From: Antedon mediterranea
Lineage: Eukaryota; Echinodermata; Crinoidea; Comatulida; Antedonidae
Direction: 5' to 3'
Assembly (NCBI RefSeq): GCF_964355755.1
Contig: NC_092674.1
Span: 29,686,001-29,750,000, forward strand
DNA length: 64,000 nucleotides
Below are positions 1 through 64,000 of this stretch, one piece after another (the first letter of the stretch is position 1; each line of letters opens with the position of its first letter). The notes under the pieces were generated by a model. It had not been told where the DNA came from. It saw only the letters and a list, made by a program, of their open reading frames with translations, and searched no databases. Both the position numbers and the translations under genes were made by a program.

Positions 1-163
1 TAGAAGAGGTACTGTAGAGTAACCCTTTCTAACATTGTCAAAGTAAAACTTAATAATAGACATAGTCATAAAACAATCCTTTTTGTCATGTTTAAAGGCC
101 TCTTTACTAGACTTTGTTTAAACCTCATAAACAATGCGATCCTTTTCTTTTTGATAGCTGTAG

Positions 164-2102
164 ATTTTTTCCGAACATTATTTCAAGAGGAACCTAGAAC
201 ATTTGATTATAAGTGGTTAAGGTACTATTTACAGATTGATAAACTGTATGTGTCAAATTTGTATATGGTTTATCATTTGGCAATATCAAATATGGTATTT
301 ATTATTTCATCTATCCATGCCATCCTTTCTTTTTCTGGTAAAAATCAATCATTATAAAATGAGAAAAAAAATCCATCAATCAATAAAAATGATTTTATTT
401 TTATGTATTTTTACTACACTAGAGCCATGTACTCAGAGGGGTTTACAGGGGCACATGTGGACAATGTATATATGGGAAGGGGAACAAATCAACTATTGAC
501 GATGTGGACACCATTTGATGATGTTAACATTGAGAAAGGAACATTGGCCATATGCGAATCATCTCATCGACTACCATCGTGAGTAAAGCTCAAGATCAAA
601 TTTATGTAACAAAAAGTGTGATGTGCCCATATATGGACATGATGATATCACTACCATACTTGGGCACATCAAACTTTTTTTGTCAAACTAGTTTTTTGAT
701 AGTGAAGACTGGGCTTAAGAGGTCAACCTGATATTTAAGCTTATCCAGAACATCATTCATATTAATATACAATGTACAAAATTAATTTATGTTTATAGTT
801 TCAGCCATTTTCAAGAGACGTATGGAAGCTTTGACGTGGAAGAAGGGGGACTAGAAGGCTCTGGTTGGTTCACAAATGATCCACTAGAAATCACTCAACA
901 ATTTGGAGGACAATGGAGGACTAGTGACTTCCAAGCAGGCGATGCTCTAATATTCACTATGAGGTACAGCGTTCTAAAACTCTGTCCACACTATCAAACT
1001 AGTGAGATGTGCCAAATATGGTAGTGATATGCTTAAATATGGTAGTGCTATCATCATCATGTCCATATATGGGCACATCACATTTTGTTGTCACATAAAG
1101 TTTGATAGTGTAGACAGAGCTTAAAAAAATCAATTTAACCAGAGAGATTATAATGTCATCTGAAATACAGTACTTTTAAACGATCACATTGTCATGCACT
1201 TGGCTTATGAACTTAACATACATCTCAATGCTTGACTGCAAATTCTAAATTTGTGATTGTCACAAATTTAAATCTTTATCCTTTATGCAAATAGTGAGTG
1301 CACCTAACAAGTTGTTACCCGTTTATTGTGAAAACGTGATACAATAGTAGTGCATATAAGTTGCCATTTCATTCAATTCTAATCAATAATCCATTCATTC
1401 ATATCTAGTTTGAAGAATCAATATAGAAAATAAACGAATATTGATAAGAAAAACAAGTTTCAACTTGGAATGTGCTTTTTTAGTCGCTACACTTATTACA
1501 GCTGTTCACATTTCAACGATTCACCTCTATTCACTAAATAACTTCCTTCTCCTCTTATCTTTAAAGCAAAATGTTAAACATGAAATAATATGATTATTTA
1601 TACAGGACTGTGCATATGTCAACAGTGAATACAACACACTATGCAAGAATAAGTTGCGACACTAGGTAAAGTAATACAGTAATGATCATTTCATTAACTA
1701 ATCATATCACAATATCATCAAATTAGCAACATAGAAACGATATACAACTAGTCAACTCCCAAATTCTCCCAAAACCAGACGTTTCTTGAGGTTAAAAAGG
1801 TCCCAAATTGATTTTTACCAATTAAAAACACTTTCTCAATACCAGACTTTCTGGAAAACCAGACATATTTGGCCCGCCCAAAGGTATTGGGAGAGTTGAC
1901 TGTAATAACACCAGTCATTTCTTGTAGGTGGCTTCCAGCCTCCCACCAACCAGACCCAAGATATGTAGGGGAAATAAAAAGTCAGGTTATGCCCAAATAT
2001 GGTGTGCATGGCCAAGATAGTAGAAGTAATAAAACCAAAAAAATAACAATGGACGACCTAAAAACCAAATGGGGATTCCCCAAACTGGAATTGGTACGAT
2101 GA
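164..2102 (+). CDS. Phytanoyl-CoA dioxygenase (PhyH)-family protein, 3' part
   Basis: Predicted Fe(II)/2-oxoglutarate-dependent oxygenase; the substrate cannot be told from sequence. Five coding exons join in phase: 164-221, 423-578, 805-963, 1606-1665, 1928-2102, giving 201 aa ending at TGA. All junctions are AG/GT. The fold signature is visible: an HxD iron-binding pair in FTGAHVDNVYMGRG, then WTPFDDV..KGTLAICESSHRLPS, and a distal His in TVHMSTVNTTHYARISCDTRW, whose Arg would hold 2-oxoglutarate. The first exon enters in phase 1, so the N-terminal part lies left of the window. The region after the core (KSQVMPKYGVHGQDS...KWGFPKLELVR) is a family-specific tail. It does not look like human PHYHD1 and is closer to uncharacterised invertebrate and bacterial members as I recall them. 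The family call is secure; the exact orthologue is unknown. Confidence 0.86.
589..716. repeat. Tourist-like MITE family A, diverged copy
   Basis: Diverged copy of the foldback family described at 24522-24680. It keeps the core TGATGTGCCCATATATGGACAT and the end TTGTCAAACTAG. It sits in the intron between dioxygenase exons 2 and 3. Confidence 0.7.
978..1121. repeat. Tourist-like MITE family A
   Basis: Both ends are recognisable (CTCTGTCCACACTATCAAAC and GATAGTGTAGACAGAGCT). It begins about 14 bp after the 5' splice site of dioxygenase exon 3. Confidence 0.85.
1745..1903. repeat. MITE family B (AGTCAACTCTCCCAATAC ends)
   Basis: Inverted ends AGTCAACTC... and ...GGTATTGGGAGAGTTGACT flank about 120 bp containing CCAGAC motifs. 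Related copies lie at 12405-12550 (opposite orientation) and 29748-29850. It sits just upstream of the last dioxygenase exon and contributes the intron sequence before its acceptor. Confidence 0.75.
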
Positions 2103-2450
2103 GAATGGACTTGAAGCACATACACAGACATTGGTAAAACATTTAAATGATGTAAAAATCATTACAGTATATTGCAGAGTAGAGGTCAAGTGAGGTCACC
2201 TAAAATAGGATTTACACATCTAGACATCCATAGAAAACATTGAGAGTAAAAAAAACCATAAATTTAACAAAAAGTGATGAAAACTAAACTACACAAAATA
2301 GAGACAGATTTGTTATGTACAGACAAGTGTAAAACATTAAAATGCGGATGTAAAAATCTTGACAGTATATCGCAGTGTAGAGGTCACCTAAAATAGGATT
2401 TCAACATCTAGACATCCAGAAAACACTCAGAGAAAAAAAACACCATTTTT
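2103..2450 (+). repeat. Dioxygenase 3' flank with a two-copy direct repeat
   Basis: Two diverged copies of about 125 bp lie at roughly 2128-2255 and 2318-2442. Each contains GTAAAACATT...GATGTAAAAATC, CAGTATAT(T/C)GCAG and CACCTAAAATAGGATTT. Probably 3'UTR or a degenerate tandem duplication. I see no coding potential. Confidence 0.6.
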
Positions 2451-3035
2451 TTTACAATAATGAAAACAACAGATTTGTTAGGTACCTAGTTTATTTACTA
2501 TAAAACAAATATATAGGTATATTAAGTTATGTATCATCTTATTTTTTAAATACAGTAATACCATTTAAAATTCTTGAAAAACTGAATAAAAAATAAAATA
2601 CTTACTGTAAAATTGTATTATAGTTTTACTTTTGGATATTAATATAAACAAAAATTAGCAAAAAAAACCCCCAAAAAACAGAGGCATGGGATGATTTTTT
2701 ATGATGAAAACAAGTTTTAGAAAAGAAATTAAAGTTACAGAAACCCTTCGTCATACTCTTTCATTTGTATAATAAATCCTTGGATCTAAATTGGCACTGT
2801 ACAGTATTTATTAGTAAAACAACCTAATGTGCATAGAAGCAGTAATAATATCTAAAATAAATGTTTTCAATACATTACTTTTAATCTTAATATTCGATAT
2901 TAATAAATGGTTATATTATAATATATTCAGTGCATTTGTCCACTTCTTTCAATCTTGCATAATTTATTTGAATCAAATTTTGTCCATTATTTTAAAATAA
3001 ATAAAATATCAATGCTGCCAAAATATGTGCTTAAA
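2451..3035. other. AT-rich region between two convergent 3' ends
   Basis: AT-rich intergenic and 3'UTR sequence. On the minus strand an AATAAA lies at 2963-2968 (TTTATT on plus), 68 bp beyond the LRRC51 stop, and is a reasonable polyadenylation signal for it. Plus-strand AATAAA hexamers near 2585-2597 could serve the dioxygenase. No gene seen. Confidence 0.5.
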
Positions 3036-4021
3036 TCATTCATCCTTCGATTGCCGTCGTCTTTTCTTTTTCTGCCCAATCATCGTCTTCCAAGTGTGCG
3101 CATTTGCCCGGTCAGCCTTTGTTACTCGGCTAAAATCCAACGAACGTAAATTTGGAAGTTTGGCAAGGATGAAATGTCGGTACCCTCGTTCGTTCTCCAT
3201 CGGGTTACCGTGAAGAGTCAGTGTAATCAAATCGGGCAAGCCAGATAATTTGTCCACTTGCCCGCCATCTTCGATACCGTTGCCATGGAGGTACAACATT
3301 TTAAGGTTTTTAAAATTCAAAATAACCTAAAATAAAACAATTGAGATTATTTAAAATGTTTTAAATTCATAATTTTATGAACGATTATGATGAGAATAAT
3401 GTTAATGACATTATTTTATATGAATATACAATGATAATACTAATAATAATAATCTAATCAGACAAATACAAAGTACTTTGTTAACTTACAGGATCAATTT
3501 TAGTGAAATCATTCATAGATAAATCCAGCCAGAGAAGTTGGGAAGGTTCCACAATTAATTTATTCAAAACTGGTTCAAAATTACTCATTTCAGTGAGAGC
3601 GTTATTGTTGAACTTGACTGCTGTACACATGTACTTGCCTTCCTTGTCTTTTTTTATCTTGTGTTGAGTCTTTCTTGGATCTTCATCATGGGCATCTGGT
3701 GGTAAATCAAATATGGTAGTGATGTGTCCAAATATGGCAGTGTCAGTGATATGACATCATCATGTCCATATATGGGCATATCACATTTTTTTGTCATATA
3801 AAGTTTGATAGTTTAAACAGACATTTAGTAACACTTGCACCCAACATAGTATAATGCATACATAAAAATAAATACATCTATGACAAATAATAACCTTCAA
3901 ATATGGTCAATCCTTTGAAAGAAAAATCCAAGGGTGAGGAAACCTTGTTCGTTGAGTCTGTAGCTGATAACCGTGGTGATTTCATTAAGTCCGTCGTGTC
4001 CATGATCGATGTTGAACCCAT
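3036..4021 (-). CDS. LRRC51: Leucine-rich repeat-containing protein 51
   Basis: Three exons on the minus strand, 4021-3895, 3695-3490 and 3326-3036, join in phase to 207 aa (human LRRC51 is about 190 aa). The first exon encodes MGSTSIMDTT and ends near PLDFSFKGL, the conserved N-terminal block of LRRC51. Exon 2 carries LRRs (KFNNNALTEMSNF, LLWLDLSMNDFTKID). Exon 3 has LKMLYLHGNGIED, LITLTLHGNPMENERGYR and the closing DFSRVTKADRANAHTWK, followed by a basic tail. In vertebrates this protein is encoded at the LRTOMT locus and its molecular role is poorly known. The gene is divergent from NUMA1, the arrangement also found in human. The large intron 1 carries a MITE fragment almost against the exon 2 acceptor. 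Confidence 0.93.
3705..3825. repeat. Tourist-like MITE family A, 5'-truncated
   Basis: Contains the core CCATATATGGGCATATCACA and the end AAGTTTGATAGTTTAAACAGAC but no left end. It starts within about 10 bp of the intronic side of the LRRC51 exon 2 acceptor. Confidence 0.75.
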
Positions 4022-5433
4022 CTTAATCTAACCAGGATTTCCTGGTGTCCTGCACCCTTATTTGGTACACCAGCAGATTTTAACTGAAGCAGGATGTAAG
4101 AATAGGTTGTTACAACACTAGATAGATACTGTATGTTTTTATGTACTATCATATGAAGCTGATAGCCTATGATGGTATAGCTATTAGCCTAGATATAGAG
4201 TGTTTTGTATGGTAGCGAGCAAAGACGCTTATCCTGGTGATTAATAAAGAATACAATACAATAATAATTAATATTTATAGATGAAACCTAGCCAAAATAA
4301 TTTTTCGGCATTTTTTTTAATTGATCAATTCACATGCATATTTTCAAATTGCACAATTCGTTCAAAATCCAAATCAGACAATATTTTAATTAAAATTTAA
4401 TATAATTAATAAATTAAAAGTTTAATCCTAATGTTCTCTACCGTACTAAAAATTGCTTAAAGCACCAGCAATTCAAGATGTAGGCCTAGGCCTAGTCTAC
4501 AGTGTAGACAGTATGACCGGTTCTACTAGGCCTAAGCTAGGCCTAGCTAGGCACTTAAACATATTGAATTATACTATGCCTAGCAAAATAATACACATTG
4601 AACTAGACTAGAGGTAGCCCAGTAGTTAGTGCACTGTGGCTGCTGGCCAGCAGTCCACCAGACCGTCCACACTCACTCAATAATATTATAATATGATATG
4701 TGTCTGCCTTAGCCTGTGCTGTGTGTTTTTTGTGTGTGGCTCGCCGTGCGCGGCCATATGGAAAGAAGGAACAATGTAAATAACACAGTACAAGTCAAAT
4801 TGTTTATTCTCTCAGTATAGTTAATTAATCAGAAAATACTCACCTTATGACTATTAACATTAATACTTATTTAAAATGTGTTAATTTTTATGTTTTTAAA
4901 GAGCTCGGCAGTCATCGAACTTCAGGAAGATGATCGTTGTTATTGGAAACGCTCATATTGATAACAACCCCCTCTATCGGTAGAATGAATAAGTTCTCTC
5001 AAACTGTTTTCTGATTGGTCCGTACAAAGAATTAATTAGCATGCAAAACTTAACCGCTCCTTTTTTGAAAACAAAAACTGATCGAGGGATTGTTTCTTCG
5101 CCTAATGGAAGAAATACACGGCGCTGTTTTTCGCTTTTTCTCCCTATTTTAACTAATGTATAAAGAAGTTCATTGGTTTTAGATAAACTGTGAGTAATAA
5201 CGATGTCATAATTTTGAAAGTTTTGGACGATCGTCGATAGATAGGCCTATTAAAAGTATTAGCTTGGCTAGGCCTAGCTAGTAGGTACGTACGGTACGAC
5301 TACGGGGCGGTAGGCTATACGGCGGAGTACGTGCTGTCTGTGTGTCATTTTGTGTAGGCCTAGAGCTTTCCGATTTTCCATTGAATTCATTAATAATAAT
5401 CTAGCATGTCATTTTTGTTTACAGTTTGGGAAA
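4022..5433. promoter_or_regulatory. LRRC51/NUMA1 divergent intergenic region
   Basis: 1.4 kb between two divergent start codons, so it must hold both promoters and the 5'UTRs. Clusters of TAGGCCTAG-type motifs occur around 4485-4560 and 5250-5360. A plausible acceptor (TTTGTTTACAG) at 5414-5424 precedes the NUMA1 start codon by 9 bp, so at least one non-coding NUMA1 exon probably lies upstream. A GTGAGT donor near 5190 is a candidate for it. No TATA box is evident. Confidence 0.5.
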
Positions 5434-8400
5434 ATGCCGTTGAACAACGGAAAGTTAAAATGTCTTGTCAATTGGGTAAGTTTTATTTTTATTATTCTGA
5501 CTAAACTGACAGACTAACAGTGTGTGACTCAGTCAGAGGCCAGCAGAGACTGAAAGAGTGCGTGTGATGACTTTTTACAAATATAAATTTATATTATAAC
5601 CATTACTATTATTAATATTAATATTTTATTTTGACAGATAAATTCCATCGGCGTTGGAAATTGCATTGAGTCTCTTCAGCAGCTCAATGATGGAATACAT
5701 TTTATTGAAATTTTAAAAATAATGTAAGTTGTTATGAGAGAATAAATTAATGACTTTATTGTTATCGATGTTGTTGGGAGGCTGTTTGTAGTTAAATTAA
5801 GTTAAAATTCTGAATTGTAGTCATGGTTGCTAGGCAGTGTAATTTTTTTTTTATTAAAATAAAGATTTTCTGGTTTCTGTACATTAGCTCAGTAAATTCT
5901 TAAATAGTTTTATTTATTTTTTTATAAATTATTTTTACAATTATTTGTTTGCTTCACAGAAATGGCGAAAATGGAGCATCTTATTGTGATATGCCGACAC
6001 AAAGATTTCGATTAATTAACACTTTTTTGGAAGGTAACTAACTGATAATTAAATCGCTAAAACTATTATTTGAATTTAGTTTAATGTATGAATATTTTAT
6101 TAATTATGTTTCCTTCTTGTAGATCACTACAATGTCTCAAACTTGAGAGAAATATTAAAGCCCGACAGAATCAGCAAAGGTGATATGCTTGAGTTGGCAA
6201 AGATAACATCGCTGTTTCTCTCCTCGGCTGTGCAATGCTCAAACAACGAACAGTTTGTGGAACCCATCACTAAGCTGGATGAAACATCTCAGATGAACTT
6301 GATGGAAATCATCCAGCACATCATTGGAGAGAGTGACGATGATGGCAGCCTCAGGCATGACTTTGCTGACATATTGTATAAGAAAGGTACAGTAGAACCT
6401 TACATACGGTACGGGACCGAAAGGCGTACGTAAAACATGGGTTTTGTAAAATCCAGGTTGACATTAGATTGACCCCCAAATACGTGCCTAAAAAGGGTGT
6501 CATGTTTGCCTACTTTACTCCTTCAACACTACACCAGGATTTTTTTTCACCGGGCTTGAAGATAGCTAAAGTCAAGCGACCATACATAGATTTAACTAAT
6601 ATACTCTACCCACCCTAAAAGCTTATTTTAAGGTCTTCGCTCAGTTTAACAGAATATCCACCGAAAAAACTCAGCCGCTTCTTGTTACTGTATCTATTTC
6701 AGACGTACAGTATCATAGCAAATTGGAAGTAGATTGTATGTGGAGATACAGCCCTGGGAATCGGATGAAAAACTTCAGGATCCCACCCACCCTTACAACA
6801 TTATTGACACTCACCTCTATACTTCTCACTAGTCCTTTTAAACTCTTTGTTATACTTTCGTTTGTCAACAGTGTACTTTGTTTTTTATTTTATACAATTT
6901 TGTTCTCGATTTTGTTCTTTATTTGGTGTTTGTTTTAGAATTGTTCTTTATTGTCTTTTCATTTTTATTTCATTATCAGTTTCTCAGACAAAGCCAAACA
7001 CCCCAACAGTGTTAAATGGATTTTTTGGAGGTAGTATTCATTGAAATATGACATTCTATATTATTCATGTACTCCATTATTTTAGAAAATAATATTTAAC
7101 ACATTCATTAACTTTTATTATTGGCTAGTAATTAACTTCATTGAAGCTGTTCTCTCACTCACAAAATTTGTTATTCAAATATACATTGCACTTCCATATT
7201 ATTATAGATCACCACTATGTAACGGTTAAAAAAAAATATGGATAAAATAGATAAAACCCCACCATTTAACCACCACCACCAGTTTGCTTTAAAGTTTATT
7301 CACCTCAAAGTGATACAGTGGAACTGCACTATATTCTGTAACATACTGTGAATCCAAAATACATTGAGGTTTTCACACATTAATAGGAGGCTTTTGATTT
7401 GCAATGGACGAGGATCTACTGTTAAAAGTTTAGACAGAGCTTAAGTCCTTGGTCATCACATATCAAAAGCTGCCTATAACCTGCTGTAGTAATGGTACTC
7501 ACTGGTTTGTCGGTTCAGTCTCTTGCTTTCAATTCACAGTGCCCTTGAATTAATTTGATAATAATAAAAAAAATGATAAATGTTTTTTGTATTATTATAT
7601 GTATTATGTATGTAGTTAGTAGTGTACTGTCTACTAACAAATATTACACTCACTGTACAATTTATAACATGCTCCCTCACGTAACTTTGTTTAATCTCTG
7701 AAATCAAGCTCTGTCTACACTATCAAATTTTATGTGACAAAAAAATGTGATGTGCCCAAATGTTTATTACTAATTATTTATATTAACAAAAACCAGGAAC
7801 GGTTGTCTCAGATAGACAGGCGGAGGTCGGCTGCTTAAAAATCCTACTTTTGTCAGAAATTTCATATTTTGTTAACTATAATATATATGATGTACTTTTC
7901 AGGAGAGCCAATGTCATGTGATGATAATATGGCGATGGTAGGCGGTAGCCCAACATTGCCAATGTTCATACCAGCATCGCCATTTATTCGCCGCAATCTA
8001 GAGCAGTCACCCATACTGTCACCAATTCGAAAATTTATGAGTTCGCCTCAAATGGCCCAGAAGGTAAAGATGAAACAAAACTTGTTTAGCTTTAAAAAAA
8101 ATCAAATTATTTAAAACTTTTTGTGGTTAGTAAAAGATTAGTTTATATGTTGCTTAGTTCTGTATTTAAAATTAAATATTTAATTCAATCTGAATTGCTG
8201 TAAATTTTTCAGATATCAATCCGTAAACTTCAAGGTCGTTGTAAGAAATTCGAATTTCGAGTTGGTCAAGAAATTGCACTAAGACAAGATAAGGAAGCAG
8301 AGCTAAGAGAAAAGGAAGCTCTTATCAAATCCAAAGGTAGTTTAGATGATTTTAAAAGATTGATTAGAGTTTGATTTGATCATAATAGATTTTTCATAAT

Positions 8401-11400
8401 GACTCATTTCTCGCTAACTAGCTAATGTTTGCTGGTTCTAATTTTTGCCAAAATTCGATTAATTTATTGATTATGCAATCAAAGGCTTGCTTTTTTTTTT
8501 CTAATTTTATTTAAAAATTATATTTAATACTTATTAGATTTGCAGATCCGAGAATTAAAGTTAGTAAAAACTAATCAGCGGTCGTATCGGGATGAAGCAG
8601 ATGAACATAAAGCAACTAAACTGGAACTAGAAAAAGTGCAGCGTGAAGTGGCAAGGTATACTCTGATACAGTAAAACACAAAGATTACCAAATGCAGCAG
8701 TCGACTGGCAAAAAACAAAAAAACCCCACATTTTTCACCAAAAAAAAATTGCCATTCTGCTAACATAAATAAAAGGGAATTTAAAAAGTGCTCCAGAGTA
8801 TGAATCACCCAGTTTGGGAGGAAAAAGTGTATTGCTATAATAATAATATAGATTTGCTTTTTTTTTTTAGACTTCGGAGGAAAACAGCAAATAGTGGAGA
8901 ATGTAAGGCAACGGTTGCACATCTAGAAAAAGAAGTTGAAACATTGATGTCTGAGAGGAATGAGATGAATAACATTGTACGTCAATTCACATTCAACCAT
9001 AGTAGCACTCTAAAATAAGTAGCACTCTAAACTAGATATTCAAAAAAGCCCACTAACATGAAACTTTTTTGGAAACTATCACTCATACCATAGCAATGTC
9101 TGCTTCCACAGTCGGGGTTAATGTTTTAATATTACTCTTACGTTTTTGCAGTTAAAGAACTATGATGCCATACGTTCAGAACGTGATGTACTGAAGGTGT
9201 CCCTCCATACAGAAAAGTACAGCAATGAGGAACTTCAAAGTGAAGCTAATCACTTGAGCCAAAAGGTGACAATTTTAACAAACTCAAACGAAGAGATGAA
9301 AAAATCTGCTGAGTTGAATATACAGATGCTGCAAGAGAAGATTGCAAGTCTGGAGGAGGAACTTGCAGACAAGAACTCATGTTAGTAGAACTTGTATATT
9401 GTTATATACTGTGTGTAATTTGAGTCTAATTCATGCTTAGCTTACCTAGATAAACCGACAATAGCCCGTGCTCTCCAGAGGGGAGGGCTTAGATACGAAA
9501 AGGTAAAAGTTCCTAATCCAGTGTGGTTCAGAAGTGTTCTAGGAACTTTTAACTTTTCGTATCTTAGCCCTCTCTCTAAAGAGCACAGGTTTACCAAAGT
9601 AAGCGGCACCCATAGAATAACACCACTATTGGTTTGTGTAATTTGAGGCTTAGTATCAGGGGTGAACTCCGGACCTTGGGATTGGAAAGCAAGCATGTTA
9701 ACCATTAAGCTACAACTCCACTACAGAGAAGTTTTCACAATATACATACATACCAAAGATTTGAACAGGTTAATTAACAAGTTATTAATTAAACATCTGA
9801 TTTTCTCCAGTGAACAGAAGTAAGGGAGAATCACTAGGAATGATTGCTGAGAGACGTTTGTTGGACTTGGAAGTTGAGATGGAGAAACTAAAATCAACAT
9901 GGATTGAACCAGGTTGTCATGCGGCACTTGACAAAAGTTATAAGGAAGTTTGTCAGGCAAAGAAAACATTTGAGGTAAAATAGTTTTGTTACTGTAACAC
10001 ACTAGTATGTAAATTTATATATCTAACATTGTAAGTATTTTATTCAGATAGAAATTATTAGAAATAATTTTCTGGGTTTCTTTTAGACAAACTATATTGA
10101 AGCAAAAACAGAATTATTTAAGGCTCTGAAACATGTGTCAGAGATTGAGACCGAACTTGAACTAAGTAACCAGCAGTGTTCAAACATCGCCAACAACCTA
10201 AAATGTTGCCAAGAGAAGTTTGACAACCTAAATCAGCAGCTCCATTTAGCTGAAGAACAAGCTACTACACTACAGACGGAAAACGACAGTCTACAAAAGG
10301 AGCTTCACAAAGTAAAGATTGAGAATGAAGGCGTATCGGCAGATTTTTCCAGAGTCAGCGGAGAGCTTATGGTGATGTCAAAAGAGAATGCATTACAGAA
10401 GGAAGCGCTTGATAGAGAAAGGGAGGGAAATAAAAAAAATGTAGAACACTTGAAGTCACATAATCAAGTGTAAGTACATTATAATAGTATTTAAGAGTGG
10501 AGTTGTGGCTTGGTAGTTATGATTCTTGGAAGGGTCATGGGGTCAAGTCCTGTCATGTCAGGATTTTTTCTGACAAATTACAACTCTACTCTTAAAGTGT
10601 AATAATACTTTGTTTATGTAGAGCATCTTGTGTATTTGTTTTTCTTGTGAACAAGATTGCCACATTTAAGAAGGATAGTGAATGAATTCGCTAATGGTTA
10701 TCCTTGGCAATTTGCCTAAATATATGTTTAAGCGCCTTGAGCAATCTTATTATTATTATTATGTATCAAAATAAAAAAAACAAGAAAGAAAAGAAAGAAC
10801 AAGATTAACATTTTTGTTCTTATATTTAGATTGCAAGGTGAGCTTGAAACTGTTGCAGACCAGTCAAAAAGAGAGGTTGAACAGATACAGTCTGATCTTG
10901 AAAGAATCAAAATGAATAAACAAAGTATAGAGTCTTCTATGAAAGATAAATTACATTCTGTTCAGGGCTCCCTTCATGCTCTCCAGATGAAATCCGACAA
11001 CCAGAATTGGGCACAGGAAGCCAAAATAAAAGCCCTAAAAGAAGAACTTCGTTCAGCGAGAAACAAAGCGCAGGAAATAATTGAAGAAGAAAGAGAAAGA
11101 CTCAAGAAGACCGAATTAGAATTAGAAAAGGTTAAAAAACAACTTGAAGAAGAGAAGAACGATAAAGCAAAGAAAATGTCTGACGGAGCAGTAGAATTTG
11201 AGAAGTTGCAAACACAATCGGAAAATTCTTACACACATTTACTTGAACAGATAAAGGTTATCTCAGAAAATAAAGAAAAGGTAGCTAGAGAATGGCAGGA
11301 GACACAAGCTGAAAAACAGACTGTTATTGAAAATTTGAATATCCAAGTTAAAAGTCTTAAAGATGAGTTAGCACAGCAGACAAAACAGTTTGCTGAAGAA

Positions 11401-14400
11401 ATGGAAGATACTCAGCAACAGTCTGATAACATAGCACTTGAACATAACCAGATGTTACAAGATATTAATCGCCAACTTAATGCAGAAAAAGAAAATAATG
11501 AATATCTAAAATCTAAAATGAGTTCGGAAACGGAGAAGATGCAAAGAAATTTGGAAAATAAAAATATTGAGATAGAGAAACTAAGAAAAGAACTACAGAA
11601 TTTGAAAACTAGTTTAGAAGAAGAGCTTCAACAAAAAGACCGGACACTTCAGGAATCTAAAGAAGAGATTGCTAATTTGTCAGAAAAGGTTAATGAAGAG
11701 AGTGTGAAGAATGTGTCACTTCTGGATGAAATTACAAGACTTTCCACGGAGTTAGAATCTTATGCTAGAAATAACAAAGAATTGACCCAGAAATACGACG
11801 ATATGGGCAGTACTCTCCAGCAAGCTGCGAATAGCAACATTCTTCTTCAAGAAGAATTAGATCACACTAATGCACAAATGAACAAGCAAGACTCCAAGTT
11901 CCTTGAAATGAAAGTCCTTTTGGAAACCGAAATCACCGAAGAAAGACGACACACAGATAATTTACGAGAAGAACTGAACAGGAAGACGGCCGAGATGGGT
12001 AAGAAAACTAGTGAATGGGAAGAGAGAGAAGCAGAGTTGATGAAGGAAGCGAAAGAAGTAAACATTTTATTGTCGGGAGAGCAACGCAAATGCCAGAATT
12101 TGAAAGAAAGTCTTGAGGTTCTCCAAGATGAAGGAACTACAGCGGAAAGGACCAAGCAAGAGAGAGAAGAAGAACTAACTCAAAAAAATTTAGAGTTGAA
12201 AGACAAGTTAAACGAAGTAGAAACACAGTACGAACAAAACCTGAGCGCTATGGAGTTTTCAACTAAACAAATGAGAAGGAAGTGGGAAGAACTGAGAAAG
12301 AGTGCAGAACAACGACATGAAAAAGATATTGAGGAACTGAAAGAGAGGTATGTACAATTGTAGATTTTAAAACAGGTTGACCAGAGGTTTCAAATTTTTC
12401 AAATAGTCAACTCTCCCAATACCACATCTGGGCTGGCCTAATTTGTCTGGTTTTCCGGAAAGTTTGGTATTCAGAATTTGTTTTTAATGGTAAAAAATGA
12501 ATTTGGGACCCTTCTGTCCTCAAGAAAAGTTTTGGGAGAGTTGACTGTACTAAAGTCCAAAGTAAGTCAGGTCTAGGGAACTGGTTAACCAGAACTATTT
12601 ATGATTGTATATTTCAGGGAAAAATTTCATTTGAAAATTTTGTTTAGCAAAATTGCTAATCAAACTGATTTTTTAGTCAAGAAAGATAGTTTTGTATTGT
12701 ATTTTTTGCTACACAATTGTAGAAATGTGTAGCAAAAAGGTTGTTTTGTATAGCTTTTTGCTATGCTACACTGGCGAAATTATTCCCTGATTATTATTTA
12801 ATGTTTTTGATGCATTAATTTTCAAAGGTATGATCGTGAAATTGAGACAATGAAAAGAGGTTCTGTTGTCAAGGAAGACCTTCTTAGACAAGAGTTAGAA
12901 GCTTCCAAGTTGGAACTTGTCCAGACCAAGAAACAAGCCACTAGAGAAGCTGAAACTTTAAAAGAAACAAAGAAGCATCTGGAGGTTACTGCCAATGAAA
13001 AACTTGTTGTAATGCACAAACAAATGGAGAATGAACTTAACAGTTACAGTAAGAACAAATTAAAATTTCCCAGAATCTTGGAAAAATTTCTGGCGTGAAA
13101 TTATTTTTAGTTTAACATAACACATGGAGAGCTCCATAAGAGTGGCAATACTTTACTACTTTTGTGTAATCCTGTTGGGTATGGCTTTTGTTTTAAGTGC
13201 TATGCTAATATGTTTGCAAGAAACTTACATATTCATATGTAAAATAAATAAAAATAAACATTGAACATTTTTTGAGCTTTTAGAAACAGTAACACAATAT
13301 GGATATTTTTTTGCAGAGAAAAAAATGGAAAAGGAAGCTCAGCAGTACAAAGAAAAGGCGGAAAAACTACAGAAAGAGTTGACAAAGACATGCGTAAAGG
13401 CTGATGCATACAAGAACGATATAGAGAAGAAAGCAAATGAAAAACTACAAGAAATGAAGATGGAGATGAATCAAGCAAGGTCCGATTGGTCTGAAAAGGT
13501 AATTTGATTATACAGTAGAACACAACTTAAAGCTCTGTCTGACAAAAAAAGTGTTATCTGCCCAAATATGGTAGTGATATGACATCATCATATCCATATA
13601 TGGGTACATCACATTTTTTTGTCACAAAGTTTGATAGTGTAGACAGAGCTTTAGGCTGCAACAAAGTTTTTCATTAAATAGGAGTGTCCCCAACAGGGGT
13701 TAGCAAAGATCTTAAAATATGTATCTTCCATGTACATATGCAGGTTGTGTATGTCGAAATTAAGAATTGAATTCCTTGGGCGTTTCAATAGAAAGCTCTG
13801 ATTCTAATTTAGGTGATAAAGATAAATAGTAAACTCCAAAATAGTTGTTCAGCAGCTTGGAATACTGCATTTAAGTTTGTAGTGTTTCAGTTGTGTTTAA
13901 TTTGTTACATTTTCTCCTCGTTTGATTTTAAGCTGTTTGCATTGGAGAATGAAAATCACATTATAAAGTGCAAACTGGAGAAGCTTAACAAGAAAGTGCT
14001 TACTAGCGGTACTGAACTGACGGAAGAACGGTTAGCTAAAGATCATCTTGCTCAACGCGTACGCTCACTCCAAACTCAGGTACTACATGCATGCCTTAAG
14101 CTCTGTCTACACTATCAAACTATGCGATGTGCCCAAATATGTTAGTGAGTGTCCATATATGGGCACATCACATTTTTTTTTCACAAGTTTGGTTGTGAAG
14201 ACAGAATTTAACAATGTATACGTATTTGGTATAAAACATATTTGTAATGCACTTTGTATAGTATAACTATAACCATCTCAAAGTATGTTACACATACAAT
14301 AACTTTCATCTCTTGCCGGAGTATGATCACCTAAAAAATCTCAATTTGAACGTTTAAAAATAATGTTATTCTTTACTACAGCTGGACTATGCAGATCGCC

Positions 14401-16942
14401 AACTTCGCGAAAAGTCAACAACGTTTGAACATCCACTAGGTCTTACTAAAACTGAACCAAATCCACTTTCATTGGACGACATAACAGACAACATGTTAGT
14501 GGACAGCCCAACAAATTTAGGTGACAGTGAAGCTAATCTTACAGCAGACAGTCTGGACGCAAGCCTAAATATTGACGATCTTAGAGGGAGTGTTGCATCA
14601 CTCGAATCAAATTCTTCAAATTTAAGCACAAGCTCCAGACCTAAAAGTGAGAAATTTACTTTTTTTATGTAATAATGTAATAATATGCATGTCTAATATT
14701 ATAACATCATGCGTAATAACTCATTTTTGAAAATTGTTTTGTTTTGTCACAGGCCGAACAACCATCATTATCAACATGTCTAAAACATCCACGAGTGCTA
14801 ACACGAGTCTTAACACATCATCCGTTTCCACCGTTAACAAAACCCAAACAATTAACCATCACAGCATAAGCAACATAAGCAAACTAAGCCAGGCCAGCTG
14901 CATCGGATATAGCAGACATAGTCTAGCTAACAGTAGCCTAGGCCCAGACTATCCAGAGAGCTTAAGCAGGACTCTAGATGAACTAAGTGCTAGTCAGTCT
15001 GTCTTACAATCCAGTATTAAAACTGAGTCACCAAAGAGCAGGGCTACGACAGGTAAAAAATTAAACCGTAAATTCATTGCCTGGTTGGCCTAGGTTTTGA
15101 ATCCAATCATCATTGCTATTTTTATTATCTCTAACCCAAAATTATACAAATTTGAAATCCTCTTAAAACAATTTATTTTTTATTTTTCAGGTCGTTTTGG
15201 ATTTTTTATGAATGACGACGAAAGTCAGGAATATGATTGGAATCGACTGTCGGAATTAAAACGCAGGAACACGCTTTGCCTGCCACATCTACAGACGTCG
15301 TACCCTGCAGAGACGCAAGCCTGTCAGGAACCAATTAGTGACCTGAAGACAACGAAGGTCAATGATGGAGCTGCAGGAATGCCTAGCTATCAGTTAAGAC
15401 AAACCAGGAAAAGAAAGAGTAATGGACTTGATGATCTTGACAAGTCCTCTAAGGTACAGTAAACACAATACAGGGGACATCCCTACTGAGGGCAAGCTTT
15501 ATTGGTACAGTCAACTACAGTTAGTCTTTTAAACACCCCTATTCAGGGACATTTTATTGGGTCATGTAGGTGTCCCCTTAATAGGGGTTCTACTGTATAA
15601 CAACTAAAATACATTCTGGTCTCTCAACTGGTTTGCCTAATTTTTTTGCATTGTTTTTTTCTCAATAGCTTCGATCTACTACATCCCAACCAATGCTATC
15701 AAACGAGGTGACAAAATTAAGTGAGAGACGAGCAACCTCTCTGCAGACATTCCACAACCAGAACACATCGTACTTATCGTCCATGCACAGAATGTCCACA
15801 AGGTCATCATCAAACAAAGAAGATCCAAGTGGTGTCACTTTCACCATTCCAACAACCATGGCCCCCAAAGCAAGAAAAACGACGTCTGATAACAACTCTG
15901 GTATTAATGGAAAACCACCAGATGGTCGCAAACCTCTCCAGAAGAGTTCAAAGGTTAATGAACAACCAGAGGTAATTTAATAATCCATTTGTTGGACGCT
16001 TTCGTCGGACATTGGGAAGCTTTTAATGTGCAACAATCTACGACCTGCACATTTTGTGTCATTGGTCATTTGAAATGGTAGACAAATATTTCTAAAGCCT
16101 TTTTGATTTTATTCTCTAGGCAACAGATCCACGAAGAGAAAGTTTGTCTTTTAGCATTGGTTTCTCACCAAAGCCTCAATTCAAAAGACGCTCAACGCGG
16201 ATGTCTTTTGGTAAAGGATTTTTAAAGTCAAAAACAGAGAAGAACAAACAAACTGTAGAGGAAGGTAAAGAAACACCAAAATTAAAGAAAGTTAAAACAC
16301 CCAAGAAAACTAATGTAAGTACAGAACTCTACAAATTATAGATGGTCAATGATTTAATGATTTAGAAGATGGCATAATCATATCCATCTTGGCTAATCTA
16401 TGACACATGGTACATAATTATTTACTACTGTGAAGTAGACCAATTATAATCCCGTTGGGCTTGGATCTAACCCCTATCTGTCTGTGCAAACTAAGTGGTC
16501 TAAAGGTATGGCCAGGCTAGAGGTATGGCCAGGCTAGAGGTATGGCCAGGCTAGAGGTATGGCCAGGCTAGAGGTATGGCCAGGCTAGAGGTATGGCCAG
16601 GCTAGAGGTATGGCGGTCATGGGTTTGTGTCCCACCCGAAAATTACTTGCAAATTTTTGTTTTCCCAATTATATTATTACTGTATATAGTATTTTCAATG
16701 TACTTATTATAAAGTATAAATTACGTCAGAGTAGGGCATCTGAACAATAACATGATACATATAAATTAACCAATCAAATGGCAAGGATTCATCCAAGTGT
16801 GTTATAAAGTATGTTAAATGATCACAACCCTTTGTACATTGTGAGTGGTCTAATGATTAACAGTACAAGGTTTTGTAGGTGGATCTAAAAATAAATTTAT
16901 ATTATTTTTCAGAAAATTGGCAGCCTATTGAAATGGAATTAA
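5434..16942 (+). CDS. NUMA1: Nuclear mitotic apparatus protein (NuMA)
   Basis: Spindle-pole protein that in animals links dynein/dynactin and LGN to microtubules. 22 coding exons join in phase to 1741 aa (human 2115): 5434-5475, 5638-5723, 5960-6033, 6123-6386, 6980-7030, 7903-8063, 8213-8336, 8538-8655, 8871-8976, 9152-9380, 9811-9974, 10087-10469, 10830-12347, 12828-13048, 13317-13498, 13933-14079, 14382-14646, 14753-15052, 15191-15453, 15669-15971, 16120-16314, 16913-16942. Residues 1-150 form the Hook-like head (LKCLVNWINSIGVGN...). About 225-1290 is coiled coil, ending DHLAQRVRSLQTQ. The tail keeps the vertebrate NuMA blocks SRTTIIINMSK (~1379), YDWNRLSELKRRN..CLPHL (~1493), TRKRKS, and RRESLSFSIGFSPK. 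The last exon adds only KIGSLLKWN. The rod is shorter than in vertebrates, and I could not identify the LGN-binding peptide with confidence. Confidence 0.95.
7425..7763. repeat. Fragments of Tourist-like MITE family A
   Basis: AAAGTTTAGACAGAGCTTAA at 7425-7443 and a left end CTCTGTCTACACTATCAAAT at 7708-7763 are two separate remnants in NUMA1 intron 5. Confidence 0.6.
9465..9723. repeat. Long hairpin plus tRNA-like SINE sequence in NUMA1 intron 10
   Basis: Arms of about 45 bp at 9470-9514 and 9541-9588 (GGCTTAGATACGAAAAGGTA against its near-complement TTTTCGTATCTTAGCC) enclose a loop of about 26 bp. To the right, 9650-9723 read on the minus strand resembles a tRNA-derived SINE head (GTTGTAGCTTAATGGTTAAC, then GGTCCGGAGTTCACCCCTG as a degenerate B box). 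Confidence 0.6.
10495..10762 (+). mobile_element. tRNA-derived SINE, family 1
   Basis: Head with an A-box-like GTGGCTTGGTAGTTATG and a B-box-like GGGGTCAAGTCCTG. A unique body follows (ATGTAGAGCATCTTGTG), and the tail is AAGCGCCTTGAGCAATC followed by (TTA)n. Reverse-strand relatives lie at 17945-18105 and 31852-32085. It is inserted in NUMA1 intron 12. Confidence 0.75.
12405..12550. repeat. MITE family B
   Basis: AGTCAACTCTCCCAATACCA at the left and TTTGGGAGAGTTGACTGTAC at the right, with internal TGGTTTTCCGGAAAGTTTGG. Opposite orientation to the copy at 1745-1903. In NUMA1 intron 13. Confidence 0.75.
13531..13650. repeat. Tourist-like MITE family A
   Basis: Starts TAA|AGCTCTGTCTGACAAAAA, lacking part of the left arm, and ends GATAGTGTAGACAGAGCT|TTA. 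In NUMA1 intron 15. Confidence 0.85.
14099..14207. repeat. Tourist-like MITE family A
   Basis: Left end AGCTCTGTCTACACTATCAA. The right arm is diverged (GGTTGTGAAGACAGAATT). It begins 20 bp after the NUMA1 exon 16 donor. Confidence 0.8.
16503..16615 (+). repeat. 17-bp minisatellite, about 7 copies
   Basis: Tandem GGTATGGCCAGGCTAGA units in NUMA1 intron 21. The flanks (ATCTAACCCC on the left, GTCATGGGTTTGTGTCCCACC on the right) match the SINE-like sequence at 42971-43063. The array therefore looks like expansion of a segment inside a tRNA-derived SINE. Confidence 0.8.
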
Positions 16943-18517
16943 GTATTTTTTATGACACTCAAGAGCAAAACGGATACAAGTACAAGGAGAAAAGACTCGA
17001 TTTACTGACTAAGATTATAATAATTAGTTTGACAAAAGGTTTGATTACAATTATATTTGTTTCACAAATATTTAGAAAATAGAAAAGAAAAAAGTGTATT
17101 ATTGTGTTTCTCTGGGTGTGGTTTTCACTTGCTACAGCCTATGTATATTATGCATTACATCTTTTATCCAAGTCGTCCTTCTCTTTGAAAATTGATATTT
17201 TTTCGCGTCGACTGGAAACCAAGGAAAGGAAATGTCCTTGTCTGGGAAAACAGAATCTAGAATCAATCAGATAGCTTGACAAAAATGGCCAGCATAACCA
17301 AACTCAACATCGTTAATATAATAGTACTGCTATACAAGATGGGTTTTTGAAAGCCAATCAAGCACATCTTTTTATAATGCCAGATTATACTTACTGATGA
17401 TTTGACTGTAATATATTGTAGTTTACAAATTATCGGATTATTTATCATATGTATGTATATATATAGATTGTACATAACATTTAATATTGCACAATGAATC
17501 TTTCAGTTTTTGTAGATGTATCATTGTATATAATTATTCTGTGTAAATTCAATTTTAAAGACAGTACTGATTGAGATAAGAATAATACAGCATTTTAACA
17601 ATTCTAATTATTTGATCATGTTTTTTCACAATTTGAATTTTCATTTAATTTATTGTAAGCTCCGTAAAAAGAATTGCATTTAGCAACAACCGTACATGTC
17701 TTAAGATCTTTTAAAGTTCTAATGATATTAATAGTTTGGATTTGATCAGGTTTTTTAACAATTAAAAATTGTATTTACTACAAGGTACAGATGTTTGTTT
17801 TTCTTTATTGCATGTACAATTTTCACCTGCTCTTACACCCTTTGGCACATATGGCGTTTCATATGTATAATACAATACTCGCTATTACATTTTTTTACCA
17901 TATTTAATGAGGGTGATCCATCCAGTAATTACTGATCATTAGGAACCCGCAGAGGTTCACAAGACAAACATATACACAAGATGCTCTACATAATAAAGTC
18001 TTATTACAAGTCTTCAGGAGTAATTTTGTCCTTAGAAAAAATCCTGACATGTGACGGGACCACTGGAGTGGTAGCCAAGCATCATAACCACAACTTCACT
18101 GGGTGCTCTTAATCAAAGAAAAAAATATAAATTAATTTGAAAAGAAAAAAGTTGCATGAATAATGTAGTTTTATCCTCACTAGTATTGTTTGTAGTGTGG
18201 TATATTACTTTTCTATTCAATATAAAACAATAATTTTTTAAAGATCAAACACAAGAAGATACAATTGATTGAATACAGTTGAGTCAAGAGAGTTTATTGC
18301 AAATACTGTACATCCATATTATCTTAAATAATATACAAGGTTGAATGCCTAATTTTGAAATTATTTACAGTATATAACACATGATTTACAGACTTGTTTT
18401 ATTGTTTTGTATGACTTAAATATTCTTCAGTTGATGATGTAATATCCATGATCAGGCTTTTATGCTATCCTGCACCCACAGTGTCATCCGCTTAAAATTT
18501 AGAAAAAACCTCTAATT
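16943..18517. other. Intergenic region between the convergent NUMA1 and TAF7 3' ends
   Basis: NUMA1 3'UTR and spacer with no coding signal. A reverse-strand SINE family 1 copy spans about 17945-18105. On the minus strand an AATAAA at 18293-18298 lies 220 bp past the TAF7 stop and is a good candidate polyadenylation signal. Confidence 0.55.
17945..18105 (-). mobile_element. tRNA-derived SINE, family 1
   Basis: Reverse complement of the 10495-10762 element. Shared words include TACACAAGATGCTCTACATA, AAAATCCTGACATG and AGCATCATAACCACAAC. Confidence 0.7.
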
Positions 18518-21500
18518 TCAGCTTGGCCCTATGAGAACTTTCAATGTTTCCATCTGAAAAGTAAATAACACAAATTATAATACTGTGCAGATGATCATAC
18601 AACATCCATTAAGCATTGAAATAATAGTATACAAATAATTAATGTTTATGAGTTAAATGGTGAGAATATTTCGTTAGATAGGGCTAATTTTAAATGACAC
18701 ATGACGCATAATTAACCAATCAAATTGCAAGAATACAATCAGGTGTGTAATAGTATTGTAGCATAAACACATGATAGTGTTATATGATATACCTCCTCCT
18801 CGTGTTTCTTCATTTCCAGTAAAACCTCATCCAGTTTTGATTGAAATCGTTGCTAAAAAGGAATACAAATTTAAAATGTTTACTGCCTGGCTTAATAATC
18901 ATTGTTGTAGTTGTAGTGTATAATGTAATTACAGTACTGTACTAATGAAGTGGGGAGGGGTTGTGAGAAGAATCACCTTGCTTGCCTTATGCGAGCTACA
19001 TCCTTGGTATGATGTATTATGATGATCAATTATGGGGGATGGGAGGTGACCGTTTTCCCACATATTGCTTTCCATGATTTGTTTCCATATTTTTCTGTTT
19101 TGGGCAGGATGGTTTGTTATTGTGTTAAAGTCAACATTTTTTCCTTTTAAATCTTTTTTTACTTGGTTTATCCAGTTTTCTTTTGGTCTTCCTGGTGGTC
19201 TTTTTACTTTCTTTTTAGTTTCCTTTCATTGCTGGCTACAGCCCCTGTATAATGTGATTACTACTTGACAAACCTTTAACATAACATTATCAACATTAGC
19301 AATGGCTTCTTCCTGCATTCTTTTTTTCTGGTTCAGTTCAGTCATTTGTTGTTCTAACTCTGCATACCGTTTCACAAATTCATCTACAAAAAAGAAACTC
19401 TATTTAATCAACACATGTGTTATAGATTGAACACACTTGTTAAAACACCAGTATTTATTTTCTCTACCCCTCAAGCTACATAAAACTATCTAATGTTTAT
19501 CCACATACAGTGAATATGGGTGGATTAATACACCAGTTTATTGGGTCAGATTGGGCCCTAGATTTTTATAATTTTATTCATATTCAAATTTAAATAAAAC
19601 CAGGTGGTACTGTACATGTAATTATAATAATCGACCAACCAAGTGTAAAGATCTGTCTACACATTAAAACTAGTTTGACAAATGAGCGTGATGTGCCCAA
19701 ATATGGTAGTGATATGCACAAATATGGTAGTGATATGACATTGTGATGATATAGTGTAGACAGAGCTTAACATGGTATAATATAAAACAGAAAGTTTTGA
19801 ATAAAAACTCACTCTCTTGTAGCATACTGTCTTCTGTGAGTGTTTCATCTTGGCTCACAATAGCCTCTAAACTTTCAAGAGTACTGGTCACGTTCTGACC
19901 TTTGAACTCTTCCATATCTTGTCTCGAATCTTCCAACTCCATTATGTTTACATCTTCCTCCTCCTCTTCATTCTCAGAACTACTGACTTCTTCAAATATC
20001 TGTTTCCAGTCATTTCCATCTGAATAATATCAATTTTAATAAAGTGTGGTCATAATTTAAAAATCAACCTAAATATGAAAGTAATCGGAGGGACACTTTT
20101 TTAGTTTAGATTTATTTTTTGACAAGGGATTTAGAATAAATTTACCCATTTGTGATTCATTCTTTGTGTCTTCTTTTCCATCCTTGTCTGGTAGCATTTC
20201 CCATCCTTTGGTACTCAATTAAGGATTACAAATGGCAAATTAATTGGCAAACTAGCTATCCATTCACAAGTAAAAGCACTAGGAATAGATAAGTCCCCAC
20301 TGCGGAACAATAAAATATCACAAAAGCACATCAGGGTAACACTAACAGGTTAGGTAATATGACAAGTTTGCCATAGAATTAAAAAGGATACGTATTTTAA
20401 TAGCAGTGCTGTCCATTCGTAGTAATCTCTTCACTTCTTTTTCTATATCAGGTGACTCAATATACTACATAAAAAACAAAACAAACAATGAATCAACTAT
20501 ATTCACAAACAAAGCATTAACAAAAATGACAAATTATCAGTGGTACAAAGTTATATTTTAATACAATAAAGAAAATGTTAAGATTTGTAAACTATACCTT
20601 TTTCTTGGCTGTTTTTCTAAATCTTCTTTTTCTTACATTTTTTAGTGGTGGTGTTACTAATTTAATAGAAAGACAAAAATGTTACTTTATAATATATAAA
20701 ATAACTTTTCTTTAGCTCTTTCTACACTATCTACAAACAAAAGTGTGATGTGCCCAAATATGGTATTGATATGCCCAAATATGGTAGTGTTATGACATCA
20801 TCATGTCCATATTGTTTCATACTGTATATAGTAATCAATATTCTTGATTTCATATTTAACTTACTTCCATGATTCCAAAGAAATTTCTTGTCAACCTTAT
20901 TAGGATTTTTGTGAGGTGATGGTTTCTCATCACGCCCACTACTGCTATCTTCGCCGCCTTCGTTGGTGGTACACACCAACATCTGTATATTAAATAAAAT
21001 ATTTACATATTATTAGCAATGCTAAATAGGTATAGCACTAGTTTGCTGATCATTGTTCATGTTTTGCTACAGCAAACTAGTAGTATTATTTATGAAACTG
21101 TTGAAAATGGACGATGCATACCTGGCAGATGTCTGCAGTCTTGAAGAACGTCTTTTTATCAATTGTTTTATATGATTCTAATATTGATGGCATGTCAACC
21201 AACTGCAAAACAAAAAAGTAAAGTATATTATTCAAATTAAAACATATTTTTCTGACTGACACAATAGTCAGACAAGTACTAAACATATTTTTGTATGTAG
21301 TACTGTAGTATAAATATATAGTGTAAATTGCTGATAATTATATAAAAAACAAATTTGCTGCGGTTACCTTGGCTGCAAATGCTTCTTTATCAAATCGTAC
21401 AGTGCCATGGCGATTATCACCTGGAGGAATCAACAATAAATAACAAGTTTAATACATTTTGTATTGTTTTCTTCTATTACATACAATGAAACGAAAGATA

Positions 21501-22190
21501 GAGAAAAAAACATTTTCCTACGCAAATCACTTCAAATGGACCTAGGCCTACTCTTCTCTTACTCCATGGCCTACCAGGCCTACTACATTACAGAAAAAAA
21601 GTATAAATGAAAAAGGAAGACAATTTATTGTAACGCAAACTTACCATAAAGCTCAATAGATATTTTATCTTTTACACTCGTGTTTCCAACATGAACAAGA
21701 TGTCTAAGTTTATCTGATGCATGCTGCAACAAAAAAAAATTTTATTTTTCATTAAAATGTGTATTATTGATTTATATTCAAAACATGAATATGAAGCCAA
21801 ATTGACTTACTTATATTATAATCTTGCTAACTAAGCCTATGTATAAATATTGCTTAATTCATTTTATTTATATAATTTTACTTAAACTTTAACTACACTA
21901 TATCATTCATATTGAAGGTATAAATTGAGGGGCGAAACGACTAGTTGCCACCACCCTCATGACTTCAGCACTGAGCAGTGACATCCCATCCATTTTATTT
22001 ATACAACCGTCCTTGCCTAGCCTATACAACCCCCGCCTAGATAAATAAATATAGCGGTTTAGCTAATAAAAGTTAACTACAGTGTTCTATGGTTTAAATG
22101 AAAGAAAATCTCATTACATACTGCAGGCATTCGAAGTATAAAATGGTTTTCAAGCTCCGGAATAATATCGTCTTTTTTAATATTCGCCAT
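18518..22190 (-). CDS. TAF7: TFIID subunit 7 (TAF7)
   Basis: Subunit of general transcription factor TFIID; in mammals it binds TAF1 and restrains its acetyltransferase. Twelve exons join in phase to 334 aa (human 349): 22190-22122, 21723-21645, 21420-21368, 21202-21122, 20982-20865, 20656-20598, 20464-20392, 20205-20146, 20019-19813, 19383-19274, 18852-18793, 18553-18518. The TAFII55 N-terminal domain is plain: [87 protein letters not shown], then [18 protein letters not shown] and RWEMLPD. An acidic stretch ([14 protein letters not shown]) and a C-terminal coiled coil ([20 protein letters not shown]) follow as in human. Human TAF7 is intronless, whereas this copy has 11 introns; intron 7 is U12-type. 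The ATG lies 430 bp from the divergent transporter start. Confidence 0.95.
19649..19768. repeat. Tourist-like MITE family A
   Basis: Flanked by TAA on both sides (GTGTAA|AGATCTGTCTAC ... GACAGAGCT|TAACAT), a 3-bp target duplication. In TAF7 intron 9. Confidence 0.8.
20206..20391 (-). other. U12-type GT-AG intron in TAF7
   Basis: The 186-nt intron 7 begins GTATCCTTTT, matching the minor-spliceosome 5' consensus (G/A)TATCCTTT. It has AATCCTTAATT with the branch adenosine about 13 nt before the terminal AAAG, matching the TCCTTAAC branch consensus. It has no polypyrimidine tract. The codon is split after nucleotide 1 (C|GA, Arg), and flanking protein TAIKI-RWEMLP fits the TAF7 family. Confidence 0.93.
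20714..20818. repeat. Tourist-like MITE family A, right-truncated
   Basis: Left arm AGCTCTTTCTACACTATC and the core TGATGTGCCCAAATATGG, with two tandem core units. In TAF7 intron 5. Confidence 0.75.
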
Positions 22191-22620
22191 TTTTATTTTC
22201 CTCTCGTTGCTCGTTGTGTGGTGGCGCTATATCTTGTCTAAAAAAAATCTCTTCTTCGCGTACGCCTTATAGTTTATGAATATTTATCAACATAAACGCC
22301 CAATCTGCTATATTGCCTTATATTTTTCAAATAACAAGTAGGTAGGATTAGTTGAGGAAAAACTAAATGTGATACTGGACAAAAAACTTTTAATACAATA
22401 GGTTTTTAGTGTGAATTTACAAATAGGTTTAGGTGTGACTGAATCCCACACAAAATAATTACGTGGGCGTGGCGGCGAATCACATGTGACGTTTGTCTGA
22501 CCTCCCTGCTTTGTATGCTAAATAGTTGAAATTAAAGAAGTTTACTTCCACGTAGTTTGACAAAAATTGATGTTGGATCTGATATTTTGACGTTTTAAAT
22601 GACATTTTAACACAATAAAC
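22191..22620. promoter_or_regulatory. TAF7/transporter bidirectional promoter region
   Basis: 430 bp separate two divergent ATGs, so both promoters and 5'UTRs must share this interval. I see no TATA box at a sensible distance, and no repeat has landed here, unlike most introns in the window. Confidence 0.65.
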
Positions 22621-25600
22621 ATGCATGATTCTGGAGGGTCAGACAGTCCAGTAAAGATATTTGCTAATATCTTTATAACATTTGTAGGCGCTGGTGTTCT
22701 GGGTCTACCGTATGCTTTCAAAGAGGTAAGTTATTATTTTGTAGCTAGGCCTAGCTAGGCCGCTGCCGCTTCGTTTCTTGAATGAGTCTTGGCCAATAAA
22801 ATGCTATCAAGTGCGAGTGAAGGCACTGTTGATTATAGTTTTAGGCCTAGCATTTTTTTATTCTTTTGATTTTTTTATATAGTCTGGAATATTAGAGGGA
22901 GTTGTCATAATGATTATCGTATCAGCTGTCAGGTAAGAAAAAATCATTTTTTACCTGTCATATAATTATGGGCATATTTTAGGCCTAACTTTAAAACAAA
23001 CTTGATCATTGATCTAAATACAATTAATATATTATTAAAATTATATATATGATATGAAACACTAAATGATTTCTTTGTTCTGTTCATATAGTTTAATCAA
23101 AAGCATATAACATAATATATTTGATAACGATTTAAAAAAAAATTATTATTTAAACATTCCCAGCATCAAGGCAATGCTTCTGTTGATTGACTGTAAATAC
23201 AGATTGAATCAACAACCAGAAGTTAGAAAAAATTACAAAATTGTAGAAGTTGAAACGGAAGAAGGCTACAACAAAGGAGAAACGTACGAAAAATTAGATT
23301 TAATGGAAAGTCATAAAAATGAATCAAATGGATTTAGACATGATGTTAAGAACCTGCCAGTAGAATCAAAAGTAAGTAAGCATACTAAGAAAGTAAGCAT
23401 ATAACAAAAAAATTAATTTCAGTTGCAAACGTTACAGTAATATTTTTTCTATGTAAATGTAGTGAAATAGAAATAAAGGTGAGTTAAATCACAAAAGACA
23501 AAAAAAATGTACCACACCACATCAATGACAGTTGGAAAGTTATGTAATTCTCAAAGAATCACAAGCCTATGAAATCAAGTAGATAAATGATGGACAGAAC
23601 CAAATATGAATTGACAACAACAACGTTTAGGCTCTAAACTAATATACAATTTTAATACTAAATCAAGTGAGAATCGAACACTTGCTGGACTAAACAATAA
23701 AATAATGAAATGCAATATATTTTTTACAGGCTGTTCAAAAAGAACTGGATTATGGTGATTTAGGTTTGTGATTTAAAATTGTACATTATTCTATAAATAG
23801 ATTGATAAATATTGTATGCATAAAATACAAAAAAATATATAATTATTTTGTTTTAACATTTTATATTTACAGGTTACTATGCCCTGGGTAATTCTGGAAG
23901 AACTTTAGTAGACTCGGTTATTGTCATCTCACAAACAGGTAAGTCCATTCTGTGACCTGGACAGGTCAAGTCACTCTGGCCAAGCTAGTAGAGTTTCTAA
24001 GCCTCTGAATACCTTTAACTATGGTTATGTATTTTGTGTAAGGCTAATTTCTAAACGTAAGGTAATGGCCATTATGTGGTGGTGGCCAGTTCCATTCCAC
24101 GCCGCCTTATCCTCCCTAGTATTTTCAACCAGGTACTCATTTACAGCTGAGTGAACTGGGAGTTGTCGGGTATTGAACCCGGGTCTCTCTGTATGACAAT
24201 CAAGTGTCTTAAACATTGGCTACATAACTCCTATTTTGTGTGTGGCTATATAAACCACATATATTATTCTTACAGGGTTTTGCTGTGCCTATTTAATATT
24301 CATCACTGAAAATCTTGGTTCGTACTTTAATAATTTTGCCACCTACCAGTGGTTGTTGTTTATGCTGCCACCATTGGCATTCCTTGCAATGCTCAGACAT
24401 CTTCATCATCTAGCAATCTTCAGGTCTGTATACTTGTTAGGATCCTAAATCTCTGTCTACACTATAAAAATGTTTGATTATCAATTTAGTTGGTGGGTGG
24501 TAGGGAAGTTATAACATCTTAAGCTCTGTCTACACTATCAAACTAGTGTGACAAAAAAGTATGATGTGCCCAAATGTGGTTGTGATATGCCCAAATATGG
24601 TAGTGGTATGACATCATCATGTACATATATGGGTGCATCAAATTTGTTGTCACATAAAGTTTGATAGTGTAAACAAAGCTTTAGGCTCCTAAGTTTTGTA
24701 ACTAGCTCTATCGTAAACAAGCATCAAACAAAGAAGTTTATTAACTTAATTCTGAAGTGGGAATGAATCAAATATTTGTTACAAAATAATTATTTTCTGT
24801 GAGTGTTTAGAATTTAATATTTTTTTCTTTTCAGTCTATTTGCTGATTTTGCTAATGTGTTTGCGTATTGCGTTGTGTTTTGGTTTGATTTTGATCATAT
24901 ACATGTTTTAAAACAGTAAGTAATTTTAAGCAAACTTTTGAAAACTGTCCACTTGTCTAGAATCATTTATTATTTAGAAATATTAATACCATAAATATTT
25001 ATTTTAGTTATTATTAAAACAATTCTTTGAAATATAAATCTACATGAGCCCAAATATGGTAGTGATACGCCTGAATACGGTAGTGATACGCCTGAATATG
25101 GTAGTGATATGACATCATCATGTCCATATATGGGCACATCACATTTTTAGTCGCGTGGAAGCGACTCTATAGTTCACTATGTCGGTCGGTCTGTCTGTCT
25201 GTCGGTCCGGTATCACTATGCGTTTTATCGCTTTATGACCTTATCTTGATATCAGTTTAATCTAGCTAAGTCAATTTTTCACAGAATATTCCTTATGGCC
25301 AGGAATCGATGTGGTTATGTTTTCACGGTGCGCAATAAAAAATTACGCGGTCTACGCACGATTTAACGAAATCACGTTTGTAATCATATCTTAACAACCA
25401 TGAATCACAATTAAATAAAATTTGGTACTCATAAATTTCAGGGCATAAATCATCATATGGCAATACAATTACGTGCGTAGCGCATGTAACGCATGCGTAC
25501 GCGCGCTTAAAATTTTCCAAATTTATTTTCGATGAAATAAGAGTACGTTTCAGGCAATTTTAAGCGTTTACAAAATTGCCATGAGTGCGCAGATTTTTGC

Positions 25601-28600
25601 GCAGGCACTGCGCGTTAAATGTTATTGCGCACTCTTTTTGCCCGATTTCTGTTTTCTTGACTTACTTTTCAACTCGAAATTACGTTATACGAGCACGTCA
25701 AAAGTGACAGGCTACGCACGTGTAAATTAAAACATTTCAACATTTTTAAACATGTTCAGTAATTTCGGTCAGTATAGTTCACTATGTCGGTCGGTCCGTC
25801 TGTCTGTCGGTCTGTTTGTCTGTCGGTCCGGTATCACTATGCATTGTAGCACGCGACTTAATGGCTGTTGGCCTTGTTACTCGGGGTACCCGAGTCTAGT
25901 ACTTACTCATTTTCTCCTTCTCTTCCTCCATCTGGACACTATTGAGTAAAAAGTGCGATTTTTAAAGTACTACTCCTCCCTTATTCGTTATAGTATTGAG
26001 CTGGGATTTGGCATGAACATACTACAGGGACATGTCCTCAAAGCTATAGAGCCGGATTTTTAATTTTTTGTTAATTAATTTGTTTAATTAAGAAGCCACA
26101 ATGTATGACACACACCACAGCGTTATGTAGTTATAGGGTTATATGCGGATTCTTGGCGTAGTGGTTATCACGTTTGCTTAACACGCAGAAGGTACCTGGT
26201 TCGAGCCCGGACGAAACCTTTTTTTTTTAACTTTATGGTGAAAAGTACTGTATACGCAATATGATAATTATACAGAGTATATCTTATTTTTATTATTTTT
26301 TAAAATACTTATTTTGTGTAATCGGTAATTATCACTTTTACACATGTTTATTTTGCTTTGTGCTTATTACCATTTATTTGTAATTTAAATGGATTAAAAA
26401 ACTTTCTGTAACCCACATTTTTAATGTAAGAGGTTTCGTAGTGTAGTGGTTGTCAAGTCTGCTTAACACGCAGAAGGTCCCGGTTCGAGCCCTGGCGAAA
26501 CCTATTTTCTTTACTTTCTAACTGTATACGTCTGTATACAGCTTCTTTCGCTGTACCCCGAGTATTGCACATTCGTGCTTGTTTTTACATAAAGTTTGAT
26601 AGTGTAGACAGAACCTTTTAATTATTTTTATGATTATATTTTCTTGTAGGGTTCATCCAAAAGAAGTTTCTTTAGCAGGCTTTCCATTTTTTCTTGGTAT
26701 AGCAATATATTGTTTTGAGGTGAAATATCTTATTTTCTTTATATCAATCTAAATAGTTAATCAGGGTGTGACAACTTAAAGAATAGTCCAGGCTTACCAT
26801 TTTAGTTTCATTGTCTGTAATCTTCTAAGCTAAAATGAGATCCCTGTAGGATTGGGTTGTTCATCACCAGAAGACTAGCCTGCCAAAAAAGTGCATAGTA
26901 TTTGTATTAATATGATGTTATTTGGGGTTGTAGGGTGCTGGAATGGTTTTATCACTGGAGGCTTCGGTTCTACCATCTGTAAGATCAACATTCCGAAAGT
27001 AAGTAAATACTTAAGGCTATGGAATATTTAACAGACATTAACATTACTTTTATTCTTCAACCATGGCATATGTTAGACAGAAAGTCGAAGTACATTTCTG
27101 TAACTCAAATGAGCTAGCTACCCCTTAAATTATGTTTGCCACAGTAATATAGATTTCAAATTAACCATATCTATTTACAGTTCAACAGCATTCCCAAACC
27201 CATATACATAAAATAATATTAAATACCTGTACTTACTTTTTCTCTATTGCAGAACATTTGTATTTGCGTTGACTTTAGTGACCACACTATATATTGTCTT
27301 TGGTGTTTGTGGATACTTGGTAATTTTACTTTTTTCTATGGTGTGGGGGAAGCATATTGTAAGACCAATCAAGGTCAAAGGTCAAATAGCTCTCTTGATT
27401 CATACAAAGTGTGTTATACATTATCATATTATTGTCAATTTTTCTGTTAGTCATTTGGGCCTGAGACAGCAAACATCATCACATTGAATCTACCAGCTGG
27501 CTTCTTCCCACTGCTAGTGAAAAGTTGTCTGTGTTTCTCACTCTTCTTCACATACCCAATGATGATGTTTCCAGTTTCCAGAATCGTTGAAAATATTGTT
27601 GTACATGATCCATTAAGAAATTTAAATAAAGGGGTAAGCTTTTACTTTATTTATTTTTATATTAATTAATTAAAGCACCAAATTATAAAAAATTTAAGAA
27701 TTGGATGATCCATCATCATGATGATCAAATTACTTACAGTACGGTTACATTCATGTGGAAAACAACTTTATGCGAATGCCCAGCTTATAAAAAACATTCC
27801 TGTGTCAATTTTGATACTAATTATTACATCCACCAGAATGGAGCGGGGTCATGTGGTCAATCGGGTGTGTTTGTTTCCTTATATATTTGTTAACAGGAAT
27901 ACTCAAAAAGTTATTGCCCGATTTTCATAATATTTTAAAGGATGTAATGGTTTCATAGCTGTATGGGAACACGTCATTCAATTTTCATAAGGCTAGACAG
28001 AGGTTTGCGCTCTCTGAGTGCCCTTCTAGATAATATTTATATTATTAATATAAATATTATATTGTTTGTTGTTTCAGAACATGATCCGCTGTATGATGGT
28101 CCTAGTGACTGGTGTTATTGTAATAGCTATTCCTAACTTTACAACTTTAATGGCCCTTGTAGGGGCAAGTTGTTGTACCCTCCTTGCTTTTATTCTACCA
28201 GCAATCTTTCACATGAAAATCTGTCAAGAGTAAGTTAATTTTTTTAATATTTTTTATATTATTTGTCAAGACAATCCCACCACAAGATTTTTATCTTTAT
28301 GGGATTCTGCCTTTGTCCATTACTTTTTGTTCACTAATCTCAATGAATGAACGAAAATAGATTGATCCATTTAGATCTATCAGTCTAATCTGCCAAGCCA
28401 ATCTTTCGAAAGACAACAACTTTAATCTATAATGCAGACATGAATATCTAAAGAGTATCTTTTGTAAACAAAAATATAATATAATAATTTTGATGATTGT
28501 TTTTGAAAAACTTTTTTTTCCTATTAGAACTTTAACATCCAAACAGCTTGCTTTTGATTGGTTCCTAATAATTCTTGGTGTTATTGGGTAAGTAAATCAG

Positions 28601-28800
28601 CCAATCAAATTGGTTTTATAGCAGTAAATTGTTATATAAGTAACCCTTTACCCTCTAATATTACTTTAACTTTGCTTTTTAGGAGTTTAATTGGTACCCA
28701 TGATGCATTGCACAGGATGTTTGCACCAGATGTGGATGCTGATGATACTGGCAGTGTTATAGCAAGAGTCTTTTCAGCCTCTAATGTAACGGTACACTAG
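22621..28800 (+). CDS. SLC36/AVT3-like amino acid transporter
   Basis: AAAP-family (amino acid/auxin permease) membrane transporter; proton-coupled export or uptake of small amino acids is the family expectation, but substrate and membrane are unknown. Fourteen exons join in phase to 468 aa: 22621-22725, 22883-22932, 23164-23371, 23730-23763, 23873-23938, 24276-24423, 24835-24915, 26650-26719, 26934-26998, 27253-27319, 27451-27633, 28078-28229, 28528-28587, 28683-28800. About 11 hydrophobic segments are seen. Hallmarks include TM1 FITFVGAGVLGLPYAFKESG, then DYGDLGYYALG, SQTGFCCAYLIFI, FFLGIAIYCFEGAGMVLSLE, CGYLSFGPETANIITLNLP, FTYPMMMFPV and LIGTHDALHRMF. A charged loop between TM2 and TM3 (VEVETEEGYNKGETYEKL) is longer than in SLC36A1. 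The ATG is the first one in frame. Closest of the families I know are SLC36 and plant AVT3; the orthologue is not fixed. Confidence 0.92.
24025..24230 (-). mobile_element. tRNA-derived SINE-like repeat
   Basis: Read on the minus strand, GGAGTTATGTAGCCAATG and a B-box-like CCCGGGTTCAATACCCG are followed by a body. It lies in transporter intron 5. Boundaries are approximate. Confidence 0.5.
24522..24680. repeat. Tourist-like MITE family A, reference copy
   Basis: A 159-bp foldback element. Left end AGCTCTGTCTACACTATCAA; right end TTGATAGTGTAAACAAAGCT. Target duplication TTA on both sides. The arms carry CTAGTGTGACAAAAAAGTAT and TTGTCACATAAAG, and the core repeats the unit TGCCCAAATATGGTAGTGAT once to three times in different copies. 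TWA target duplications and near-complete inverted symmetry are typical of Tourist/PIF-Harbinger MITEs. No transposase is present, so the class is inferred. In transporter intron 6. Confidence 0.88.
25045..25147. repeat. Left half of an interrupted family A MITE
   Basis: Contains three core units and CCATATATGGGCACATCACA, then stops at CACATTTT. The missing right half resumes at about 26584 (ACATAAAGTTTGATAGTGTA). The 1.4 kb between them therefore inserted into this MITE. Confidence 0.8.
26147..26218 (+). tRNA. tRNA-Val(AAC)-like, probably degenerate
   Basis: A box GGCGTAGTGGTTATC, anticodon loop CTTAACAC with anticodon AAC, and T arm GGTTCGAGCCCGG. Body length is normal (72 nt). The acceptor stem GGATTCT against CGAAACC has two mismatches (A-A and T-C), suggesting a pseudogene. 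A run of ten Ts follows the 3' end and would serve as a Pol III terminator. Confidence 0.6.
26432..26502 (+). tRNA. tRNA-Val(AAC)
   Basis: Acceptor stem GGTTTCG pairs fully with CGAAACC. A box TAGTGTAGTGGTTGTC. Anticodon stem TCTGC/GCAGA is perfect with loop TTAACAC (anticodon AAC). T arm CCCGG-TTCGAGC-CCTGG has one mismatch. Close to animal tRNA-Val(AAC), so possibly functional. Because it lies inside a repeat in an intron, a SINE- or transposon-borne copy is the alternative. Confidence 0.7.
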
Positions 28801-28858
28801 AGCCCTTAAGATGTGTTCACATTGAACCCAGGGTTCTAGTTTCCATACATGTATTTAA

Positions 28859-29008
28859 AGCTCTGTCTACACTATCAAACTAGTTTGACAAAAAAAGTAT
28901 GATGTGCCCATATGGTAGTGATATTCCCAAATATGATGACACATCATGATGACATGATGACACATCATATTTTTTTGTCACATAAAGTTTGATAGTGTAG
29001 ACAAGGCT
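28859..29008. repeat. Tourist-like MITE family A
   Basis: TAA|AGCTCTGTCTACACTATCAA at the left, GATAGTGTAGACAAGGCT|TTA at the right. It may be part of the transporter 3'UTR, starting 59 bp after the stop. Confidence 0.88.
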
Positions 29009-29539
29009 TTAGATGTGTTCACACTGAACCCAGGATTTCTGTTCCCAGATAAAATGTGTGTGTGGTTTTTAAGAACCATTAAAAACAACGCAGAGCCTGA
29101 GAAAAATAGTTTTTACTGAGTTTTTTCCGCCCATCGGACCAAATTTAGGTTCAGTTACTATTCTTATTAAAGGGTTTCTGAAAATATAGGATTGAGGAGA
29201 TTTTGTTTTGAGATAATACACAATATTATTATTGTACAGTATAAGAGGCTTGAGCTAAATTGTCTTTGTTCAAAATTGTCCATTTACTAATTTTGATGAG
29301 TTGTATGGTCTTCCATCGGTACTTTCTAAACATTAAAATATATATTTTCAAGTGACATTGACCAAATAAAAAAAAAACAAACTTAGAAAAAAAAATATGG
29401 GAACAAATTATATTTTGCTTAATACGATATCTGTTTTAAGGTATTAGAAACATTGTATATTTATATATTATGTAAAATAAATGTACATTGGAGATGGGAG
29501 ACAATGTCATATTTTGACAACAATAATCTTAAGTTATTA

Positions 29540-29678
29540 AGGTCTGTCTACACTATCAAACTTTATGTGACAAAAAAATGTGATATGCCCATATGGACTT
29601 GATGATGATGTATCACTACTATTTTTGAGCATATCAGACTTTTTTTGTCAAACTAGTTTTAATAGTGTCGACAGAGCT
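29540..29678. repeat. Tourist-like MITE family A
   Basis: TTA|AGGTCTGTCTACACTATC at the left, TTAATAGTGTCGACAGAGCT at the right. Core orientation is inverted relative to the reference copy. Confidence 0.85.
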
Positions 29679-29747
29679 GTAGAGAGATGATTATAATCTT
29701 TGGAATTGTAATTTAAGAAGTTAAGTGGTAAGATTGTAAAATTAAGG

Positions 29748-29850
29748 TTATGAAGTCCGCTGTCTCAGTACCGGTAACCGGGTTTAATACAGTGTCTGGT
29801 ATTATGAATGTGTTTTTATCAGAGTGTCTAGTATTGGGAGAGTTGAATGT
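29748..29850. repeat. MITE family B fragment
   Basis: Right end TAGTATTGGGAGAGTTGAAT with upstream CAGTGTCTGGTATTATGAAT. The left end is degraded. Confidence 0.55.
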
Positions 29851-30521
29851 ATTGCAGTAGATTAAAGGTTTAAGATTTCGTCCAGTAGCCAACACAGAGT
29901 GTGCTGTGACTCTAGAAGCCTTGACTACAAATGAGTTAATAGGTGATGGCCACCTATAGACAAACTCTACTATAAGAACTAGATGATTGATTGAGTTTAC
30001 TTTTTATAGTATTTGTATGTGTATGATTGATTGCGTTTGAGTTAGAAGTTTTCATAATACTCTAAGTTTAAGTGTCTACTACACAGCATATGTATTATAC
30101 CCAAAATCTTTTTATTTTATTTCATCAGGGACCACTACCTTTATATTTATATATTGTATATAGTAATAATAATGTATTAAAGTTTATTGTATCCACCACC
30201 CATCTAGTGCTCTCTTTGCAATAAGTTATTCCGTAGCATAATATTTATTTTCTAGTAGCTTTTTAATAGTATAATTTATTTTAATTCTAAATGTTACAAA
30301 ATAAATTGAGTTCTGTTTGTATATACTAACTGTACAGTATAAAAACAGTACTAAATTTTGCATCAAATCTTAATACTATGATTTTCTATATATCTTTTAA
30401 ACACTGATTTACAGAGTAATATGTCTATAATGGAACATGTTTTGTTTATATACATTGTAAATTTTTTTACAGACACTGTCATAAGTTGTTGGAGTATCCC
30501 CATATATACAGGGTGCCTTCA

Positions 30522-30677
30522 AGCTCTGTCACGTCTACACTAGTTTGACCAAAAAAGTGTGATGTGCCCAAATATAGTAGTGATATGCACAAATATGGTA
30601 GTGATATGCCCAAATATGGTAGTGATATGACATCATTATGTCAATAGCACATAAAGTTTGACAGTATAGACATAGCA
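30522..30677. repeat. Tourist-like MITE family A
   Basis: AGCTCTGTCACGTCTACACT at the left and AAGTTTGACAGTATAGACAT at the right, with three tandem core units (TGCCCAAATATGGTAGTGAT). Confidence 0.85.
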
Positions 30678-31160
30678 TAATACTGTATTATATTTTTAAC
30701 ACATTTCCACCTTAATTGTCCCATTGTATTCAACCTAATCAAACAACCTCACAAATAAATGGTATTTTATCAATATTTATATATATACTTTATTTTTATG
30801 TAAATTATTATAATTTCAGATTATTGTTGTTTGATTCTAGTTATTATTTTCTGTTTTTTTTGGTAGTAAATGTTTTTTAAAAAATATAACCCGACTTTAA
30901 GTAACCCTGGTGCTGGGATGATGATTTTATAATACTGTATATTGTTTGAATAAGTAAAACATAATAAGAGCCTATGGTGTATACAGGCTTGTGAATGGAC
31001 CAAATAATGTTATGTGTTTATTTTGTTTTGTTAAACTAAATCTAAATTAATTGTACAAGATTAACAGGGCTTACACTTAAATGCAGCATAACAGGTAAAG
31101 AATTAAAAGAAAAATCAGTCACAATAAATACAGTGTTTGTATTCTGTTCATATTTACTGC

Positions 31161-31758
31161 AAAACTGCACATATACTGTATCTGTACGTCATATACAGTG
31201 TAAACTGCACATATACTGTATCTGTACGTCATACAGTGTAAACTGCACATACTGTATCTGTACGTCATATACAGTGTAAACTGCACATATACTGTATCTG
31301 TACGTCATACAGTGTAAACTGCACATACTGTATACTGTATCTGTACGTCATATACAGTGTAAACTGCACATATACTGTATCTGTACGTCATATACAGTGT
31401 AAACTGCACATATACTGTATCTGTACGTCATATACAGTATAAACTGCACATATACTGTATCTGTACGTCATATACTGTACAGTGTAAACTGCACATATAC
31501 TGTATCTGTATGTCATATACAGTTTAAACTGCACATATACTGTATCTGTACGTCATATACAGTGTAAACTGCACATATACTGTATCTGTACGTCATATAC
31601 AGTGTAAACTGCACATATACTGTATCTGTACGTCATATACAGTGTAAACTGCACATATACTGTATCTGTACGTCATATACAGTGTAAACTGCACATATAC
31701 TGTATCTGTACGTCATATACAGTGTAAACTGCACATATACTGTATCTGTACGTCATAT
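31161..31758 (+). repeat. 40-bp minisatellite, about 15 copies
   Basis: Unit AAACTGCACATATACTGTAT followed by CTGTACGTCATATACAGTGT. Copies near 31215-31330 are 2-4 bp shorter (TA dinucleotide loss) and the last six are almost identical. Each unit contains the self-complementary pairs ACTGTAT/ATACAGT and so can form small hairpins. Confidence 0.9.
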
Positions 31759-31851
31759 AGTGGCAAACAGAATTACACGCAAAATAATCAAAGATATTTG
31801 TTTGTAATTGATATTGGTGACAGTATATTGTTTTTGTTTTTCATATATTTA

Positions 31852-32085
31852 GGGAAATTGCCAAGGATGACCATAAGCGAATTAATTCACTATCCTTCTT
31901 AAAGTTGGCAATCTTGTTCACAAGACAAACATTCACAAGATGCTCTACATAAACAAAGTCTTATTACAAGTCTTTGGGAGTGGAGTTGTAATTTGTCATT
32001 AAAAAAATCCTGACATGACAGGACCCAGGACCCTTGGATTGGTAGCCTAGCATCATAACCACAAAGCCAGAACTCCACTACTATA
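31852..32085 (-). mobile_element. tRNA-derived SINE, family 1
   Basis: Reverse complement of the 10495-10762 family (GGAAATTGCCAAGGATGACC, ACAAGATGCTCTACATAAAC, AGCATCATAACCACAAAGCC). Confidence 0.75.
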
Positions 32086-32377
32086 CGAAGATGCACATGT
32101 CGGAGCTGGAATTTAAATACAATGATGTGAAATGGCTCCCAACTCATCATTTACTACATACAACAATAAAACACAAATCTACATTTTTTTTGGTCATGGT
32201 TTAATGATATATTTTTGTACATTTTTTCGTATTTATATTATATACATAGAGTATTTTACAATATTATACAAAATTTATATAACGCCTTGAATTTTCAATT
32301 ATTTACAATAGGGAATGATACAAAGAGTCAAAGGTGGGTTCTTATACTTATTTTAAGTATTCACTATAAGTTATAAG

Positions 32378-35300
32378 TCAAGAGGTTGAGAATTTAGCAG
32401 AGAATATTTTAGCTATTCTCTTTGCTTCTTCAGCTGTTGGAGGTCTGTTTCGAGTCTTTGGTCTTGGTGGATCTTTTTGATCTTTTGGCTTGTGCAACCT
32501 ATCAGCAACCTCATTGACAGCTGCAGCCTTTGATGTTGAATACTGCCGATTCTGAGGCTGCAAGAAACAAGAAAAACTTTAAATGAAAAAGGCCAAAACA
32601 GTTGATGAGAGTTCTTTACTTGAAATAAACAAATTACAATAATTAAAACGAAACAAAAAGTGAAATCAAAATGTCCTTTTTGGTAGTTGTACCTGTACAG
32701 CTTGTTGTGGCAGTACTGATGCTGCTGTTCTTAAAGCTCTCATCGAGGCTTCCAGATCAGCAGGTGGCAGAAAGAAGTTGGGCATGAGGACAGGTTGTTG
32801 TCTGAATCGCATGGTTAAGGAAACCATATCTCACAATACAGTATAATAGTAACAAGGCAATCTAACAACAAAGATCAAAGGGTTTATCTGTGGCTGCGAC
32901 ACAATCAGTATCACACCGCACACCACAGAGTGCCTATCTTGGCAAGCTCAGTGCCCTGTTGTCAGATTGCCTTGATTGTATTGACAACACAGTAGAACGC
33001 TTTTGTGGGACATACAAAATGTGCCTTTATGGTTGTTATAAAGGAGAAGTTCTACTGTTTAAATTTACATAACTATATTAATACATCAAAATAAAGGATA
33101 CCGTGCCGGTTCACTAGCTCTCGTTTCTTGTTTTCTTTCAAACCGATCTTTTTGCATGGCAGCTTCTTCTGAGTTTATCGTTATGACAACCGAATCATTA
33201 TCATCAGCATTTTCCTCACCGCTTACACTTCCAGCAGCATCTTTTAAGGCTTGGTGGTCACTCTCCAATTCTTGGTGGTCACTCTGCAATGTTTGGTCAC
33301 TCTGCAATGCTTGGTGGTCATTCTCCAATGCTTGGTGGTCTGTTAGACCTTCCGGAATATTTTCTGTTTCATTATCGTTACCATATTCCCCTTCACCACA
33401 ACCATTTTTATTTGAACTAATTTCTTGTGGTCTATCAACATTTTGATCATTAATGTGTTGATTCTCAGATTGCAAGTCAGTGATGTCTTGCTGGCTTCTT
33501 GAGTCTGTACTCAATACAATGAAGCTCGAGTCACGGTCAAGCCGCTGCTGACCACAAGTATTTCCTACATCTTCCTCACTCTTAGCCGTTCGTAAAACAT
33601 CTTCTGGCTTACTGGTTTTACCGCCATTTTTTAAATCTGAAGGCTGATTGAAACTTGATGTTTGCTGTTGAATATCTTCATCAAAATCCACATTTTTAAA
33701 TTGGTGTTTGTCAACCTTATCAGGAACTATTAAATTACTGAATTCTTGGGAAGAGATATCATTAAGAGGCTTTGGGATCACTTCCTCAAAATCACTGCCA
33801 CTGTCCCAATCACTATCAGTCTTCTGTTCTAGTGGATCCCAATGACTGGGTGGTGGCCTAGCAGGCAACAAGTCTTCAATGTTTTCCAGCCTTTCATAAT
33901 GTATATTAGAAGATGAATCCCTTTCAAACGTCCTTGGATTATTAAGGTTGCTAATTTCATTATCTAAGTTAATTAACTCTCCTGTTGGGACAGGATAAGT
34001 GGTTGGAGCACTCATGCAACTTTCTGCCTCATTCTTATCTGATTTGTTTTCCAGAGATTGTGGAGATCTCACTCGTTCATCTGGAGATCTCATTGAACCG
34101 TATGGCTCATCATCTTTGTAACCGTCTACCAATCTATCATTCATTTCATCAGCATCATGATGTTCAAAGTTTGTGCTGCCTAGATTCTGTTGCCCATTTT
34201 CAAAGTGAGAAAATCCTGATGTTATCAGTTCAGGATAATTATCTTGTACATGATTCTTTTCTTTAATATGATTGGATGTTATTTGACTTCTGGCCTGACC
34301 TCTACTTAGATCAGACTGCCTGTGTTTATGATTCTTTCCTTGTGACCGATGTTGTTCAGAATCATCATAATCTTCTGGATGACTTCTTCCTTGTACCTGA
34401 TCTCTCCTGAGCTTTTTCTTTAAATTCTCTTGAATTATATCAAGTTGTTCTAAGTTATCCCTACAAAGAAACGTACTAATTTATCATAGTATTGGGTAAT
34501 TTTAAGATGGAAATATATTAATACGATACAAAAACATTTTTTGTGCCTTGAATAAGTAGGAAAACATACCGAAGACTGCGTCTCAAAAATGATTTTGAAT
34601 TCATCATAAAAGATGTCGATGTATCAGACCCTAGAACTCCAAGAGAGGGAGTATGTTGACTTCTACTTTTTTCTCTGGTGCCCAAATCAACTAATTTCTG
34701 CTGGAGTGACTCATGAAATTGCCGTACATTCTTGAGATGATCCTCGAAGTGCGAGGCTTCCTGGATCGACGGTTCTGTCGATTTTGAGTCACAACATTGT
34801 ATTGTCTGCTCAGGGTATTGTACTAAATGGCTTGGAAACTCAGTGTATTGGCTGCTGGATTGGAAGCTGGTGGTTTTTGGCCTTGGTGACATCATGGTAC
34901 TTTGTTGTGTTGGGTTTACAGGTTGCTTCAGTGGAGAAATGCTCTCCAGCGGTGAAATACCAATCTAAAACAAAAAATAACACTATTAGTATATTTTAAA
35001 GGTACTATATACACGTGGAGTTTAATACCTATTTTGTTCTATGTAACACAATTGAGAGTTACTATAAAATCACAACAGACAACAAGCATTATACTGACCT
35101 TGAGTTGACCCTGACATTGTCCACTGAAATCCATGATATTGTACCAACCATTGATCAATTTAAAACCAGCTAGCAAAGGGCAAAGGTCAACGGATACAAA
35201 TCCTAACACACGGTCATTAGCTGTGTTCGGCTCTTTAGATGTTTGTTGCCAAATTTTAAATATTAAATTCTAGAAAAAAAGTAATTATAGAAATGGTAAA

Positions 35301-38300
35301 ACAAATATGCACAGTTTTGATGAAATTTGCACAATATAAGTGAATAAATTATCATTTAATATAATTTAAAGATTCTTTGTTGTAAAGCTCTGTCTACACT
35401 ATCAAACTTTATGTGACAAATAAATGTGCACATGTGTCCATATATGGACATGATGTCATATCACTACCATATTTGGGCACATCGCACTTTTGTTGTAAAA
35501 CTAGTTTGATAGTGTAGACAGAGCTTTAGGTAATAACATAATTCTGACAAAGATATTAAGACCAGAATAAATGGTCAGAATATCAGTGTCTCTAAATTGA
35601 AATAAGCACACTGTGCAAGTGTATCATAGAGCACTATTCCACGGATTCTATCCTATACAGACCTATCATAGCAAATGGTATTCTGCAGTGTAGTATCTAT
35701 TACACGATCCTAGCATATCTATTAGCTAGAGTGTCTCTTTGCCATCATAGTACACACGTTAGGAGATTCTATCCTATCTATCTACTATACACGATCCTAG
35801 CATATCTATTAGCTAGAGTGTCTCTTTGCCATCATATTCATAGTACACACGTTAGGAGATTCTATCCTATCTATCTACTATACACGATCCTAGCATATCT
35901 ATTAGCTAGAGTGTCTCTTTGCCATCATAGTACACACGTTAGGAGATTCTATCCTATCTATCTACTATACACGATCCTAGCATATCTATTAGCTAGAGTG
36001 TCTCTTTGCCATCATAGTACACACGTTAGGAGATTCTATCCTATCTATCTACTATACAGTGAGAAGGTGCATGTTATGTAAAGTGCCTTCATTAAGGAAT
36101 TGTAGCCTACCTACTGAATGGCAGAATGTATTATATAGCTGAGTGTCTTTGTTTTACTACATAGAGAACTCATCAATCAAATTGTAGTCTATTCTACTAG
36201 AGTTGATTATCCCATATTAAAGCACACGTCCTAGAGTTGATTATCCCATATTAAAGCACACATCCTAGAGTTGATTATCCCATATTAAAGCACACATCCT
36301 AGAGTTGATTATCCCATATTAAAGCACACATCCTAGAGTTGATTATCCCATATTAAAGCACACATCCTAGAGTTGATTATCCCGTAAGTGAACATCCTCA
36401 GATCCAAGAAAAATGTTCATACAGGCTTACTAGGTTTTTTCGGCTGATGATATTTTGCGATGTTCTAATAGGACTCTAGGCTATCTACTGCATGGCAGAA
36501 TTTATCCTACAGTTGAAGCTAAGTATGGCTCTGATATAATCAAAGTTGTAGATGAATATACTGTATCTATTTGATTTCATAATCTTGCATTGTATAAAGC
36601 TCTGTCTACACTATCAAAAAATGTATTAAGTCCCCAAATATGGTAGTATGACATCATCATGGGTACATCACATGTTTTTGTCACATAAAGTTTGATAGTG
36701 TAGACAGGGCTAAAACCAATGATGACAATCATTCTAAAAATAAATTATTAAATGAATTATACAGAAATCACAAACCTGATTTTCGAGAACATCTCTGTTG
36801 ACTTTGGCTTCATGATCAAAGCCCCACGTAATCCTGTCGCATCCAGCTGCTGAGGGTGATGTGATTATGCCTTCTGTTGTTTGATATGATACATAGAAAG
36901 TATTCAACCTGCAGACATGAAACAGTACTTGATTAGACATTCATGTAGGGCATCATATGGCCTATATTTCATAGCATACATATTAAAGAGCCCCAAGTAT
37001 ACAAGTATGGCATCAACCCTGGAATATTTCCTTGAATGTTGGCAATGTTTCTGTTAAAAATACTCTCTACCTAAACACCACAGTAACTCACGTATCAGTA
37101 TGGCAGCCAATATGCATGGCCTGTTCAACCACAACATGAACACGTACTGGTCGTCTTTTCCATTTCTCTTCCTCCTCTTTCCTTAGTTTCTCCTCTTCAA
37201 TTGCTTGTAGTCTTTCTGTTTCTTCTTTCTCCCTTTGCTTGATTTCCTCTTCTTTTTGTTTCTCTTTGATTTCTTGTTTGCGTTGTTTTTGTCGGTCGTT
37301 GGCAATAAAGTCATCTGGTATAGTTCCTTCATCGTCCTACGTTAAACAAAGTAATTAATAACTTCTAGTATGCATATAAACAATTTGTGTATAGTGTACA
37401 AAATATAAATATATAGGTTTTTTATCGTATTGAAATAAATAAATACTGACTATGAAATCTTGCCTATGCTGTCTCGTCTGTTTTCTTGTGACATGTACTC
37501 TAAGGAAAGCGCCCCCAAGGTAAGCAGCTCCTGGTTTGAATACGGGATACCTTCCACTTAAAAAAATAATTAATATTATCATCATTCCAAATTTTTTTTT
37601 AGATATACGCAATATTGTGAAAAATCAAATACATTTGTCACATAGATGAATGAAAATACACATAACATACCCAATTCTTTGAGTCTCTCTGAATTCTCTT
37701 GCAAGAGGTGAAAGGTCAAGGTAAGAACAACCAATCAGCTTGTCTCGTTGTCTAGGTCGAGTCTGATTATCCACTGTATCATTGTAACTAATCCACAACT
37801 GAATTTCTAGACGCTCTTCTTTTAAATACCTACAGATAAAATTTAAAGAGCTATCAAAATGTAATATTTTTTTCTCATGTTTTACCAAGGATTTAATGTC
37901 CTATAATGATACTCAATATTGTGATTGCGTGAAAACTGTAGAGTGAGGTATTTTACCATATAAAGGGTTCTGTTGAGTGACACCTGAACCTGTGACTATG
38001 CTGCATGTCTGCTTGTAGACTCTCACCATCTTCATCATCAAGGTAACTCAAAGTTGCTAACACAGCAGCTGAAATAATGAGAATATAAATCAAGGTGAAA
38101 TGGTATATTATATTAGGGTATTTCACAACCCACAGCAGCAATGATATGTACCATAATCTGCACACAAACACAGTACCACTGTACAAAGCTCTGTCTACAT
38201 TATCAAAAAATGTGATGTGCCCATATATGAACATAATTATGTCATATCACTCTCATATTTGGGCATATCACTACCATATCTTTGAGTATCTTTTACTACA

Positions 38301-41300
38301 TATAGAGCATAGACAGAAGTCTATCTACTAGAGTTGATTATCTCGTAATAAAGCAAACATCCTCAGATCCAAGAAATATGTTCTTGCTGTTGAATAGGTT
38401 TTTAAAAAGTGTTAAGTTACCTTTATCATAGAACTTGTATCTAATATAGGCCTTGGCATGTTTGTCTATTTGTGTCTGGCCTGCACGCAAAGCACATATC
38501 ACAGGGAACACCGCGACATCTACGTTGATGTCAATTTGTGATGTCATCATCATGTGATCATCTAAACACCAATCAAAATCATATGTAGTGAGTAAGAATG
38601 GTAGTGGTAAAGAAAAACATTAAAAAAGATAAAATACACACTATATCAAAATTAATGTTTATTAATGTTGCTTACCTTGTTTAGGCCACCCTTCCATATT
38701 AATGTTTAATTAATGTTTATTAATGTTGCTTACCTTGTTTAGGCCACCCTTCCATATTAATGTTTAATTAATGTTTATTAATGTTGCTTACCTTGTTTAG
38801 GCCACCCTTCCATATTAATGTTTAATTAATGTTTATTAATGTTGCTTACCTTGTTTAGGCCACCCTTCCATATTAATGTTTAATTAATGTTTATTAATGT
38901 TGCTTACCTTGTTTAGGCCACCCTTCCATATTAATGTTTAATTATTGTTTATTAATGTTGCTTACCTTGTTTAGGCCACCCTTCCATATTAATGTTTAAT
39001 TAATGTTTATTAATGTTGCTTACCTTGTTTAGGCCACCCTTCCATATCCTGCATTGAATCATCAGGAGCCCAGCCTAGGCTACGAGCAGCATGGATCACC
39101 TTTTCTTGATCATGCTGGTGGGCTAGACTGATCAAAACCTCTAGGCCTCCACCTACTCTATCATTAGGAGATTGCGAGGCACTTTTAGGAGCATATTGCT
39201 CCTGGTGCTGCAATGATTGGATAGCTTCTGATGCATTGTCCCAGCCTAGTGGTGGTATGTACAGAGGATACCAGCCCTTTACTCCTATAGCAAAGAAATA
39301 AATTAAATATAATGTAAGAATGATCTTAAAATTTCAGCAAAAAAAAAGTTTTCTGGTAGATCAGAAGACTACAATGGCAACAGAGGATAAATAGATTTAA
39401 ACTTTACCAGTTTTACTGGTTAGTAGTCGTTTCAGGGGAATTGTAGAGCTCCCAAGCAAAATGTCACCAGAACTTGAGAACAGTCTTCTAGCTGTTACTG
39501 GTCTATTTACATCTGTATCAAGTGACTTCACATCAAGATCTTCAGAAAAAAAAATATAATTAATTAAAGTAGAATAGTAATCACTAATAGGCAAAAATCA
39601 GGTGACTTTCAATAGGCAAAATCAGGTGACTTTAACATGCAGAAAATCAGGTGACTTACAACATGTAAATAATCAGGTGACTTACCCGATTTGAATCCTG
39701 GTACTTGATGCCACACCTGGAATGTTATGTCACCTGACTCCAACACTTCAGCTAGGCTGATGCCACCTGCTTCAGATTCCTCACTAAACCATAATGGGCA
39801 AGGGAAGTCTACGTAATGAGCAAACTCTGGTGCAAAATTACGGGCTACACTCTGAGTTACTCTTATCTCCTAGAAAAAAAAGAATTTCTTCATTATTGCC
39901 AAATCATTGAGTAAACCAAACTTATCTTATCTTATGCCGTTTAAATTAATAAATATTGTTGTTAAAAATATTATTGTATCATGAAATATAAGTATAAGTT
40001 TCTTACATCGTTTGAAAGAAATGACATGACAGCCTTAACGTAGCTGTTGACGCCAACATCGCTAGGATACTGCATCCCAGCATCATGCCTAGCAACCGAC
40101 TTTGCTGCTGCCTGAAAACAAAGATAAAACAAATCATCAAATTAATGTAAACAAAAGAAAATCAAAAAACAAGAATATATCAATCCAAAGGAAATTACTG
40201 AAAAATATGACAAATCTGTTGGTATCAGTGGCTGGATCTCAATGCAGATACAAATAATATAAGCAAAAAAGCTAAATTAAACATAAAACACTCAGAAATA
40301 AATTTCAGAGCAAATTCCACCAGAACAAGAATATATATATACTCATATATGTATAGTATACATACAGACAATTTTGGTTTCCTAAAAAAGTTGTAGATTT
40401 GGATATATAAAGTTATAAAATGTATATAAGCAAACATTAACATTTTGACAGTAGTAAAGATTACCTTAAGTCCACAGGCCCTGAGAATACCAACAGAAAT
40501 ACAGACTTGAGAGCCAGTTGGCTTGCTTAAGCCATGCTCAGCTGGTGTCTTAATGTTGCTGGTCTTGTAGTTAATAGTAATATCCAAAAGGCCTGCATCG
40601 TGAAGCTACAAAAAACAAACAAAATGTATTATAAATTACTAAAGAAACTCAAATAAACTGTTCAAAACATTAAACTTTAAAGCTCTGTCCACACTATCAA
40701 ACTTTATGCGACAAAAAAATGTGATGTACCTATATATAGACATGATGTCATCATATCATACCACATTCAAGCATATCACTACTATATTTGAACACATCAC
40801 ACTTTTTTGGTCCAACTAGTTTAATAGCGTAGATAGAGCTTAAAGCCCCCTTCCCTACGTTTTTTAGATCTAATTTAAGATCACAAACTATATTTAATGT
40901 AAAAATAATACTATATGGTCCTATTGCGATAACTTTTTTCGTCTTTAAACGGTTAAAAATGTGAAAAATAAGTTGATTCTAATAATTATAGCGGCCCGCT
41001 ATAAATCCCAAAATGCATTGCGCGCGGATTGATATTGTTGTTTTTCACCTGTAATTTGCCCACTTTTCGATCGATCGTGAGGCCAAAACAAATGGAAGAC
41101 TCCTAACTTTTCAGCGAAAATACCGGGTTTTCCCCAATTTGTATCAACGAAGTCTGGCAAAAATAGAAAGACAATTAATGCAGCAACTATACAACGTCAG
41201 GCTAGGTATATAGCTAGCGTACGATGTTCGTACGTTACCGATGTTTACCAGCTAAGCCTACAAAACTAAGCCTAGCTAGGCTAGGCATAAGACCGTCCAC

Positions 41301-44300
41301 GAGAGGTAGATCGCCGCGAGCTACTTAGGTAGTGCATTGTTTCTCACTTTTTATCATAATTTACCATAAAACGTACATTTAAGACAAGGAATGACATGGT
41401 TTAATGTTTTTAAATTGATATATATGTATTATTTTCCAAAAAACGTCCAAATTTGCAGGAAAGGGGTCTTTAACTTACCATGACTGAAAATATATTGTAT
41501 ATTCAGATTGTCTAATAAATTAAATAATTGAGTTTTACCTTTGCTCTTTTTTCACTATCATTCTCATCTGATTCCAGCTGTGGTCTTAACGGTAGCGAGA
41601 AACTCTGTACTGATGTCTCGCCTCTTTTCTGCATGGTGACCATTGCACACAACTTGGCAAGAGGTAGGGTAGCCTATATAAAGTAAGAGTATGCTGTGAT
41701 AGGTGTGCTTAACATCCCATTTGAAAGATGAGGTGAGAATATTGAACAGGAAAACAATGATGCAATTATGTGTGGATGGTGGTGCTTTTTGTGCTTTGTT
41801 TATCGGTATTTTGCAAGTTGTGTACTCTGGAAGATGAGTCTTGTACAAAAAGGTCAACCAGTTTAAAGAAGATATAAAAGATTTTTCTGTCTATGAAATC
41901 TAAAATTACCTTAGCTAATACTTGGTCCCGTATGTTAGGACAGTAGTATCGACACCAGACTTCAAAAGGAATACCTCCTGCTCCTCCACCAACACCTGCA
42001 CAAGCTATTGCAACAAAATAACATTTACACTATTGTCATATCATAATCTAATTAAGAAATGAAGATGATTGTTTTGTTGTCCTTAATACTATCATCATAA
42101 TTGCTTGGCCGGACATAGCCACAAGTATGGTTGGTAAGGTTTTAACCTGACCACTTTTCTAAAGAGGCCTTTGACAATTATTTTTATGTAATCACCGCAC
42201 AACTTAATTTTTTTGTGGCTACGGCACTCATTACCAACACTATCAATCTAATGACTACTTTCATCTTCATCACCCCATTCTTTATCACTCTGATTGTCCT
42301 CACCTGTAAGTAGCTCTCTCTGTACTGGTATGCTGCTTGGTATCACAAGTCTGTGCCTACAGATATCATGAAACATTGGTTCTGGTATGCATAGTGTTGT
42401 AGCAGTCCTATGAGGCTTCAGAGATGGTGGGGCTAAAATAAATAAACAATTATCATAAATGGTGAGGAGATTTTGGAGAGCCCATTCATGCTAGTCAGAC
42501 CACCACCTGATTATTGTCCAAGTCCAATCCCATTGTCTACAGGGTCCATTCAATGTATTCGATAAGTATAACAAGTTTTGTTGAATGTGTACTAAAAATC
42601 AATCATCTTTACCATGTTTGATTAGCTGACTGGTGTGTGGCTGCTGGAGCAATGATGGAAAATGATACTGAACAAAGCAGTCAGCTTCTCCCCACACAGT
42701 ATCTTGGAATTGTGGGAACCCTCGTATGCCTTCAACTATAACTTCAAATGTGTGTTCTGGAAATTAAATATTCTTGATTATGAACTTATTATTTCTCTCG
42801 TGATCATTATTACAATATCAATCATTTTAAATTTAACTGTATTTAAAAGAATTTTCTTTACCTATCATATGTGTTCCTGAAGTGGAGTCATCGGTCCCTA
42901 AGACATTAGCCCTATAAGTCAAATAAAAATGTGTTTTTGAATACAATATAACAAATTATGTTATGCTTACTTAGGCTTGAATCTAACCCCTAGCCAGCAA
43001 CCTAAAGGTATGATGTGGAGGCAGTGATCTGGAGGTTGTGGGTTCAAATCCCGCTCAAGCAATAAAGTACCAATTACGCAAACATCTGACCAATTACCAA
43101 CACCCTGACGCAAAGCTACTCCACAGTAGTTAGTTATAAACAATTACAACCCTATATTTTTACTGTTTAAGTAGTATAATCCAATGTTCAAGTATAATCC
43201 CATCCCCCATTTAGGATAAATTTAGGCACAAAATTTGTCAATCCATTGTTAATCCAGAGTGTACTCCCACCACCTAATTTTCACCAAATTTCAAAAACAG
43301 GCCCCTGGGACTATATGCGGTAATGTATTATTGTATTAATTAAAAAAATTATTCTATTCTAATTCACCTTTCTAGAAAATGGTCTGGTCTATCTGGAAGA
43401 GGAACATTTGATTCCTTGTCTAGTTTCACCCGCTGTAATTCAGATATCTATAACAACAAAACCAAAACTTTCTTTCCAAACATCTTACAAATTATGTTAA
43501 TAATTCAATAACAGTTTTGATGCTGTTTTAGGTCACTTTCAGTCTCAGTTAAAAAAAAAAATAAAAAATAGAACAATTATCCTCTCTCAACTAATGAAAA
43601 CTTGGTTTTGTATTTAGTTATTAGTCAGTATTATGTAAATTAAGTCATTATTGGATGTTAGCCAAAGCAATTGACACAGTCTGTGTGGGTCTGTAGTAAT
43701 ATCATTACAGTTAAAAAGGTGTTGACTTACCTGGCCTTGTGACCCTAGCGATAGGAGAACCTTTAGCTGCCCATACTTGACCCCAGTGAAAGGGTCAACC
43801 ACTGGCAGAGAACTATCAACAGCCACAACTGGAAACTAGTGAGAAAATATTGATTTGATTATTTCATTATAAAAACAATTACAGATAAAATACAATGCAT
43901 ATATACAGGAAACATAAATCAACAACATAATAAATAAAAAAATTGACGTCAAGGATAACCCATAAAATTCTTCAAAAGACTTTTTTGCAATAATTGATAA
44001 TCAACATTTCATTTCTTTATTACTTTAAATGCATATTTATATATTTATACAGTAAAGCTCTGTCTACACTGTTAAACTAGTTTGACAAAAAAAGTGTACC
44101 AAATATGGTAGTGATATGGAATCATCATGTCCATATATGGGCACATCACATTATTTTGTCACATAAAGTTTGATAGTGTGGCTTAACACATAATATAATG
44201 AATGTACCTTTGATTTTAGCATTGCTGTTGATATTCTTGGATCTCTGTAGGACATATAAAACTGATGAAGAGGCAATTTTACTATTCCAACAAGCTAGAA

Positions 44301-47300
44301 ACAATAGGAGAAATACTGTATTAAAACTGTGAAGAGAAGCCTTTCAATAACCTAACCAAATATGCTTACAATTAATTAAGATTTTATGGCTAAGTTATTG
44401 ATGATGTTACTACCTGGTCATTTTCAGCAGAAGTTTTCTTGTCCCAAACCTCAACAATCATAAAGTTATTTCTGGTTCTTTCAAGCAATGATGGCGAAAC
44501 AAGTACAGGTGCAATCTAGAATGAAAACAAAGTTATAAAATCAAATAACAATGGTGACCATTTGAAATAAACGAGGCAGGGAGCTACAAAAAAATACTTA
44601 AAGATGACATACTTACTTGAAGAAATTCATAATCAGGTTCAGTAGTTCCCCAACAGACATTAGAATTCACAACGTCATCGGACCAGAACATTCGACATAC
44701 CAGATAGGTATTGCGCGTAACGTTATCACGACCAAAACCTGAATGAACAAGGCAGCACAAAATGTATATCAATCGCAGAATTCTGGGTTCAAATCCTGTC
44801 AGACTCCCTCATTTATATATCTTAAATATATTTACACCACAAGCACAGTGTACCATGTCCCATATAACTGGCTCAGCCTATATATGGTGCCAGTATTGGA
44901 TTTATATATATATTCTGTGGTTACCTGTTATACCAATGCCTGAGCTATGCTTTGGGTGTGCTTTGGTATGATTTAATGGTGCGATTCCCTGTAAAGTTAG
45001 GCCACTCCCAGTTGGTATGTGAAGTAGACAATGCAACGTCATCAGCTGGTAGCAGAAAATGAGATAATAATAAAAAACATAGTATATCAGTTATCACCAA
45101 CACAAGGTTTATCTGGGAAATTAGTTATTATCAAACACAAACAATGTAATTTATCAAAAACTAGCCTGTTAGTGACAATGATTCACTGTTGGTAAATTGA
45201 AATAAAAAATAAATAGAACAGATGTTTTGCTGTAATCAAGATTTGTAAAATAAAAATTGGTACTGGGAAAAAAATAACAATTTGGTTAAAAGCTCATACA
45301 CACCTCTGGTTGAGTGTTTGCTGGTGTCTGCTGCATTGGATTCTGAACACCAGAATGTAGTTTCTTTACATAAATCTCATTATGTTCGTCTACAGACTTT
45401 TGCTGAAATCTCCCACAAGTGTCATTCCTTACATGACGCCCTTGGTAGACCGGAATCCGACTCGGTTGACCACGACCCACTGAACTATGACCTTTTTTTT
45501 GAGTACTCATTTCATTTGAAGGCTTCTCTAAGTCAGAGATATCGTCCTTTTGATGTTTCGCATCAGTTTTAGCTGGTGGTGTTATTTTTGTAGGCGCTTT
45601 ATGAGAGGGGACAGCTAGCAGTTGTGACCCTTTCATTTCTGCAACTTTGACCTTTGCCAAGTCTTGCATGAAGTTTTTGCTGTCAGATGCCAATTCTACT
45701 GAGATCTGTGTACAAGATTATATTATATATTATAATATATAAATAATAATTGTTTTTATTTTCGGTGCCTTATTGTCGGATGTCACTGATCATATTGGTA
45801 TGGTTGTTTTTTTTCTAATTTTGCCAAAATACTATACCTGTAAATGAGCGACAATTTTGTCGCCGTCCTCATTCAGCTTGTCACTGTCGGAGCCAGACCA
45901 CCGCCCTCTATCTTTCTTGTCCTTAACAGGTATCTCAACCTGAATGCCAAGCCCAGATGACTCCAAGACAGACCGCAACGAAACACTTGCAACTCCCAAT
46001 AGGTCAGGCTAAAGTTAAATAAAGGTTTAGCAATTATTCCTTACTGCAAAATCTTTATATAAATGCACTGTTTATGTAAAGAACTTCTTTGTGTATATAT
46101 CAAAATAATGTATTTTTATTATTAGTATTTTTTATATACATTAAATAATATTTTGAATTTTATGGAACTTGAAATTCTATTACAATTTGATAGTAGTTTT
46201 TTTATTGAATTTTTATGAAATGTATTTTTGTACTGTATGGCCTCAATGATCAGCATGTAACACAGTTCAATAAAAAATATAAAAATTTTTAATTTTTAAA
46301 AAGCTTTTAATTAATTTATTGCAGTTTTATATACCATTTTAACTCCATTTAATGTATATTTTGTTGTTGAAAATGTTTAAAATAATTTTTTCATAATTTG
46401 TGGTATCAAAATAGCCTTACTGTTTTTTGCCCAGCTGTTCTTGTAAATATTTTAAAGACGAGTAAATGCTGCCACCATCTGTTGACAGCTGTTTCATCAA
46501 ATCTTACGGGGAAGACGGACCGGTGTGTGAAAGTCACATCTTTAAAAAAAAAAAGGAATTTAAATTTAAAAAGTTTTTATCTGCACTACATTTAAATATT
46601 TATTCATAAAATCATATTAAAGTTTAACCAAGTCTTTTTTTCAGATAACTGTCAACTTTAAAATTATCTTCAAAATATAAAAAAAAAATTCAAAGAAAAA
46701 TAAAAACAGTTCTTACTGGATTCTTGCACTTTCTTTGAAGCCAAACGCATAACCTCTGTAGCTGTTGTGACCTTTGACCCTCCATCTCGAGAAGTAGCTA
46801 CTACAGGAAATTTATACTCGACCAAGTACGTTCTATTGAATTATAAAATAAGGACTGATTAACATGGGGACAATGATAATAATATTTATTGATATTTTAA
46901 TTGATCTAAAATTTACAAAATGTTGACAAACAAATTAATTACTCGCTCGCTCACCTTTTGCGTTTCTGCACTGGTCTAGGTGGTCGGCTTTTAAGTTTAC
47001 GACTCTTAGGGGTTCTTGAAGGGGTGGGTGCTTCAGAAGATATGTTTTCTAGTATCATGTGATCTATATTGACCCTTGCAACATTGACCCTTCCAAGCAA
47101 GGTCAATCGTTCAATGCTCAGTCCTTCTACGACATTGAAACCTATTGTAGGAAATGTTTTACCATGTTTTTAATAAATGCGAAAATATATTACATATAAA
47201 TTAACTGTATATATAAAGTACTGCCAATGATGTATTTATAGTATGTTTTGTTGCTTGTTGTATTGTATTGTAAATAGTTTTAGCTTAGTTTTTCATGTCA

Positions 47301-50300
47301 TTTTCCTCAACATTGTTCTGTTCTGTTTGTTTCTTGGACCGCATCGCATATTCAAGGGTGCATAGTAAACAAATAAATAAATATATCTAACAATATTTAC
47401 AAAAATTATTTATCTAAATTCACAGGCATAAACAAACTCTACAAATAAATTAACCAAAATTAACCAAAGTTTAGATAAATATATCTAACAATATTTAAAA
47501 AAGATTATTTATCTAAATTCACATTTAGACATAAACAAAAACAAAATTATCAACAACTCACCATGACCTTTCACTTCGTCTTCAATGACATCATCAAAAG
47601 ACACTCTGGATCCTTCACTCCTTGCTGACAGACTGTGTACATCATCATCACTGACATCATCACGATTCTGTAACCTATGACCTAGTTCTCTACCGGTGTC
47701 TGGTTGGGATGAGTGACTTCCCTGTCGACTACTAACTCTTGAAGATTTTCTTGATGGAGGGCGCTGTAAACAAATTAGGTTGAAACAAAAACTGCACAAA
47801 TTATTTGGTTTCAGGGTGTGTGGTGTAGTGTGCTGGACGTTAGATTACTGATCGTGAGATCGAATCAAACTCTCGCCGCATTGCTTGTATCATAGGCAAG
47901 ACACTTTACTTACGTTTTCCTCTCTCCACTCAGATGGATAAAATGGTCACCGGTTAGATCAAGACACAACTTTGCGCTGATTACTAGCTGTATTATTATG
48001 ATTCCATACGTGTTTGATCCAAAAAATAACAGGAGTAATAATGTGCAGCGCATTGAGAGCTTGCTTATATGCATTATATAAGAATAAACTATCATGAACT
48101 ATTATTATTTTAGTAAGACTGAACTTTAACACAAATGAAAACACAATTACAGTTGAGAAAGTGAAAGGGCTTAAGTTTTGATTCCAAGTATTGGGCCTAC
48201 TTGCACCTGATTGTTAATAAAACAATCATTTAAACTAAAGCTCTGTCTACACTATAAAACTTTATGTGACATAAAAATGTGATGTGCCCATATACAGATT
48301 TTTTTTTTGATTTTTTTTTTATGATGAGATGAGATAGATGATGTCATATCACTACAATATTTGGGCACATCACTTTGTACTTACAATATTACCAGGATCA
48401 TCTATTGATATTGATCGATTATTGCTTTGGTTTAGTTTTTCATCTTCACTGCTGAGAATGTCACTTAAACTATCGCTACTGCTTTCCTTTATTAAAAACA
48501 GAAAATAACAAAATATATTTAGAACAATCAGCAGTCAAAAACTTAGATGTATTGTCCCTCTGAAAAATAATTTTTACAATATTTGTTTTTTTATAAACAA
48601 AACATATTTACCTGCCAGCCAATGGATTTTGTTTGATTTCAACCATTTATTATGTTGTTTTTTTTTAAGTGAAAACATTTTTTTTTTTCGTTTTTTTCTA
48701 CAAAAGTGATTCACTTTATTAAACCTACAAAATAACCTATTCAACGTATGATTTAATCTTCATTTTTCATGGTTTTGGGGTACAAAACATCTTTAAGTCT
48801 TAATTATGACATTTTCTGGAGTTTCAGAAATAAATGCTAAATGTTTGTTATTCTTGTGATGAACTGTACCATTCATTATGTATTATATACATCTGCCCTA
48901 ACTATTTATTCTTCGATGTTTAGGGACTTGAAAAGTTGTGACTATTTTTTTTAGCCCTTCCCATGATTTATTATGTTTTTATTTATGTTTACAATGTTTA
49001 TAATTAATTTTTTTGGTAAATAAAAAAAAGAAAACATAACAAAATAAGTAAATAGTAAACCTTGTACTCACAACATTTTTGTAGAATAACTCTTTCAGTA
49101 TGGTGTCATCATGAATCGGATCTTCTAACTCACTCATCATACCACCATCAGCATCACTGTTAGATGACACACTAACTGCATCTACATCATCCTGTTTAAA
49201 ACAAACATGTGGTACTCAGACAAATCATTGGGGAACAAACCTTAATAACAACAGTGGCGTATCCAGAATTTTGAAATAAAGGGGAGGAGGGCCTCAAGGC
49301 CTAAAAATGGTAAAATGAAGGGCTGAGTTTAATTTGATGTCCTATCTTATCATCACAATTTGTGAATCCACCCCTGAACAACAATGGTTAACAACACATG
49401 TTTGGGATGAAGAGTCAACATGCTAAACATGATGAGCAAGTATGGAACGCAAAGTGCATCTCATTACAAAGGGTGTTTAAAAAAGGATTGCGTTAAATTT
49501 GTAAATTAATGTTTAATGGATAGATTACAGTTGTTGAGAACATGGGAGATAAAGGGGTGGGACAAGATGAACCGGAGGTGAAATAAATATAAAGAGGGAA
49601 AAAGTAGGAAGACAAAAATGGAGGGGAGGGGAAGATGGATGAGGACATCATAGTTAAAATAGGGATAAGTGATTTTTTTTTATTAAACAGTACCTGGAAT
49701 TTTTGAAGCAGTTTTAACTTATTGTTAGGAACTGCATCCCCTAATACAAGCTCTACTGTCCTAGTTTCAAGGTCATTGAACTCAGTGGAATCATGGGTAT
49801 CAACCCTGAAAGGGTCCATGATCTCATGACCTCTGACACTAGCAGGTAATTGATGTCTTGTATCACTTTCTAAAACGTGTAGTAACTCATCAGATCTACG
49901 TCTAAAAATAAACAATATAGAATATAAAAGTACAGTAAATCATAAATGAATGTGATCTTTTTGAAAATATTCCTTGATAATTTATACCTATTATATGTTG
50001 TATGTTATCCGTAACGATATATATTACGTAATATATATGTTATATATATATAAATCCAAAGGCAAATTACTGAAAAAAATGACAATGCTGTGGGTATCAG
50101 TGGCTGGATCTCAATGGAGATACAAAAATAAAAAGCGAAAAGCTAAATCAAAACGATAAAGTAAACAGCCAGAAAAGTTAGCAGAGTTTTGGGCAACACT
50201 AGCCCTTCATCAGTGCAAGTGAAGGAACCTGGATAACGTCATAGTAATATATATATATATATATATATATATGTTACGATAAAAATGTAATGACATAATT

Positions 50301-53300
50301 AGAATACTATTTTTTAAAACATTAAGTTTTTCCTAGATAATTACATAAAGTAATAAAAACATTTATTTTAATTAATTAATTTAAATTTTTATTTTATATG
50401 GAATAATTGTTCATGTACAGAACTGAAAATGAATGTCTTATTTTTAGTATTTGAAATACAGAGATGTAGTATTCTGTAATATAGTAGCTAAATGAAACAA
50501 GGATATAAGTAAGAATAGAAACTGGAGTCTTATTTTGATGTTTATACATTATAGAAACTACTGGTACTACATGAGAACAAGTTTCAGTAATGACTCCAAC
50601 AAGTTGAGAACAACAGCTTAGAACAGCAACATTTAAATGTGTCTACAAACAACAATGCATGAATACCTTTTATAAAGGTTACACACAGGGCTATCTATTA
50701 AAAGCATTAATTATCCAGAACAGAGGTATGTATTAAGGTATAAAAGTTTATTATTTATTTTAACCACATTTAACAGTTAGACAGGAAAATAGAGAATGCT
50801 ATGCTTTCTAAACTGCATAAAGGCTACCTCAATATCTAGGTAGGGGAAAAACGATCAGATTCCTGGACTGTACTAGACAAACACATCATTTGGTTAGATA
50901 CTAGTTTACTTTAGCTGGAAACTTCAATAAACTGTGATATGTTGTAATAAAGCACAAAAATGGTAACTGCATATCATAATGTCAAAAAGTGCTTCCATAA
51001 TTATAATAATAATATTCGTTCTTATAGCGCTTATTGCACAATGCTTCTAAGCACTTCACATTATTACCCTGGTCATCAAACACCTATGGAAACACAATTC
51101 TACAATTTAATGATTTTTAATCAAAGAATTAATCTATTCTAGAATATTGATATGTTTTAATATTTTTTTACAGTATATTATTAATTTTTTCCTTAAATAT
51201 ATTTTTTATAGTGAATATCCAGTTGACTGAAAAAATGGAAGATGCATTAATCACACTACAATGTCTTACTTTGTTGGTTGTCTTGCTCAACACGTTTGTA
51301 CTAGCTATGGTGCTTAAGAAGCTGACCATCAAAGCTACACCAGGGCCAGCAATAAGTGCCAAAGTAACCACCACTACTGGTGAGATACAGCCAATAGAAG
51401 CTGGTGATATTGGTTCACAACATCAACAAGTCACTGACAATCGTTCAGAAACGGTTGAGGACAATCCGAAAAAACAGCTTTTCCAATTTTTAACACGTCC
51501 AACTGTTTTAACAAATTTACAACATAAAGAAAACGCTGAAGACCTTAAGAGCTCTAAACAACAGGATTATCTGAAAATCTGCGAGGAAGAAGGCACATAC
51601 GACGACACGTACGAGAATGATATGCTACCGTCTACGAAAGACAACAAACATGCTAAACCAAGACCAGTCTTTGACAGCAAGTATAAACCTGCAAAACCGA
51701 ATTTCCCGGCAAAACCGAATTTCCCGGTAAAACCGACGAAAGGAGTGCAAAGATCACAGTCAGCAATCAGCTCATTAGCTTCTACCAAATCAGAGTTTGT
51801 TAGTAGGATGCTGAATGCCAAACACACAGGAGGATCGCTGACCAAGCTCAACAAAATTTGTGAAAACGCATCAGAGTCCTTAGTGCCCCCTAAAATGCCG
51901 CTCTCCCCCGGAATAAAAAAGGCTACTCCTTTTGCCAAAGTGCCAGTCCAACTGTCAGAAAGCTATTATGTTATTGAAGAACCAGAAAATGAATATGCCT
52001 ACGCCTATATTGACACTAGTTTCACTTCCTCCAAACGATAATTTTAAATGTATTAATTTAAACAAGTTGTTTTACCACCATCATGATAAAAACTATTATT
52101 TCTATGTTCAATCTATCAGTATTTGTTTTCATTTGTGTATTTTATCAGTTTAATATTAGCAAATTTTATTTTTTGTTTTTTATTGAAGCCTTGATTATTG
52201 TCTAAATTTTATTTATTGCTTTCAGTGAAACATAAAAAATGAGCATTGAGGAGAGATAACAGCTGCCAAAATAAGGGCATGTCTCTCCAACTATTGCAAT
52301 AGTAATTTTTTAATAAACTAATGTTATAATAACCTTACAGAGGTTGAGATGCGAGCATTGCAGGATTTTTCCATGAATCAAGTTCCGCTTGAATCATATT
52401 GTTTCGTAGTTGTGTGCCTCTGTTTAACAGGTTACTGATTAAGTCCGAGCCTTCCCCCTTCAGCGGATGTAGCGCAACAGTTGGCGGTTTTAATATTTCT
52501 GTTTCCAAAATAGCGGAATCAGATTTTCTAAGATACTCTATTTAAAAGAAATGAATTTAAAAAAGTTTAGTAACAGTTTTTACTCAGTTGTTTCAGAAAA
52601 TACAGGACATGTTTATATTTATTAGCACTTGGATTGTTAGAAATGAGCACAACAAAAAATAGAAAATAAAAAAGAATTTGATTGTTACCTTTGTTTTGTT
52701 TAGATTTATATTCATCAAATTTGGTCTCCATCTTAGAGACGTCGGTTGTTGTATCCTTACTAGACAGACCAGCTGTGTACCCTGGACCAATCACAAAGCT
52801 ATAATCACTATCAACGCGAATGTTGGTTCTAGGTTCCTGAAAATACAATATAAATATTATAAACCTTTGTTTACTATTGTAAATATTTTTAACTGTGATA
52901 TTACACTCTGATAAAGCATAGTGAGAGGACTGAGGCTAAATTAGGGTTATGGTGGGGGTCGTGAGGAGAACAGATGAGATTATATAAAAATCAATAAAGC
53001 TGCTAAATATTAAAAAACTAAGTAACTAAAAATACAATTTAAAAAAAAAAAATTTTTTTTTTCAATCAAATGTTACCATTTTATTCAACAAGTATATTCC
53101 CATCGTAAATCAATGTGGAATTACACTATGACTAGAAGCATGGGACGGGACCGAGTCTAAAGCTCTGTCTACACTATCAAACTTTTTGTGACAAAAAAAT
53201 GTGATGTGACCATATATGGACATGATGATGACATATCACTACCATATATGGGTCAATCACACTTTTTTTGTCAAACTAGTTTGATAGTGTAGACAGAGCT

Positions 53301-56300
53301 TAAATGAGGGGGTAGAGCGAGATTATACAACTAAATAAAACTGCTAATATTAAAAAATGAACCTTTATCTTTGATCTTGGAGATGGATCATTGGTGGAGG
53401 CGACAGAATGCTGATAGCTGATCGGTTGTTGTTTTAGAGCATCATCTCTTCTTGACGCTGAGCTGACATTTCCAGACCTGTCACTTTCTCTAGGCAGCAT
53501 ACTCATGTCGGTAGTGGGCATTGAGCTGGAACTTTCATATGAAACTAAAATTTAAAGAAAAATTTCATATTAACATAAAAAAATTAATTATAGCTTTATT
53601 CTGTATTCTATTCATATAAAGACAATTTTTGATTTATGTCTTTAAGCACATGTGGCCAAGGAATTACCAATAGTAAATCAATCACTGTCCTATCAGATAG
53701 GTGGTAATTCCCTGATACAGCGGTTATTTTGTGTGTATTAAACAGTAGCACTCCTTTTAAAGGGACATATTAAGGACCCAACAAAGCGTATTAATAGGGG
53801 TTATTAATTTTGAACTGATTAGGGGGGCTTGAAAAGGAGGGATTCTTATCTATGCATTTAAAACAAGAAAGACGATTGGAAATAAGTTTTTTGAATTTTG
53901 ATCTGGTATAAAACATAAATTTGTATAAGTTTCTACCTACCTGGAAGTGGCTCAAAAACAAGGCTGATCTGGAGCTCAGCAATCTTCTCTGCATTCTTAT
54001 TAGAAAACACATTAAACAATCTATACAATACAAACAAAAGAACTGTTGTAGAACATAAGTAAAAATACATCAACTATTCATTAAAAAACCACCAAAAATA
54101 ACATATAATTAGATCAAGACAAATAAAACAACTTGCCCATTAATTGGTCTTGTAGGTGCCAGATGTCCAATTTCATTTATTTGTGCTTTACCCATCAATG
54201 TCATAGTTTGCCCACGTAATACCTCAAACACAGCTGTTCCCATATGTATACGGTAAGTTAAGGTTAAAGGTCAGTAAATGATGAAAAATGATTGTAAAAC
54301 ATTGTCCACTCATTTTTAGTCGCGTGGAAGCGACTCTATAGTTCACTATGTCAGTCGGTCGGTCTGTCTGTCGGTCCTGTATCACTATGCGTTTTATCGC
54401 TTTCTGACCTTATCTTGATATCAGTTTAATCTAGCTAAGTCAATTTTTCACAGTATATTCCTTATGGCCAGGAATCGATGTGGTTATGTTTTCACGGTGC
54501 GCAATAAAAAAATATGCGGTCTACGCACGATTTAACGAAATCACGTTTGTAATCATATCTTCACAACTTTGAATCACAATTAAATAAAATTTGGTACTCA
54601 TAAATTTCAGGGCATGAATCATCATATGGCAATACAATTATGTGCGTAGCGCATGTAACGCATGCGTACGCGCGCTTAAAATTTTCAAAATTTATTTTTG
54701 ATGAAATAAGAGTACGTTTCAGACAATTTTAAGCGTTTACAAAATTGCCATGAGTGCGCAGATTTTTGCACGCGCACTGCACGTTAAATGTTATTGCGCA
54801 CTCTTTTTGCCCGATTTCTGTTTTCTTGACTTACTTTTCAACTCGAAATTACGTTATACGAGCATGTCAAAAGTGGCAGGCTACGCACGTGTAAATTAAA
54901 AAAACATAACTGTTTTTAAACATTTCAACATTTTTAAACATGTTCAGTAATTTCGGTCAGTTGGTAGGTTGGTCGGTCGGTTGGTAAACACTAAGCACGC
55001 GACTGCAGCCATCTATATGGCCTTGTTTTTTCTAGCTTTGGACATATCTGAGGAAGAAAAACAGCTATTTATATTAGTTTTTCTACATTTTTCTGTTATG
55101 GATCTTACCAAGGCAATCTAACAACAGGACACTGAGCTTGCCTTGCCAAGATAGGAACTCCTAACATTCCTTTGATCTTATGTCTGGCTGCGACAAATAC
55201 CCACAGTACTGTGTTAAACCAGGGCTCGCAGAATCGCTTGCCCGACGTCCCGCGGCAACCAAATAAATACGTCGGGCAACTAAAATTTAACATGTCATGT
55301 CCCAACGGGCAACCTCTTAAAATCACCGAAAATGTCCACGATGTTTTACAGGGGTTGTGAAAAACTGTAACAATGAAAATAATAGTCGCGCACGAACGAA
55401 TTCTCTTGACGTCGAGACCAGTGTAGTGTTTGTTAAGTAAATGTATGGATCGGAATTCGGTGGTATGGAACGTTATCTCCAGGAGCCAAAACATGTGTTT
55501 CTATGCAGTCGGGCGTATCAAGTCGTTGCGTATAGAGTTTCCAGGTCTGTCATATAGCACGCGGTCTCTTGCGGCATCCATTGATCGCGAAATAGGAAGC
55601 GTTGAACTCTCGGCTTTTAACTTATTTGAAGTTATTATACCAGGGAGTTTCTAATTAACAACTCCCTAGTTATACTACAGTATAAACCAAATAAAATAGG
55701 GGCTAGTATGTTTTTGTTTTTCTCAATTATCGACATCATTTTACGGTGGTAATAAAATCTGAATCTACTACTTAGTATTAATTATGTGGCCTACAGCCTG
55801 ATAGTAGATTAGGCCTATGTTTAATTACATTCATGTTATGTATTTTGTGTGTAATAATAAATAATTTGCTGAATTACTGTAATTATTGTTCAAATGTACA
55901 GTTGTATTGAAAATACAGTATATTATTAAATTATAATAGATACGTAATTTTAATTGTCTGTGCCAAATAGGCGGCGGCCGATGTTTTTAACACAGGCAAG
56001 TAGGCCTACCATTTTTTTTATAAATATTACAGAATATAAATTTAATAGGCCTAATAATTTATTTAATAAATACATTGAATACTTAAATAGTTACAGTATA
56101 TTTTTTATTATCAACATTGAAAATAATACACTTCTAATCTTCGGGTATCGCCGAGAGTTGAACTTTCAAAAACTCCAACTTGGCGGAGCACGTGGTTTTC
56201 ACCACAATTCGGCACAGTTCTCTTGTGTTGTTTTCAATCACCAACTTGTGCGAGCAGATGGTTGTTTTTATCCAACCTGTGCGAGCTTCTACTGAAACAA

Positions 56301-58171
56301 CAAGTAAACTTCCACAAGCCCGCACTCTCCACACACCATACCCATGTGCTCCTACTACGTACGGCAGCTGCTGTGAGGTTTTTTGCTATACGCATGCGTA
56401 TTGTTTCACGTCACGTAGACGGACGTCAGTTGATGTTTGTTTTTTTTTTTCTTCTCTATGATTTCAACGCGTTACAAGCTCATCACCTTCATATGTACTT
56501 TGTTTAAACTTTTTAGGCTTAGGAGGCCTACATTTCTATAGGCAATATTTTAGATATATCTATTAAATAATTGTAAGATAATTAGTGCCATGTCTAGGCC
56601 ACTACGTTTTAAATATCGCAAAATAGCTTGATTTCGGAATTTCATTGCACAATAGAAGCAAAACGTTTTTGCTCCCAAAGTAAACCCACGTGAATTCATT
56701 CACGTAACGGAACACATCTTCGATCGATGACAAACAATGCCGTGCAACGAAGCGTAACCAACAGAAATAACACAGCGTTTTCAAGGGATTTCAGGACACC
56801 ATGTTAATTAAACAATCGCAACTCTTGTACGGAGGATCGTATGAGAAAATAAATTACTGTAAAATGTTCTTAAAAGATCGGCCTACATCACTGTGTAATT
56901 GAAAAAATTAGAAAAATTTTTTTCACTACTTTAAAATCCATCGAAAAAAACACCACAGTGTATTAAGCATAGGCGTTTTTCACCGACGTTTTTTCGCGGT
57001 GCAGTCGCGGTATAAAACGTTAAAATTAAGTTAAAATAGTGGGCAAGTAAAAAAATGATGAGGGCAACCAAAATCTAAAACCTACTTGCCCGAAGGGCAA
57101 CCAAATATTTTAGGATTCTGCGAGCCCTGTAAACATAAAGGATATCATTCAAATACGTTGCAAACTGTTTGGGTCCACATCTAATAGGGAATCTTGCAAT
57201 TGATTTTAAAGTTGATTTTTTATGATTCTTGACGTCGAAAGGTCTGAAATGGAAAAAGGTGTGTTGATTTAGGCATGCAGTAGTATAAACGTACAGTATA
57301 ATTCCACATCTATATTAAACAAACAGTATTACTTAGCCATAGTAAGCCTAAAAATATTTACATTTTATTTTAATAATCAAATCTTGAAATTGATAAATGA
57401 CTTGAAAGTTGCTTAAATGTAAATCGGAGTCATTATTTGCTAAGCATGTGTTCACACAGCACTACATACAAACCTGTATACAGTTCCGCTTGAGAGTTCA
57501 CCCCACCATCGAAGTCTCACATGCACAATGTCTGGTGGATTTGAGATGGTCCAAACAATCTTAGTTACACTAACTCGCAGGTAGCATCGGAGCTGACCCT
57601 CAACTTCAGGGGGCAAGCTTGTCGATGCTTGTACATTCTCCTTTGGTGCTAAACAAATAATTCACACAAACTTTAATTTACCTATTTTATATTGTTTATT
57701 TATAGGCCTATAATATATAATTAAAATTAAAGAGAAATTCAATTCAATGCAAGAGTAATTTCAATTAAAGACAAACCAACATTTTCATTTTGTTTAAACA
57801 AGCCTAGCCTAGCCTAGCATTTTTAGCCTACTAGGCCTAGCCTAGGTTTAATAAAAATAAATTAAATGTTCACGCCAACAATAGATGACAATAATTCTAA
57901 ATTCCTAGGTAGGCCAGGCCTACATCTATTTTTATTTGTCTTCGGTGGCGCACCATGAATGTGGGCGTTCCATACCTGACGGCTCATGATGCCACTGTCG
58001 TCCTTTGACACACAGTGGCCAAAAAAAACCTTCTCCCGCGCGGTGCACCACACAAAATTAGCCTGGTGGGCCTTCTAGATAGGCCTAGCCTACCTCCTAT
58101 GCCAGCCTGGCACACTTCTTACCTCGTCTCCTTGCCTTTTTTAATCCAGTTTTCCCTTTTTTACCTTTCAT
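32378..58171 (-). CDS. C2CD3: C2 domain-containing protein 3 (C2CD3)
   Basis: Distal-centriole protein required for distal appendages, centriole elongation and ciliogenesis in vertebrates. I assembled 44 coding exons, all consistent in phase, into 2582 aa (human about 2350); exon coordinates are in the three sub-entries. It starts [16 protein letters not shown] and continues with the family-diagnostic [16 protein letters not shown]. Successive C2 domains follow, at roughly aa 20-165, 551-748, 883-1061, 1105-1272, 1273-1546, 1547-1719 and 1720-1902. The C-terminal tail of 680 aa is acidic and Gln/His-rich with a conserved [17 protein letters not shown] block near the end. Introns 3 and 42 are U12-type. 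The gene spans 26 kb, is loaded with repeats, and hosts a nested plus-strand gene in intron 8. PIBF1 lies upstream on the same strand. Confidence 0.95.
32802..33101 (-). other. U12-type GT-AG intron (C2CD3 intron 42)
   Basis: 300 nt. It starts GTATCCTTTA (exact minor-class 5' site), has TTTCCTTAACC with the branch A 13 nt before the terminal CAG, and lacks a pyrimidine tract. The codon is split CG|A (Arg) between SEPA-R and [10 protein letters not shown]. Confidence 0.94.
32856..32974. repeat. MITE family C (CAAGGCAATCTAACAACA ends)
   Basis: Left CAAGGCAATCTAACAACA; right TGTTGTCAGATTGCCTTG, one mismatch. It lies inside the U12 intron 42 of C2CD3. A related fragment is at 55112-55200, with shared words GGCTGCGACA and CCAAGATAGG. 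Confidence 0.7.
33235..33345 (-). repeat. Coding minisatellite in C2CD3 exon 42
   Basis: 21-nt units encode repeated [21 protein letters not shown] heptads (one DQTLQS hexad), six or so in a row, within the disordered C-terminal tail. The frame is preserved. Probably a variable-number coding repeat. Confidence 0.8.
35386..35525. repeat. Tourist-like MITE family A
   Basis: AGCTCTGTCTACACTATCAA ... TTGATAGTGTAGACAGAGCT, a perfect 20-bp inverted end. In C2CD3 intron 39. Confidence 0.92.
35701..36057 (+). repeat. 87-bp tandem repeat, 4 copies
   Basis: Units beginning CACGATCCTAGCATATCTAT at 35703, 35790, 35883 and 35970; the second unit has a 6-bp insertion (ATTCAT). It creates an artificial 116-codon open frame that I do not treat as a gene. 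In C2CD3 intron 39. Confidence 0.92.
36196..36384 (+). repeat. 35-bp tandem repeat, about 6 copies
   Basis: Unit CTAGAGTTGATTATCCCATA + TTAAAGCACACATC. The last copy runs into GTAAGTGAACATCCTCAGAT. A single dispersed relative lies at 38328-38383, so the array grew inside a pre-existing dispersed repeat. Confidence 0.88.
36598..36711. repeat. Tourist-like MITE family A
   Basis: TAA|AGCTCTGTCTACACTATC ... TTGATAGTGTAGACAGGGCT. Shortened core. In C2CD3 intron 39, the third repeat cluster in that intron. Confidence 0.85.
38187..38312. repeat. Tourist-like MITE family A, diverged
   Basis: Left AGCTCTGTCTACATTATC and the core TGATGTGCCCATATATGAAC. The right arm is degraded to GAGCATAGACAGA. In C2CD3 intron 34. 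Confidence 0.75.
38661..39042 (-). repeat. 58-bp tandem array that contains the C2CD3 exon 33 splice donor
   Basis: Seven copies at an exact 58-bp period; the GTAAGC donor (minus strand) occurs at 39023, 38965, 38907, 38849, 38791, 38733 and 38675. Each unit carries the last ~24 nt of exon 33 (ATATGGAAGGGTGGCCTAAA plus CAAG) followed by GTAAGCAACATTAATAAAC. Only the copy nearest the exon body is continuous with the C2 coding sequence ([10 protein letters not shown]). Five of the six intronic units are almost identical; one has a single T-for-A change at 38945. Confidence 0.95.
39600..39686 (-). repeat. Short repeat of the C2CD3 exon 31 donor region
   Basis: Four copies of AGTCACCTGATT downstream of the exon 31 donor (minus strand). 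The true donor reads G|GTAAGTCACCTGATT, and the next copy also reads GTAAGTCACCTGATT. The outer two have AAAGTCACCTGATT. Spacing is about 20-30 bp. Confidence 0.75.
40187..40300 (+). repeat. Dispersed repeat shared with 50047-50165
   Basis: Both carry GGCTGGATCTCAATG(C/G)AGAT and AAATTACTGAAAAA, about 80% alike over roughly 100 bp by eye. Family unknown. In C2CD3 intron 29. Confidence 0.65.
40681..40840. repeat. Tourist-like MITE family A
   Basis: TAA|AGCTCTGTCCACACTATC ... TAATAGCGTAGATAGAGCT|TAA, with TAA on both sides. In C2CD3 intron 28. Confidence 0.88.
42971..43063 (+). mobile_element. tRNA-derived SINE-like repeat
   Basis: GGCTTGAATCTAACCCCTAG and a B-box-like GGTTGTGGGTTCAAATCCCG. 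Same family as the sequence flanking the minisatellite at 16503-16615. In C2CD3 intron 23. Confidence 0.6.
44056..44183. repeat. Tourist-like MITE family A
   Basis: TAA|AGCTCTGTCTACACTGTT at the left; the right end GATAGTGTGGCT|TAA has lost about 7 bp. In C2CD3 intron 21, ending 25 bp from the exon 21 donor. Confidence 0.85.
47813..48115 (+). mobile_element. tRNA-derived SINE, family 2 (Deuterostome-SINE-like tail)
   Basis: tRNA-like head GTGTGGTGTAGTGTGCTGG and GAGATCGAATCAAACTCTCG. The body holds GGCAAGACACTTTACTTACG and TTTTCCTCTCTCCACTCAG, a domain I recognise from sea-urchin-type SINEs. The tail is GCGCATTGAGAGCTTGC...ATTATTATT. In C2CD3 intron 11. Confidence 0.7.
48239..48378. repeat. 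Tourist-like MITE family A, truncated
   Basis: AGCTCTGTCTACACTATAAA at the left. The core is interrupted by T-rich sequence and the right arm is missing after GGGCACATCAC. It ends about 6 bp from the donor of C2CD3 exon 11. Confidence 0.8.
50047..50165 (+). repeat. Dispersed repeat shared with 40187-40300
   Basis: Contains GTATCAGTGGCTGGATCTCA. Followed by GGGCAACACTAGCCCTTCAT and an (AT)n run at 50248-50272. In C2CD3 intron 8. Confidence 0.6.
50998..51085 (-). mobile_element. SINE 3' tail fragment
   Basis: On the minus strand GTGCTTAGAAGCATTGTGCA, AATAAGCGCTATAAGAACG and a TTATTATTAT tail, typical of 5'-truncated animal SINEs. Lies 150 bp upstream of the nested orphan gene. Confidence 0.6.
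51235..52041 (+). CDS. Nested single-pass membrane protein with ITAM-like tail (orphan)
   Basis: I do not recognise this protein. It is an uninterrupted 268-aa frame lying antisense inside C2CD3 intron 8. The first ATG gives [20 protein letters not shown]: a hydrophobic segment at residues 4-27 followed by KK, predicting a type III protein with almost no outside part and a cytoplasmic tail of about 240 aa. The tail has [12 protein letters not shown], a short proline/lysine repeat ([17 protein letters not shown]), [15 protein letters not shown], and near the C-terminus [16 protein letters not shown], which fits YxxI-x8-YxxI. The frame stays open upstream through a GTG to an acceptor-like TTTTTTATAG at 51201-51210, so a 5' exon is likely. 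An AATAAA at 52312-52317 is the candidate polyadenylation signal. Length, codon balance and composition argue for a real gene; expression is unproven. Confidence 0.7.
   Translation: MEDALITLQCLTLLVVLLNTFVLAMVLKKLTIKATPGPAISAKVTTTTGEIQPIEAGDIGSQHQQVTDNRSETVEDNPKKQLFQFLTRPTVLTNLQHKENAEDLKSSKQQDYLKICEEEGTYDDTYENDMLPSTKDNKHAKPRPVFDSKYKPAKPNFPAKPNFPVKPTKGVQRSQSAISSLASTKSEFVSRMLNAKHTGGSLTKLNKICENASESLVPPKMPLSPGIKKATPFAKVPVQLSESYYVIEEPENEYAYAYIDTSFTSSKR
52312..52317 (+). terminator. Candidate polyadenylation signal of the nested orphan gene
   Basis: AATAAA 270 nt after the stop codon and just before the antisense C2CD3 exon 8 boundary (52339). Confidence 0.5.
53161..53300. repeat. Tourist-like MITE family A, best-preserved copy
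   Basis: AGCTCTGTCTACACTATCAA and TTGATAGTGTAGACAGAGCT are perfect inverted ends, TAA on both sides, length 140 bp, nearly full foldback. In C2CD3 intron 6. Confidence 0.93.
54318..55030. mobile_element. Foldback-type element with AGTCGCGT ends, second copy
   Basis: About 90% like 25148-25870 by eye, with AGTCGCGT at 54318 and ACGCGACT at 54997-55004, then GGCCTTGTTTTTT. It lacks the inner tRNA-bearing element. In C2CD3 intron 3. Confidence 0.7.
55112..55214 (-). repeat. MITE family C fragment
   Basis: CAAGGCAATCTAACAACAGG and GAGCTTGCCTTGCCAAGATA match the reverse complement of the element at 32856-32974. Its other end was cut off by the adjoining 1.9-kb insertion or lost. Confidence 0.6.
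55220..57129. mobile_element. 1.9-kb non-autonomous DNA transposon with CAGGGCTCGCAGAATC ends
   Basis: 16-bp perfect inverted ends, CAGGGCTCGCAGAATC at 55220-55235 and its complement at 57114-57129, flanked by TAAAC on both sides (55215-55219 and 57130-57134). Subterminal TTGCCCGAC/GGGCAACC words repeat at both ends. Internal open frames are short and resemble no transposase I know. The TIR is hAT-like (CAGGG...), but hAT makes 8-bp duplications, so the superfamily is open. It sits 16 nt from the start of the AT-AC intron and leaves its 5' site intact. Confidence 0.75.
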
Positions 58172-59882
58172 TCTTTCGAGTTGATGCCAATACTCATTAT
58201 AGTTATCAATATTTATATAAGGCCTAGGCCTAAGCTAATATTATAGTGAATTAAATACGGTCTTTTCATGTTTACGTCGTCTGATCTCTTCAAACTTTCC
58301 GCCATCAATGATGACGTCACGAAGCATACTATGGAACGTCGTTAGCGCCAGAGAGTGATCTTGACAGGAATTTCTAATAATAATATTACCTTTTTAAATT
58401 TACTTTTTAATGTATCTCAAAATATAAAATAATAAATAAACTCAATAAATCTTTATATAGATTAAAAAAAAAAAAAATGAAATAAATATTAAAAACAAAA
58501 CGAAACGTAACATATAAGTAGGCAACAAATATGAGACATAAAACTAAAACACAAGAGTAAGGAAAGAATTTTTTTTTTAAGCTTACTATAATTATTTGAA
58601 TTTTATATTTTTATTTATGTTCTTATTGTAAAAAAAAAAAAAAAAAAAAGAATTAAGAATAATAATTGTATTGCATTTTATATATTGTAAATATTTATTT
58701 ATTTATATACCTTTGTCGTGGGTATATATGTATGCATGTGTGCAATCATGTACTCGAATATATGCACTTGTGTGTTTTGTACAGAGACATAGACCTATTG
58801 TAGAAAGGAATAGTTAAAATAAAAGAAAATAATGAAAAAAGTGGATAATACATATAAAAGTATAAAGTATATATATATATATATATATATATATTTGACC
58901 GAATTGTTTCGATCAAATCGTACTAAAAATAAAAGAAAGTACAAGAAAATAACAGAACAGAATAACAAGGGAATATATATTTGGATGAAGTGTAAAATCA
59001 TTGTATTGATCATTTGAGAATGAAATGAATAAAATAGTGGTTAACGCCACAAAAGAGAAAAAAAAAATAAACTCAATAAATCGGTTTTTGCATTGTAAAC
59101 ATTTTATTGACATTTATTAAACAACCAAATTTCTTAGAAGTTAAATCATACTGTACTTTATAAAAATAATATTTCATTTTCATATTTTTCATTTACATTT
59201 TCATATATACTCTTTTTTTAAACATTAGGATGAACAGAATGGTAATGGCAAATATTTTAAACCATTTTATCAATAACGTAGTTAAATTTTACACAGCATA
59301 CATATAATCTTTTTCTTGGGCTATCAACTCTTTTTTTCGGCAGTTTCTTTTATTTCATTATAACTTCTTAATTCTACTGGTAAAATAAAAATATGCATTT
59401 CTATTTTTTCTAATATTCATATCGCAAAGAGATTTCAACTTAAAGAAATAAATAATAGTTACACACAATGGTTTTAAGAAACATTATGTGTCTCAGGTTG
59501 ACGGTGATTCATTCTTTTAAAAAATAATGTACATACGACTACGGTAAATTAAAATATTTAAACAATACTCTGTTAATATAAAAATTAAGGGATATTTGTG
59601 TTCAATAGTTTAGGAAAGTCAACTAATACCATTCACATCACAGCTAGCAACGTTCCGGATTTTACACATACTGAAGCACACAGCATACAAAATGATGTTT
59701 TTGTTTAGTGATGTGAATGCGGTATAAGAGGTGAACATCAAATTGATTTGTTCTAGCCTCTGGTCTCTCCGGAGCCTTGATACCTGTCCTAGAGGACCTC
59801 TTTAGAAACAACATCATAGCAGCTGATAACATCATTGACAAAGTTCAGAAGCCATATTCTCAAATTAATATATTTTGAGAAA
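58172..59882. other. C2CD3 promoter side and PIBF1 3'UTR
   Basis: 1.7 kb between the PIBF1 stop and the C2CD3 start, both on the minus strand. The C2CD3 promoter must lie within about 58172-58400, near CCAATCAATGATGACGTCA-like sequence at 58300-58320 where TGACGTCA is a perfect CRE/ATF palindrome. The rest is AT-rich with A- and AT-tracts (58625-58650, 58867-58893). AATAAA on the minus strand at 59103-59108 could end PIBF1 transcripts. No gene seen. Confidence 0.55.
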
Positions 59883-62800
59883 TTAGAGTCTTCGAGGAGA
59901 TGGCCTTTGTGTGTTAAGATGTCTGTAACTGCCAATTTTTTCTTTTGTCTTAAATAAAAAAAGAATTATTTTAATAAAACAAAATTACATATAGTTTCAT
60001 AAATAAACAACAATACGTCAATAAAATATTAATAATCTTATACCTAGGACCTGTTCTAGATTAGTTATTTACTTGTATATTTTTTTTTTTTTTAATCCTA
60101 TAACTTACAAAGACAGTGGGTAGTGGGTTCTCTGAAGTGTTTTCTCTTGACGTACTTGTCAAGGGATGTCTTCTGTAACTATCTGACCTTGGACTGACGG
60201 CAGGCGATGACTGCCGGGTCGTATCTCTTGATTGTATACCGGAATCTCCCATCCTACGCTTACTTAAGTTAAGTACGATTTGTTTCATGACGGCTACTTC
60301 CTGTGAAAATACCAGTAATAATAATTTGAGTATATAAGAGGTGTATATATTTAATAATGTATAGATAATATGTTAAGTTTTAACATTTTAAAGTTAAGAT
60401 TTCAAGATTATAAGAAATTCATCACTAACCTGACGTTGATTTAACAACCGTTCTAAATCAGCGGACAGTTGGTTCTTTGTACGATTTATTTCATTGCGTT
60501 CTTGTTTCAATGATCTATTGAATAAAGAAAAAGTAATTAAACACTGTCCAACAAGGACTGATTGCTTGCGCAATGACACAATGAAATTATTACGTTTATT
60601 TGTATCATTTTATTATCTCTACTCAGACATCCTGGAGCACAACACATCTTAAATAATTGTGTGTGATAACGGTCTTAAGGTTCGTCTATCAAACTTTATG
60701 TGACAAAAAAATGTGATGTGCCCATATATGGGTATGATGATGATTTGGGCATATTGCTACCATATTTGGGCCCATCTAACCTAGTTTGATAGTGTAGACA
60801 GAGCATTACTTACTGTATATCTTTTTCAAGCAATGATATATGCTGGGAATGTTTACTGATCTGTGAATCTCTTGTGTGTATGCTCTCTATAAGATAGTGG
60901 TATGGTTGCTGTGCTTGGTCTAGTAAACTGGTTGCATTTGACAACTACAAACAAACATATGTGGCATTAAATTTAAGGAAAATAGAATTTTAAACAGAAA
61001 GATCTTAATAGTATGCCTCTTTAAAGGTACACTTTCTTATTGTCTTGTTATTTTGCTAAGGTAGCTCTTTTTGGAATTAGAAGAACTCAAATGCCAGGGG
61101 CAGTATTGGAGACAGCTCACATGTATAATACTAAATATTAAACAAATTGAGCTCACAACCTTTGATAAGCTTATGAGCAACCAATCTAAATTGACATTTC
61201 TAAGTTATGCTTAAAATACATTTCTTTACCTCATCTCCAAGTTGGGACATTTTAGTTTTGCTTTGGTCAACCTCTTTACGTAAAGATGTGTTTGTCCTCT
61301 CCAAATTCAAAACCCTTCTTGCTAAATGTACACTTAAAAAGAGAAATGTTTATTCATATTTAAATACACTGAACTCATTTATAATTAATATAATTCATTT
61401 ATTGTCTTTTATATGTCACCCGTGATGGCGGAGAAAATTTGTACAGAAATTAAGTTCACTTTTGTTTAATTCTGTCACCGTCATGGGTTTTTCTATGTTT
61501 ATTTGTATGTTTTTAAATTAACGAAATAAATGAAACGAAAATGAAATAATTGATAAGCTGTGTAAATGTTGTACCTTTGTTTGAGTCTCCTTTTGGATGT
61601 CGTTGGTACGTTGACACCATACCCATAGCAGAATAATACCCTCTCTGCTTCATCCTCATTCTCATCTGAATAGAATAAATAAAATAAAGAATAATAAAGA
61701 ATTTCTCCAGTAAAGAAGGTAATATTTATACTGTTGGTTGTTAAAAAACACATCTACACACTTGCGTTTATAACGCTATAATTTTTATGAAGACCGTAAT
61801 ATTTTGTATCAATAATCTACTATAATATTATATAAAAAAAACTATCAAAACAAAATGAGAGAGAAAAAAACTATGATATTTTGTTGTTCTTACATTCGGC
61901 AGCTTGCATGACAACATCGTCTAATTCTTGTTCCAGCTTCTCATAGATTTCTAGTTTTGACTTCTTCTCATTAATTTCTGATTCTAACTCTTTTATTCTC
62001 CGCTCAGATGATGTCTGCAGCCCGTAAAATTCTTTAGTTAAGACCTGTATAAAAAGTGAAAATATAAAGTTTACTAAGTTTTATAATGTAGCAGAAAATG
62101 TACACCTATGTCGGCTTCTTATGTTTCCTGGTTGTATTCAACCATTCATGTCAACCCGATTAAAAAATCAAATATTAGGTTGTCAAAATAACGACTTGAA
62201 ATAAAAAAATGGCAGACATTGGACAAAATAGTTTTTAATTATTTTAGCCAAATAAATTAATTTGAAAAATTGCTAAAATAGAAGGGTTATATGTTGATGT
62301 AAAGTTTGCGGTACACCACATACTGTTTCTCGGCGTTTTGATCAATATACTTTGATTGTCCTCTATAAACTATATATACATGGTGTACCTCAAACTTTAT
62401 ATCAACATTTCATTTCACCTTCAAACTACACGTTGAATCTTACCTCAACTTTGGTTTGATGTTTGTCACAATCTAGTTGAGTTTGTTTGAGGTTCTGCAG
62501 CGTCTCCTGGTGCAACATTTGTGAATGCTCAGCATCGAACATCTTTAATCGAAGCTGATTCTGCAACTCAGAGGTTTTGGTGTCTGCATCCATTTGCAGC
62601 TTACGGTACCTAAATAACAATCAAGTCTTTAAGTTAAAGCATACTTCGTCAAACTAGTTTGATAGTGTAAACAGAGCTTTAATTTAATTATTTTTAGTTT
62701 GTTTGTTTGTTAATGGAGCTTAACAGTCAATATAAGCAGTTTCTTGAATACAGTTACTATGTACAAGATCACTTACGTGGATAGCATATCTTCAAATTTA

Positions 62801-63145
62801 GTATCAGATTCTCGCTGGCCTTCAAGCGCCCTCTCTCTTTCCTGAAAAGCTGTATCTCTTGCTTCACGAAGATTTCTACAATCAATTAAAAAGTAAAGAA
62901 GTAAACAGTAATATCCGAAAATGTGGTCAATAAATCTTTTCTTTTTAAATTCTTACAAGGGTAGCTCTAACAGCTGTACTACAGCAGTACAGCTGACTTG
63001 AAGAGGCCCTCTACCTTACCTATTCTCGCGTTCGTACAGCTCTCTGGTTGATGTTTTCACTTTATCAACTTCGGTATCCGTCTTCAGTCTTATTTCATCC
63101 AACTCGCGGCGTAATTTAGATTCATATTCAGCTTTAAAACGATCT
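59883..63145 (-). CDS. PIBF1: PIBF1/CEP90, C-terminal half (5' end beyond window)
   Basis: Centriolar-satellite and distal-centriole coiled-coil protein needed for distal appendage assembly and ciliogenesis; known first as progesterone-induced blocking factor. Ten exons join in phase: 63145-63020, 62875-62777, 62609-62444, 62044-61894, 61665-61575, 61332-61230, 60944-60814, 60514-60430, 60300-60109, 59948-59883, giving 402 aa corresponding roughly to human residues 375-757. Near-identical blocks: [109 protein letters not shown]. The Ser/Arg-rich C-terminal tail ([15 protein letters not shown]) diverges from human. The first exon enters in phase 2, so the N-terminal exons lie past 64000. Confidence 0.94.
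60672..60806. repeat. Tourist-like MITE family A
   Basis: Left arm shortened (GTTCGTCTATCAAACTTTAT); right GATAGTGTAGACAGAGC. Ends 8 bp before the exon donor at 60814 in PIBF1. Confidence 0.8.
62650..62682. repeat. Tourist-like MITE family A, right-end remnant
   Basis: GTCAAACTAGTTTGATAGTG then TAAACAGAGCTTT: only the terminal arm pair survives, with the core deleted. Confidence 0.7.
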
Positions 63146-64000
63146 CTGAAAAAGAAAGTTCAAATCGTTAAAGGGGGATTCTGGGTTTAAAATTGCTTTT
63201 AAATATCGTTTATTTATTAAATAAAAAATATCATAACAATATAGACATGTCAGAATGAAGAAGTAATAACGAAACTCGCGACGTCATGTACGTTGTGTTT
63301 GTTAACTTCAAATCTCTCTCTCTCCCCTGTCAAACGACAACCACCCGATCATTGTGAAATACATTTTTTGTAGATTTTCTAAGCTAGGCCTAAAGTGTAA
63401 TAACAGTAGTAGCATATATTTATTTGACATAAATACAACATTTAGTAAAGATTACGGAGTCTTAAATTATATACTATTTTTATACCTCTCGAATAGTACA
63501 GATCGTATTATCGGCTTCACGTACTAGGCTAGGCCTAGCCTAAATCATTTGTTTTCATGGGTGAGAGCCATTCTGACTAGGGATTCCATGCCACGATGGC
63601 TACGTTAAAAACATTGGGGCCCATCATGGGCCTAGCTAGCCTACTAAACGATTGGCCCATAATAATAAAACTCGGTGGTTTCCAAACCTATCCTATCAAC
63701 CAAACTCCTAAACAATCTAAACCTAAAACATTCTACAAAATCGGCTGTAAATATTGAGGCAAAAAAGGTACGATCGCCGTCCGCACGTATGGTGTCCCGA
63801 TCGTCTAAAAGTAGGCCTAAAACAGGCCTAGTTTACTCTCCAAAAAAGCAGATACTGCATCAAGCAAGTAGACCAGGTAGTAGGAAGGCGACCTAGCCGA
63901 TTCGGCCCAGTTAAAAATTGAGCTAGCTAGTGTAGTAGACCCTATATGCGAATTGATACTACCAGGCCTTTTAATAAAGTATTATAGGCTTGTTAAAATT
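63146..64000. other. PIBF1 intron (window edge), no exon identified
   Basis: Expected to be intronic, since the next upstream PIBF1 exon is not visible. TAGGCCTAG-rich words at 63525-63545 and 63810-63832. A 73-codon frame at 63675-63896 is basic and Ser-rich but has no family signal or conserved splice context, so I do not call it. Confidence 0.5.

Follow-up and report, generated by a model that had tools for sequence, protein, structure and literature searches.

A predicted U12-type AT-AC intron, lengthened by three repeats, in the part of an Antedon mediterranea C2CD3 orthologue encoding the N-terminal C2 domain

In minor splicing, U11/U12 engages the branch site jointly with the 5′ splice site and is then joined by U4atac/U6atac-U5. 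Once U6atac has replaced U11 on the 5′ splice site, the branch A makes the attack. About 22–26% of human minor introns are AT-AC introns (PMC6717393, PMC10639083), and the optimum spacing between branch site and 3′ end in minor introns is 11–13 nt (PMC6717393). Splicing of AT-AN minor introns in human cells is promoted by CENATAC, the depletion of which affects 92% of A-type versus 24% of G-type introns (PMC8280824). Two minor introns occur together in 50 human and 50 mouse genes (PMC6717393), and the non-tunicate deuterostomes, including the starfish Asterias rubens, have minor intron densities like those of vertebrates (PMC10639083). C2CD3 is already on record among the human genes with a minor intron (PMC8767276). 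The literature searched on the human intron names the gene only, and the likeness to the gene described here is that the same gene is classed as a minor-intron carrier.

We analysed a stretch of 64,000 nt of the A. mediterranea genome (the window), in which an orthologue of the centriole protein C2CD3 is encoded on the minus strand. A search for COX1 returned no match. Its N-terminal C2 domain is almost certainly interrupted by a functional A-type (AT-AC) U12-dependent intron. The initial annotation had claimed a 2,900-nt intron on this strand with AT...AC termini and exact U12 5′ and branch motifs, and direct reading of the sequence reproduced its coordinates and letters exactly. The intron begins with ATATCCTTT and ends with CCTTAACTTACCGTATAC (longer read of the 3′ terminal stretch, TGACCTTTAACCTTAACTTACCGTATAC), with AT at 57145-57144 and AC at 54247-54246, and the downstream exon opens with ATATGGGAACAGCT. 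The branch core is exact, although the two preceding bases are AA instead of the usual TT (TTCCTTRAC type), and 12 nt separate the branch A from the last intron base. AT-AC introns had also been called a small minority of U12 introns: a minority they are, but at the human share given above they are not rare. In its 5′ splice site, branch motif, spacing, termini, phase 1 and accompanying minor snRNAs, the intron resembles U12-type AT-AC introns of other animals and is the same in kind, differing in the three repeat insertions that lengthen it. The coordinates are collected in Table 1.

Table 1. Introns, exons, splicing elements and repeats described in the text (positions in the window)
Feature	Position	Strand	Details	Basis or remark
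AT-AC intron of C2CD3, U12-type	54246..57145	-	2,900 nt, phase 1	motifs and protein continuity
5′ splice site	57137..57145	-	ATATCCTTT	0 mismatches to U12 consensus RTATCCTTT
Branch site	54257..54263	-	CCTTAAC	branch A taken as 54258
C2CD3 exon with first part of N-terminal C2 domain	57456..57648	-		PF25339; borders by eye, approximate
C2CD3 exon just upstream of AT-AC intron	57146..57243	-	ends TTG AAT G, phase 1	PF25339 match across junction
Start of C2CD3 exon downstream of AT-AC intron	54192..54245	-		end from rough gene model; Pfam match continues to ~54138
Repeat 1, non-autonomous DNA transposon	55220..57129	-	1,910 bp, inverted ends CAGGGCTCGCAGAATC	multi-copy and target duplication
Repeat 2, multi-copy repeat	55109..55212	-	~104 bp	at least 39 other places, 89–97%
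Repeat 3, multi-copy element	54313..55027	-	715 bp, AACAAGGCC...CGCGACTAAAAA	40 other places, nearly all 94–97%
Second C2CD3 intron, U12-type, GT-AG	32802..33101	-	GTATCCTTT ... TTTCCTTAACCATGCGATTCAG, 300 nt, phase 2	motif match
Intron of TAF7 orthologue, U12-type, GT-AG	20391-20206	-	GTATCCTTT ... TCCTTAATTGAGTACCAAAG, phase 1	protein continuity

The length of 2.9 kb had been attributed to two transposons, the nearer of which was said to end 16 nt from the 5′ splice site. Length and distance were both right, but the repeats number three, the ~104-bp one having been missed. Once they are removed, the intron's own sequence amounts to 16 + 2 + 81 + 67 = ~166 nt, with the target duplication counted once. 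Repeat 1 is flanked by the 5-bp duplication GTTTA (57134-57130 and 55219-55215), and an exact 5-bp duplication is present at 10 of the 12 copies inspected, including that of the intron. Many near-full-length copies of this family match at 92–98%. At 11 of 1,896 sites (0.58%), the sequence in the intron departs from the majority of eleven other copies, so this copy is recent. A transposase-sized reading frame was looked for in a longer relative of repeat 1 and none was seen. For repeat 3, which at 2.1% off its family majority is suggested to be older than repeat 1, no clear target duplication was found. The repeat 2 family is represented in both U12 introns of C2CD3, in opposite orientation (55160-55109 and 32974-32928, 52 bp, 84.6%).

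Since the nearest transposon is young, as judged by its low divergence, the intron could be real and of U12 type but impaired by this insertion, leaving much unspliced C2CD3 from this allele. We consider this improbable: the 9-base 5′ splice site, the branch site and the 3′ end are all intact, the C2CD3 gene model is open throughout its length and, in one survey, the more-retained minor introns were the shorter ones, not the longer (PMC6717393). A related suggestion is tentative and rather unlikely: that individuals are polymorphic for the recent insertion next to this A-type 5′ splice site, and that it lowers C2CD3 splicing or sets its timing. If true, it would provide a natural allele testing how much downstream sequence is needed by a U12 5′ splice site. 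Any effect on C2CD3 dosage is something that we infer.

The position of the junction was examined with the family profile of the N-terminal C2 domain. Joined at 57146/54245, the exons match PF25339 (C2_C2CD3_N) with 163.4 bits (E 4.1e-48, profile positions 5-144 of 145), in keeping with the claimed place of the intron in this domain. Without exon 4, the score falls to 102.5 bits. A 69-aa piece around the join gives E 7.5e-18 on its own; its residues 2-69 correspond to profile positions 53-120 without net gap, 68 residues being aligned to 68 positions. Donors in 57190-57061 and acceptors in 54420-54151 were then enumerated for GT-AG, GC-AG and AT-AC pairs, which yielded 62 stop-free joins, 47 of them in the frame of exon 4. 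Seven alternatives, chosen by eye because their length and sequence most resembled the family, were scored and obtained 154.1, 153.3, 153.3, 147.6, 146.2, 124.7 and 116.4 bits. The statement that only this junction restores the conserved sequence thus holds in the sense that it is the best of the eight scored against PF25339.

These scores bear on the possibility that a nearby U2-type GT-AG junction is used and that the AT-AC motifs are there by chance. Stop-free GT-AG and GC-AG pairs do exist, and among those tested 57134/54223 and 57125/54223 do best. However, they reach only 146.2 and 147.6 bits, respectively, with the conserved strand disturbed, and the nearest plain GT-AG pair (57134/54223) loses four residues and relies on a weak donor, GTTTAC, lacking the usual +5 G. 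Each U12 motif by itself is unremarkable, since the counts in the window on both strands are close to chance expectation (ATATCCTTT, 1 observed versus 1.29 expected; CCTTAAC-AC, 5 versus 4.84). Their joint occurrence at the one junction fixed by the protein has, by our arithmetic, a chance probability of ~1e-5 x 4e-5 = ~4e-10; correcting for the 62 stop-free junctions raises it to ~1e-8 to 2e-8. A GT-AG junction is therefore very improbable.

The genome encodes a minor spliceosome. Genes for U12 (125.7 bits), U6atac (136.6 bits), U4atac (97.6 bits) and two for U11 (88.6 and 82.9 bits), covering all four minor-specific snRNAs, score above the Rfam gathering score; U6atac also has a weak second copy (33.7 bits). 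The two U11 genes have diverged, with identical 5′ ends and middle parts in common. CCDC84/CENATAC is represented by five matches inside 3.5 kb of one contig. Base pairing is possible between the 5′ splice site of the AT-AC intron and both the U11 5′ end AAAAAGGGCUUU and the U6atac sequence AAGGAGAG, and between the branch site of this intron and GUAAGGA of U12. The computed U12-branch pairing is weak (-5.0 kcal/mol versus -10.1 for the second U12 intron of C2CD3), and pairing as good is available at ~10.6% of window positions; such duplex energies are compatible but poorly discriminating and were given little weight.

U2-type AT-AC introns begin with ATAAG. That the major spliceosome handles the C2CD3 intron is exceedingly improbable, as it begins with ATATCCTTT and not ATAAG, carries CCTTAAC 12 nt from its end and lies in a genome with all minor snRNAs, even though AT-AC introns of U2 type do exist (PMC6717393, PMC8280824).

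Taken together, the motifs, their spacing, phase 1, protein continuity, the minor snRNAs and the CENATAC gene make the U12-type AT-AC reading well supported; we infer that the intron is actually spliced. In the pathway proposed, the U11/U12 di-snRNP would bind AUAUCCUUU through U11 and CCUUAAC through U12, both being read as one unit. On arrival of U4atac/U6atac-U5, U11 would give up the 5′ splice site to U6atac, and the attack would come from the branch A, 12 nt before the AC end. CENATAC, which in human cells helps AT-AN introns, probably helps this one too. The present length of the intron comes from three repeats inserted into ~166 nt of intron sequence, and none of them disrupted either recognition element. 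If the intron were retained, translation would run through a 26-residue stretch and stop in the transposon, within the first C2 domain, and the resulting C2CD3 message would be truncated and presumably decay-prone in the animal.

The second U12-type intron of C2CD3, near the 3′ end of the gene, is a GT-AG intron with the branch site TTTCCTTAACC located 13 nt from its end, stronger than that of the AT-AC intron. With one AT-AC and one GT-AG intron, C2CD3 is comparable to the genes with two minor introns described in human and mouse (PMC6717393), with no known difference. As a control set of donors, and for this use only, we built a rough dynamic-programming model of the gene (58171-32378, ~35 exons, 2,003 aa), in which both U12 junctions were imposed and which is faulty at the 5′ end, where it omits the exon at ~57648-57456 found by PF25339. 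Among its 33 donors, only those at 57145 and 33101 match xTATCCTTT without mismatch, the remaining ones departing from it at 2–7 of 8 positions. Other U12-like donors (39271, 50506, 52751, 59595 and 30494) were set aside as lying within an apparent exon, or as imperfect and lacking a matching acceptor at a plausible distance. C2CD3 is single-copy in this genome. Nothing reached the cut-off when the rest of the predicted protein was compared with Pfam and NCBIfam, so its C-terminal half is called C2CD3 through continuous exons alone, and a PDB search for C2CD3 gave no match.

Elsewhere in the window, the exons of the TAF7 orthologue, joined over its U12-type intron, align ungapped with TFIID subunit 7 (PDB) across the junction. 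Three U12-type introns in a 64-kb window are above what an average of ~0.3% would give. A coiled-coil gene on the same strand (63160-59884, minus) precedes C2CD3, its end lying ~1.7 kb before the start of C2CD3. Antisense within C2CD3, a 276-aa reading frame (51211-52041, plus) contains PAKPNFP repeats and is hydrophobic over a stretch at its N terminus; it had no match in Pfam. The sole Rfam match within the window is a tRNA gene (26432-26503, plus).

The AT-AC intron is correct but expected, as C2CD3 is a known minor-intron gene, AT-AC introns make up about a quarter of human minor introns, genes with two minor introns are known and the densities in non-tunicate deuterostomes are like those of vertebrates. 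It is a sound, ordinary new example of a well-known class and leaves the knowledge of minor introns unchanged; new here are the second U12 intron of C2CD3 (33101-32802) and that of the TAF7 orthologue (20391-20206). Gene predictors limited to GT-AG are likely to break C2CD3 at the AT-AC intron, where overlooking it leaves the first C2 domain truncated or wrongly joined. With two U12 introns in C2CD3, centriole assembly would depend twice on the minor spliceosome in this lineage.
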